The notes beneath the pieces were generated by a model, which saw nothing but the letters and a program-made list of their open reading frames with translations, had not been told where the DNA came from and searched no databases. Below, piece after piece: positions 1 to 64,000 of a stretch of 64,000 nucleotides of DNA. The translations under genes and the position numbers were made by a program. The first letter of the stretch is position 1. Each line of letters starts with the position of its first letter. Source of the DNA: Puccinia triticina. Lineage: Eukaryota > Basidiomycota > Pucciniomycetes > Pucciniales > Pucciniaceae. Location of the stretch: the NCBI RefSeq assembly GCF_026914185.1, contig NC_070570.1, positions 1,798,001-1,862,000 of the forward strand, written 5' to 3'.

Positions 1-407
1 CTACTGATATCTGGGGAATGTGGAGATGTTATTGGCTTGCCGGTTGACTACTGGGGTTAACGGTGTCGGAAGAGAATACTCGTCAAGGCCGGCTACGGGT
101 GTATGATAAAGATTTTCAGAATGATTCAAGCTGCTCTAGCAAGAGGCTCATGACCTGTTGGAGGTAGAGCTCAAGGAATCAATGATTTCATTAATTACAT
201 ACATATGGAATGACTCTAAATAGTATCTACAAGAGTATGTGACAGGCCACCTAGTCGAGGTCACTGTACATGTCATCTACATGTACCAACAAGGCTGAGC
301 TCCTTTTTGCAGGCACATCAGTGGTATTGAGTGGCTGCGACTTTTTGGATGTCCCCCCGGTGGAGGCCTCTTCTTTTGTGGTATACCCCTTTGTCACCTG
401 CGAGTAG
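1..407. other. no gene recognised
   Basis: There is no coding feature I can support here. The stretch leads into the reverse-transcriptase remnant that opens after an in-frame TAG at 405-407, and may be decayed upstream sequence of the same retroelement. Confidence 0.4.
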
Positions 408-1289
408 TTAGCTGAAGTTCTAAGTAGACTGGCAAAGAAGAAGGCCTCACGGCCTGATTGCATTCCCAATGAAATCCTCTCCATATGCCCGGCAGAGCTG
501 GCTGATACTCTTGCTACCCTTTTGAACAGATGCATACGCGAGGACCGGTTTCCCGCTGCCTGGCGCATCGCCACCACAGTCATTATCAGGAAGTTTGCAA
601 AACCGGATTACACAAACCCAGGGGTGTACCGGCCAATAGCCCTGCTCAACACAATCAGCAAAGTCTTTGAGTCAACCATTGATGACCAACTTACTTTCTG
701 GGCAGAATTGCAGAACATCATCCCCGATGGACACTCAGGAGGACGCCAAGGTAAAGGGTGTGAAGACGCTCTGCTGGCGCTAACTATGTGGGTAAAGCGG
801 AAATGGAGGGAGGGCAAGACAGTCACGGCTCTGTTCTTAGATGGGAAGTTGGCCTACCCGTTGGTCAACCCCTGCCGCCTGGTTCATTCTCTCCGTCGGA
901 AGGGATGCCCCACCTATTTGTGGAAGATCATAGGCCATTTCCTGGAAGGTCGACGCACAAGACTTTGCCTCGCGGATTACAAATCAGCTGAGTTTGAAGT
1001 TGATAAGGGGCTCCCGCAGGGCTCACCCTTATCAGTAATCCTGTACATCATCTACAACTCCAATCTGTTGCTAAGGCAATTTGACTTTGATAGGGATGAG
1101 GTGTCTTTAGGCTTCATTGATGATGTTGTTGACCTCTTGGCGGGAAGGACCGTAGAAGAGGCCAGGGCGCGATTGAATCAGATAGGGGAGGAGTCGCTCT
1201 CGTGGGGCAGGAGCCATGGGGCTATCTTTGATAGCCGGAAGGCACAATTCGTGATCTTCACACATTCAAAAGCGGTTGCCGGGGTCTGA
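408..1289 (+). mobile_element. LINE (non-LTR) reverse transcriptase fragment
   Basis: The open frame carries the middle of a non-LTR reverse transcriptase. In order it shows KKKASRPDCIPNEIL (fingers, typically KAPGPDGIPNE), YRPIALLNTISKVFE, the Asp-bearing motif A as FLDGKLAYPLVN, the GLPQGSPLS motif, and FIDDV as the YxDD-type active site near 1111-1128. The order and spacing fit the RT of LINE-like retrotransposons. Upstream there is a stop at 405-407. Downstream the frame stops at 1287-1289 with no recognisable thumb end or RNase H, and no endonuclease is seen upstream. The motif A surroundings are altered (normally DVKGAFD-like). I read it as a 5'- and 3'-truncated, probably inactive copy, not a host gene. 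Confidence 0.8.
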
Positions 1290-2048
1290 CGCAGGCTCAA
1301 CCAGCCCACGACGTTGGCTTGCTGCTGCTGGCAAGCCTCCGTTGGCTGGTTTGCCGTGTCAGACACTCTTCTGACACTCAGTCAGGCCGACGGGGCCGTC
1401 AGGTTGGCCCAACCCAGCCGTGCCGTCGGCCTGCTCAATAGGGCCGAAAGAGGTTGGCTGGGTAAAGCCATTGCAGTAACTTTACCCCGCTGTCATGCCA
1501 GCGCAATGCACCGTCGATGCTGGCTTGACAGCTGGGTCGGATGGGTCAGACCAACGTCAATCTGACCCATCCCCGGCGTCGACCTGCCTCCGCAGTCGAA
1601 TTTGCGGCAGGCAGGTCAAACCTGACACTCCCTTGACCCCGCGGGCGCGCCAACGCAACTCGAAGTTGAGAATCGAGCGGTGGTGTAAGTCCCAGCTGAA
1701 CTTTTTTTTGTTAAGTCCCACCAAAGCCTGAACCTGCTTGGTAGGTGTTTTTTTAAGTCCCACCAACACTCCAAGGATACTTTTCTTCCAAGTCCCACCC
1801 ATAGCCAAAAGCTGGTTGGCAGTGTACAAGTTTTTGTATTCACCAGTTCCCCTATATCCTGCTTCGCGGGGGTGTTCACGTTGTGCTTCAAGTTAGCGTT
1901 TGTCCCAACATAAAAGCAGGTCTGTTAACCTTTTCCGACAAAATTGCACCGGTCCACCCGCTTGTCCCAACAAAAGCAGGAGGGAGCAAAGGTGCAATTC
2001 AAATGCAGACCCAAGGGTATATATATAGAGGCCTTCATGTGGTGATCT
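1290..2048. repeat. GC-rich and short-repeat region, no gene
   Basis: No conserved coding sequence is seen. The stretch holds GC-rich sequence up to about 1640. Four spaced copies of AAGTCCCA(C/G)C follow, at 1687, 1713, 1755 and 1790. Then comes a duplicated TTGTCCCAACA...AAAGCAGG motif (about 1900-1920 and 1962-1980). The repetition suggests decayed transposon sequence. Confidence 0.5.
1539..1572. repeat. 12-bp perfect inverted repeat
   Basis: GGATGGGTCAGA (1539-1550) and its exact reverse complement (1561-1572) flank a 10-nt loop. The function is unknown. Confidence 0.75.
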
Positions 2049-2375
2049 TGTGATCTCTTGGAATTTAGGAGTACGGAGATTGTAGACAAAATGAACTGAG
2101 GATCTTACTTCAGCGGGCACGATGGCCTCTATTTATAGGCGCCATCGGGCCTGACTAGAATACAAATAATACAATACGATCTTTAACATAGACGAGAGGA
2201 AAGACAAGATGCCAGGCCAGAAGGCCGATAATAGCAATACACAGGTAGGCCCGAAGGCCGCGATAGGAACTAGGGATATGGTATATCTCTATTAAGACAA
2301 AAAGAAGATAAGAAAGTGTTACAAAGGAACTGTGCCGAGGACGGCGAAGGAGGGGAATAGGCCCGGGACATCACA
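2049..2375. mobile_element. possible solo LTR
   Basis: The stretch begins TGTGAT and ends ATCACA, a 6-bp inverted terminus of the TG...CA type. It has TATA-like sequences on both strands (for example CTATTTATAGG near 2129-2139). Its length of 327 bp suits a small LTR. The flanks (GATCT and GTCTT) do not form a clean 5-bp target duplication, so this is tentative. Confidence 0.3.
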
Positions 2376-2427
2376 GTCTTGCAGTCGAACCCCTGTGGTT
2401 TTTAGTTTGTTTGTGGGCGGCAGCTTG

Positions 2428-2786
2428 TCGTTTAAGGTGGCACAGAGAATGTTACGGGCGCAGTCAGATGGCCGGGAATAGATAACTGCAGGGGGAAATG
2501 GTGATAAGACAGAATCGGACAGCGAGATGAGAGAGATACACACTGGTCGAGGCCGGATCTGGAGCGGAGTCCGGATCGAGACATCACGACCGGGCGAGAC
2601 CCACCACATATTTAATCAGTCTCTCCGTCTACGGTCTGGTGGGGTGGTGAATCGCCTGTCCATCTCCCTTAAATAATAACAATCGAACTTATATCCCCAA
2701 CCTGCGTTCTCCTTATATCCCCAAGCCGCGTTCCCCTTTCACTTTAATAAACCTGTGACCGAATCAGCCGGAAAACTAGGTAGGAC
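2428..2786 (+). promoter_or_regulatory. upstream region of tandem-family copy 1
   Basis: A TATTTAA box lies at 2609-2615, 178 bp before the ATG. The upstream stretch from about 2428 (CACAGAGAATG, CCGGGAATAGATAACT) is similar to the region 5' of copy 3 (from about 6905). The box is followed by TCAGTCTCT, as in copy 2. Confidence 0.45.
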
Positions 2787-4071
2787 ATGCCTCAAGAAGG
2801 TAAGTTTGCTTGATCGGACCATCTAATTCTGACACCCTTCCGCAAGACCCAGCTGACTGAGTGCTCCAGATCCAGTCCTCGTTGGTTTTAACCGTCTGAT
2901 GAACAAATACGAACCGGCATTCTATGGGCGATGGACGTATGATTCCAATTCATTCGAAGGAGCTTTCTCGGCCCTCTCGGTCGATCAAGTCAAAGCACAT
3001 AAAAAACTCTTGGATTGGATGCATCGTTCCCTTCTACCACGACTCCGCGAGCAATTCAAAACCCTCTCAGTATCGCTGCTCCCATCCGTATTCTGGAAAC
3101 AACCGGAGAACACGCGCAAGCTCATCTTAGAAACCCAGTCAGAACTCGACAACACGACAGACACAGTCAAATCTATCATCGCTAGCATCTGCCCAGCATG
3201 CACAGGGCCGATGGTGTCCGCGCCAGAGCGAGCAGATGATCAACACCTCAAAGGTTTAAAATCTTACAGGCTTCAACTTCTCAAGCCCAGCTTCAATAAT
3301 GATGTGGTGTACCATATCAATAAAGTTTGTACTTCGGCCCATGAGCTCTTTCAACAAATCAAGCTCGCACCGGACGCAGTGAGACCCGACAAGTTTGACG
3401 GATGCTCTTATAGAAAAGTGTTCATCCAGGACGTAGGCCTTGCCTTCGAAGCGATCGATGCAACTATCAAAATAATAGAATCATCTGAGCTCGATCTTGC
3501 CCAAGAGCAATGGGTTTATGCGTTCCCTCGTATCGATGAGACGATCTGGGATATCATCCGTACCGCCAATCGACTCCAATCCCAAAGATCAAGAGAACCA
3601 CAAAATGTGCACGTCAGGAAAGCTGCCGAACTCGCCAAACTCTCAATACCAATGATGAAGTTGATCAAGATTTTCTTTAACAAGATTTCGAAACGAGGAA
3701 TCAATCAAAAACGTCTCTCAACTTACAGCAAAATGAGTTCGGAACAGATCGACTCTCTAGCCCATTCGCTTGATAACTCCCGCGGAGATCTCATCGAACT
3801 GCAACTACTATTTCCAAAAATTAGTGAAAATGGCTTTAGCGCTGCGACTAGCCGTGAGGCCATAAGAATAGCGGACCAAATCAAATCTGGCTTGGAAACT
3901 ACTCTGTCACTTGTACTCTTGTACTGTCTTGCTTTGATCAAGCACACCGACGGTTTTGAATCACGCGATTACTACAAAACTTGGTTTGATGGTTGGAGCA
4001 CAGCCTTCGATCTTGCCATTCGGAACTTTAAATGTCTTGCCAAAAGGCTTGACCCCACTCCCCGATCTTAA
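2787..4071 (+). CDS. tandem-family protein, copy 1 (function unknown)
   Basis: Two exons, 2787-2799 and 2870-4071, are split by a 70-nt GTAAGT...CAG intron (2800-2869) in phase 1. The product is 404 residues, starting MPQEDPVLVGFNRLMNKYE. This start was chosen because all copies in the array keep the same ATG, the 13-nt exon and the intron phase, and because splicing joins exactly into the long frame. The protein looks almost wholly alpha-helical and has no signal peptide or membrane segment. Conserved blocks across copies include KLLDWMHRSLLPRL near residue 50, DDQHLKGLKSYRL, DGCSYR, LAQEQW, KAAELAKLSIPM and ESRDYYKTWFD near the C-terminus. I do not recognise a named domain. It appears intact and is the best reference for the family in this window. 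Confidence 0.85.
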
Positions 4072-4936
4072 TCTGTTTTTTCTTCTCTTTTCTTTTCTTT
4101 GCACAACCGCCTGAAACCCCGTAGACTATACAATGTGTATGATTCAAAAACTTAATACGTCTTTCCAAAAAAGTTGACTTCACTCCCTGTTAATTAGGTT
4201 TTTCTTCTTATCTTTTTCACTCTTGATGTACGTCTGTGTACCTAAAACAGCATTAATATTAGTTGACACCAAAGACAGATGATAATTCGGTCTTTTAATC
4301 CCTAGCCTGTGTTTTTGATGCCTTGCCTCAGCGTCCATCCCAGCTCTGTTGCAAAGAACTAATCTTTCGAGGTTTTTCGAACTCATCATGACATCATCGT
4401 GATACATACCAGTCCGTCACATAATTTATGAAGGCTGCGCTTGGGCGTCCGGGCCCCGGGCTCAAGCATGGGAAGTCATCTTTCCTTCTACTTCGGCGTA
4501 GCTTATTGCTTGACGGCATCTCAAAAAAATGAAGGGAGGGAAACTTGAAAGGCAAGATGTGCTGTATGCAGATAGCTCTCCGTTAAGATCCTCTCAGGCC
4601 AGTTCACCAAGGAGGATTGGTGCGTCCTCGGGTATAAATTTACTGGCCCAAGCGAGGAGCCAAGTTAGCCATTGCCCTCCCCCTAACTTAACCAAGTCCC
4701 TCTATTGGGGACGCCTCCTTCGGAGGTCGCTTCGCTCCCCCGAGGAGGGAATTAGCCAAGTTAGGCCCTCCCCCGCGGGCCAACCGCGTATAGAGCGTAT
4801 TTAATCAGTCTCTTCTCTTTGTCGTGAGGAGTAAGCTTTATTGTAATCTTAGTACAAAACAATCGACTTTATCTGCTCAACCTGCCCTCACACTTCGATT
4901 TCCTGTGACAAAACCAGCTGGGATTACAGAGAGGAC
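4072..4936 (+). promoter_or_regulatory. intergenic spacer and upstream region of copy 2
   Basis: The first ~370 bp are a 3' flank shared with copies 2 and 3 (CGTCCATCC, then AACTCATCATGACATCATCG). Next comes a GC-rich hairpin-bearing stretch (CCTCCTTCGGAGG near 4708). The shared GGCCCAAGCG element is at 4645-4654 and a TATTTAA box at 4798-4804, 139 bp before the ATG at 4937. I see no other gene. Confidence 0.5.
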
Positions 4937-6219
4937 ATGCCTCAAGAAGGCAAGTTTGCCTGTTCGGGCCATCCATCCTGACTTCTGTGAACCCTCGCTG
5001 ACTCCGTGATCACATTCCAGATCCAGTTCTTGTTGGGTTTAAGCGCCTGATGAACAAATATCAACCATCAGATTCATGCGATGGACGGTCACACGATGAT
5101 AATTCACCAGACGGAGCTCCCTTATCTCTCTCTCTTGATCAAATCAAATCACACAAAAAACTCATTGATTGGATGCATCGTACGCTTCTACCACGGCTTA
5201 AAGAGCATTTCGAGACCCTCTCAGCATCGCTACTCCCGTCCCAATTCTGGAAACACCCGGAGAGCACGCGCAAGCTCATCTTACAAACCGAGCAAGAACT
5301 CGAAAACACAACAGACATAGTCAAATCCATCATTGTTAGCATCTGCCCAACCTGTACCGAGTCATTGATGTTCCTGCCAGAGCGAACGAACGATCATCAC
5401 CTCAAAGCTTTAAAATCTTACAGGCTTCGACGTCTCAAGCACAGCTTTCATGGGGATGCAATGCACCGTATCCATAGAGTTTGTACACAAGCCCATGAGC
5501 TCTTTCGACAAATTCAGCTCGCACCCCAGGAAGTGAGGCCTAATAAGTTTGACGGATGCTCTTACAGAGAAAATTTCATCAAGGGCGTACGCCTTGCCTC
5601 TCGCTCGATTGATGCAACTATTCAAGTGATAGCATCCTCTGAGCTCAATCTTGCCCAGCACCAATGGGCTGTCGAATTACCTCGCATGCATAAGACAATC
5701 TGGGGCATCATCAATACCACCAATCGACTGCAAACCAAACGGGTAAAAGGCCCACGAAGTCTGCAACTCCGCCAAGCTGCCGAACTCGCCAAACACTCGG
5801 TACCGATGCTCAAGTTAATCAGGATGTTCTTTAACAAGATTTCGACACACGGGATCAATCGGGGTCGATTTCCAACTTACACTAAAATGAGTTCGGAACA
5901 GATCGACTCTCTCTCCCATTCGCTCACCGCCATCTGTGAAGACCTCGGTGTTTTAAAACGACTGTTTCAAAAAATTGAAGAAACTGGACTCGGCGCTGCG
6001 ACTGGTCGTGAGGTCATAGAGATCGCTAACAAGATGACATCTGGTCTGGAAACAACCCTACCCCTTGTACTCTTACACTGTGTTCCGTTGATCAAAGACA
6101 CCGAGCATTTCGAATCGCGTGATTATTACAAAACTTGGTTTGCTACTTGGAACACTGCCTTTGATTCAGCGACTAACTCTCTCGCCAAAATCTTGGCTAG
6201 ACTTCCTTATAATAATTAA
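4937..6219 (+). CDS. tandem-family protein, copy 2 (GC-AG intron)
   Basis: Exons are 4937-4949 and 5021-6219. The intron is 4950-5020 (71 nt) and the product 403 residues, MPQEDPVLVGFKRLMNKYQ at the start. The intron sits at the same place and phase as in copy 1, but its donor reads GAAG|GCAAGT, so splicing must use a GC-AG pair. GC with an otherwise perfect AAGT context is the common functional exception to GT. The long exon is uninterrupted and keeps the family blocks (LIDWMHRTLLPRL, DDHHLKALKSYRL in its N/H variant, DGCSYR, KMSSEQIDSL, ESRDYYKTWF). It is about one unit (2150 bp) from copy 1. The function is unknown, and it is likely expressed if the GC donor is used. Confidence 0.82.
4950..5020 (+). 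other. non-canonical GC-AG intron
   Basis: The donor is GCAAGTTTG and the acceptor TTCCAG. All other family members have GT at this position, so a T-to-C change in the donor is the simplest history. Confidence 0.75.
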
Positions 6220-7320
6220 ATAGGTCCTTGTCCTTTCCTTGCACAACTGAAACCTTGTGGACTTAACAATTTGTTTGATTTAGCAATAATAAATATAGAT
6301 GTCTGACCAAAGAAACTGCACGTTACTCCCCCTTAACTAATTTGTTCTTCTGTTGTTTCCACTCGTGATGTCTAACTTCATGATCATCAAAGCAGGACCA
6401 ATGTAGACTTGTCTTAGAGAATAGTAAATCATGATTAAAGCTCTTGTCGTCATTGTCTTCGGCCCAATTTTGCCCCAGTTTCCGCAATTGATGCAACTTG
6501 TAGCCGGCCGGACTTTGGCCAGGCGTCCATTGGGTGGAAAGATGGAGACTCGTCTGTACTCTTCTGGACCTGTCTGAAGACCGTCCAGGGGTGATGAAAA
6601 TTTGGTCTTTGAACTCCTACATAGCCTGTCTTTTTTGATGCCGTCCATCGGCGTGCATCCAAGCTGTTTAAATACCCAAGAACCACCCTTTCTTGGTACA
6701 TATTCCGAACTCATCATAACATCATCGTAATACCTTTTTATTGGATTAATGTTTGAAGGCTGTACTGCTCTCAAACATGGTGACGTTTCTTTTCTCCCGT
6801 TTCACAGTTGCAACTTGCAAGTCAAGGCAAGGAACGCCAAGATACACGTTACACACGCCGTCTATTCAAACTTCATGTCGTTATTGCCTTGGGTAATTTG
6901 TTGATGACACAGAGGACCGGGAATATGCAAGATAACTACACACAAGTCACGACCAGCGGGCCAGGAAAGGGGTATACACCAGAATCGGAGGGGAGCATCC
7001 GATGAAAGAGATCCAATACATACAGGGGAGATAAGAGAGAGCAAGAGAAGGCTGATACGGTGACACCTTTCTCGGATGCCGTCCTGGAGGCCGGCAAAGC
7101 AAGCTGTCTCGGAACTCTGAAGGGGCGAAATCCAGATCGGAGCATCAAAGGGGTGGGATTTGACCGGCCCAAGCGGTACGCGGCGTGCATATTTAAACCA
7201 ACACTTTTCTCCGGAATCATCTGTCCATCTTCCTATAATAATCGAAATCATATACCACACCTACACTCCCCTTATCCTTCAAGAGCCCCGTCACAAACCA
7301 GCTGGAAAATCAGGGAGAAT
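6220..7320 (+). promoter_or_regulatory. spacer and upstream region of copy 3
   Basis: The 3' flank of copy 2 (shared block near 6640-6730 with CATCATAACATCATCGTAAT) is followed by an upstream region similar to that of copy 1. It has GGCCCAAGCG at 7166-7175 and TATTTAA at 7190-7196, 131 bp before the ATG at 7321. I see no additional gene. Confidence 0.5.
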
Positions 7321-8601
7321 ATGCCTCAAGAGGGTAAGTTCGATTGATTGGGCCATCTCATGCTGATTTCTGCGAACCCCAGCTGACCCAGTGAACACAC
7401 TTCAGACCCAGTTCTCGTAGGGTTTGACCGCCTTATCAAAAAACACGAACCATTATACTCTGAGCCGTGGACGTTTGGTATCAACTCTCTCGACGGAGCG
7501 TTCTCAGCCCTCTCTCTTGATCAAGTCAGAGCACACAAAAAACTCTTGGATTGGATGCACCGTTCCCTTCTACCACGACTCAACGAGCAGATCCGGACCC
7601 TCGCAATATTACTGCTCCCATCGGATTACTGGAAAAATCCAAAGGAAACGCGCAAACTCATCTTACAAGTCCAGTCGGAACTCGACAACACAACAGACGC
7701 AATCAAATCAATCATCACGAGCATCTGTCCAACATCTACAGGGCTTGCGCAAGAGCGAACGGATGATCAACACCTCAAAGGTTTAAAATCTTTTAGGCTC
7801 CAACTTCTCAAGCCCCGCATTCACAATGATTTGCTGTACCATATCAACAAGGTTTTTTCTCTGGCTCATGAGCTCTTTCAACAAATCAAGCTCGCACCGG
7901 ACGCAGTCAAGCCCGATAAATTTGACGGATGCTCTTACCGAAACGATTTCATCAAGGACGCATGGATTACCTTTCGCGGGATTGATTTAACTATCAAATT
8001 CATGGAATCGTCTGAGCTCGATCTTGCCCAAGAACAATGGGTTTTCCAGTTTGCTCAATTGGACAAGACGATCCGGGGCATCGTGCGCACCGCCAACCAA
8101 CTCCAAAGCAAACAAATAAATAACCCGAAAAATCTGCAAGTCAGGAAAGCTGCCGAACTCGCTAGAATCGCAATACCGATGACCAAGTTAATCAAAATGT
8201 TCTTCATCAAGATTTCGAAAGAAGGGATCAATCAAAGACGCTTTCCAACTTACACGAAAATGAGTTCGCAACAGATCCAGTCTCTAACTCATTCGCTTGA
8301 CACCTCCGGTGAAGATCTCCTCGCGCTACAATCACTGCTTTCAAGAATCGGAGGAAGCGGGTTTGGCGCTGCGAATAGCCGTGAAGCCATGCAAATCGCC
8401 AACAATCTCAAATCTCGTGCCGAAACCACTTTATCCCTTGTACTCTTGTACTGCGTTCCTTTGATCAAGAACACCGACGGTTTCGAATCACGTGAATATT
8501 ACAAAACTTGGTTTGATACTTGGAGCGCCGCCTTTGATTTAGCCACTCGTAACTTTAAATCTCTCGCCAAATACTCGACTTCACTCTATGATCTTGATTA
8601 G
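7321..8601 (+). CDS. tandem-family protein, copy 3 (function unknown)
   Basis: Exons are 7321-7333 (ATG CCT CAA GAG G) and 7406-8601. The intron is 7334-7405 (72 nt, GTAAGT...TTCAG, phase 1), and the product is 402 residues. Joining the exons gives MPQEDPVLVGFDRLIKKHE, then GAFSALSLDQVRAHKKLLDW, so the true start is 75 codons upstream of the first internal Met of the long exon's conserved part. The family blocks KLLDWMHRSLLPRL, DDQHLKGLKSFRL, DGCSYRNDF, LAQEQWVFQF and ESREYYKTWFDTW are all present. The frame is intact. No signal peptide or known domain is visible. Confidence 0.85.
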
Positions 8602-9591
8602 TTTGTTCTTCTCTTTTCTTTCATAGCCGAAGCCCGGTAGACCTTATAATGTGCTCGGCTTAGCCATTCACAACTTTCAAGCTCTCGTCGAATACTACCA
8701 GAAGACTCCACTCTGTGTTCCTGATTAGTCTTTTCTTCCCTTGTCTTTCATAACCAAAGCGCTGTAGACTGTTCAATGTCCTCGATTTAGCCATGGTTAA
8801 CTCCATACATCTTACCAAAAAAAAACTGGAATTCACTCTCTTCTCTTCTTTCCACTCTTGATGTATATCTAACTACAAAACCTGGACTATTATTTAAAAC
8901 TATATGGACTTGTCATTCGGAATACGAAGCCAAAATCAAAGCTCTTGTCATCAACGACTTGCGCTCAAGTTACCGCAAGAGATCATGGCAGCTTTTGTGT
9001 GGCTCAAGCCACGACAGTCGAGGCACTTGTCAGTGAGGGAAGGCAATCAAGTCGGCTGTCCAGCGGGCCGCCTGAACCCGCCCGGGCTTCGGCCGGGCGC
9101 GGTCCTCCTTTTAGTGTGAGTTGCCTGAGACCATCTCTCAAGAGTCGAAGGGTGATGAAAAGTTGGTCATTGAATTCTACATAGCCTGTGTTTTTTGATG
9201 CCGTCCATCGGCGTCCATCCCAGCTACCAAATAACAATAGTTTCTTCTTGGTTTTTCAAACTCATCACAACATCGCAATACCACCCGGCTTTTTTTCCGT
9301 TAATTTTTGGAGGCTACGCTTGACCGCCCGGGCACAAGCATGGTGACTTTTCTGTTGCACCGTTGCTTTCTGCTTGACAGCATCTCTTACTAAACTGAGT
9401 CAAGGGAGGGAAACCCATGATGCAACGTAGACAGCGCATAAAACTGGGGGTTTTCCAAGATCCAGGGGGGACAGGCGCGTCATCGAACGTCATCGGGTAG
9501 ATTTATCATTTGGCCGGCCCAAGCGAGGGACTAAAAGAGGTCGGCCTTGGCCTGCGCGGGCCACCGAGTATGAATTTAAACTGTCCTCTCT
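8602..9591 (+). promoter_or_regulatory. 3' flank of copy 3 and upstream region of copy 4
   Basis: The shared 3' block recurs (GATGCCGTCCATCGGCGTCC near 9200-9220). A copy-2-like upstream region follows, with GGGAGGGAAAC near 9403, GGCCCAAGCG at 9516-9525 and a TATA-like GAATTTAAA at 9572-9580. The region is cut at 9592 by a transposon that separates these elements from the copy-4 start. Confidence 0.5.
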
Positions 9592-10237
9592 CAACAATGG
9601 GCCTATACTATACTCTACAATAACTGGGACTTTCTGTTATAGTATAGGTCTGGTTGTACCACCCTATACTAATAACTGTACTAGTATTGGCCCTTGATCC
9701 AAGTGGCCCGTATAGTATTCTGTGTTTTTTTACTGAAACAAAAAATGCAGGTATAGTAACTTTTTTCACCCCTGGTTACCGCAATAACGCACTTAACCAG
9801 GTGTACGCATAAGGCAATGAAATGGGGGCTCCTGATGATTTTGCAGCCAAACCATTCCACTTACCTGGTCCTTGCGCTAATAGCACAGGATTATTTAGGA
9901 ACACCGGGTAGCTCTTGTTCTCTGCGGCTGCAGATGTGTGTGGATCCAGATGTGGTAGTTTGTTTCCTTCAAGTATTTCACAATCCGTCAGCAGCCTTAT
10001 GTGGCTTTGTGAGGATTTTCCCCTCTCAATGGACTTTGCTGAGGCTGGAAAGGCTTTGGGTGCTCTGATCCCCAAGCCCAAGAAATAGATAGATTTTCAT
10101 CCCTACAACATGTTGGAATATATGCTTCAAGCCCCATTTTGAGTGGCCAAGCTATATGATCTACTATCCAAAAATCACCAGTAAGACCAACTGTGTGTTT
10201 AGCTTGCACTACGGGGAAATAGGTGTTGTTGCGGCCC

Positions 10238-10331
10238 GCAGCGTCACCTGACGTTGCATTTGGGGTTGCGGCCGCAGTGACTGCGCCTACTTGCGCAGTC
10301 ACGCGGGCTTGCAAAGACAGGGTGACGCTGC
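10238..10331. repeat. nested GC-rich hairpin inside the transposon
   Basis: The outer arms are GCAGCGTCACC (10238-10248) and its exact reverse complement (10321-10331). The inner arms are GTGACTGCGC (10277-10286) and GCGCAGTCAC (10293-10302) around a 6-nt loop. Confidence 0.8.
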
Positions 10332-10359
10332 ATCCCGCAGTGACAGCTACATGCCTGTA

Positions 10360-10425
10360 GTGTCAGTGGTATAAGAGCAGCTCTCATGAATGTAGAAGGT
10401 CGTGGGTTCAAATCCCACAACACAC
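10360..10425 (+). repeat. tRNA-like (SINE-type) segment
   Basis: It has an A-box-like TGTCAGTGGTA (10361-10371), a CTCATGA anticodon-loop-like stretch and a good B box GGTTCAAATCC (10405-10415) within a GTGGG/CCCAC T-arm. The two would-be acceptor strands do not pair, so this is not a functional tRNA. It is more likely a tRNA-derived remnant. Confidence 0.45.
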
Positions 10426-10775
10426 AATTCTTTCCACCTGATTCAACACAAAGTAGTGGTACTGGCCACATCTGGCCAGTATAGTATTAAGATTTTTTTT
10501 GTTTCTTCCTTCATTTGGATATAGTATTCTCCAAAAAGAAAAAAAACCTGATGTATTTGGATATATTATTAAAAATCCATTACTGAAAATGGAAATAACA
10601 ATACTGTTATTGGACCAAAAAAAATATGATAACAATACTATACCAATATCTGTATAGTAAAGGCCCATTTTTGCCTCTCTGTTCTCGCGTTGGAACAGGT
10701 TGGAACATCTACCATCAACCTGACCGTTTACTTTAAGATTCCCGTTGCAAAAGCAGCTGGAATATCAGGGAGGAC

Positions 10776-12040
10776 ATGCCTCAAGAAGGTAAGTTTGCCC
10801 GTCCGGACCATTGTTCCTGACCTCTGCAAACCCCCGCTGACTCAGTGACCACACTCCAGATCCAGTTTACCTTGGGTTTAAACGCCTGACAAACAAGTAT
10901 GAGTGAGGGCCGAATGCTGAAAGTTCATTGGAAGAAGATTTATCCGCCCTCTCTGTTGATCAAGTTAAAGCACATCAAAAACTCTTGGATTGGATGCATT
11001 GCTCTCTTCTACCACGGCTCCGCGAGCAAATCCAGACTCTATCAGTATCACTACTCCCCTCCAAATTCTGGAAACAGCCAGATGAAAGGTGCAAGCTGAT
11101 TGTACAAACCCAGTCAGAACTCAAGAAGACAATAGACAAAATTAAATCTATCATTGCCAAAATCTCCCCAATGCCTACAAGACGGAAGGTGCTTGCGCCA
11201 GAGCAAACAGATGATCAACACCTCAAAGGTTTGAAATCTTATCAATTTGAGCGTCTCAAGCGCCGCTTCAATCATGATGCAATATACCATATCAATGAAG
11301 TTTGTGCTCTGGGCCATGTGCTCTTTCACCAGATCAAACTTGCACCTGCCGTAGTGAAGCCTGCTCAGCTTGATGGATGCATTTATAGAAATGACTTCAT
11401 CAAGGACGTACGCTATGCCTCTTACGGGATCAATTCAATTATCAAATCAATAGAAGCCTCCGAGCTCAATCTTGCCCAAGAGAAATGGGCTGTCAAGCTA
11501 CCTTGTATCAATGAGAAAATCTGGGAAATCATCCACGCCGCCGATATACTCCAAACCAAACAATCAACTGAACCAGAAAATCTTCAAGTCAGGAAAGCTG
11601 CCAAACTCGCCAAACTCTCAATTCCGATGATCAAGTTAATCAAGATTTTCCTGACCAAGATTTCAAAACAAGGGATCAATCAAAAACGGTTCCCAACTTA
11701 CACAAAGATGAGTTTGGAACAGAATAACTATCTAGCCCATTTGGTTGCCATCTTCGGCGAAGATTTCAAGAGCCTACAACTACTCTATCCAAAAATTGAA
11801 GCAACTGGGTTTGGCGCTGCGACTAGCCGTGAGACCGTACAAATAGCCAATGATATTGAATCTCATGTGATAACTACTCTATCCCCTGTCCTCATGTACT
11901 ATCTTCCTTTGATCAAAGACACCAATGGTTTTGAATCACACACTTATCACAAAACCTGGTTTGATAGTTGGAGCTATGTCTTCAATTTAGCCACTTTTAA
12001 CTTTAAATATCTTGCCAAACAGGTTGAACCCACTCCCTGA
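10776..12040 (+). pseudogene. tandem-family copy 4, nonsense-disrupted
   Basis: Exon 1 is 10776-10788, the intron 10789-10859 (71 nt, GTAAGT...CAG) and the long exon 10860-12040. Splicing gives MPQEDPVYLGFKRLTNKYE and then TGA at 10904-10906, codon 20. After that stop the same frame stays open for 377 codons with all family blocks (SALSVDQVKAHQKLLDWMH, DDQHLKGLKSYQ, KAAKLAKLSIPM, KTWFDSW). The lesion is therefore one codon in an otherwise complete copy, plausibly CGA to TGA. No ATG upstream of the conserved region restores the start. The promoter is also displaced by the 1.08-kb insertion. Readthrough, or initiation at a later Met such as the one in LLDWMH, cannot be excluded. Confidence 0.8.
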
Positions 12041-12291
12041 TCTTAATGCAGTTTTTCTCTTTTCTTTTTACTCTTGAGGTATTGCTACCTTGAAAGAGCA
12101 GTAATAGTAACTGTATCCATGTAGTGTTTATAGTATGTCTAATTTAGCCGTTAACATCTTCATATGACTGCCAAAAAAACTGGGCTTCACATCCTTGTAA
12201 TCAGTTTGTTTCTTATTTTTGTTCTCTTTGCCTTTGCCTTTGTCTTTTATTTTCACTCTTGATGTGTCATGCAGTACTACACACTGCAAAA
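12041..12291. other. 3' flank of copy 4
   Basis: T-rich flank with CACTCTTGATGT, as after copies 1-3. It is cut by the MITE that starts at 12292. Confidence 0.5.
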
Positions 12292-12528
12292 AAAACTGTG
12301 TCAACTGTGAGCAGTTGACATGCGGCAACTCTGAGGAAGCTTGTGGTGTTACACCAGCCTTACTCAAGGTTTAACTCAACCCAAGCTTCAATGCACAGTC
12401 ACTGTGCACCTTGCACAGTGACTGTGCCAAGAAAGGCACTTCTGCATTCATGTGGAGTTACAATGGCAGCTTGGCTTGAGTATCCTGCATGTCAACTGCA
12501 AGCAGTTGACCAAGTTATTTTTGCAGTG
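12292..12528. mobile_element. CACTG-type MITE, 3-bp TSD
   Basis: The termini are CACTGCAAAA...TTTTGCAGTG. The 42-nt ends agree at 36 of 42 positions when inverted, and ACA flanks both sides (12289-12291, 12529-12531). A 3-bp duplication with CACT(A/G) ends is characteristic of CACTA (EnSpm) elements. Inside, GCACAGTCACTGTGC and its neighbour form short palindromes. There is no coding capacity. Confidence 0.65.
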
Positions 12529-12529
12529 A

Positions 12530-13560
12530 CAGCCATTCTTGAAAATCTTGCAGCTCCAGCACCCTGTGAATCCAACAAACAATTTTTTTTCAGCCCCCCG
12601 GCCTGTATTCTTCCATATCTTTGTATCTTCCACCTCCTTCCATCTCTCCTTCTCTCCCATACCCCCACCCATGCCCCCATCAAAATGCCCCCCGACCCAG
12701 CCCCGCCTCCCAGCCCGATTGGACCCAACCACATTCCAGCTGGACCGCCAGCCAGCCATCCTGGATCCCGATCCCCAACCCAAGGGTGAAAGCGCAGCGC
12801 AGCGGTTTTGATGGCCGCTGCGCTGCACTGAAAGTAGCGGCCCCGCCTGCTGCGCTACCGCTTTTTGGGTCTGGCAAGAAGCGGGGACCTGCTACTTTCA
12901 GCGGTAGCGCAGCAGAACCATCGCTGCGCTACCGCCTTTTGACCTGGCCGCGTAGTGCTCCCCCGCTGCCAGCCAAAAAAGCGCAGCGCAGCGCAAAGCG
13001 CAGCTGTTTTGGTGGCCGCTGCGCGGCGCTGAAAGGAGCGGCCCCGTCCGCTGCGCTACCACTTTTTGGGTTGGGGAAAAAGCGGGCCCCCGCTATTTTC
13101 AGCGGTAGCGCAGCGGGACTGGCGCTGCGCTACCGCTTTTTGGGCTGACCGCGCAGCGGTTCCCCGCTGCGCTGCGCTAAAAGACCGCTTTTTTGTAGCA
13201 CAGCGCACGTTTCAGCCTTGCCCAACCGCTTGCAACACTTTTCGCCACTGTCGGTGAGTCCCCATCGCATGCTCCCCCTTCCCCCCCTGGGCCATTGAAT
13301 CTGCCTGATCTGCTTGTCCCTACCGCAGTTTCAGTCCTCCCGGTTCCCCAACCACACCAAAAAAAAATTCCGTTGCCGGTGAGTCATGCTGGGGTTTTTT
13401 AAAGACTGCTATCAATTGCTCTCACCCCCCCTTCATTTTTTCCTAACCCACCTGTCCACAGATATTCTGCTCCAGGTTGCCAAGATAAAGCCGTCCGTGT
13501 CCGCAATCAACCCAACCGGACACCTTGTTGGAATCATGGTATGTATGATGATCAACTCTC
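12530..13560 (+). mobile_element. Tc1/mariner-type element, 5' part, copy A
   Basis: The segment starts CAGCCATTCTTGAAAA. It is a diverged plus-strand duplicate of the minus-strand segment 19135 to about 18590, running through the same coding pieces (MPP.KCPPTQP..., then ILLQVA.IKPSVSAINPT) and the same GTGAGT/CAG intron signals. A 440-bp element is inserted at 12781. Downstream of about 13520 the two copies diverge. The base pair left of the terminus is GA rather than the expected TA, so this end may be degraded. Confidence 0.6.
12781..13220. mobile_element. GC-rich MITE with 7-bp TSD (copy 1)
   Basis: The element starts CAAGGGTGAAA and ends TTTCAGCCTTG, flanked by perfect 7-bp repeats CCCAACC (12774-12780, 13221-13227). 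The homologous empty site is present in the other copy of the host transposon near 18890-18905 (minus strand CCCAACCGCTTGC), with a single CCCAACC. The interior is built of GCGCAGCG-rich sequence with no coding capacity. A sibling with the same termini lies at 39478-39867. Confidence 0.85.
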
Positions 13561-14040
13561 CTCTAACCCATCCCAACATTGAACCAGTCAATGTCAGCTG
13601 ATTATCCTGATTTTTGGGGCCTTCCCGGTGTCAGTCATCTCAAAATGAACAAGCCAATTGTTTCTTCACACTGACAAGCCGCATTGACCCGCTCCCGTTT
13701 GCAAATCTCCCTGGGCAGCAACAAGAGTCTTACCTTGGCCCAAGTCAGCCTCCGGACTTGCAGGCCAACAGCTGCAAGTTTTTCTACAAGGACAGCAACA
13801 CCTTGCAAGCCAATTTCCCCGGCTCCACTGCTCCCTGAGTCAATCCAGCGCAACCAGCCACCGCAGCCCCAATCACGGAACCCAGAGGCCCTCTGCCGCC
13901 TCGCATGATCCTCATAAAGCATCACGTTTACCAGATGTCCGCCGCCAGCCAGATTGCGCAAGTGAATCTGCGCAATTACCACTGCCAGCACAAAGCCGTG
14001 GGAACAGGTTATCACGGAGAGCAATGTGTACTTGAAGACT
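13561..14040. other. transposon interior, degenerate coding traces
   Basis: Frames are broken. Weak coding traces continue into the segment that starts near 14041, and no single gene model is supportable. Confidence 0.35.
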
Positions 14041-16490
14041 GTTCTTCACCATAAGACTTGGCCAAAGTTCCACCACGACTGCATTGATTCCCTCAACTTA
14101 CTTGTCCCCTTCCTTGCGGACCATCTCACTAAGATGCAGGGGGAGGGGCTGCTCAAGTGGCAGTTGATCATCCCCTCCAACGAGACTTTTGCCTAGGGAA
14201 AGAATGTCATGGTCAAATACAAGGACAAATTTGTTGAGTTCGTGGCGGAAGCAGGCAGGAATCCTCTGGCCTCTCTATCAGTAATGGTGTCTATGCAGGA
14301 CCCGCGCAAATTGGCCAAGGTGCAACAAGCAGTAAGTGAAATTACAGCCAATCCGAAAAAGCTTGGCTTCTTTGGATGGAATTTCCAGCGGAAATTCTTT
14401 CTGGATTTGCCAACCTGTGTGTATCCAACAACACAGTTTGACAGATGGATATCCATCCCCGCGAGCGCAGTTGCTATTGGTGGCGCCGTTCGGTAGCGAA
14501 AAAAAATGCAGGCCGCTGGGGGGACCGGCACCATGACACCCGGGTGCGTTCGTCGGAACGGGACTCCAGGGTGAAAATTGGTCAAGGATTCTGATTCTGT
14601 AATCAAAATCCGGGAAAAACAGCCAGAAGTCTCTGATTGAGCTTGCCTGATTTTGATATAGGCATCCTGCATATATCAAAATGTCCAACCTTGTCACTTC
14701 ATTGCATACAAGGTTGGAAAATCCCATAGGAATTTCCAGTGGAAATTCCCTCCAAAGCATCCAAGCTTTTTCGGATTGGCTGTATATGACGCTCATAAGG
14801 TTCTCCTGGGGTCGCTGACTCAAATACCCCTCTGGATCTTCTCAGGCATGGTCGCAGCAGGATGCCCTCGCAATGAGCTATGGGCATGACAATACTTGTT
14901 TGGTGCTTGAACGCACCCAGGCCCGCCTGGCTGTCAATGTAAGTCTTGTCTCCTGTTCTGGTCCCACACTGGCCCCACACGTTTTTGTTGATCTGAGATT
15001 GATTGTCATGTTTGGAACAGCCCCACGCTGAAGTGGATGAGCAAGAACATTTGCACATCGCCACAGATCTACACGTGTATCTAACTGGGAAGTACGGCAT
15101 GAACTCCGAGTGCATGAGGATCAAGGACCCCAAGGACCCGGGCGCATCAATCTGTGTCACTCGGGACGCGCTGACAAATTGGAGCCGCTGTCTCCTGCAC
15201 AAGATACCCGGAATCAACAAAGACAACCCCCCGGATATCCCTGAATTTTCCCAGGATAAGAGACCCGCGCCCACTCTGGCCAAGCTGGCTGCTAAGCAAG
15301 GGGCGCGACTGAGCAAGCACAAGTCGTGTGCTTCAAAAACTAAACCACCGGGCCTGTCTTCCTCTGCCCCTAAGGGAGCCCCCCCGCCTACCACGCCTGC
15401 AAAGGGTGCGTCACCTAGTAAGAGCTTGGCCTTATTGACTGCGCAATGTGTGCCAGCCCCCAAGCCTGAGAAGAAGGGCTTTGTGTTTAACCCCGTCCGA
15501 GTCAACTCAGCTGGCCGCACCCTCCCAGGTCATTGGATTCCAGACTCCGGCGCAGTAACAAAGTCCCCCGCCGACTTGTCCCCAGCAACAAATGACACCA
15601 ATCCCCTTGGCTTTGACTTAACTGGACTAGGCGTTGAGGACAACGATCACAATTGTTGGTCAGATCTCCGCGGTGAAGATTCACCTGTCACTCCATTCTG
15701 GGTGCCCCCTGGCCAAGAAAACAATGTGCCGGACACGACTGATGAGAATCCGAGGATACACAACTGATGAGAATCCAAGGATCCGGCCCGCATGTCGGCC
15801 AATCCTTTGCTCCAATTGCATCCCTTGACTTGCCACACTTGTGATGTGAGCTCGGACATTGAGGTCATGCCTCACCATGGCTTACCAACAGACGTCCATT
15901 GGTCCCCGGCACGCAAATTGGCCCGCAGCCCCGCTCCCCATGGTATCACGCAGACGGTCAGCTGTCTCAACTTTTGAAGAGCCCGCTCTCCTCCACGGTT
16001 CACTCAGACTTGCAAGCTTCCAACCCCCAGATTGGACTCGCCCAACTCCTGGATCAGCATCAGCTCGCCCACATCCCATCTGCAACTGAATGATAACAGC
16101 CACGCGTTGGACATTGAGCACTTCCTCAACCTGTGCAACGTCCCACAGGAGGATCACCTCCCCTGCGGCTTGATCAAGTTGTTCCACATCAGCCAATGGG
16201 ACTACTTTCTTGACGTCTCCTCCTCCAAACTCAAGAAGCTTAACTTCCCCCATCCCCTGGCTTCACAACTGATGAAGGGGGCGAGGTGGTTATTCCCTAC
16301 GCACACCGTTGCAGACAACGCGGTACTGCTTCCGGCTAAGGCGCGCGGGACCGCAATTGAAGCAACCACCAACGCCTCTGCGGTCTCAACTTCTGCCCTA
16401 ACCTTGGTAACCCCGGTGTTCCCCACGCCTGCCACAGCTATCATCGGCCCGCAAGCCGCCTCCAATGGCCCGGCGCCGCCGGAGTAAAGC
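14041..16490 (+). pseudogene. degenerate repeat-associated protein gene (function unknown)
   Basis: Pieces of one coding sequence appear in order. KTWPKFHHDCIDSLNLLVPF (from about 14060) is followed by an in-frame TAG at 14194-14196. Then come MVKYKDKFVEFVAEAG (14209 on), a MITE insertion at 14345-14782, and MSYGHDNTCLVLERTQARL up to 14938. An intron is likely at 14939-15020 (GTAAGT...CAG), followed by PHAEVDEQEHLHIATDLH from 15021 to 15767 (Pro/Lys-rich tail). Finally HALDIEHFLNLCNVPQED and QWDYFLDV lie in a shifted frame up to 16487. I do not recognise the protein family. The setting between transposon parts suggests an element-borne or element-captured gene. Nonsense, frameshift and insertion mean it is not functional. 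Confidence 0.5.
14345..14782. mobile_element. Tc1/mariner-type MITE with TA TSD
   Basis: TA (14343-14344 and 14783-14784) flanks CAGCCAATCCGAAAAAGCTT... and its inverse. The inverted ends match over about 50 bp, the first 22 perfectly. The interior has no gene. It interrupts the degenerate coding sequence around it. Confidence 0.8.
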
Positions 16491-17344
16491 AATGATGACC
16501 AAGACTCCTCCTCAGAAGATTTGGAGCCATTGCCTTTGGCAATTTTGCGCTCCAAGGTGCCCCCCACTCAGGAGATTTGGTCATAGCCCGCCAAGGCCTC
16601 GAATGGTTAACATAGGAGCAGGATTTGAGCCCCAAATCCTGAGGTAAGTACTTTCTTTTGTCTTTTCTTGATTCTTGGATTCTCCTGGGACAATCTCTGT
16701 CTTGGTTGTTAGCACGATATCAATGATCTATCTCCATTATTCTTGGTTGTTATTGTGCTAAGATATCCCCCCCTATTTCTATGATATATCTTGTTGCTAG
16801 TCCCGCAAAAACCATGGAACAATTTCCTGATAGAACTACAAAAAAAGCCATACACGGAATGTAGTATGATATTTTCTTCAGGCAGAGTGGGAGTCTCTAC
16901 TGCCCCACCCAATGGAATCCTTGCCCAGTGCCAGCGCCCCAAGACACCTTGGCAGCAGAGGCTGTTCCGCGCCCCAGGATCCTCATTCAGGATCATGGTC
17001 CTTTCATCAGTCAGTCTTGGATGCGAGCCAGCTCATATCCTGTCTGCCTGGCCCCGCATCCTTGTTGAGGGGCCTTATGTCTCATTATGCATCATGGAAC
17101 CACGGGTGATTATTTTGTGGACCAATAAACGTGTGAGCAATTCATCTGAGATCGAGCCCTAATTTCAGCCAAGCACATTGCGCAGGGGGAGTCCACATAT
17201 GCAAAGGGGGGTACAAGCATAGAGGAGGGGAACACTAGGATTGAGGAGTCCCTGCCAGGAGAGTAAAATAATAGAGGAGGGGAACACAAGGATCAAGGAG
17301 TCCCTACCGCGGCGCGGAGCCCATGAGCAAGTACAAGATAATCC
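16491..17344. other. transposon interior, no gene
   Basis: No coding sequence is supported. A 9-bp perfect hairpin (CAGGATTTG / CAAATCCTG) lies at 16619-16641. Near 17218-17310 a duplicated phrase (TAGAGGAGGGGAACAC(T/A)AGGAT...AAGGAGTCCCT) repeats with about a 60-bp period. Confidence 0.5.
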
Positions 17345-19135
17345 CTATTGTTGTCCAGCTGAGTAACCACTCCCAAGGAAGAGGCCCCTCATCAATCCCG
17401 GAGTCACAAATGTTGGCAAGAACTCCTTGATGATCTTGGCATCCGCGCGGGACCCAGTGAGCACCTTGTGGCGTTTCAGTTGTGACTTGAGGACCGCAAA
17501 CACCTTCTCAATTGGGTTGTAATCCGGGGAGTAGGTTGGCAGGTACATAAGTAAGACGCCCGCTGCCGCGCAAATCTGAGCAATCTCAACCCCATGGTGG
17601 ATTTGGGCATTATCCATCAAGAGTATGCTTTTCCAGCCCGGAAACGGGTTCATAGCTGGCATCTGGGGGAATGCTATACATAATCAGTAACTCAGCAGGG
17701 GAGGAATTATAGTCAGAGGAACTGAAAATGCTCACCAATACTGTCTCAATGAAGTATTGCATTTCAAGCCAACACATACTCCCCACTTGGGCTATTACCC
17801 CAAGCAATCCATCCAAGAAGACCGCAGGCATCACAGTCACTCAATTCGCACGGAGCACCTTGGGAATCCTTGTTGTGCGTTGGCCGCAAGTTGTCCACGC
17901 AGTGTCCCATGTGTGTGTCCCAAGAGACACCCCACATTTGTCTGGGACCGGTGCAAACAAACTCAGCACCTCACAGGACACAGGTTCGTTGGTAATGGAC
18001 CAAAATCAAGGGTACTCACCAAGGAATACCAAGTATTCCGGTGGGAAGTGCCCAATCCGGTCCGTATATCGGAACCGGGCCACCTTGTCTTGGTTGGTGT
18101 TGTAGGTTTGGGCCACCTTCTTAGTCAGGAGGAGCCAAGTCTTCAATTCAGCCACTATGGTGCTGATTGGGTGCCGAGTCCCTGTAATTGCTTGGATGTG
18201 GCTTTGCATCTCATCCAGGTATAAAGTTGGCACGGCTCTGAGAGCCATCAATACAAACTCTGCCTCCTTGCAAGAAAAGGCCAATGGGCGCCCACGGTTG
18301 AGATAGAGCGCTGGATCTCTGACCACGTCCCTGGTTTGGCGGTATAAGCTGTTTCAGCGTGAGAGGGAGTCCGGCGACACATTCTGGTCAATCGTGGTAT
18401 TGATCTTGGCAAGGGGCATGCCCCTCTGGCTAAGTTTGACCACAATCACCTTGACTTCTGGCGTGTATTTAACAAACACCTTGTCTGGTCCAAGAGGCAA
18501 CAGGTTCACGTCAGCAAAGGACGTCAACAGCGCGCAGCAGAGCAGGTTCACACTTACTGTCAGAAGAGATAGGTCCAAATGTAAACACAGCAAGGTCCCT
18601 GGTTGGGTTGATTGCGGACACAGACGGCTTTATCTCGGCAACCTGGAGCAGAATATCTGTGGACAGGTGGGTTAGGAACAAATCAAGGGGGGGTGAGAGC
18701 AATTGATAGCAGTCTTTAAAAAACCCCGGCATGACTCACTGGTAATGGAATTTTTTTTTTGGTGTGGTTGAGGAACCAGGAGGACTGAAACTGAGGCAGG
18801 GACAAGCAGATCAGGCAGATTCAATGGCCCAGGGGGGGGGGGGAGGGGGAGCATGCAATGGGGACTCACCGACAGCAGCAAAAAGCGTTGCAAGCGGTTG
18901 GGGATTGGGATCCGGGATGGCTGGCTGGCTGTCCAGCTGGAATGTGGTTGGGTCCGATTGGGCGGGGAGGTGGGGCTGGGTCGGGGGGCATTTTGGTGGG
19001 GGCATGGGCGGGGGTATGGGAGAGAAGGAGGTGGAAGATACAAAGATATGGAAGAATACAGGCCGGGGGGCTGGAAAAAAAATTGTTTGTTGGATTCACA
19101 GGGTGCTGGAACCGCAAGTTTTTCATGAATGGCTG
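17345..19135 (-). pseudogene. Tc1/mariner-type (DDE_3) transposase, copy B
   Basis: Read on the minus strand, 5' exons near 19005-18600 (MPPPKCPPTQP, then ILLQVAEIKPSV) lead to a helix-turn-helix region (YTPEVKVIVVKLSQRGMPLA), then RDPALYLNRGRPLAF and the catalytic core. Introns at 18019-17942 (phase 1) and 17735-17663 join the core. The first catalytic Asp is rebuilt across the splice as FL-D. The second lies in LLMDNAQIHHG and the Glu in YSPDYNPIE. This is the DDE superfamily of IS630/Tc1/mariner. Two TGA codons break it, at 18354-18356 (Trp expected) and 17841-17843 (Arg expected). The 5' terminus is GGCTG at 19131-19135 followed by TA. The other terminus was not found with confidence (a CAGCCA at 17166 is possible). 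Confidence 0.75.
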
Positions 19136-19689
19136 TATTACAGCCATGTTAGAAAAGCTTGTGGGCTTGTGTGGCTGAAAATTATTTCTGCATTCCAGCC
19201 ACAGGCCGGTAAAGCGCAGTCAAAACCTGTTTGGGCGGCTGGTTTTGCTGGACATGGGTGCCGGGCCGGGCAAGGGGCAAGGGAGGGCTGGATCAAGGTA
19301 AAATTGCTCCAGGAATCCAATGGTGGGGCCCTCGAGGCCCCAAAGTGGAAAACAAAGAAACTAGTTCTTTTCTTCTGATGGCATTGCTGACGTTGAGGAA
19401 CTCCTACCATGCCAGGCGGTAGGCAGTTGGCGGAGGGGAATTAGAAATGAGAAAACCTGAGAAGCGTATGCCCTCCGGGGTGATTAACCGTGAATGAGCG
19501 CTGAGGTTTGTGTAGCATTGGGGGGGGGGGCTGATTTTCTGACGGCTGGAGGTGTTTGTGTTGAGAGAGGAGCCGGGGATACTGCCGGCGGGGTTGTGAT
19601 CAAAACCAGAAGCTGGGAGAGATCGGCGTTGCGGGGATTGAACTTAAGAAGTCGTGTGAAAACGCAGAATACGGGCAAATAGCGCCAAG

Positions 19690-20130
19690 AACAATAGACT
19701 TTTAATTTTGATGGAAAGACTGAAAATTTGGTTCAGAGTAGGTCCATGCCCCTCCAAGGCCTGAGTTTGAACTGAACTCAAACCTTGGAGTTTGTGACAT
19801 CTAGCAGACATCTCATCACAACCTAGCGCGCACGCGCGCGCTACAACAAACAAGACAAGAAACAGAAACAGGACAAAACAAAACAAAAACAAAACAAACA
19901 ACCAACCCTCCTCGTCCAAAACCTTTGCAAAGCGCGCAGAGTGAAGGAAAAATAATAGAACATAATGGAAAAGCAAATAAACTGAGAAAATAAATAAACC
20001 AACACAGCGAAAAAAAGGGGGGGGGAAGGAAAAAGAAGAAAAGAAATCCTGAAACACCTTGGGGATGTGCCGCGCTGCGCCGTTCAACTTGAGAAGGCCT
20101 TGAGGGCTGAGAGCTTTGCCATAACCCTCA
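19690..20130. other. low-complexity stretch, no gene
   Basis: A-rich and purine-rich runs such as AACAAAACAAAAACAAAAC and AAAAAAGGGGGGGGG, plus alternating GCGCACGCGCGCGC near 19828-19841. No gene is supported. Confidence 0.6.
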
Positions 20131-20227
20131 TTGAGTCACGGGACCCAATAATATTACCTAATCATAATTGATTGAGTCGCGGGACCCAATCAGATTACCT
20201 AATCATAATTCATTCAGTTGCGGGACC
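20131..20227. repeat. 41-bp tandem repeat, 2.4 copies
   Basis: TTGAGTC(A/G)CGGGACCCAAT units start at 20131 and 20172, with a third diverged start at 20213 that runs into the adjacent MITE. Confidence 0.8.
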
Positions 20228-20573
20228 AACGCTGAAACCATTACGCTACATGTAATGTAACGCCGTTACATTGTAGCGTAATTGCACGCTGATACAAAAA
20301 ATGCCAAAATGTGCATACATCATTTATGGGCCAAGGTGTACCAAGGCAGATCATTGGCAAACAAATTTGTGTTGCAAATACAATTGCTGTAGCGCATCAA
20401 GCAATCAATGCGCTCCGCTACGGTATTTTTGTATTCTTGTTTTTTATCAGCTCATTGTGCAGTATTCACTTCATACTTCATTTCACACCAATACATAAAA
20501 ATGTAACGGCAATACAGAAAAAATATGTTACAGCTGTTACGCGATACATGGAGCGTAATGGTTTCACCGTTGG
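20226..20573. mobile_element. 348-bp MITE / foldback element
   Basis: Inverted ends of 29 nt (20226-20254 and 20545-20573) agree at 27 positions. CGGGA abuts both ends (20221-20225, 20574-20578), a possible 5-bp duplication. Inside the left end there is a further stem, ATTACGCTACA...TGTAGCGTAAT. Confidence 0.65.
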
Positions 20574-20609
20574 CGGGACCTAACAACGGCCGCCGGCGCG
20601 CGCCATTAT

Positions 20610-21530
20610 TTGCGCATGTCAATGACCTAGTAATCATCAGTGACAAACCCGAAGTCTTCAAGGCCAAGATGGAGCTTGAAGTCAATATCAAATACATGGG
20701 GCAAGCCAAGTTTCTCCTTGGAATGAACATTGACCGGTTTGACAATGGCTTGCAAATAAATCAAACACAGTATATCAATTGTAAGTTGCAGGAGTTCAAT
20801 CTAGCAACTCTGCACTCGGCATCGTATCATTTGAATCCGCGGGAATATCTTAAAAAATCGACGGGAGCAGAGATCAAGGCATTCAAGAATCTAGGTGTAC
20901 ACTACAGAGCACTAGTTGGTTCCCATAACTATCTTAGCATCTTGACTCGACCGGACATAGCATACGCTGTCAGCACGCTGTCTCAATATCTTGAAAACCC
21001 GGGCACCAAACATTATCAAGCAGCGGTGCAAGTCTTTTGATATTTGAAAGGAACAAGGGAAATAGGTCTAACATACATCAAACAAGAAGGAGCAACAGTT
21101 CAAGCATACATTGACGCGGACTGGGGAAATTGTCCTGATACCAGGAGATCCACCACCGGCTACGTTGTGCAATTGGGGAACCATCTAATAAATTGGAAAT
21201 CAACGAAGCAAACAACTGTCTCTTTGTCGACCACAGAGGCGGAATACAAAGCCTTTTCTGACCTTGGACAAGACCTAGCATGGATCACAAATCTAGCGGA
21301 TGAAACTCTCATATATCCTAATATGACGGGCATCAAAGTTGAGATTGACAACAGAGGGGCGCTTGACCTGGAAAGGAGTGAGACGTCGCAGAATGGATTT
21401 CGGACAAAGCACATGTCAATTTGTCAGGGAACTGATTGTGGTGCTGTACGTCAAGACAACTGAAAACTCAGAGGACTTCCTCACCAAACCAACTGGAAGA
21501 ACCACTATCAAGAAGTCTCTCTCAAAACTA
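20610..21530 (+). mobile_element. Ty1/copia RT-RNase H remnant
   Basis: The sequence encodes the C-terminal half of copia reverse transcriptase and RNase H. HVNDLVIISD stands where YVDDLVII is usual, so a catalytic Asp is lost. KFLLGMNI, RPDIAYAVSTLSQY, YLKGT, YIDADWGNCPDTRRSTTGY, STTEAEYKA and SEDFLTKP follow in family order. A TGA at 21038-21040 precedes YLKGT, where Arg is usual. A frameshift near 21418 is needed to reach FVRELIVVLYVKTTE. The 5' part of pol is missing, replaced by the MITE at 20226-20573 and its flank. It is an inactive fragment. Confidence 0.85.
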
Positions 21531-21682
21531 TTGGTGGTCCAGGCATCGGAGTCTGCTTTGCATCTTGCCGCGTGTACCAGTCTGTCCACCACAACGTACA
21601 GGAGCCATACAGGCTTTGAGGCTGAAATCAGCAGCCCAAAAGTTGGGCCTACCAAACTGCAAGCTTTTCTAACATGGCAGTA

Positions 21683-22056
21683 TCTTAAACTATGTGGACT
21701 TGCCATTTTTGCCAAAATTTCCTCAGTTTTGCCGTTTTTCATGGTTTGGCTCTCAAAACTTGAATCCCAAAATTGTAGAAGTTTCACTTTCTTCCCCCAA
21801 TGGCTGAGCCATGCTGGGTTAGATACAACATGGAGAGGCATAAAAAATTGGATGCGTTTTTTTTTGCATATTTTACCAGTCCCTCAAAGCAAGCTTTTTG
21901 GGAAGTGCTGAATTAAGGCTGAATTTTTCCGCTCCCATTCCCAAGTGTCACAGGGGGGTGTCACCGAATTTGAACCACGCGCACCCAGGCTGGGTTCAGG
22001 GCTTTCTGCCCTGCCCCGCCAGTCCACCGTCCCCGAGGCCATGAAGTCATTCACAA
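21683..22056. other. no gene recognised
   Basis: Repeat-like, T-rich then GC-rich sequence. There is no supportable coding feature. Confidence 0.4.
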
Positions 22057-22214
22057 ACTGCCACCACCAACCAAGCTACCAACAATTTCTTCACGCTCAC
22101 CCGTCATGTTGGTGTCAATGACACGCCCACGCCCGCATTGGGCGCATCCCGATTGATACCAACACAGCAGGTGAGCGTGAAGAAATTGTTGGTAGCTTGG
22201 TTGGTGTTGGCAGT
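22057..22214. repeat. long near-perfect hairpin (45-bp arms)
   Basis: Arms 22057-22101 and 22170-22214 are complementary at 44 of 45 positions, including 36 consecutive perfect pairs. The 68-nt loop contains a second inner stem, TGTTGGTGTCAAT with ATTGATACCAACA (12 of 13). The structure would fold into one extended hairpin. Confidence 0.9.
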
Positions 22215-22428
22215 CAAGCGGTTAGAGTGGTTGGCCATTGTCTGAAGGCCCACAGTTTGCAAGGGGGAACAAATCAATTACTGGTCAGAAATGCGGTGAG
22301 AACATCAGCCCAGCCACTTACAATGATGATTGAAATCTTGCTTGAGGTTTTCCGGTTGAAGGATTTGGGTACGGGCACTAGGATTTTAACTGAGTTGTGT
22401 CTGAGGGGATTGCGGTGCTTGATTTGGA

Positions 22429-22453
22429 GGGGGGGGGGGGGGGGGGGGGGGGG
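22429..22453 (+). repeat. 25-nt G homopolymer
   Basis: An uninterrupted run of G on the plus strand, following GATTTGGA. Its length may be uncertain because of sequencing slippage. Confidence 0.85.
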
Positions 22454-22805
22454 CGGTGTGGTGAGATCAATCAACCATCAACAGTATAGTTTTAAACATT
22501 ATAGTACATTACAAATTACATATTAAATATCTTTAGTACAAATCCTTTACATTAAATCTTTTCTCTCAGATGTCACATCTTTTTTATCACCCAGAAAACC
22601 TGTGAAAGTCCATTCAGCAGGAATCAATCACGCCACAAAATAGCATAGTTAATCATTAGTTTCACACGTAGATTCATGCTCATACTAGGCGCACAGCCAC
22701 TTCAGGCTGTTTTGTTTTCACACATATTTCCCCTCAAAGATTTGCATTCACATGTTGGTAAATCTCATCTTAGACGTGATCATCTTTCCCAAAGTAGCCA
22801 TTTTA

Positions 22806-22905
22806 TTTTCACAGTATATTAATTTCTTTTCACACTACATTAATTTCTTTTCACACTATATTAATTTCTTTTTCACACACTGATTTCTTATTTCACACTA
22901 CATAC
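22806..22905. repeat. ~21-bp tandem repeats (TTAATTTCTTTTCACACTA)
   Basis: Four to five imperfect copies of CTTTTCACACTA(C/T)ATTAATTT. Confidence 0.8.
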
Positions 22906-23450
22906 ATTATTGTACATCACCAAAACCACTCTCAGACGAGTTTTCATCTATAAAAGGAGGCCTTCCTTGCCCCTTCCTGTTTCCTTTTTCCCCATGCTTG
23001 CACTAAATAGTAATATTAAGAGATTACTTCTGCATTCATCACACCACTATAGCATAGTAATGCCAGCATAAATAGTAATATTAAGAAATTACTTCCGCTT
23101 CCATCACCCATCTAAATAGTAAGATCATAATAGTAATAATTATAATATAAATTGAAATCATAAATTGAGAACTTGATAACATAACAAATATAAATTGGCC
23201 CTTCTAAAAGGTTACTTACGTCAAACTATAACACCTCTCATCCCACGTACAGAGTCCTGGTTCTTAGGGTCTGTAGTAGAAATACTTAAGAATATTTCTT
23301 CTGATTTAGCCACACTAAAATTCGTAGTGTAAATTTCTCTAAGAGTTTATTATAGGAAGGCAGCCCTTCAAGCACCTTTAGCCTAAACTTACCTAGTTTT
23401 TGCTATATTCCCTTCCAAGCTCAGATCACGCCCTGCGTAGAAGTTCCACA
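22906..23450 (+). repeat. AT-rich LTR-like region with 66-bp direct repeat
   Basis: A TATA-like CTATAAAAGG lies near 22948. Then TAAATAGTAATATTAAGAGA and its near copy start at 23003 and 23069, with a partial third copy at 23108. A promoter-like box and repeats without a coding sequence suggest an LTR or other transposon terminus, but no boundaries were found. Confidence 0.35.
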
Positions 23451-24575
23451 GCGGATAAAACAATCAGGCAGCTGGACGGCAAAAAAGGTAATGGCTGGGG
23501 GCAGGGACTGACCTGGACCGGTAAAAATGTGGGGTATCACTAGTTGGGTTGGCGGGTGGGCGGATTGCAATACCAGTGGCGGGACCAAATGAGAGGCGGT
23601 TAGGTTTTGGTTAGGTTGCAATGGGGTCCGGGGGGAGGGGAGAGAGAGAGAGATGGGGTGGTGGCAAGCTTAACAAAGCCTCTTGAACGGGGGTCCCCAA
23701 GGGACTCTCTGTAGGAGAGGCTTACCTCCAAAGTCACCCGCGTGGCCTGAGCAATTTGAGAAAATGGTGAAATTTTCACCATTTTTAAGCTCAAGAATCA
23801 TTTGAGCAAAAGCAAAGCCCTTCAGAACAATTCTGATTTGGCAAAGTTGTAGCCTTGCTTCTTAGGCATATTTTCCTTGTTTTTTGGAAAAAAAAGGTGC
23901 AAAATAGCCGGTTGCTTGCGATTTGCAGTTGGTCTTGTTCTTTCCTTTTGCAAAGTAAAGCTTGACAGGTGGGGAACTGTTCAGATCATCAGACCATAAA
24001 CCCTCTCACATTTTTTTTGACTCGCTGCAGCCAGGTGCTGAATACATACTAGTATCTGATCATCAATTCATCATGATTGTTAGTCGGAATGGTGAAAAAT
24101 TGATAATATGTATTTGTTTTTTCTGCTGTGTGATACTTGGTTATGTATATAACGCCAGATACATCCGTTGGGATATCCGGGCTTGAAGAAGTCGGATTGT
24201 TTACAGTGGCATTTTATTGACATAATGATTTATTCGAAGGGATGAAGTTATTTGGGAATTTTAAGCTGGAATAAATGTGCTTGGAATCTTGCGCTTCTAA
24301 TGGTGCTGGCGGCGGGATGTTTTTTGAAGTGCTAGTGATGAATTGAGGGGGTGAGATCACCTCCCAGCCATTTGGCTGGTAGCTCTCCCCCTTGTAAGCT
24401 GACTTTGGATGCAAGTCCCTCCCTTCGGGAGGCGGGCCCATCGGGCCCCCCCGAGCGTAGGCGTGAGGGACTTGTGTTAAGTTCGGGGTGGTGGAGAGAG
24501 GCAAGACTTCGGAAGAAAGGAAGAATTGGAAGAAAAAATAGCGGGCTGCAGGCAAATACTGGCGGAAGAACCCTC
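23451..24575. other. no gene; flank of family copy 5
   Basis: No coding sequence is supported. A GC-rich inverted block lies near 24415-24450 (CCCTCCCTTCGGGAGG). It resembles the GC-rich block upstream of tandem copy 2 near 4690-4755. Confidence 0.4.
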
Positions 24576-25889
24576 ATGGTTGAATCACCCGGTTCACCTT
24601 CATCCAGCAGGCTGGAACATCAAAGGCTCTATTGGCACTATGGAGGTATGTATTCCATCGACCGAGACTATAGACCCAATAGAACTGAAATCCATGAATT
24701 CACTTTATTTAGATCTAGTTACTTACGGATTCAAAAGTCTGCGTAGTAAATATCAGACCAAAACGGCTGAGCTCACCGACAAAACATATATCGAACACAC
24801 CCTCTCGGGTTTCTCTATTGACAAAGTTAAAGCACAGGAAGCCCTCGCGAATCAGTGCATTCTAGCCTTCTGCCTCTTCTGCAAGACCAGATCACCTCTC
24901 TCTCGCTAGCGCTAGACCTCTTCGGCTTACAAAATGAACCAAAAACGAAGCTCATTCGCGTCTTACAGATCCAAGCGGAACTCGACTACAGTTTGGATCA
25001 AATTATGCATCTCATTGTCATCCTATGTCCAGAGCCCACATCTCTGCCAAATCGATCCAATGATCATTATCTCAAAGCATTCAAAACATATAGACTTGAG
25101 CGCCTGAAAATGAATTTCGAAGAAAGACTAACCCGGCGCATGTGTGACCTATTTGAGGCGGCCGATGAACTTATCGAACAGATGGAACTCTCGTCGGCAC
25201 CACCCTGCATATCCAGTTGGGGCATCAGTTCTCACGCAAAACGATTACAAGGTTTCGTTGGTCAAGTATCGGATGCGATCAAGATGATGACAGACTGTTT
25301 CCGCGCATCTGAGCTCGCTATTGTCCAACATTTCTGGAGATCTGACAGACTTTCCATAGAAAGCCACCTGCAGTCTCTCATTGAGAACCTCAATACACCA
25401 ACCGATTCAACAACCGTCGAGGACCAGTCACCGCGTCCCGCCAAATTTGCCGGTGAACCACTCATCCAACTAGCAAGATTAGCAATACCAATCTTTAAAC
25501 TATCCAGGATTTTTTTCGCCAAATTATCGAAACGTGGCTTGGCTCAGGAACGTCTTCCAATCTCCACGGAGATCTCTTCCGACCAAATTGACACTCTGGC
25601 TAGGTCCGCTTCACATGTCGCCAAAGATGTCTACAAAATTCTGACACATCTACAGCTTGTTAATCGGGGCAACATGGATGTTACTCATGAAGCTTTCAAC
25701 ACAATAGCACAATCGCTTAAAGCTCGTTTTGAGTCCGTTTTGTTTCTCGTTCGTTTGTATTTTATTCCTTTGATTCCAAAAACTGATGGTCTCAATGTGC
25801 AAAATTATTATAAGAGATGGTGCGTTACTTGGACCAATCAGATGTCTTTAGCAATTCATAACTTTACAGAACGTTCCCAAAATAGTTGA
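24576..25889 (+). pseudogene. tandem-family member 5, diverged and frameshifted
   Basis: Exon 1 is 24576-24645 (starts MVESPGSPSSSRL), the intron 24646-24712 (67 nt, GTATGT...TTTAG) and the long exon 24713-25889. The intron position and phase 1 match the array: G plus AT gives Asp, followed by LVTYGFKSLRSKYQ, which aligns with PVLVGFNRLMNKYE. The frame runs to ALANQ and breaks near 24855. One base is missing just before TGCATTCT, where the other copies read ATGCAT. The remaining frame (HSSLLPLLQDQI through FTERSQNS) aligns over the full family length, including DHYLKAFKTYRL, ISSDQIDTLA and NYYKRWCVTW. It is much more diverged than the array members. If the missing base is a sequencing error, this would be an intact gene of about 415 residues. 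Confidence 0.75.
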
Positions 25890-27469
25890 AGGCAACCCTT
25901 GATATCAGTTTTTCTTCCTGATCATTTTCTTTTCCTTCATTCTATTTTCTTTGTCCCCAATTCTTTGTTTTGTAATTTGGACACCCTCTCTGGACAAAAC
26001 AAAATTAGTATCACGCAATGAAAAGCTGAAACTGCATGAAGTCCCAATCACAATCGACCTCTTACCCAAGACCACATGGAAGGACTGCTGGATTTGCAAC
26101 ATATTGCTTGGAATCATAGTTTTGAAGATTGAGGTTCCTGGAAGACATTTGTCAAGACATAATAAATTAAAATAATGAGTTTCCTCTTGTACAAAATGAC
26201 AATCAAAGAAAGAGTCCCTCCTTCTCTTAAGGCAAGGGAAAAATTGTTTAGATTGTTATGAAATATCCCCTCTTAGAATGATCCAGTTTGGCTGAAGTGA
26301 TGTGTAAAGCTATCAAGACATAGGTCATAGGACATCATAGTTTCAGGCTGTTGGTCATCCTGAGTTTTTTTTCTGGTTTCTTAAGAGCTGCTTGGCTAAA
26401 CCAGGTCTCCAAAGACTATCTTTCCTTTGGTTCTTCAAAATTTGTTTTAGCATACAAGGAAGCTTCAAAAAATAACCAAAAAGTTCAGAGAGGCTAATAA
26501 AGAGCCTTTCTATTGATTGGTCAAAAAATCTTGAAATAATTGGTTTTTTATGTTGTGTTTTGAAGAATCCTTGGACGGATTTGCAGGATTTTCCTGGATT
26601 TTCCCCCAAGGTTCAAGGATCTTCACCGTTTTCTTTCATTCTTTTTACCTCAAAGGCCATGATATTGTCATTGGTGATCATCTTGGCCACAGAAGCTGGT
26701 AGTCCAGTCACCAGTGTGCCTTGGCCCAGCACATTATCATCTATCCCGCCGCCACGGTCAGATAGACCCACCCTTTGGAGACTCGGCAACAAAATACCAA
26801 CCCCCAACTCAACTCACTGTAAGTGTGGAGCATTCTATCATTTTCTGACTGAAAAATGTGGATGTTGATGTTTTTCTTGAAGTTTTTCTGCATGCAGCAG
26901 CAGGTCTACACGACCTTGTCTAAGCTGCTCTCCCGGAATATAGAACAGGACTGACGGCGTTTTTGCTCCCTCGTCCAATTATGGCCGGGCCCACCCTGCC
27001 ACTTTGCAGGCGGTCAGAATGAGCTGTCTGACTCTGACCGGGCCTGATTGCCGACAAGTCTGACCATGCCCACGCTCCGGGCAGCAAGGTTGGCTTTGGC
27101 GCATCAATCGGGCCAAAATCAATCCTTGCAGCGTCGGCGTCCCATCAAAAGGTTGTCACACAGTCGGCGACCTATGAGATGACTGCACGCCAAGCGGTGG
27201 TCCAGGCTTCCAGACACGCCACTCTGGTTCCCACTCAGTCGGACCTTAAGTACTTGTCCCTTGACTACAAAGGTCAAGAACTAACTTGAAAAAAAAAATG
27301 TGTTTGTCCTGCACCAGAACAATGCGGAAGAGGATCTGTAGATTGTAATCAGAAAGGAAAAAACAAGCTGGGTTGACTTCGCCACAAAAAAAGCAGGAAA
27401 AAAGTTGCCGTCGGGGCCAGGACGACCGAGCCAACAGCCTGGTCGGGTGGGAATCTGATGCCTGGGCGG
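25890..27469. other. no gene recognised
   Basis: AT-rich sequence to about 26650, then mixed composition. No conserved protein could be recognised on either strand. Confidence 0.4.
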
Positions 27470-28110
27470 TCCACTGGTTCAAGCAGAGGCGTAGTGCGAC
27501 TCCTGGTGAAGGCCACACCGCGCCCAATGTGTCATGTCCGACGGGCAGCGGGCTTGCCTTGCGGCATCACCATGACTCCATATGAGCGCAGGATCAAGCA
27601 GGGGAGGGCGACGGCAAACTGCACCGGTGGTGGTTTTGCAACCAAGAATTTGCGAATGTCTTTGGTTTCTGGTTTTTTCAGAGTTCCTCGACAAATGGTC
27701 AACAAGATTCCGGTGAACACCTGCAGTACTGAGCAAGACTTCTGTCGATTTGTACAACTTCTCTCAAATCTGGTGCAGAAACAAACTTGGTTCGAGTCGT
27801 ACAAGCTCAATCAGCAAGGTACAGTCTTGTCTAGAGAGGGCTGCCGGTTGGTCACGGGTTCCGTGAGTATCCAGATCCCTGATAACGCCTCAAGTTTCTT
27901 GGCAGAGATAGAGCCATCGGCCAAACGACTGTCGCGAAATCGAAAATCTGAAAAGCCTTTGAATGTCTGGAAACAACAGGCCCTTGAGTGCTATTTGGAC
28001 TGCATGAACCTTGGTGTCCGGAGCGTAGGACCGGAAAACCGTCTTGGGACTCGTATTAGTGATGCCAGTGTCGTCAAGAGGAGCACCCAAAGGCTGCAGC
28101 AATGGTGGTC
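27470..28110 (-). mobile_element. degenerate Tc1/mariner-type transposase, N-terminal part
   Basis: On the minus strand, RSYAPDTKVHAVQIALKGLL and DIQRLFRFSISRQSFGRWL form the first helix-turn-helix typical of basidiomycete Tc1-like transposases. GVIRDLDTHGTRDQPAALSR follows, then LLIELVRLEPSLFLHQI, a stop, EKLYKSTEVLLSTAGVHRNLV and, after a frameshift, LKKPETKDIRKFLVAK. This order is that of the DNA-binding half of DDE_3 transposases. The catalytic half was not recognised below about 27600. It is a decayed fragment and is distinct in sequence from the copy at 17.3-19.1 kb. Confidence 0.65.
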
Positions 28111-28600
28111 AGTGGTGATGATGGGGTGGGACGCTTGCCACTGCTTAATCACAGCAAGGCATATGTAAATATGATGTCACAAATTGTTGCTGTGGGTGGC
28201 AAAAACCAAAAGCAAAAATTTCTGCTGTGCAGCATCCCAACCAGAGATTTCCCACTTTCTGGAAAAATTTCTGCAGCATTTCCCCCCACTGAAGGCTTCC
28301 ATAGCGAGTCTGAAACTCCGGAGCCTTGCTCAATTTCCTCACATCAAGAGCCTCTATTTATACCTTTCAGAATCCGCCGCCGCTGCAGAGGCTATTGTTC
28401 TCCTGACCCCTATTGTGTACTCCTCAGGCCGTTGTTCCTGTTTATTGTTCTCTACTCACCTTATTGTTTAATTATTGTTTACCTTCACAATGCGTTGATT
28501 TGATTCGAACACATAATTCTATCGCTATCATACATTTTGCTTGATTTATAGTTTTGTGAGTCCTTCTCTAATCCCTATTCCCTGATCCAACAATTACTCA

Positions 28601-28780
28601 ACCTCCAAAAATCTATTCACTTCCATTACCAGGTATTTCGTGCCATCTTTGCAACAATCAAATTTCCTAAAATCAACAAGTTCTCCGTGCCTCATTCTAT
28701 TCCGGATCGCCTCATTCCTTGACCTCCAAAAATCTATTCACTTCCATTACCGGATTCCAAAGGTATTTCGTGCCGTCTTA
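28601..28780. repeat. direct duplication, ~119-bp period
   Basis: CCTCCAAAAATCTATTCACT...GGTATTTCGTGCC(A/G)TCTT occurs twice (about 28603-28651 and 28722-28780). The second copy carries a short insertion. Confidence 0.8.
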
Positions 28781-29073
28781 TTGCGAACAAGAAGAATCCT
28801 ACAAATGTCCAAAATCAACCGCCGCCCGCTTTGCCCAATAACACATCACAATACGAGTCGGATATGGTCAATTCCAAATCCATGTGAAGCTAATGCACAC
28901 TTGCAGAAAGTTCCTTCCAGCTAATTCCCAAATCCAGCAGCACAATATCCTCATTGCCGACCCAAAATGTAGTATAGTTCTTCATACCCTCCGCTTGCCA
29001 AACATCTGCCGCTTCAATTGCACGCTCACTGCAATTTGCATTAGAGATGTCAGCAGGTACTTGTTTGCGGGTA

Positions 29074-29133
29074 CCCGGCACCTGTTTGCGGGTACCTGTT
29101 TTCAAAGACAGGTACCCGCAAACAGGTGCCGGG
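29074..29133. repeat. 25-bp perfect inverted repeat in hAT subterminus
   Basis: Arms 29074-29098 and 29109-29133 are exact reverse complements around a 10-nt loop. A second palindrome (13-bp arms, 1-nt spacer) follows at 29170-29196. Confidence 0.92.
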
Positions 29134-29363
29134 TGCGGGTGCGGGTGTCAACTTTTGAGGTGAAAATTTGGCAAGTACTTGGACCAAGTACTTGCCAGCA
29201 CCCGCCCAATTTTGCCGGTCAAGATATGTATACATATATCTGGACACATGCTTATAGATACAAGCATATTGCTGTGTACCTGACTCAACCCCGTCGCCGG
29301 AGAATAGAGATCCGTACTGTCAGTCCCCTCTTCACCGAATCACCATACCACTCAGCCTCCACC

Positions 29364-32300
29364 ATGGGAAGAAGCAGGAAGCGCCACAAGTCAACCGGAT
29401 CAACATCTTCTTCTATCTCAATCCCGGCCAGAAATCAAGAACCTTCTGAACCATCTGGAAAAAAACGAAGCCGCACAATAGTTGACGTACCCGACGATTC
29501 TGATGGAAATGAGAATGTCAATGACTCCGAAACTCCAGCAAGCACTCAGAACGGAAAGGTTAGAGGGCTTTCCGATGAGCAAGAGCTCAGTAAGTCAAGT
29601 CAACTTTTACTCAAGATTAACCTAAAAATTAACTTTAGTCTTTATGACTTTGTGACCTTCCAGAAAAAGCACAGAGACTTCACGGAAATCGTCTCAGCTC
29701 ATGCTATGCTGCTTTTGAAACCCCGCAACTCTCCGATTTACTCGACAAAAACGGTCGGAGGATGATTGCTTACCCTTGTAAAACGTAAGTCAATTTCATC
29801 GCCGTTATTGTATTTTTGTCCTACCTGTATCTAATGATGATCGATCATCATCTCTTTGATTTTTTTCAGTTGTGGCAGCAAAATACATTGGCCGATTTAC
29901 AACACTTCCCCATCAAATTTATCTAAACATGTAGCGAGCTGCTCCAAGAAAGAACGGGAGGCAAGTCATAACCAAAAACTGGCTTCCATGGGGATATCTG
30001 GGACAGGTGATATTGATCCGCGAGAAGTGAGCCAATTTTTTCCCTTTCCCTTCCCGAGAATTTCAGCAAGTTGTCACTGAGTCTGAATTGATTTCCAGGT
30101 ACCCCAGCTGTGTGCCGTTTGGTGTGCTGAAGCTGCCCGACCTTTTTCAGCTCTTGGAGACGAAGCTCATCGACGCTTATTGCACCCGGTGGTCCACAAG
30201 AATCTACCGGCACGCAGAACTGTTTCGGAGGACATAGCTCAATTATATACCGCCGTGCAGGAGACAATAATAGAATCACTTCGGGTAAGTTTCCTTAATG
30301 GTCTATGTACTTGAATCCTCTCCTCATTAAATACCCACTCTTTTCTTAATCTAGAACCATCACGGTGCAATGTACTTGGGGCTAGATGTGTGGCAGTCCC
30401 CGAATGGTTTTGATATACTAGGTACAGTGATATATCGTCTAGTTGAAGAAGACGCTGGTGGATATCACTTGGAGGCAATGCCTCTCGACTTTGTCAAGCT
30501 GCAACAAAGCCACACGGGTTTCTATCTGGCTGAAATAGTACAGCTTATCGTTGAGAAATTTGATGTGAAGGATAAGGTTAGATTTTTGATTGATCTCGTT
30601 TTTATTCAATTTTGTTTTGCCAATCAATCAGTTATTTTTACGATTAATAGATTTTTGGGATCGTGACCAACAACGCTTCAAACAACCAGACTATGATTGA
30701 AGCGATCAAATCTTTCAAATGGCCCAGGATCAAAGGTGAAGGTCAATGGATCCGCTGCTTTGCTCACATCCTGAACTTGATTGCTCAGGTGATCTTGCGA
30801 CCATTTGGAAGCCACAAAAGCAATTGTACTGCGGCAAGCTCACTTGATGATGAGGACCAAGAATCTGACGATAATGAGGAATATGAAGATCCAGAAGAAC
30901 AAATAAAACTGTAAGTTTTAATCTGATTATAAGCTCTCTGCGACATCGGTACTGTGACTTATTTTTACACATTTACACTTAGGTTTACTACTGATGAATC
31001 AGATCATGACTATGATGACAACCGCGACGAAGGCGAGGACAACCATATCTTGGCCGCTGAGCTCACCGGTGAAGATGAGATTGAACTGGAGGACATCGAT
31101 GTGATTGAGTTGAGCGACGAGGAGGAGGATGATCGATACACTTCCAAATCGTGCAAGGAGACCTTAGCCAAGGTAAGCGACCATCTCTAACTCATTAATA
31201 ATTTGATCAATCAATTACTGAAGATAATAAATGAAGTTTTGAGCCATTTCCAGGAAGTTGAATAAGTCTCCAAATTCAAAAACTCTCTTCAAAGAGATCT
31301 GTCAGGATTGTGAGTGTTCAACACCACATAATGTTGGGCGTGACATTCGGACCCGGTGGAATGCAACTCTGGAACAATTGAAAGATATACTGCGATGCTC
31401 AGCAGCAATGTGAGTCGATTTTTTTTTCCTACTCGCAACCTCAACTGTCAGTGCTGATTGATACTATTCAAATTCAAGCCTTGAGTGGCAGAAAGACAAA
31501 CGCCACGGTCCAGCGCGACAATATCACATCCACCGGGAGGATCTCGACTTAGCGCGTGACCTCGTTGAGGTTCTTCAACCTTTTTATGACATTACTCTCC
31601 AGGTCTCAATGCGTGGAGCTGCTCGAATTGCCGACATTGTTGTCTTCATCGACCAGATTACTAGCCATCTTTCTTCTGCCATCTCAGATAAGCGCGACGA
31701 TTACCCCCCGGCATTGAGAAATGCCTGCCGTGCTGGACTTCAGCTCACAAATAAATACTATACTCTGACCGACTGCTCTCCATTATACCGGGTTTCTATG
31801 GGTATGGTTTTGATAATTACTGCGAATCTCTTATTTTACTGATGGTGTTTCTACAGTTCTGCATCCATCGTTCAAAGATGACTACTTCAAGCTCGCTAAG
31901 TGGCAACCAGAATGGATCGAAGAATTGATCAGGATCACTCGTGATATGTGGGAAACCTATTACAAACCTGTATCTCACCAGCCATTGTCTTCACAAACAC
32001 CAATCTCTTGTCCCAAGGTGAGTACATGGGATAAGTATATCATAATCCATCGATTCCAATTTGATCTAAACTGAATACCTCACTGTAATACAGCCCCAAA
32101 AAGGAGTTCTTGCAGGTTTGATTGGTGCCTCCAAAGCTCGAGGAGGTAACGCATCAAGCGATCCGATTCACATGTGGCTCGCTGGAGGGTTAACTTTGAC
32201 GGCCGATGGTCAGCCGGTGAATCCCCTCAAATGGTGGATGCGACAAAGGCGTGCAGGAAATCATCACGGGGGTCTGCTGCAGATGGCCCTTGATGTCTTA

Positions 32301-32610
32301 AGCTGTCCTGGTAAGGTTTCCCTCTCCTGGATGTCTGGTTTGCTTCGCCAACAGCCTTACATCTACCGCAGCAACGACCATCGATGTTGAACGATCGTTC
32401 AGCTTTGGGAGGGATTATGTTTCCCTCCGAAGGCACCGGCTCAGTCCTTCGTCAGTCACGAAAGGTATGGCCGTGGCTTTTTACTCGAAGAATGGTATAA
32501 TTAAACCGGGAGTGTTACATAAATGGAAGGCAAATAAGGTGAACGAGGCAAAGCAGCAAAAAGCAAAAGAGTCTATTAGGAAAAGTCAAGGCAAATCGGC
32601 AAGAAAATGA
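29364..32610 (+). CDS. hAT family transposase
   Basis: The gene has many exons, including 29364-29589, 29664-29784 and 29880 onward, with short introns. Order: a basic, Ser-rich N-terminus; a BED-type zinc finger (CKTCGSK...LSKHVASC); LCAVWCAEAARPFSALGD; the first catalytic Asp in YLGLDVWQS; IVTNNASNNQTM; RCFAHILNLIAQ; an acidic insert; RDIRTRWNATLEQL; and the C-terminal dimerisation motif TTIDVERSFSFGRDYVSLRR. The frame can be kept through about eleven exons to TGA at 32608-32610. One splice uses the downstream AG of CAGGAAG. In the TxDNASNN motif the Asp is Asn (AAC near 30670), a probable loss of the second catalytic residue. The protein may bind the termini without cutting. Confidence 0.8.
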
Positions 32611-32835
32611 AGGGTTAGGATTTATATATATATATGATATTTCTTATTAGCAATGCAAGAGTCTTCAAAAAGCGTCAGCACCCGCGGGTACTTGCAACAA
32701 GTACCCGGGTACTTGCCCCTGCCCCCCTGCACAGGTGCGGGTGCGGGTGCGGGTATTGAGATTCTGGGATTTTTGAGCCGGGTACCCGCACCTGTTTTGG
32801 GTACCCGGGTATCAGCCGCCATCTCTAATTTGCAT

Positions 32836-33428
32836 GGCCGGATTAGTCAAAACCTGCTCTCAATTCGAGCTCGGTGTATCTTTTCATACGCTTTGATTCC
32901 CTTCCATTGCCGAACACCGCCGCTTTGATTGCACGCTCACTGCACCGCTTCGATGCACCTTCACTGCATTTCTCATTGTACGCATTCCACCACCGCACAC
33001 CCGGCTTGTATGTAATGGGCAGTTCAATATACTCTTTGTTGATGTTCAGTTTCCAATGCCGATGTCCTCTCTTCACCAGTCCGTTTTCTTTTCTTTGCCA
33101 AGGCCGCCACCTCCCGGGCGTGAAATTTTGACAACTTGACATAACCTAATCTGCGCAAGCGGTTGGGCCCACACCAACGACATGCCAAAAGCCAACGCCC
33201 ATAACCGGCATCACTTGAAATTTTGACTCTTCATGGTGACAATCACATTCTTGTAAGTACTAATTCCCAACCGCTCAAGCAATATGTCGTTTAACAAAAC
33301 CGGCAATTGCCCGTACACAGAGGCTGTTCAATCTCGGAAGGTACTTAAACTATTGCAACCGCCTGGCCTCGTCCCACACCCACACCCCTCCCCCACCATT
33401 CCCGCTACTATTCAATCAAATCAACACA
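32836..33428 (-). other. older repeat interrupted by the hAT element
   Basis: On the minus strand, HRHWKLNINKEYIELPITYK and RCSERAIKAAVFGNGRE can be read down to the hAT TSD, and CSERAIEAADVWQAEGM continues on the other side (29033 downward) in frame. The phrase CSERAI(K/E)AA occurs on both sides. The family is unrecognised. Confidence 0.4.
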
Positions 33429-34661
33429 ATGGCCCCAGCACTGTCAACTTTGAGGCGCCCAAGCCACCCTATGTTCACCCGTTCCCCATTTGACATCACC
33501 AAGACGGTGAGGGTTTCCGCTTTTTCTGTACCGCCTCGATCTGACTTCTCTCTTTAGCTCCTGCCCGCAATCAGCCCTGGTTCAACATATGGACAGCTCA
33601 TGTTCGAATCAACGTTAGCATTCGTCGACAACCAGACTGGTGAGGATGTAAACATGAAAATCAAACTTCAGGGATATGGATCCACTACCTCTTCTCTTTC
33701 AGAAGACAAAATCTATTTCCTATCTGGCCGGCTCATTTCACCAAATTCAAAAACCCCCCCGGTCCTTTACTACGACCAGGAAATGACTTTTCCTATCGCT
33801 GATTTAGAAGGCTACAGTGTTTCACTTGCTAACAAAGCAGGGTGTTACGGATTTGGGGTTGTTGTTTCCAAGGCAGAAGCGAAGGATGAATCATCATCTG
33901 TGACTCAGTTCAACAATCTGTTTGTGAAGATCCGTCACACTGACTACGATGTTCAAGTAAGCCAACTCTTCTAATTGTGATCCAAGAGCCCTTTACAACG
34001 GTCTTGATTGTTGTCATGTTTACTCACACATAACGCTTTGTCATAGACTTGAACCTCTGTTAGTTTTGCTGTCCAATACAAGATTGCCGGTAACCGGAAC
34101 CTTGCTAAAGCTTTTGGCCTATTCCAAATTGGTCAAGAGGTGGTCATCTCAGGCTACATTGCCGGGTACAGTTTTGAGAATCGTATGCTTGAAGTTAATG
34201 TATGTCGTAATGGGTAACCGTCATCAAAAGTGAATTTGGACTGACTCTGAAATATTAGGCATTGTCTGTGTCTGTATCAGCCGGGCAAACATCTACCAAC
34301 GCAACCAACCTACAGGATGCAGGGCCTCTTAATGTCAAGACGCGCCGGTTAATCCAGTGAGCTTACTGTCCTGACAAGCCAATCCATCTCCTGACCCCAG
34401 GCCAATTTGGACTGTGTCTCTCATAACAGGATTAATTTCAAGAGCGACAACGAAGGATCTGCTGCGGACCCAGGATCCACCCAATTTCTGCTCCCAAATT
34501 CACAGCACAGTGGCCCTGATGAGGGTTTCTCAAAGTGCAAAGCCGGAAAATCCTCCGGCCAAGACATTACCACCACTCCCCCAAAGAAACACAAGTACAC
34601 AAAGCGTTCTGCGCCGGCTGTGCAAGATGAGGCTGATCAACTGGTTCCTGAAGCGTTATAA
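33429..34661 (+). pseudogene. five-exon rust-type gene with one nonsense codon
   Basis: Exons are 33429-33506, 33558-33956, 34047-34199, 34259-34356 and 34430-34661. All splices have GT-AG ends and consistent phases. The start MAPALSTLRRPSHP was chosen because it joins in frame to LLPAISPGSTYGQLMFE. The joined frame is 320 codons with a single TGA at codon 161 (34050-34052), where Trp would fit (Q-T-stop-T-S-V-S). The two halves, KIYFLSGRLISPN and QEVVISGYIAGYSFENRML, look like beta-strand-rich modules reminiscent of OB folds. The C-terminus has a basic PPKKHKYTKRS stretch (possible nuclear signal). Its function is unknown. The repeat-rich setting suggests an element-associated or recently dead gene. 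Confidence 0.55.
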
Positions 34662-36463
34662 TTCAGTTCTGCCGCAGTCTACAGCCTCATATTTGGGTCC
34701 AATCTGAACGCCTGTGGTATTGTTAGAGATCACTTGCTTTGTCCACAACACCGTGGCCATGTCCATATTCTTCTTTGTAGAGTTTCTTGTTTCTATTTTA
34801 TAATCATAGTCCTCTGCAAACTTTCATTTTTATATTTTTCAGTCGATAGAATATATTAAATATCAAGTTTCCAGTTACTGTGTACAAAACCTAAGAGCTG
34901 CTGGTTCCTAGGTCACAATTCGGAAGTGGCAACATGGCTCAGTCCGCTGCTCCTTCTTTAAATTGCATTTCCGGATGTGGAACTTGCGCTTAGTGACGTC
35001 ACCAACTCAATCCCGGAAGTAGAGATTTTGCCGTCCTATAGAACTTTTCTCGTGCAAGCTGGTGTGGCTGTACCGTATCCAAGGCTTTGTGTAACATACG
35101 TTGCACCTATTCCAGCATATGATTGGGGGAAGTGCCTGTGGGCATTCAGGAATACTCCCCGGCATTGTATATTGACAAGTTCCATTGCGGTATTGTAGCC
35201 TATGCCGGTGTTTGTGTCTATCTTGAATGTGGGAGAGCCATGCATTCAATACCATCTTAAGAAACTTGGCAGTGTCGGGAACCGTGGCAATGACTATTCC
35301 GGAGAAGCAATCTCACATTTTGGAACAAGTGGTATGAGAGGACCAGTTTTGATTCCGCGGCCACCGCTGGTTTATCATTGTTGGTTCCGGTCGACAATGA
35401 ATTAACATGGCTCTGATTATTGCCTTGATTGTGAGTGAGGGTAGTGCAATTGTCACGACTCACGGTGATATGTCTTGTTTGTAGCCAGGTTTGTCATGGC
35501 CAGTTCTGGTGAGCAATCAGTATGCTTGGTGCTCACTTTGTGGTCTTGGTCTACATACATAAATATAGGGCTGTCATGCCTTGGCGGCCACGTTCCCCCA
35601 CAGTCAGTTAACTTTTACCATCTTCGTGGATTCTCAAAACCCATCATGATACAGTTTTTTTTTGGTGTAATGTTTTTGTTGCCGCTACTATTGTATTGTG
35701 CGCAAATTAACTGCATGGACTTATGTTTCTGTGAGACTATTTCTGCTGGGTTTGCGAAATGGTGGGTTGCTGTATTGGAGTATGTACTTGCATGTATGTT
35801 TGCAGATACAATGATGATTGATTATGAGCACTGGGTCCGTGCGTAATAGTGACAGTGACAGTCTGTTTGGAGATGAAGGGGTGTGGGCGTAAGCCAAGAT
35901 TATATTTTGTGCGTGGGGCCTGTTTGATTTGCTTCAGTTCGCGCGGCGCAGCCGCGATTTCCCTAGTAACCACATAACTCTCAGTCATCCGATGCACCGG
36001 TTTGTCCAAGGATTTATCAAAACACAATACCTGGAGTCCACAGAGCATTTGAGACTTGTGCACTGCAGTTAAGGATTGCCAAGTCAACCCGTGTACCCAC
36101 CATGGGTCTGGGTAACCGCACTTGGTTTCTTAATTTCTGGACATCTGTGTCCATACACAGCACCTGCCAACAGGTAAGGTGTGCAACAGTCTTCAATATC
36201 AAATTTGGATTAGGATTAACCCCAGAAGTTTGAGATGCATCAAGCTTGAAACAGGCCTCAGCTCAAGCTGGAGTCAAGCATCCAAATTCCGTGCTGGTGC
36301 ACCTTGAGTGTATACCTTGTTCAGCATCCCAATGCTGAACATTCTGTAGTGATCATGCAGTAGACTGAGGCAAATGAACCTTGAAAACAAGCATCCCCCT
36401 GAGCACCCTTTTATTTTATTTTATAACACTCCATGTGCCATTGAATCCAGCCAGAATAACATA
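34662..36463. other. no gene recognised
   Basis: Open stretches exist on the minus strand near 35036-35245 and 35737-36202, but I could not connect them by splicing or recognise a family. They may be transposon remnants. Confidence 0.35.
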
Positions 36464-37470
36464 AAAAGGGTTTGTACACATGAAGGGGATATGTACATAA
36501 GAAATGAATATGTAAGCATGAAAGGGGAATGTGAGAAGGGCTATTAACACATAAAAGGGATATTTACACATGATGAAAGGGGTATGTGTGCATGAAAGGG
36601 GTTTGTATGTATGAAAGGAGTATGTGCAGTAAGGGGTATTTGCAGATGAAAGGGATATGTAAACATCAAAGGGGTATGTAAACCTGAATGATGAAAGGGG
36701 TATTGAAAGGGATGTAAAAAACTCAAAAGGGACATGTAAACATGAAAGGTTCATGAACGCATGATGAAAGGGGTATGTAAAGATGGCACTTTGGTACCCG
36801 TGTGGGGGTACCCGGCACCCACGGGCGGGTACCGCTTGCACCAGCCAGAAACCCGCCAGGCGGTGCCGAGTGCGGTTTCTGGTGTCTGCTTTGTCTCCAA
36901 AACAAGCAGGTACCCGGGTACCTGTAGCAGTACCCGCCTTATACCCCAGGAGCTGTGAGGCCTTGAGCGGGGGATTTTTGTTGTAACATCCTGCTGATTA
37001 CTGTGCCCAAAGCTCCCAGGATACATAAATTGGGTGGTGCTCCCGCTGGGCTGCCAATCTATTGACCCAATCTCTGACCCAACAGGTTGGGCGGGTACCC
37101 GGATGGGTACCCATTTTTTTTTGCCCAGAAACTGGACACCCGCAGTGCTGCGGGTACCGCTGGTACCCGCCTCAAGTACCGCCCGCACCAGCCAGACACC
37201 CGCCAGGCAGTGCCAGGTGCGGTACCAAGTGCTTGTCTGAGTGAAAATAACAGGCAGTACCCGGGTACCGCTAGTGGTACCCAGGTGCCAAATGCCATCT
37301 TTAGGGGTATGTACCCATTGTGAAAGTGATACATGCACATGAAAGGGATACACGCACATGAAAGGGGTATGTGCACATAAAGGGGTGACATTATGAAAGG
37401 GGTGAATGCATAAAAAGGGATATGTGCACATGAAAGGAGTATGTGCACATGAAAGGGGAATTTGCACAGG
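36464..37470. repeat. ATGAAAGGGGTATGT minisatellite
   Basis: Imperfect units of about 16-24 bp around (C)ATGAAAGGGGTATGT(G/A) recur throughout, split by a 526-bp MITE at 36778-37303. The long minus-strand open frame through it is a by-product of the repeat. Confidence 0.85.
36778..37303. mobile_element. hAT-type MITE with perfect 8-bp TSD
   Basis: GGGGTATG flanks both ends (36770-36777, 37304-37311). The termini are TAAAGATGGCA...TGCCATCTTTA, and GGTACCCG motifs crowd the interior. The ends and subterminal motifs resemble those of the complete hAT element at 29042 (TAGAGATG, GGTACCCG), so that family is a plausible source of transposase. It has no gene. Confidence 0.85.
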
Positions 37471-37671
37471 TATCAACTCAGTATTTTGGAGCCTGTACTC
37501 AGTTTTTTGGAGCTTAGACTCACTCACCAGGAAAAAAAGTAGTCACTTGATGGCAAGTGACATGATGCAGCTTTGTTTTCAGCTCCAACACTGCTCCAAT
37601 TCTGCTCCTCTCCACCAGCACATCTAGGGCTCACATGACAGGTGTCAGGATCAAAGCACTCAATGTGACAA

Positions 37672-38091
37672 AACCAGATGATGCTCAGATTTGGCCCTGG
37701 CCCAGCTGATGCTCAGCTTTTACCCTGGCTCAGCTGATGCTCAGTTTTTTCCATGCCCCAGCTGATGCTCAGCTTTGGCACCAGCCACTTGATGATCATC
37801 TTTGGCCCTGGCACAGCTGATTCTCAGCCTTGGCCGTGGCTCAGCTGATGCTCAGCCTTGGCCGTGGCTCAGCTGATGCTCAGCCTTGGCCGTGGCTCAG
37901 CTGATGCTCAGCCTTGGCCGTGGCTCAGCTGATGCTCAGCCTTGGCCGTGGCTCAGCTGATGCTCAGCCTTGGCCGTGGCTCAGCTGATGCTCAGCCTTG
38001 GCCGTGGCTCAGCTGATGCTCAGCCTTGGCCGTGGCTCAGCTGATGCTCAGCTTTGGACCTAGCCTAGTTGATTTTCAGCTCTGTTACTGT
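37672..38091. repeat. 28-bp satellite, CAGCTGATGCTCAGC core
   Basis: Eight 28-bp units run 37814-38037; the last seven look identical (CAGCTGATGCTCAGCCTTGG CCGTGGCT). Degenerate units flank them on both sides. Each unit contains GCTGATGCTCAGC, itself a mini inverted repeat (GCTGA/TCAGC). Confidence 0.92.
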
Positions 38092-38472
38092 TCAGGGTAT
38101 AAACGGGTTGGATTTGGGTTGAAAAACAGTGCCCAAACCCGACCCAACATTTAGCGCAGGTTGGGTTGGGTTGGGGCAGATTTTAAAATATGCTGCCCAA
38201 ACCCAACCCAATGTCATACTATTTTGGGTCTTGGGTCAACCCAACCTCATAGGCGCCAAAACCCCCCAACTTGACTGTTGGAGGCGTCATAGTTGGTTTG
38301 CAGGCTGACCCGATTAGGAAATAGGCTGCCCAAACCCAACCCGACAATTTTACAAGTTGGGTTGGGTCGGGTTTGGGTCATGTCATTTTCTTTAAGAATG
38401 TGCCTGAACCCAACCCAAAACCCAACAGGTCTTGGGTTGGTTTTGGGTCAGCCTGACTCATTTACACCCTGA
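38092..38472. mobile_element. MITE with TCAGGGT termini and TTGGGT repeats
   Basis: TCAGGGTATAAACGGGTT and the inverse of the right end (TCAGGGTGTAAATGAGTC) match at 14 of 18 positions. The flanking 8-mers GTTACTGT and GTTCCTGT match at 7 of 8, consistent with hAT. The interior is rich in TTGGGT / ACCCAA runs on both strands, arranged as inverted blocks. It is inserted in the 28-bp satellite. Confidence 0.65.
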
Positions 38473-38509
38473 GTTCCTGTCCAAGCTGGCTCCCATATTT
38501 TTCCCTGGC

Positions 38510-38770
38510 ATGGCTCAGCTGATACTCAGCAAGCTGAGCAAGGACTGGTACAAATCTGAGCATCAGCTGAGCCAGGACTAGTACAAAGCTGAGAATCACC
38601 TTTGAAAGGACTGTTCAAAATACTTTATTACAATTCTGAGAGTGAACTGCGTGAAAAAGCTGAGTATGAGCTGAGCAAAAAAGCTGAGTATGAGCTGGGT
38701 ACCAAAGCTGAGTATCAGCTGGACAGAACTGAGGATCAGTTGGGCTCATCAAAAACTGAACAGGACCTCC
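38510..38770. repeat. degenerate CAGCTGA/TCAGCT repeat block
   Basis: Spaced GCTGA(T/G)(A/T)(C/T)(T)CAGC and its complement, related to the satellite at 37.7-38.0 kb. Confidence 0.6.
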
Positions 38771-39477
38771 TTGGTAAATTTTGGAAGTTGAAGAGATGGT
38801 TGGGAGATTGGGGTAGATAGTGGATAGATATTGGATAGATGGTGGGTAGCTAGCTGGAGCTGATGTGATGTCACTTTTCATCAACTGACTGTTTTATTTT
38901 CCTGGTGAATCTTGCATAAATTATGCAATTTGCATGTAATCAACCAGTGCTTGATTTTTGCATGAGGCACAGCTTGCCTTGAGCTCTTGCATCTCAACTG
39001 CAAGCAGTTTCTAGAGTTTTTCTTGCAGTGAGAACATGTGCAAAACATCAAATCCATTGTGGTTCACCTCTGAACCACACCCACTTCTGCTTCTTGAGTT
39101 TGTTAACCATTAATTTGTTCTTGGATGCAATGTTGCTGACAATCCTACATATCTGGATACCTGAATTTCAGTCAAGGGAGTATTGTTACTGTTCATACCA
39201 TTGCCAACTAAACTTCCTTTATCTTCAATCCCAAACTTTTCCACCACCAAGCTAATTATCCGGGCCAAACACACCCCTGTGTGACTTTCAGCCATCCAAA
39301 TGAAGTCAAGGGGCATAGCCTCTAGCTTTGAATCCAGTGAATTTTCCTGAACTAATTGTTAAATGAAAGCACCTACACCAGGAAAAAAAAGTCACTTGAT
39401 GACAGGTGACATGATGCCAGCTCCGGCGACCCACCATCTACCCACCATCTAATCACATCTCCCCCCCATCTACTTAC
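38771..39477. other. repeat remnants, no gene
   Basis: ACTGCAAGCAGTTTC...TTTTCTTGCAGTG near 38998-39030 looks like one end of a CACTG MITE related to 12292-12528. The partner end was not found. Confidence 0.4.
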
Positions 39478-39867
39478 CAAGGCTGAAACGCTGCGCTGTG
39501 CTACAGAAAAGCATTCTTTTAGCGCAGCGCAGCAGGGAACTGCTGCGCGGTCAGCCCAAAAAACGGTAGCGCAGCGCCAGCCCCGCTGCAAATAGCGGGG
39601 CCCCGCTTTTTCCCCAACCCAAAAAGCAGTAGCGCAGCGGGCAGGGCCGCTCCTTTCAGCGCTGCGCAGCGGCCACCAAAAAAGCTGCGCTGCACTTTTT
39701 TGGCTGGCAGCGGGGGAGCGCTACGCGGCCAGCTCAAAAAGCAGTAGTGCAGCAATGGTTCCACTGCGCTACCGCTGAAATTAGCGGGTCTCCGCTTCTT
39801 TCCAGACCCAAAAAGCGGTAGCGCAGCGGGCAGGGCCGCTACTTTCAGCGAAGCGCTTTTGCCCTTG
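39478..39867. mobile_element. GC-rich MITE with 7-bp TSD (copy 2)
   Basis: The element starts CAAGGCTGAAACG and ends GCTTTTGCCCTTG, flanked by perfect TACTTAC repeats (39471-39477, 39868-39874). Its interior is an inverted-orientation relative of 12781-13220 (GCGCAGCG-rich). There is no coding capacity. Confidence 0.85.
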
Positions 39868-39911
39868 TACTTACCTCTCAGAATTTCCACAGGAGATCCT
39901 CAGTTTTGGCT

Positions 39912-40130
39912 GCTGATGCACAGCTGTGGACCAGCCTTGGATCAGCTGATTCTCAGCTGTGGACCAGCCTTGGATCAGCTGATTCTCAGCTGTGGACCAG
40001 CCTTGGATCAGCTGATGGTCAGCTCGGGACCAGCCCTGCCTCAGACAATTCTCAGCTGTGGACCAGCCTTGAATCAGCCAATGCTCAGCTTTGGACCAGG
40101 ATTGGCTCAGCTGATGCTCAGCTTTTGAAA
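39912..40130. repeat. 33-bp tandem repeat
   Basis: About six copies of CTGTGGACCAGCCTTGGATC AGCTGATTCTCAG. This is a longer relative of the CAGCTGATGCTCAGC satellite. Confidence 0.88.
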
Positions 40131-41700
40131 ATTCTTGGCCCAGCTGGTGTTAATCTTGAAAGATTTCAGACAACTAAGAGCATTTCTTTTCATCAGATTC
40201 ACTCTTCTAATCCATATACATCACTATTCAAGGCAGAGTCATTGAGAGGGTTTTTACCTAACTAAGAGCAGGCGGCTTGACCGCTGTCTAATAGAGATGA
40301 GTATGAAGTAAAATAGAAAAGGGAGAAAGAACTATGTTCTTTCTCTAATCTGATGAAAGCAAGCATCAAGCACAACTCTTATTAGCTATTTTGCTACTGC
40401 GTCTTGGGGAACAATTTGTTCTGACATGGAGTCAGCAGTGGGCCGCTACGCTGTGCTAGAAATCAGCTAACTGCCAATTACAGCGGCGCAGTGGCAACAG
40501 GATTTTCCAAACTCCCTGAATTGTGCAGCCCTAATTGACTGATCACTCAGGGAGGCTTATAGTTCAATCCACGCAAGGCAAGCAGTTGAATGCTGCAAAA
40601 CAGGCCATGTTAGCTGAACTGTCCTCAAAATGGAATTTTGGCTCTGCATCTGGTAATCAGGATGTCCTGACTCCCTGATGCAATGGTCCTGCTGGACCAT
40701 TTTGATCAGGGAGGCTCCTAGAATATTCTCACCAGTTTAAGTGGTTCAATCCTGCGGAAAGGGCCGCGTAATCCGCTGTTAGCTCTTTTTTGGCGTAGCG
40801 TAGCGGCCCACTGTTGGCGGTGGACAAGGGTTTTTCTTCTCTTTGTCTAGTTATTGTTTGATGTGGGAGAAACAGTGGATTAGTGCAGTAATGTTGTCTA
40901 GATTTACGACATAGCATTGACTTTCATTTAGACTTTTGTTAAAGCTAAGATTCATCAGTGACAGGACTGTACTGACCAGGTTAGTAAACCATTACACTAT
41001 GCAATCACCATACCAAGATTTGTCAGTGCCAAGCTAACCAGTACCCATTTGCCTGAGGCATCTTGTTAGACAGGGCTTGTTGTCAAGCAAGTGTGTATCC
41101 ACTTGATGACCAGGTTGTTCATTGAGTGGGTGTGTATCCAATTGAGGACTGGGTTGGATATTTATCCCCTTGATTACAATTAAGGTGTTCAAAGTTGACT
41201 TGCATAAAATCATAGCATCATAAAATCAGAAGATTTTAAGCAGAAAAAATCTGTACCACCCAAACACTCAAAGCAGAATAGTTTGAAAATGGTACCCTTT
41301 AGGACAACTCACCAAATGTCTCTGCTACTCTTTGAGTGGATTTGGTTTGGTCTGTTTTGTCCTGCTCAGTGGAGACTGATGGACATGGGATGTGGTGTTA
41401 GCTTGACATCTGGATCAGCTCAACAGACAAAGAGACCAGCAGCTTACCTTTGGTGCTTGCTTTGGTGATTCTGTCTGTGATTGTCTTGTGGCTGGGATCT
41501 TCTGTGAGCCTGATTTTTCTGCTTGCTTGGTTTGGACCTGCATACATCAAGTTGATGTGTCAGTTTTACAACCGCGCGGCTGTGTTTTTGGACTGCAGAA
41601 GGTGGTTTTCTTTTCTTACCAGATTCTGCAGCTGATTGAGTTCCCGGCCGCTTTCCCAATTTATGGGAGCGTGGCCTCTCACCTAGGCGTGTAGTTTCAC
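40131..41700. other. repeat-rich, no gene
   Basis: No coding gene is supported. TTACCTAACTAAGAGCAGGC near 40255 resembles TTACCTAAGAGCAGATGGCT near 63508, so a dispersed repeat occurs at both places. Confidence 0.4.
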
Positions 41701-41960
41701 AAATCTTTGGAACAGTATTGTCCCAGCTGATCTTCAGCTCTTCAAAAACCTTTTCCAAGATGATGCTCAGCTTTGGACTATTTTTGGCTAAGCTGATGCT
41801 CAGATTTGGAATATTTTTGGTCCAGCTGGCACTTGGCTTTGTATCAGGCTTGGAATAGCCAATTCTCAGATTTGGCCCAGGCTCAGTCAATGCATACTGC
41901 TTAGCTTTTGATGAGCATCAGCTGTTCCTGGGAAAAATTTAGGATCAGCTGAATGTGCCA
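41701..41960. repeat. degenerate CAGCTGATGCTCAGC satellite
   Basis: Several spaced copies of AGCTGAT(G/C)(C/T)TCAGCT(T/C)T, related to the arrays at 37.8 and 39.9 kb. Confidence 0.65.
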
Positions 41961-42114
41961 TATAGAGTGCTCTGGTTCAGTCCTGAAAGCTCTACAAGTG
42001 CTGGTGGAGCAGACTTGGAGCAGCGCTGGAGCAGAAACCAAAGCTGCATCATTTCACTTGCCATCAAGTGACTGTATTTTTTTCCTGGTGCTAGAATATC
42101 AAATTGGTTGGGTG

Positions 42115-42140
42115 TAAAGATGGCACTTGGGTACCCGTTT
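42115..42140. mobile_element. solitary hAT-type MITE end
   Basis: TAAAGATGGCACTTGGGTAC is nearly identical to the left terminus at 36778. No matching right end was found before 43150. Confidence 0.5.
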
Positions 42141-42864
42141 TTCCTGAAATTTTTACAATTTTCAGGGAGTGCGCGGCGGGCTTAGTAGGAAAATCCTTGC
42201 TAGCTGAATAACTTTTTTGTTACAGTTTCAATCAGTCTAAAATTTCAGGGATTTTTAAACTCTGTATTTTCTCTGTGCCCTGAAATTTTGAGCAACGGGG
42301 TGGCATAAAAACATGAGATATAAGGGGTGTGCGGCAGTCTTAATAGGAAACATATGTCTAATTGGATAGTTTTTTTGTTACATGTCACAGCAGTCTAAAA
42401 ACTTCAGGGAACTTTCAAATATGCATATTCTAATTACCCTGAAATATTTAGCAATTTTATGGCTTCAGAACCTGAGATTTAAGGGATGTGCAGTAGTCAT
42501 AATACCTACTAGTGCACACCCCATAGAACTCATGTTCTGATGCCAAAGAATTGCTAAAGGTTCAAGGGCACAGAGAATATGCATATTTGAAAGTTCCCTG
42601 AAGTTTCTAGACTGCTGTGACATGTAACAAAAAAACTATCCAATTAGACATATGTTTCCTATTAAGACTGCTACACACCCCTTATATCTCATGTTTTTAT
42701 GCCACCCCATTGCTCAAAATGTAAGGGCACAGAGAAAATACAGAGTTTGAAAATCCCTGAAATTTTTAGACTGATTGAAACTGTAACAAAAAGTTATTCA
42801 GCTAGCAAGGATTTTCCTACTAAGCCCGCCGCACACTCCCTGAAAATCCTACAAATTTCAGGGA
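42141..42864. repeat. 724-bp foldback with ~350-bp arms
   Basis: Left arm 42141-42492 and right arm 42513-42864 are diverged reverse complements. Examples are TTGTTACATGTCACAGCAGT against its inverse near 42610-42630, and TTTTGTTACAG against CTGTAACAAAA. The loop is about 20 nt. There is no coding sequence. Confidence 0.85.
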
Positions 42865-45002
42865 ATACAAAACATTCACGATTATAAGTGCCCTGAATTT
42901 TTTGTGTGTCTGTTACATGTAACAAAAAAGTTATTCCTTAGTATGTACCCCAGAAAAGGGGGTATGCAAAAAATAATTAATTCATTAAAAAATAGTTTTT
43001 TTGTAGTTCTGATTGCATGATAATTATGTTCATCATTTTAGATGAATTTTGATATTATTTGCGTTGCGTAGAAATGAGTAGAAAAAAAACCCGGGTACGT
43101 ACACGGAAAAGGGGGTACGCAAAAACCGGGTACAGAGGCGGAAAAACCGGGTACATTTATTAACCCCCTATAATTATTAATTACAGGGAATTAATTTGGT
43201 GTAAAAAGTAGGTGGTAAGTGCTTAAACTGATTGGCTGCTTGACAGGGATTTTTGATGATTCAAAGGGTTTAATCCAGTGGATTTTGCGTGCTGAGGGTG
43301 GTTTAAAGGGAAAAGGGGCTACAATAGTAGCAGGGAGAATTTTCACGGCAAACTTACAGTTTATTAGGCGGTGAAATGTCTGGGGGACCTTTTCCTGGGG
43401 GCCAAATAGGCCGCTATTTATAGAGGGGACTTCAGTGGGCGCAACCACTAAGTCCTTTTCTCCCTATGGGAGTATCCTGGAGTGTAGGCGTGAACAATGC
43501 TTGGCTGTGGGCAATTTATTTGTATTACTATAGTCTGATTTCCCTGACTCTGTCACATGACATGTTTATAACCAATTGTGATGTGAAAGAGCTTCAGTAG
43601 AAGACTACATAATGTTTTCACAGGGTATTTTTACACAAGTAACATTACTCTTTTATGTACTGTAGTTTATTTTTAGGTACTTTATTTATTTTACTAATTT
43701 TTGTATGTAATCCTTTTTTGGGCACATTTTATGGCCAATTCTTATTATACAATATGTATATGAAGGAGTAGGAATAGAGGGTTACTTTGAGTGGGTGACC
43801 CCCCTTAAAATAAGGCAAGGAATTCTTTTCTGCAATAACATTTAAGTATTTACAATTATTTATTGCAGCCTTTTGGATACCTGTAATATCTCTAAGGCTG
43901 ACACAGCCTGTCAAAAAAATCTTACAGTCCACACACTCATAGTTTGAGGGGCTGGATATCCAGAGAGCTTTCTCATCCTGCAATCTACCAACTTAGGATC
44001 CAGAACTTCCAGAACCTCCACAACCCCAGATCCCAGACTCCATCTTCCTCTCCACATAGTAGACCATAACAAAGTTCCCAGGTGGGGTGATTTTTGAACT
44101 ACATGCTTATCCTTCTTATCAGTACTGATAGTGATGAAGTGGTGTCATCTTCATCCCCAGGGATTTGACTCTTTTCCTCAAAAATCCTGCCTGCTTCATA
44201 TTCCTCTCCCAGTACAGATTGACGGATATTTAAACTGCTGGGGATGGCAAGCACACTGCTAGATGTAGCCATTAGTTTAATTCCTTTGGTTCTGGAGTGC
44301 TGAACTCCCCCTGAGGAGCTCTGCTTGCCGGGGAAGGGGAGTTGGGTCCCCGCCTCCAATTTGTTTTCTGTTGATGAGAGCTGACGTCAGGTACAATATA
44401 GGTGAGCTGACGATGGTGTGGGTTACAGGTTTGGTCTACATGGACCTGCAGTGCTAGAAGTGGAGGAAGTGGGCGGATTCCCACAGTTGTTGTGGTTTGC
44501 ATGAAGAAAAGGTGTGCCTATTATTTGTCAAGAGATTCATGAACAAATTGGCCGTCATTGTCGACATTCGGGGATGGACTGAGGAAATCAGTTTACCATC
44601 ACATTTCACACCACAGCGGCTTTGTCAAAGCCGGTGAAACTCCCAATGACAAAGGCTTTGTAGCCAACAACACAGTGTGCGCCGCATGGCAGCCGCGCCT
44701 TTAGGGCAGAACCAGCGCATGCTGCGCACCCATACGCCTTTGGCGCCAACCGACTTTAGGTAACTACAAAGCTACTCTTTGTGATTCTAACTTGTTTTCG
44801 TTTCTTCTATATGAAATAAAGTTGCAGTACCTTGAATTCTTTCGGATTCAAGGATGAATCAACAGAATCAAGTTGGGTTTGAACTCATTCAAGACTTCGT
44901 TCAACGCCTTCCTGGATAAGCCGGACCTGGAGACGATTTCTTCGAGCGCATAGCGCCCGTTAAAATATCTAAAGGCGCTGAGTAATTTCAATGTGACGTA
45001 TG
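42865..45002. other. no gene recognised
   Basis: GGGTAC-rich sequence to about 43160, then AT-rich sequence. A GC-rich GTTT/GGCGCC patch lies near 44620-44760. Nothing coding is supported. Confidence 0.4.
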
Positions 45003-48000
45003 TCAGTACCAAGATCGAGGAAATTGAGATGGAAGAGGAAAGGAGATGGGATTAGGAGAAGGTAGGAGAGGGAGACTCAACGAGTTGAAAGCTCTGATCT
45101 GAGCATCGGTTTTTTCCGCGCAGATTTCGTCGAGCCATTTCTGTTCAAGAGCAGTAGCTTGACCGGGTTCGCCAATGATGCTGTCAGCGAGGAGGTCGAC
45201 CTTATGGGGGAGCAGGATGAGGCCAGCGGGGGCGGTACCATCGGAGCCTTGATCACGGGCATGGGGTTCGCTGAGGGCGGAGAAGTCGGACTGGACGGAC
45301 TGCTGGCGCAGCCGGCGACGATGCTCTCGGCCGAAGTCGTCGGAGCTCGCGATCGAGGTCAGCGAGCGCGGCTGGAGCGACTGGGTGAGCCGGGAGTGGC
45401 GGCTCAGGCCGTCGGGCACCGAGCTGGGCTGCTGGGTTGTCAATGACCGCTCGGAGGTCATCCCCTGCGGCTGCGGGCTCTGGATGGTCATCGACTCTGC
45501 CCGGTTGGCTTCAGAGGTTGTCCTCTTAGAGCCCGATTCCGAGAGCGGCTGGTAGCGGCTGTCAGAGGGTAGCGAAGAGGAGGCCTGGGCGGTCTGGGAG
45601 CTGCTTGGATGGGCTCGGTTGCGGGTCTGGGAGCCTGGCGAAAGCGAGCTCTGCTCGTCAATCTCCTCGTTGTATTCCTCGCTCCCCTTCTGCTGCTTCT
45701 GCTCTTGCTCCCACAGGGCAACCTTCATCTTCGTTTCCCGGTCGATCTTGATCCGCACGTGTGTCCGCTCCCTCAGCAGTAAGTCCCGCTTTAATAGCCA
45801 CACCAGTACGGCCATCGACTCCGACTTCTCCAGGTTCGGGGCCAGCATAGGCAGGATGCTCGAGAACGGCTGGCGCGATCGTTGGCTGATCAACGAGAGT
45901 ATCATCACCAGGTGCGGCAGGTTCGGAAACGTGCTCGAGAATTCGTGCTGGAGCCGCGAGATCGGGAGTCGATCCGGAGAAATTGCTGATGGGTCGGTTT
46001 GCGGGGGACAAGTTAATTGATAGGAATTTCGTAGGGTGATCATGTCCGTCAACTTTGCTTTCCTCCAATACAGCAAGTGGTCCGTCATCTCGGCTATTGT
46101 GCTGGAATCGGTGTCTAGTAAGAACTTGTACTCAGAAAGCCTGCAATGCACATCGTAAGGGATGATAACAGAGCGAGAGAATTAGAATCGATCGGATTGT
46201 TCGAGGTAACATGGCAACATACGCACGTCAAGGCGGGCTTGATGATTGCGATAAAGTCGCGCAGGAGACTTCCGGGCGCAGTTTGCTCGATCAAGACTTG
46301 GGGATCTTCAAGGAGTAGCAGACTTTTCCAAGATTCCAAATGGGCGAACCGATCCTGATCCCCAGTTTCGGGTGAGGGAGTTTTGACACTATTAGCCAAG
46401 AGCCAATTCTCGGGGACAGTATTACTATCCAATAGCTCGCGATGAAGGAGTAAGTCGAGGTCGAGCTGATGATCGAGGGTGATACTCGTACTGCCGAGAG
46501 TCTTGAGGTCGTCGAAGGTCCGCGCCAGAGCCCGGGCAAGGTCCGAGCTCTGCTCGACAAACTCCATCATATCTTCGATCTCCGGCTGCCTTTTTTGGCT
46601 GTTGCTCCGGCTGGAATATGAGCTTCTTCGTTCGGACAGTTTGCGCATGATTAGTTGGACTTCCCTGGTGAGATACGAGCTCTCCCGTTCCAAATGCTTG
46701 AGTGCTGCTGTCAGCTTCAACACCACATCCCTGTAGTAGACTTCGAGGTGCTGTGAGAGGTGAGAAGCGGGTGGGGTATCGATTATCAAGGCCAGGGTGA
46801 AGGACTGCAAGGGTGCCAGCTGAGCAGACCGAGCTGGTAGGGTCTCATTGGGCTGCTGTCTCTCATCGTGCCTCGCAGTCGGCGCTGCTGTGAGGAAGCC
46901 ACACATGGGCGAATACGGGATGGGATTGTACCGGTCCCGGATATTAAACCGGGCCGGCAGGGCTACGGGAGATGGACTGGAATTGCTTCGAGTTGACGCG
47001 GAGGAGCGAGGGTGCAAAAAGACGCGGGTGGAGGTGTCGACAGGGGTGATCGAAGGCGTCATCATCCTCGTCAGCTGGGATATTGGCGCCGGGAGGGGCG
47101 GCTTGCAGGGAGAGGAGGATGAGTTTGGCAGGGTGGCGAGTGGTGGATCGTTGAGGTCGAGTGTATTGAGATCGATTTCATCGGTGGTTGAGAGGGGTGG
47201 CTCAGCGGACGAGGTCCGGGGAGCGGATGTGTGAGTGGGAAGCGCTGGCTTTAAGAAGGGGGATTGAGAGTTTGGCTTATTGGGAGAAACCGGCGGGGAG
47301 CTCTGCATCCCCTTTTCACCTGACCTGGTCCTCGTCCGGCCTCGTTCCATCGAGCGCTCGGGATTGGTTTGACTCATGGTAGGCTTCTGGTTGACCAGGA
47401 CGGGGTGTGCGATGATAGCCAAGGCGTCGATGACCAATTCCAACTTCCGCCCGCTGGCCATCCCCTTGGGGGTGTTCAGGTGTTGAGCGCCATGGATTCG
47501 AGGGGTGAGCATATCGGCCCACTCGTCCGGCTCGAAGCCAAGATAGCTCGTCCTCCTCCTCGGTGATGATTGTTTGTTGGATTTTTTCGCACTGAGGCGG
47601 ACCGAATCGGAATGATGGCTTTCGTAAAACAGGCCTGGGAACCTCGAATCATCGTCCTCATCGTCGAAGTCGTTGGGCTCATGTCGGCTAGGCTTGGGCA
47701 GGCCGGAGGAGCTGGAGCTGATGATTCTCCGGGAGATGGGCTGCTTGAAGGCTCTGGGCGAGGCTTCGTCTGAGGAGCTCTCGCCGTAATGGCCGTCCCA
47801 AAGATCCGATTCTTGCACGCCCCGCACGAACCGATTGCCGTGATGGTCGCGATGATCGGTCCAGTGAGCCCCATGGGCGTGTTTCTTGCCCGAGTATAGG
47901 CTCGGGTCGCTTCCACAGATGCGCGATTGCTCCTGCTTGTAGACCGGCCGATCTAGCCTCGGCGTCGGTTGCGGCCGGGGAGGCCACGCAAAAGCGAGAG

Positions 48001-48342
48001 AGGGCGAGGACTGATCGGCTTGGGTGACGAGCATGACCGCCAGTAAGCTGCTCATGATGGATGGGCGTTGCTGAGAGAAAGACCGGTGGTCTCCAGTGGC
48101 GTCAATCGAACGCGATGGATTCACTGGGACGGTAGGATGTCGTCAGTCTCTTGGATGATACTAGTGATGGCGGAAGTCACTTGCTCACCGGATCCACTGG
48201 ACCAATCGGAGACGAAGAAGCCAACGAGTGTCTCGATAATCGCCTTCGTTCCATGCTGCCGAGTGGTTGGTGTTGGCTGGTTGGCTGCTGACTGCTGACT
48301 CTCAGTGCGCACGACGATCCGCTCCGGAACCCCAGATGGCAT
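45003..48342 (-). CDS. NPR3: NPR3, GATOR1 / SEACIT subunit
   Basis: Nitrogen permease regulator 3 acts with Npr2 and Iml1 on the vacuole or lysosome to inhibit TORC1 when amino acids are low. Exons (minus) are 48342-48189, 48123-46227 and 46140-45003, with introns of 65 nt (48188-48124) and 86 nt (46226-46141). Phases agree and give 1062 residues. The family hallmarks are SLLAVMLVTQADQSSPSLAF (N-terminal longin-like region), FTLALIIDTPPASHL followed by HLEVYYRDVVLKLTAALKHL, EYKFLLDTDS, and FPNLPHLVMILSLIS near the C-terminus. Long Ser/Pro-rich inserts separate them, and a Ser/Gln-rich stretch lies before the C-terminus. The start is uncertain. ATG at 48055 (MSSLLAVML) would match the usual family N-terminus and give 988 residues. 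Confidence 0.85.
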
Positions 48343-50018
48343 CCAAAACATCCACAGCTGGACTGGAGCGTGCTTAACCCCCAAAGATTAGGAAATGCAA
48401 TCAGCTAACCTAGGTCTAACACCTATCCACGGCCTCAGTGTTTCATGCCCTCACCAACCGTCTTCTTTGGTGCCTATGCTGCCCCCTGAGCTTTCTAGAC
48501 CTCTGCACAGTAACCGTTCCCGTCCATCGTTTACTTGCACATCCGGAGACAAGACCACTTTGACTAGAGGCACAGCTCTGGATGATAATTTTGAAACAAA
48601 TCATCGGATGGACATGGTGGCTCAAGATGCCTATCACCAATATCAGCCTCACGCACACCGTGTTTGCTCCTGAGGCGGAAGGAAACACGCAGGCGAATAT
48701 CTCAAGCAATTTCTACCGCCGCCACTCCCCAAATCCGGCTGGGTACTGCAAGCTTTTGGATCACCGCTCTGAATCCTGTGCTTGATGACAGTTGCTTGTA
48801 TCATGGCTCGAGGCATGTTGGATGGTTGGTGCTACTGCTAGATGCAGACCGGAATGGCCATTCCGACCACACATGACTTTCCATACATATTTGTACATCG
48901 TCTCCACTACAGCTTCCCCATGCTCTGCTCCCATATCTTTATCTCTTATCACCGCTGCCAGATCTCTCTCTAGCATCTAGACATGGTGCGCGCGAGAGCT
49001 GGCAAAGCCAAAGTCGTAGCAGTGGGCGCAGATGATGGATGTCTGCTACACAAACTTGAGTCTCGACACCCTCTAGCTCTCGTTTGGAGGTCTAAATATT
49101 TGCCAGCTCGTCTGCAACCAGGAAGATGAGGTGTTTCGATGAGAAAATCAATTTGGCGGTCCCTGCCGGCCCGCGCTGAAGAAGAGCTGAAAGTTGGGAG
49201 ATTGCTGGCTTGACGCGATCCAGACTTCTAGTGCCTTAGGCAGAGGTGATTTCCTGCAATCGGTTGTCCTGCGCAAAGTGTGGATCACGAAGGACTCGAG
49301 CAATTTTCCGCCATCGACGTCACTGGTGGGTGATGAGACGTGGGCCAAATTGGTTCCGATAGGTTCCGATTTACAACTCATCCTTCATGGGTGGCATCCA
49401 CTCCGCTGTTCAAAACTCCAGCCACAAAGTGAATTGTGTGACCGAGTATATCGTGTTGGCATTTAAAGAGGTTCATAAAGAATTCATTTAATAGAAGCCC
49501 ATTCGTAATACTCGTGCTCAGATTCCGAATGCAGCATTGAAAAAATCGGACGATGGAAATTTCTAAAGGCCGACCGCTGGCAGGCATATCCGGTACATCC
49601 ATTGATGGAAGTGGGCGCGCCAGCCAAGTGGCAAGAATCTGTCCATCTTGCATGGCCTCCTTTTGCCATCTCAATGCCATACAGACAAGAGCAAGCCGCA
49701 TGGAACTATCGATCGAATTCTCGCAGCCTGCCACCCGGTACTAAGTGCCAGCCGCCCTCATTCGTTACCGTTGTACAAATTCTTTGACCCAAGCCTGTAT
49801 CGTTTAGCAGCACACTCTGGCTGCTCTTTATATATTCACCCTAGTCGTCAGTCTCCGATTTGCACAGCCTGTCTCCACCTCCTTGTGTTCACTGTCTGAT
49901 TCCCTAGTCTCCTTATACACTCCTTTGCATCCAAAGAATCCCCCGGCTGTTTCCATCTCTCTCCCCCTAGCTGTTTGTTTCCGTACCCCTTTAGGCAGGA
50001 TAACTTATACTACGCAAA
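48343..50018. other. intergenic between divergent genes
   Basis: About 1.7 kb separates NPR3 (minus) and the GPI protein gene (plus). No gene is recognised, and it presumably holds both promoters. Confidence 0.5.
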
Positions 50019-51260
50019 ATGATCTCCCTAATCACCACATGTCTTCTTTTGGCCAATGCTGCCACTTCGCTTGCCGTATCTGCGGACAACACCGTCAAGA
50101 TTCTTTCGCCCGCACCCGGGGCTAACTTCCATGCCGGTGCCTCCCTGAATGTTACTCTCCAAATCGAGAAAGGTAGTCGACACCCCCACGTTGCCATTAT
50201 TTCCGCATAGCCTTCTTGACTCACACCTTCTGTCTTGCAGACTCAATGAAGGGATCCCAGCAAGTTTTGCTCGGATTTGGCTTGAACTCTGGGGAAGCCC
50301 AACACCCTACTTCCCTGGGTGAAGTCTTCCTCGGCCTACTCAACACCACCCAAACTCCCTTCGATGCTGAAGGCAAACTGACCTGGTCTATGAGCATCCC
50401 TGCTCGGGAACAAATGAACTCGGCCGCGACTTCGTGGGTCATTTATTGCTAGGAAGAAACAAAACCCGAAGGAATTTCGCCAGCTGACCGGACTTTTTTC
50501 CTACCTGAAATTCCAGGTTTTCGTTGGTTGTTTCTCAGTACATGTTTTCTGGAGTGAGTAGCTTTCGCTCCTCTAGTATACATTCCATCTCGTTTGTTGA
50601 CCTCCACATCTCGATCAGCCTTCGCACACCCCTCATTGCGGCCTAGTCAGCGTCCCCGTCCAAGTATCCGCAGACCCCAATGGCTCAGGTGCCGGCAACG
50701 GAAACTCTGCCAGTTGCCCTGCCGGCAGCAACTGCCCAACCTCGAACGACCCTTCCGCCAAGTCCGGGCCGTCTTCCCCATCAGCTATGAACACCACATC
50801 GACACCCAAATCGGTACCGGACGCAAAGGCCAACATGACCTCTACCGAAATCTCTGCTAAGGGCCACAACACCGGATCAACTATCCCTGGCACTGTGGTC
50901 AAGGGAAGTGTCCCCGATCAGGCCACTACCCCAACAAAGACCAATGGCACCTCTTCCCCAACAAACCCAGCCCCCAAAACCGAAAACACCACTCCTTCGA
51001 GCAAGGCTAACGGTACTAACAGCCCCCCACCGACCGACTCGGGTGCAGCTCCTCTTGCGATTTCTACTGTAAGAGATTCCTCATCTTCCACAATCTCAAT
51101 GAATAGTTAGCTAACTTGCTATTCATTTGCAGTCTCACGTAATCGCCGCTGTCGCCGTCATTGCAGGTGCGTATCCAACTCTGCCATCACTCGTCCGACG
51201 TGTACCTCTAATGCTTGCTATTCTTTCCTTCGATCAACAGGTATTTTTGCCACCGCTTAA
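50019..51260 (+). CDS. secreted, Ser/Thr-rich GPI-anchored protein
   Basis: Six exons, 50019-50172, 50241-50433, 50517-50553, 50619-51068, 51133-51166 and 51241-51260, are joined by GT-AG introns with matching phases. The product is 295 residues. A signal peptide (MISLITTCLLLANAATSLAV) opens the protein. A folded region follows, VKILSPAPGANFHAGASLNV through NSAATSFSLVVSQYMFSG, of a type seen in fungal cell-wall Ig-like domains. Then come a Cys pair (ASCPAGSNC), a Ser/Thr/Pro/Asn-rich stalk with several N-x-T/S sites, and a hydrophobic tail (SHVIAAVAVIAGIFATA) that ends the protein, as expected for GPI attachment. It probably sits in the cell wall or plasma membrane. The exact family is not assigned, and a Kre9/Knh-like N-domain is possible. 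Confidence 0.8.
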
Positions 51261-54200
51261 GGTCTGATTAGCCAGCCTTCTCCTTGGACAATCGGATATC
51301 CCAGATTATTTTTCTCTTTCTTAACCACTAATTTTCCAGATCTTCAATAATTCTGCTTCCGTTTCTGTTTCCTCCGCTCATTGATATTCTCATGAGCAAC
51401 TGTCACTCGTTTTGTTTTTCTCAATCAATTAACTCCATTCTTGATCATTGTTTTCTATCTATACCTTGTCCTTATCGTACAGACGGTCTTTTCTTCCTCT
51501 TTGATTGGTGACTGCTTATTGACAGTTACACTTTATTCCGTTTGAAATAATACAATCCTTCTTATGTTTATCGGATTGAGTGAGTTTTTGCATCAACGCC
51601 CTCTTTGTATACTACACTCATTGCAGAGAACAACTTGCCGTGACCGAAGAATTGTCTTACGAGAGAAAAGGAGTACATTTCGCGAGCAAGTCTATCCGTT
51701 TCGTGCAGGGTTTGATCGTATTGAGCCACTCTGATGAATTCATGTTGTCAGACTGGCCAATCACCTTAAGTACAAGCAATGGTAAGATGGTTGTCAAGTC
51801 GAAGTCTATTCATTTCAGGCTCACAGTCTCTTAACAGTGGCATTTCTTCTTGCTTCGAGTACATACCTGGTTGCATTGGCCTATATTCCTCCTCACAAAG
51901 GCTGGGCACCGCCCCACATCCCAAGAACTGAGATGAAGATGGTGCTAGATGGTGAATTGGCGAATAACAAAATCAAGGTTGGCATACAACGTGATCACCC
52001 AGAGGCAGATGTAGTTAATAAATAAATATCCTACATCAAATCCAGAGTATTGCACTCCAATATGAATAGACTCCAATGCCCCGACCAAGAGTGACTGGGT
52101 TAATGATTTATGTAATTTAGTAAAACCCCCGAATACAAATACAAACACCTTCAGCTTTGTCTCCGGCTCGGTTAATAACCGACCAGAAAGTGAGTTACCA
52201 CATGTTACTGCATGAAGCAGTTTTATGAAGTCAGGGAGCTATGTAGTTTGCCCCACCCGGAGCCCAGCTAACGTTGGAACCATCATCCTGCTGACCAAGC
52301 TGAGTAAAAATTGGCGACTGTCTTGAAGTCAACGTAAATTGAGCATCCACTGGTGCATCAGCAGACTGGTTTCCAGACGAGTCACGACAGCATGAACGCC
52401 ACAAAAAAAACCTCTTCACCTCTTAACCAATGGTCAGCTTTAGCAGGTGATGTGCTTTGCAAATCCAACAGATGCTGGTTGGTTGGCAAATAAATCTACA
52501 AATTTTGGAATACATACGTAAGTGAAAGGATGGTACGCTCCTCCTCGTAAGAATCAAAGTGACTATGTACCTCATTGGAGGAGGATTGAGACTCTTTTCC
52601 CATCATTCCAGCACAAGTTTTTAACCGGGTTCCCAGTGATTCTCAGTTTCAACGATCTCAAATGCACTGGATTGATAACCGTGACCATGGGATATGTATG
52701 TGGAGAATGAGAGCAAAGGTAAGTTGGGCTGAATACCGCCTCCAACATGGAAATGAAGCCAGGAAGCTGGCCGCGCATGCCGGGATACGGAGCAGGGTTT
52801 GGGTGGGGGCAGGGCCATGGCACAGTGACAACCCCACCGGGGCTGATGATGAGATTACGCTATTGAGGCCACACGTCTTGACGGGGCATTGCGCGAGTTT
52901 GGCAACGGTGGGCGTGTGGTCTTTGTGTGGTCTTTGCACATCATGTTGTTAAACATGCACCATGTTTTCGAAGGCCAGCAACACACACAAGCGCGTGCAA
53001 AATATTTATGTATGCAGACCTGACCGCTATCCTGGCTCGGTCACCTCCCCGAGAGCACCGGCCACCGGGGGCCGAAAGTGAGATTTTTACTTGAAAGATC
53101 AAAATCTAGCATCCAATCCATGATCCATACAGAGAAAATTTGGGGGGGACAAGCGACCCAAGCGAGTCATCGCATGATTTTTTTGTCGATACTTATATAC
53201 TTGGGGAGAGATGTTTGAAGGGGAGGGATGATGCAAAAAAATTCCAAAAGGGCGATCACAGTAAGAAGCGCTTGTGACGGCATCTGACTGCAGAGCTCGT
53301 AATCAAGGTAAGTAAGAAATGTGGCAAACGCTTCTGCATATCTCCCGTCAAGGCCACCTCATATTCTTGTATCGTGCTACATAAAACTGAAGGAGACAGT
53401 TACATAAATCTGACTTTTCTTTCTAATTCTAGAAAGGAGCTGGGGTCGAAGAAGCTGCAACTGCCTCTAGTAGTGCTATTTAATCGTGGGCTGAGCGCAT
53501 TCAACTTCGGCCCAAATCTTTCTGGGTCATCTGATCATGGCATTTGTTCCGATAACTTTTGTTCTTTCGGCCATGACAAGAAGGGTATGAGGTAGGAAAG
53601 AAATCCACCCGCTCGAATTTGTATATCAATCCATGCAACGAAGCAAATAAGAAGAATATATGAATAACTCGCGTTGGAAATACTCGCTCCAAGCCTATAT
53701 AAACCGCTGCATACACAGGAAAACATGCTTGGATGGTGTGGACGTAGATGTGCAATTGCAGCCTTTTCTAATCGGTTATTAAACGAGGCGAGGACAAAGC
53801 TGACAGTGCTTGTTCTCGGAGTTTTTAGTCCTTACATAACATATTTATCGCACATAAACTCATGTTTGCTATCACAGGTCGGGAAATATTCTGGGTTCAG
53901 CTAGCTTGGATTTGCCAGGCATGTAGGATATTTGTACGTATGGGGTGTGTTCCGCTCTGTTCCGCTTGACTGTAGGAAGAAAAGACCAGTCTGTTGGCGA
54001 TTACGGTGAATGCCAGCCAACCTTGATTTTGGCATGTGCTAATTCACTATCTCCATCTTGGTCTTCAAGATGTACATATAGCGGTCTCCAGCGATCTCCT
54101 TGCTATGGACTTTTGCTCATACTTGTGATGAGTAACTTTGGTCAATGACTCAGTACGGCCGAGGACCCCGTATGAGAGGAAAGATGTGTGCCAGTAAGGA

Positions 54201-55734
54201 CTTCGAGAGCCAGATGTGCTATAAAGGGAATTTGACCCAGAGGTCCCAAGTAGTTCTCTTTCCATCTTCTTTGCCTAAACTGTCGAGATACGTTCCAACC
54301 AAGGCAACAAGAGCTCATCTTTGCCACCTCGAAAATCGTAGTTCTACAGCTTGTGACTCAGCTTGCTGCCAGTGCGGCTGTAAGAAAGAAAACTGTTCGT
54401 ATCAATTCCCATTCATTTCCTTGATACAGTTTTTCGTCTTCATTATGCTTGTTATCAAGGAAGTAGTATTTTTGGATACCACCCCATCTCACGGCATCCC
54501 TGCCAGTGAGCTTGTTATGCATTTTCCGAACACCACACTTCCCATTACCTTCTCGCTGCCCTTCACTGGTAGGACAATGAAGTCGTAAAAAAGACGAAGC
54601 TCAAGCGATATTATTACGCCTTAGCTTGACATGGGCGGCTTGAACTTGCTATCTACATATCTCACTTCAAGCACCCGGCACATCGTGTACAACACGCATA
54701 CATGTTCCGGGGAAATGGCATTGGAAGGAGCACGCGCCACATTCATTGTCTATGGTCTTCAGACATAGCCTCGCCATTCTCGCCTCGGATTTCTTGGTTA
54801 GGGAAGACTTGAATTAGTTTATAGAAGCTGAGCTGATCTTGCATTCCTTTATCGAATGGGTTTGATTCAGTTACCTAAAGAACGGATAGTCTTCTGAACT
54901 GGTCGCTCCACCTACAGCCTGATGAAGCAGTCATACCCATTCACATCAACAAAGGGTGCCCACCCTTTGTCAAGTAAAACTAGAGGAAAATCGGCCAGCC
55001 AAACCGTTTCGATTGGGCCTTTTTTCCCTAACCCAGAACTGTTGGCGATACTTTCACCTTTATCGTCGCCGATTCAAAACGATCGTAACCAGCCTAACCT
55101 GGATGTTAACGTTCCCTTAGCGGAAACAAGCTCTTCGTTAGCCCTTTCCTTCTCTCGTGTGGTTTGCTTAACTTGCTAATTGAAATCCTTTTCCATTCTT
55201 CTCCACCGCCTTTTGGTGCTTGGATTCAATGGGTGCGCAGCAAACAAGCTCTTACTGAGCCGTTATTCCCATCATTTTCGCATCATGCCGGCTCAACAGT
55301 CACAGGTGAAGTACATTCTGCTCAGTCTCAAAATCAATATGGTATGTATCCAACCCGGTCCTAATACTTTCGACCTGATGTTATAAGAAGAGTCCCACTT
55401 GAACCATTTGTACTCTTGTTTCTTGTGCCACCAATTGTTATCATATCTACTGTTGCCTAATATTCTCACCCCTAATTCTCAACTCGTCTCTTTTCGAAAT
55501 TTGATATTTCGCTTCGCTTCACTACCCCTAATAATACTTTTTCGAGCTCCTTATATATCTGTTCTCCTTCTTAATCAATCAAGCTTTGTCGAAAACCCCA
55601 CGCTCATCGTTTTTTCTGTTGTTCATACCTTCCATTCGGCGTTCGTAATAATCAATCAAACCGCTCGTTTTCCAGTTTGCCACGGCTCTTTGGCTCTTGG
55701 TACTTATTCCCGTCAACCCCGTCCGGCTTATACG
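51261..55734. other. long intergenic region, no gene supported
   Basis: Several short open frames exist, for example 54145-54588 (147 codons, no recognisable domain, AT-rich ends). None shows splice-supported extension or a known motif. The last ~800 bp is CT-rich and probably holds the promoter and leader of the zinc-finger gene. Confidence 0.45.
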
Positions 55735-57345
55735 ATGTGTCCCAGCTCTACGACAATGCCCGGTCCTCATCACTCTGGTAGTGTTATGTGTCACCAAAAT
55801 ATCACCATGTCATCAACCTTCGGCAGTTTCCTATCAACCTCAGTCGTAGCTGATCATGGCACCGAATCCTGTTCTCGACGAGCAGCGACCGGAGTCATCG
55901 GTTATGCTGGCAGAACAGCCTCGCCACCCATGGGCGGTAATTCTAGCTCGTACCAATCAACCGACTTCTTGAGTTCGACCCCTTCCACTCAAGATGCAGT
56001 GTCCTCGATGGATCTCAACAACTGCTCGCGGGTCAACGGAGAATGGTTGTTTACGAATCCCTTTGGCGCGGCAGTTCCAGCGAATCAATCTTCTGAGCAT
56101 CACACTGGACGCGAACTCAGCCTTGAGGAGTCACTACTTTCCGAAGCCTTGGGGAAGCCTGATTCAGAATTGCTAAGCTTTCTAACATCCAATTTTTCAG
56201 TCGGAGAAAACTCGACCCTGTCATCTCAAGACGGCAATCATGTTCACGAGACGCTTCAGAAGGGCTCCCCTTCAATCGGCATCAACTTCTCGACCGGCCT
56301 CGAATCCACTTGCACCCCGGCAGCCAGCCCTTCCAAGTCAACAGCCTCGGTCAAGATCGAAAGCCCGGGGGGCTATGCGAATAGAAAACTCTTTAATTCC
56401 AGCGCACTCGAAAACTTTGGGAATGAGCTTTCAAAGTACAAGAATGTTTCTCAGGCACAACCTATAGGAGAAAACGTTGGCCTCGAAGCGTACCCATCCT
56501 CTACCTCTTCGAATTCCTCTTCTCATTCCAGCTCGCCTTCTTTGTCCTCCTCGTTTACTTTGAATTCACGATCATCCTCCTACTCCCCTTGCCACTCGTC
56601 AGTAGATCTGAGTCATTTCAACGAAGCTTCCACGTTTTCCCAAAACGTCCCAGACACTCTCTTCGAGAACGACTTTTACGAACGTGCTCCGGAAGACCTC
56701 ATCAACGTCGATACCCAACCGAATTTCTTTAATCCGATTGCCAATGAGGGACACCTGGGACTCGAAAGTTTTTACCCTCTTCAACACCATATCCAGCAGC
56801 AGCAGCAGCAACTGCTACATCAGCTCGAACTTCAACAATTATGGCAGCAAGATCTACAGCGACAGCAGTCCTGGTCTCAGGGACTTCGACCACAAATCCC
56901 GGAGATGGCCAATTTCTTCAATTCAACTCAATACCCAGATGTCCAATCAACAAACTTTCAAGCACCGCCAGCGTTGAAACCAATATTCATTTGTCACAAG
57001 TGTGGCAAAGGCCATACTCGGCAAAGCAACCTCTTAGCCCATCTCAGAGATACCCATTCACAGGTCAAAAAAGGTACGCTCTCGTACATCTTCCTCTCTG
57101 TTGATCACTAACCAGTCCTGAATCATGTTTCTCATCCTTTTTACCATCCCTAATCGTTGCGTACAAATATAGTTGCTTGCGATTTTCCCGGTTGCACCAA
57201 ATCTTACAAGCGAGTTTCGGAGTGTCGAAGGCATAAAAAGGACCTGCATGGTATTCCGCTGCCCAGTGAATTAAGTGGCAAGGTTCGCAAGCCGCGGTCC
57301 ACGATCTCTTCTATGTTTCGACCTTCAAAATTCCAAAGCGCTTGA
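55735..57345 (+). CDS. C2H2 zinc-finger transcription factor
   Basis: Exons are 55735-57073 and 57173-57345, with a 99-nt phase-1 intron (57074-57172), giving 503 residues. The start MCPSSTTMPGPHHSG was taken as the first Met after the hydrophobic, probably untranslated leader. The frame is open back to 55399, so a longer start is possible. There is a long Ser/Thr/Asn-rich region, a poly-Ser patch and a Gln-rich segment (HHIQQQQQQLLHQLELQQLW). Two fingers close the protein. The first is CHKCGKGHTRQSNLLAHLRD-TH (C-x2-C-x12-H-x4-H, from residue 420) and the second CDFPGCTKSYKRVSECRRHK (C-x4-C-x12-H-x4-H, from 449), which the intron separates. It is probably a nuclear DNA-binding regulator. The targets are unknown. 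Confidence 0.85.
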
Positions 57346-57961
57346 AGTTACGGAGTCGACCACGGACTAGGTTTCTATGTTAACCTCTTGCGTTAACCAC
57401 TCAGGAGGTTGTAGATGAAAAGGCATACAAGGCTAGCTACGATAGTGTCCGAATACCTTGTAATTTTTTCATATCTTACTTTACTTTTCGCATTGTAATG
57501 TCCTCTCCTCACAGATCGCCATGCAGGTCTTTTTCCCTGTATATGTTCGTATTAATACGTAGTCCTCCTCCGACTAACTATTTTTATTCCGATAACTGCC
57601 TTTTCAACTTACTTTTTTATGTATTTACTCCCCTTGTACTGTCAGTCCTGCCTATAATTTATTTAATTGATCCACAGCTTGATTGCTCTTTGATTCCACG
57701 GGACGACACGAAACTTGTCCACTATGTAAGACACCGGAGAGAATCGACTGGCAAGCGTTACTAATGAGTAAAAAATTATTTAAATCAACATTGATAATTG
57801 AGAAAGATCAGAATCAGGAATCAGAAGACAAGGAGCCTGTCGCCACGGATTTCTCTTTGGCGCGCAGCTCTCACCGGCAACCATGCATATGCAAAGTAGC
57901 GTCTTGCGAGTTTGTATGCTGTTCTGCTTGGCTGGCGAGTTGCGTGACTGCCGTATTGACC
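57346..57961. other. intergenic
   Basis: A 616-bp stretch between two plus-strand genes. It is T-rich, and no separate gene is seen. Confidence 0.55.
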
Positions 57962-59492
57962 ATGTCTCAGCCAACCAGCCCACCCACTGCAGCCTCAATC
58001 CAAACACCATCGCAGGACGAAGGGGAAAAAACGAATCTGGAGCTAGTCCAAGTCTTACCAGGTATAGCAGTCAGTCCTCTGGTCTCGTAACTCTCACGAA
58101 TGAATAAGAAATATATCTGATTGTTTCTACATTCAGGTCACAACGATCGAGCATGGTCCGTCGCTTGGCATCTCACTCGTCCGATATTGGCCTCATCGTC
58201 TACAGACAAACAGTTACGACTCTATCAATACCATCTCAGGCCGAATTTCATAGACGGGTCGGACTCCAAGCTCGAGTTTCAGTACATCGATTCCATCCCC
58301 AGCGCTCATACTCGTACCGTTAGATCCATAGATTGGTCTCCAAAGGGAGACCTTTTGGCTTCTGGCTCTTTCGATTCTACTGCTTCGATTTGGTCGAGCA
58401 ATCATTTCGAGCAAAAAGTCAACCAAGCCGGTCTGAACTCGGAAGACGAATCAGGAAGGCCTAAATCACCCATTCTAGATGGAGAGGAAGAGGGAGAAGA
58501 GAGCTGGGAGTGTTTGATGTCACTCGAAGGCCACGAGAGCGAAGTGAAAGGTGTCTCGTGGAACCGAAACGGAAATCTATTGGCTACTTGCTCTAGGGAT
58601 AAGAGTGTTTGGATTTGGGAGATCCTGATCGGAAATGACTCGCAGGAAAATCACAACGTTATGCAAGATGATGAGGGCTACGAGGTCATTTCAGTTCTCA
58701 TGGAACACGAACAAGACGTCAAATCGGTTTGTTGGTCACCAGTAGAAGATCTGTTGTGCTCGACCTCCTACGACAACAATATTCATCTGTATGCCGAAGA
58801 TGTCACTGCCGATGGGGATTTCACCTTACTCCATCGTCTCAAAGGCCATCAATCTACTGTCTGGGACGCCAGCTTCTCACCCTGTGGCGAATACTTGGCG
58901 TCCTGCTCAGACGACCTATCGATTCGGATCTGGCACCGTGAAAAGCTCGCTCAAGGTGGAGTCGAAGGAAGAGATGGAGGTCTTACTGGGGGGTGGCGAA
59001 TTGGTCGTAGTGAAAGAGAACGATGGACATGCGTCTCTGTGCTATCTGGTTATCATTCTCGGACGATCTACTCCCTGGATTGGACGTTTGCTACGGTTCA
59101 TAACCAAAACGAGTCGCAATGTCTAGGTATGATCGTGTCTTGTGGCGGAGACGGTATTATCAACGTGTTGAAACTTGTAAGCTTCATGACCATCTGATCT
59201 TTAAACTCAGAACAATTCAAGTAATCGTCTTTTAACCGGCATGTACCAGTCGAAGGGTATTCCGGTCTCTGGCCTGGACATTTCGTCTGCTCAGCCGGAC
59301 GTTGTTCTTTTGGTGCAACGGAAAAAGGCGCACGGGACTAGCGATATAAACGATGTTGCCTGGTGTAAAGTGAAAGCTTCCAACAAATCGACCGATTTGG
59401 ATCAGTCTGATTGGCGGACAGGTGTCCACCGACTCTTCGCTAGTTCCGGTGACGATGGATCAATCCGCGTTTGGAGGATCACCGAAACATAA
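57962..59492 (+). CDS. CIA1: CIA1 (CIAO1), cytosolic Fe-S assembly WD40 protein
   Basis: Exons are 57962-58061, 58137-59176 and 59250-59492. The introns are 75 and 73 nt, phases agree, and the product is 460 residues. CIA1 is the seven-bladed beta-propeller of the CIA targeting complex (with Met18 and Cia2) that hands 4Fe-4S clusters to cytosolic and nuclear apoproteins. Visible WD features: HNDRAWSVAWHLTRPILASS, HTRTVRSIDWSPKGDLLASG with STASIW, HESEVKGVSWNRNGNLLATC with DKSVWIWE, HEQDVKSVCWSPVEDLLCST, HQSTVWDASFSPCGEYLASC with LSIRIW, YHSRTIYSLDW, and FASSGDDGSIRVW at the end. The order and the first-blade AWSVAW...KQLRLY pattern match CIA1 rather than generic WD proteins. It is somewhat longer than yeast Cia1 (about 330), with acidic inserts (GEEEGEES). 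Confidence 0.9.
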
Positions 59493-60201
59493 TGATTCAA
59501 GCTATTTTAAGCGGTGAAACTAACAGTTCATGAGTTGGACATGTAGAAAGATAACGCTTGACCACATCTTGACTAATCCCCCAGCAGTCATCCATAATCT
59601 TTGTGGGTCCTACTTGTACGCGATGGACCTTTTTTTCTTACTTCGCACGAATCAAACCTCTCTGCCGATTGTGCAGGCAGGTTGACAAATACACTTAAAT
59701 ATATGTTAAAGTATCCCTGCAAAATGTGTAATTTTAATTTTGGGAATTCGTCCGCAACCGGGACTTATAATTACAAGATTCCACTTATACCAGCAGTCAT
59801 TAGCCATTGCTTTTTAACCAAATTCCCTTGACTTGCAAAATTCTTTGAGAACTTCCGCTACCCCCATAAAATGGTTAGATCCTACATATTTATGTCTTGC
59901 TTGGCCTTCTTTGCTGGATGACTGGCGTCTTGCATTCCTTCCAAAGGAATCCCGATTTTTACGCTTTCACCAATACATCTTGGAACAACTGTTGTCATAC
60001 TCCTTATTCGCTGTCATCCTGACAGGACCATCCATGTTTCTTATGTATCAAGACTCAAGAGGGACGCCAAGCAAGTGACACACTTGGGCCTTCTGAGTCG
60101 ATAAAACTTAAAAGTAGTACTTGTGCGTCATTTCAGTTCAAGGGAACTGAAACTTGACAACATAGCTAGCTCTTTTAGCAACAACTGTTTCGAGATTCAC
60201 C
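59493..60201. other. intergenic
   Basis: No gene is supported in about 700 bp. Confidence 0.5.
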
Positions 60202-60696
60202 ATGGTGAGGGAGAAATGTAATACTCCATGGAAAGACCTGAGAAATCTGCCAAACACTCCCATTCTTGTTCTTGTAGAAAGAACCCAGAGGCAGTGGGTA
60301 CCACTTGCTTTCCCTGAAAACTTCATGTCATGTCCTGAAGGAAACGCGACATGCAATGGTGGTCACCACCTGCCCAACTTCAATCAATCAATTTTCACAT
60401 TCTCCGATCCACCGGCCGCACGGACGGCGGCCCTGGGCGGCCTCAGGAGCAGATCAATGTCAGGAGTATTTACTAATCATACAAAACTCGAGGAACAAAT
60501 CATTCTCAAATCGTTCGAGTTTCCAGTTATGGCATGCAGTCCGCTGGATGAGAGTGTGGCATCCGCGGTATTCGGTGAGTGTAATCACCCACAAACATGC
60601 CTCAATAGACCTCCAGTGGATTGTAAGTATGGAGTTCCGAAAGGCATCTCATTAACTCTTGTTAGGAGTGACAGATGGCTCGACACGTACACTTGA
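60202..60696 (+). CDS. hypothetical open frame (weak)
   Basis: A 164-codon open frame, MVREKCNTPWKDLRN..., with eight Cys and several N-x-S/T sites (GNATCNGG, NQSIFTF). It has no signal peptide at this start and no recognised domain. GT and AG sites inside (for example GTGAGT near 60573) suggest it could be part of a spliced gene upstream of the secreted protein. The evidence is length and composition only. Confidence 0.3.
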   Translation: MVREKCNTPWKDLRNLPNTPILVLVERTQRQWVPLAFPENFMSCPEGNATCNGGHHLPNFNQSIFTFSDPPAARTAALGGLRSRSMSGVFTNHTKLEEQIILKSFEFPVMACSPLDESVASAVFGECNHPQTCLNRPPVDCKYGVPKGISLTLVRSDRWLDTYT

Positions 60697-60874
60697 CCCG
60701 ATGAGCTTCTATCTAGAAGCTCATAAAGAAGCCAAGTTGTTTCAAGAATTTCTCACCCATCATTCCACGAGAGCGGTTTGGCTTGTCCGGCAGAACAAAC
60801 AGCTTTTAAACATACTCCCCATCTCCTTCCGGTTCTCATACAATACCTTCCAGCCATTCGAACACCGAAGTAAC

Positions 60875-61530
60875 ATGGGTCTGCCAGGATCTCTCTACCG
60901 AAAGGTTATAGCTCAAGTAATCCTATGCCTAGCAATGTGCTCCTGCTTCCGATGCGCATTCCGATTGTCGACCATTCAAGAAGATGCAGAGCCAGAATTG
61001 ATGAAAATTACGGACGAAACCCCTCGAATTCTTATCAAAAGCGACGAAGCAAAGCGGAATGAGATAGTCGATGCGGTACTACAAGCAGCTAAGCAAGGTG
61101 ATGGGGTCATTATTAAAGTCGAACCAAATGTGAATTGGATGCTGACTGATCCACAAATACTTTAGGCGTTCGAGATTTCCTTCCCGCCCAACAGCTTGAA
61201 CATTTTGAGTATCGTTTGGTACCCGGCGTGATTAGAGAGGTTTTATTGCGTCTACCTGTCCAGGACCATCGCGAACTCGATACTACAGGTGCATTAATCG
61301 AGGACATACACGAATTTATCTTGGAAAAAGTCCAAACATCCTTTGCAATTGAATGCGCAGTCGCCTTTAGGGATGGCCTCAAGTTACTCAGTAGAAAACT
61401 CCGGCCAACTTCTTCTAAGATTAGGGGAAGGATCCAGCCCACGATTATAACGATTAAGCAACATCTTGCCACGTTAAAAAGAAAGGTTGCAGATGAGGCT
61501 AGAGAAAAGTCCTTCCTCATGAATATGTAA
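60875..61530 (+). CDS. small predicted secreted protein (effector candidate)
   Basis: Exons are 60875-61097 and 61166-61530. The intron is 61098-61165 (68 nt, GTGATG...TTTAG, phase 1), and the product is 195 residues. The start MGLPGSLYRKVIAQVILCLA fits a signal peptide (basic n-region, hydrophobic core, small residues CFRCA near the likely cleavage). The mature part is charged and helical, QEDAEPELMKITDETPRILI, then after the splice GVRDFLPAQQLEHFEYRLVP. It has few Cys and ends KRKVADEAREKSFLMNM. Splicing is supported because it removes an in-frame TAG and joins frames at a typical intron length. I do not recognise the family. In a rust fungus a short secreted protein without a known domain is an effector candidate, but that is inference. 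Confidence 0.65.
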
Positions 61531-61771
61531 ACAATGGTTACTAGATCATAGATGAATTGACAGGTGATATTGAGCCAGCATACACATCATATTTCCAGTT
61601 CAACTCTGTTTCTCAGCCCACAGAAGATAAATTTCCACTACACTTCCCCTCTATAAGTTTAAACCACATCAATTACAACAGGAGGTTTGACAGATGTAGA
61701 TGTTTTTTGGCCATTTTAATCAGCATAATGGGTTCACAATTGAATCTTACCAAACTTTGGAGCTAAATTTA

Positions 61772-62509
61772 GGGTCAGCCTAAATGCACTCCAAAAAAAT
61801 CCCAAAAGCACTCCAAAAGTGAGTGTATGGAGTGTGCACTCCAATGATTGTTGGAGTACAGACTAGAGTACTCCAAGTCAATTGGAGTGCAGAACCGGGG
61901 ACTCCATACTCTTTGGAGTGCACCACAAAGAACTCCAGTGGCCAGGAAATGTAATGAGTGCCTACCCATCAGCTATCAGATGGATCCAAAGTTGGATGGG
62001 TCTCTTATCAAGAACTTCTGAGGGGAATAATAAAATGTAGCTTGCATGCAATTTTTCAACTCTGCTTTCAAGTCTGAATATCTGACTTGAATGTCAACTT
62101 GCAAAATTGCATGCAAATTGAATCTGGCCAAATTTGAAAACACATCTTAATTTAGCTGTGTTGCGCTAAAGCTACATAGAAGTTCAAGCCACATAAAAGT
62201 GGCTGCTACACTGCAATAAGGTCAAACAGGGGTTACCAATGAAAGATTGGTCCCCCAGACCAATAAAATATTAGCAGGGCCTACCAATGTGTATTGGTGG
62301 CCAGGGTGAGCCCTGCCAATATAATATGGATTGTTTGGTGTGGCAGGGTGTTCACTCCATACCAGCCTGGAGTGCCGGGTTGGGCACTCCAAATGGGGGC
62401 TGGTTTTGGAGTGAACAATCCTCCACTCCAAAAATCTTGGAGTGGTCTGGATTTCACGCCTTTTTTGGCGTGCACCTGGCATTTTTTTGGCATGCCTAAA
62501 GCCCAACCC
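61772..62509. mobile_element. MITE with TA TSD and GGAGTGC repeats
   Basis: TA lies at 61770-61771 and 62510-62511. The ends GGGTCAGCCTAAATGCACTC and the inverse of ...GCATGCCTAAAGCCCAACCC are similar, both leading to CCAAAAAAAT. (T)GGAGT(G)CACTCC motifs on both strands crowd the two ends. It has no gene. Confidence 0.55.
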
Positions 62510-62599
62510 TATAAGATTGGTCTGGGAGACTGATATTATATTTTTTCCCCCTGTCAGTTGCGGAAATACCAAGACCATTGTCTTCTAGCTATGCTGGCT

Positions 62600-62670
62600 G
62601 CAAAATATATGCTTCAGTGGTAGCGCTGAAGAATAGAGCACGGTTTCAAGGTTTGAATACTGGCAAAGAC
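62600..62670 (+). repeat. tRNA-like (SINE-type) segment
   Basis: GCTTCAGTGGTAGCGC (62611-62626) resembles a D-arm/A box, and GGTTTGAATAC (62650-62660) a degenerate B box. No cloverleaf can be closed. Confidence 0.4.
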
Positions 62671-64000
62671 AAAAAAAGGATAATATTTTTATAGGAGGGG
62701 TTTAAATATAGCAGTCAAGGGTATTTAAGTGCCCTCCATTATAATTTCAGGGCTTGCAGAGCAGGGGTGTTCAAGATGCCTGATGCAGCGGGGGCCTGGA
62801 GTACAGGTATTGTTTGCTGGGGTAACCCCTTTGGGAATCTAGGAAGATATCTGACAATAACTTAAAGAAAAGCAGGACTCACTTTCAATCTATGAGTTGG
62901 AGAGAGATATGCGTCAAAAGGGAGTGCAAGGTAGGACGTTGAGAAGTTTTAACTTCAATCTGAATCAGACACGGGAGCGGTAGCGGCTTGTTGAAGAGTG
63001 TATTGAGAAGAATAGTACAGTTTTGGGTGCCTGTTTGGATGAATCTGCCAATATTCCAGACACAAGAACAGCTTATTTTATAGATTTTTTCTTGCCTCTT
63101 TGTTATGGTGTTTCTTGTACCAGCTCATCATTGACCAGGAGAATCACCGTAATGAGGGATTCATTTCTTGGATTATTTGATTTTGTAATTTCAAGGAAGA
63201 GTGCTTTCTCAGACTCTTTTCAAGGATAGCGCATACTCCCTACCACAACTAGGGAGTCCCTAGTTCATTCAAGTTTCTGCAAATCTGCACTTTATTGAGA
63301 GGGTAGTGCTTTCTTTGTACTTATACTTTGATTTATTTATTTATTTTATTATTTTGTTCTTTGATCAGTTAGCTCTGATAAAGTAGCTAGCTGACACCCC
63401 CGTTCAAACTGAAAGATTACAAAGAACTAAGATTCATTTCTTTTTTAGAATCTTCTCTAATTGTAGATACAAGTTTATGTTATGCATCAGACGATGAAGG
63501 TCTGTTTACCTAAGAGCAGATGGCTGGCCACTATCTACTGAGTAAGAGACAATGAGGCTAGGAAATAGAAATTTCTAGCGCAACTGAAGTTGCGGGATCT
63601 GGATGGTCTGATTAGAATAAAGTAAGTTGTCAGACATCACTCTTGTTCATCTTTAATAGGATAGCAACTTTTACCTTACTTAGATACAGCCTTTCTGGAC
63701 TTTGTATCCGGTTTTATTGCTTTTTAGCAATGCGGCGAAGGAGTGCCACAACATTATCTGCAAGAGTTTAATGTTGCTTTGACTTCAGCTTTCTGCTAGC
63801 TTTCATCTCAGTACATGAACACTCTTACTGATTTGGTCTCCTCCAAGATGAGTTGACTCAGTGTTTTCTGACTGATCTACTTTGACTTGGTCTAAGAGAT
63901 AATTTTTGACTAAGCGTTAGCTACAATCTTCCTTCAATCCTTGAGTTATATAACTACCGCTTACCTTTGGCGCTGGTTGTTATTCTCTTGGATAGAGGTC
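62671..64000. other. repeat-like, no gene
   Basis: No coding sequence is supported. An 8-bp perfect hairpin, ACTCCCTA / TAGGGAGT, lies at 63235-63257. The 63500-63560 stretch resembles the sequence near 40250-40310. Confidence 0.45.

What the first reader, a model, noticed from the sequence alone, without database searches (positions are those of the whole stretch)
2787..12040. Tandem array of an uncharacterised rust gene family with a shared 13-nt first exon
Seen: four units with starts 2150, 2384 and 3455 bp apart (2366 once the insertion is removed). Each has exon 1 = ATGCCTCAAGA(A/G)G, a 70-72 nt phase-1 intron, one long exon of about 1.2 kb, and shared 5' and 3' flanks. The protein is helical, with strongly conserved blocks (LDWMH, DGCSYR, KTWF) and no domain I know. 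A fifth relative lies 12.5 kb away. Inference: repeated unequal crossing-over is expanding a lineage-specific gene, which often points to selection or host interaction.
Basis: partly seen in the sequence, partly recalled or inferred. Interest (0 to 1): 0.75.

Follow-up and report, generated by a model that had tools for sequence, protein, structure and literature searches.

The report
Huge rust gene family, GCIP-like fold
Four neighbouring genes in the wheat leaf rust fungus belong to a very large, uncharacterised rust gene family whose predicted shape best matches a human protein that regulates cell division and gene activity (GCIP, also called HHM).

The parts
2787..2799 (+). copy 1, exon 1 (13 nt, MPQE + G)
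   Evidence: exact motif; spliced model P0001 = PTTG_26996 starts MPQED
2800..2869 (+). copy 1, phase-1 intron, 70 nt, GT-AG
   Evidence: sequence; acceptor position conserved in the family
2870..4071 (+). copy 1, exon 2, intact frame; two-bundle helical protein with GCIP/HHM-like fold
4937..4949 (+). copy 2, exon 1 (13 nt)
4950..5020 (+). copy 2, phase-1 intron, 71 nt, GC-AG donor
5021..6219 (+). copy 2, exon 2, intact frame (database model P0006 covers only its last 252 aa)
7321..7333 (+). copy 3, exon 1 (13 nt)
7334..7405 (+). copy 3, phase-1 intron, 72 nt
7406..8601 (+). copy 3, exon 2, intact frame (P0002 of P. triticina race 1 is its counterpart)
9592..10673 (+). 1082-bp insertion with imperfect terminal inverted repeats and CCTCTCT on both sides, between copies 3 and 4
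   Evidence: related stretches elsewhere in the genome
10776..10788 (+). copy 4, exon 1 (13 nt)
10789..10859 (+). copy 4, phase-1 intron, 71 nt
   Evidence: sequence
10860..12040 (+). copy 4, exon 2 with an in-frame TGA at 10904-10906; probably a pseudogene or truncated (PtA15_13A172 is a 260-aa model within its later part)
24831..25889 (+). fifth relative, 352-aa frame lacking the N-terminal helix in this frame; another subclade of the same family

Best explanation
The four units are members of a very large, old family of ordinary spliced protein-coding genes, found here in four Puccinia species. A gene is a short variable first exon, one intron at an ancestral position, and one ~1.2-kb exon. 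The protein is two packed helical bundles with the fold of human GCIP/HHM/CCNDBP1 and is most likely a remote homologue of it. Shown here: the gene anatomy, the ancestral intron, the family size as a lower bound, the fold match of predicted models, the P. triticina-only grouping of this array, and purifying selection on copies 1-3. Inferred: like GCIP, the proteins work inside the fungal cell as non-enzymatic adaptors or repressors that bind helical segments of partner proteins (in animals, cyclin D and HLH factors). Duplication followed by change at one helix tip (residues 181-195) lets paralogues acquire different partners. The array arose by tandem duplication in the P. triticina lineage after its split from the other wheat rusts (gene conversion could mimic this) and is kept by selection; copy 4 is decaying.
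Confidence: 0.6

Rival explanations
1. A rust-specific helical-bundle family that only converges on the GCIP/talin/vinculin type of bundle and has no common origin with GCIP.
Against: Both GCIP halves hit in order in relatives from three Puccinia species and in one unnamed protein; models of two distant members both put 3ay5 first, over nearly its full length, 3 or more Z units above the next row.
Confidence: 0.22
2. A host-directed effector family expanding under an arms race.
For: Clusters, species-specific array clades, the two youngest of 18 pairs with dN/dS above 1 (1.80 and 1.31), and a diversification hotspot.
Against: No hydrophobic N-terminus in copies 1-3 on a crude test; the exon-1 peptides look mostly polar by eye; dN/dS 0.37-0.54 among copies 1-3; the two values above 1 are not significant (p 0.055 and 0.27).
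Confidence: 0.12
3. Captured or domesticated transposon genes, or a transposon-encoded protein.
For: At least 166 dispersed loci on all 18 contigs; transposon-rich surroundings.
Against: Outside the array no match to copy 1 exceeds 43% identity; 94 of 105 matching rows there have no stop inside; one ancestral spliceosomal intron; purifying selection; no transposon domain in the Pfam scan of 89 members.
Confidence: 0.03

Closest known systems
[quoted passage not shown] Pfam PF13324 + PF20936; PDB 3ay5)
   Same: Two helical bundles superposing over nearly the whole length; both Pfam halves in the same order in the L087 clade; that clade has an acidic stretch between the halves, a feature I recall, from no call, for human GCIP.
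   Different: 10-13% identity to 3ay5; below Pfam cut-offs; a family of at least 166 loci in one haplotype; no evidence of cyclin or HLH binding.
Talin rod, HIP1R/Sla2 THATCH, vinculin and alpha-catenin helical bundles
   Different: Mostly one bundle at a time, or with large rmsd; no such family among the Pfam matches of 89 members at E <= 0.01.
Large rust-specific families reported before (PMC4071342, passages read: largest rust-specific family 249 proteins, not described in the passages I saw)
   Same: Uncharacterised and expanded in rusts.
   Different: I could not tell whether that family is this one; this one now has a fold assignment and no evident signal peptide.

Membership tests
GCIP / CCNDBP1 | Matches PF13324 and PF20936 at the curated cut-offs | tested here: not met
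   Window copies: no GCIP match. L087: 26.6 of 27.5 and 25.8 of 36.2 bits; GCIP_N reaches 27.5 only with neighbouring matches added. So not filed as a Pfam GCIP member, only as a likely remote relative.
GCIP / CCNDBP1 | Two-domain all-helical fold of 3ay5 | tested here: met
GCIP / CCNDBP1 | N-terminal half followed by C-terminal half in one chain, by sequence | tested here: inconclusive
   Seen weakly in L087, P0019, P0021, P0022 and P0023; not in P0024-P0027, P0016 or P0017, nor in the window copies.
GCIP / CCNDBP1 | Binds cyclin D, Grap2 or HLH proteins | not testable with these tools
   No binding data.
Secreted rust effector | N-terminal signal peptide | tested here: not met
   Max 11-residue mean hydropathy over the first ~40 residues of exon 2 is 0.62-1.05 in copies 1-3; exon 1 is MPQE. 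Crude: no signal-peptide predictor was run, and other members were not scored.
Transposon-encoded protein | Transposon domains, or many near-identical dispersed copies | tested here: not met
   No transposon domain in 89 members. Outside the array no match to copy 1 exceeds 43% identity. One pair on C12 may be a recent duplicate.
Spliced protein-coding genes | Transcripts across the exon 1-2 junction | not testable with these tools
   Only indirect: database models start MPQED; conserved acceptor.

The most novel reading that the evidence does not exclude
Puccinia has turned a GCIP-type intracellular regulator (low-copy elsewhere as far as I recall; not tested) into a family of well over a hundred recognition proteins. 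Paralogues share one scaffold and diversify at a single helix tip (residues 181-195), for example for recognition between nuclei or individuals, or for combinatorial control of HLH or cell-cycle factors through the complex rust life cycle.
Probability: 0.15. Interest if true: 0.8.

Novelty: new variant of a known kind. Interest (0 to 1): 0.5.

Why it matters
At least 166 loci in a haplotype with 12,737 annotated genes would be one of the larger families of a major crop pathogen (inference), yet the 27 database hits I saw are called hypothetical or uncharacterised, or have no name. A fold and a likely remote family give the first testable idea of what these proteins do. The conserved intron gives a simple rule for correcting gene models, some of which are truncated here (P0006, P0008). 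The genome was annotated on a repeat-masked sequence, which may hide members (inference).

Tried and rejected
Pfam and NCBIfam scans of the window copies gave no usable family. Single weak matches (Lipase_bact_N, COG4_N, PPP4R2; E 0.005-0.009) were taken as chance: at E <= 0.01 about one chance match is expected among 89 members, and five were seen, two of them GCIP. No tRNA or Rfam family in the window. PDB sequence searches with A2 and A3 gave flagellins, designed helical proteins and a flavodoxin, not 3ay5; L087 alone gave one kinetochore chain at E 1.1. Foldseek gave no significant match. The second PF13324 hit in the genome (L100) lies in low-complexity sequence, so no separate canonical GCIP gene was found; one split by introns could be missed. 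A positive-selection reading of the array itself was rejected. Papers: no paper holds 'cyclin-D-interacting' with 'Puccinia' or with 'fung'; none holds any of six gene names; the titles listed by broader searches (others listed each, often of many more) showed nothing on this family. PMC5295586, PMC4071342, PMC9927501 and PMC4148118: passages only. The HHM structure paper is not held.

Full report
WHAT IS THERE. The motif ATGCCTCAAGARG occurs at 2787, 4937, 7321 and 10776; 0.19 matches are expected by chance with one mismatch allowed. Behind each lies a 70-72 nt intron and a long open frame: 2857-4071, 5002-6219, 7387-8601, 10907-12040. The joint is phase 1 (G|AT or G|AC = Asp). The P. triticina models P0001 (PTTG_26996, 96% to copy 1, though it lacks an internal piece) and P0002 (counterpart of copy 3, with another C-terminus) start MPQED, which is this joint. 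Copy 2 has a GC donor, and its database model P0006 is truncated. Copy 4 has a TGA 15 codons into exon 2 and is modelled only in its later part (PtA15_13A172). The extra length between copies 3 and 4 is a 1082-bp insertion with terminal inverted repeats and a 7-bp duplication. Parts of it match many places (88 rows from 40 scored of 406 candidates).

WHERE IT COMES FROM. The window lies in a genome of 122,823,596 bases in 18 contigs. The paper on P. triticina Pt15 gives exactly this for haplotype A, with 12,737 protein-coding genes (PMC9927501, passages). A protein annotated PtA15_13A172 covers part of copy 4.

HOW BIG THE FAMILY IS. Seven protein queries gave 186 places that I carried over, merged to 166 loci on all 18 contigs; 105 lie in 29 groups with gaps under 50 kb. 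This is a lower bound, as only the best candidates are scored. Outside the array, matches to copy 1 are 20-43% identical; the best over most of its length is 41%. Of the 105 rows, 94 have no stop inside. Of 111 frames of 200 aa or more in this DNA, four window frames included, 103 match a family model (some regions were fetched twice). Dropping duplicates and frames under 330 aa left 85, which with four window frames make alignment A2 of 89.

THE INTRON IS ANCESTRAL. Of the 89 rows, 7 have a gap at the key column and were dropped. In 64 of the other 82 a CAG or TAG sits exactly at the codon boundary used in the array; at 60 other offsets the mean is 1.9, and the next best offset has 17. For 29 of these 64 a simple first exon with a phase-1 donor was found, 13-154 nt long, with introns of 62-106 nt; for the other 35 the simple rule found none. 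The P. striiformis protein P0012 (MTKRD) also fits a 13-nt first exon (inference). So the tiny exon is the short end of a variable first exon.

HOW IT EVOLVES. In a quick tree of 106 rows (SH-aLRT only), copies 1-4 form a P. triticina-only clade (99), beside separate P. striiformis (4 rows, 92) and P. graminis (3 rows including one unnamed, 100) clades. So each lineage seems to have duplicated this locus on its own, unless gene conversion has made copies alike. Some other subclades mix species, so the family is older than the split. Among copies 1-3, dS is 0.52-0.57 and dN/dS 0.37-0.54; copy 4's remaining frame gives dN/dS 0.44-0.57. Among 18 close pairs (A2 identity over 60%) the median dN/dS is 0.46; the two youngest are above 1 (1.80 and 1.31), neither significant alone (p 0.055 and 0.27).

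A HOTSPOT. In 13 pairs that share no gene (5 of the 18 dropped for sharing one), pooled pN/pS is 0.57. Of 27 windows of 15 residues one stands out upwards, copy-1 residues 181-195: 98 nonsynonymous to 17 synonymous changes, ratio 1.56, p 3.9e-6 against the rest, after pairwise realignment and removal of codons near gaps (112/20 and p 9.7e-7 before). Three windows stand out downwards (256-270, 346-360, 361-375). Synonymous divergence is low in 181-195, so misalignment is an unlikely cause. 11 of 13 pairs lean that way (p 0.022), but a ratio above 1 is itself borderline (p 0.053). The window spans the start of the helix at 184-208. Copies 1 and 3 show no marked excess there (7/3 against 146/92).

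MECHANISM. Most likely these are intracellular, non-enzymatic helical-bundle adaptors or repressors that bind helical parts of partner proteins, with paralogues differing at the helix tip. The predicted fold, gene structure and selection pattern are shown; location, partners and role are inferred. A host-directed role is possible but has no direct support here.

Noticed in passing
window 408-1286 (+): Reverse-transcriptase frame (RVT_1, E 6.3e-19), probably a retroelement remnant upstream of the array.
   Followed up: partly
window 9592-10673: Insertion with imperfect terminal inverted repeats; its two ends match many places as shorter (about 740 bp) units, and its middle (520-850) matches separate places, so a second element may be nested in it.
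   Followed up: partly
window 42143-42868: A 0.7-kb palindrome: the stretch matches its own reverse complement at 90.5%.
   Followed up: no
window 37675-38057: 28-bp tandem repeat, 13.7 copies; 33-bp arrays lie at 39912-40123 and 41755-41828.
   Followed up: no
window 45003-48142 (-): Two frames matching NPR3 (nitrogen permease regulator 3).
   Followed up: no
window 58121-59197 (+): WD40-repeat protein frame.
   Followed up: no
G000 C12:1630734-1631957 and C12:1680848-1682071: Two family members in opposite orientation about 50 kb apart with the same score and frame length, which suggests a recent inverted duplication.
   Followed up: no
window 12529-13530: Pieces repeated at 18.6-19.1 kb and 39.5-39.9 kb in inverted orientation, just downstream of copy 4.
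   Followed up: no
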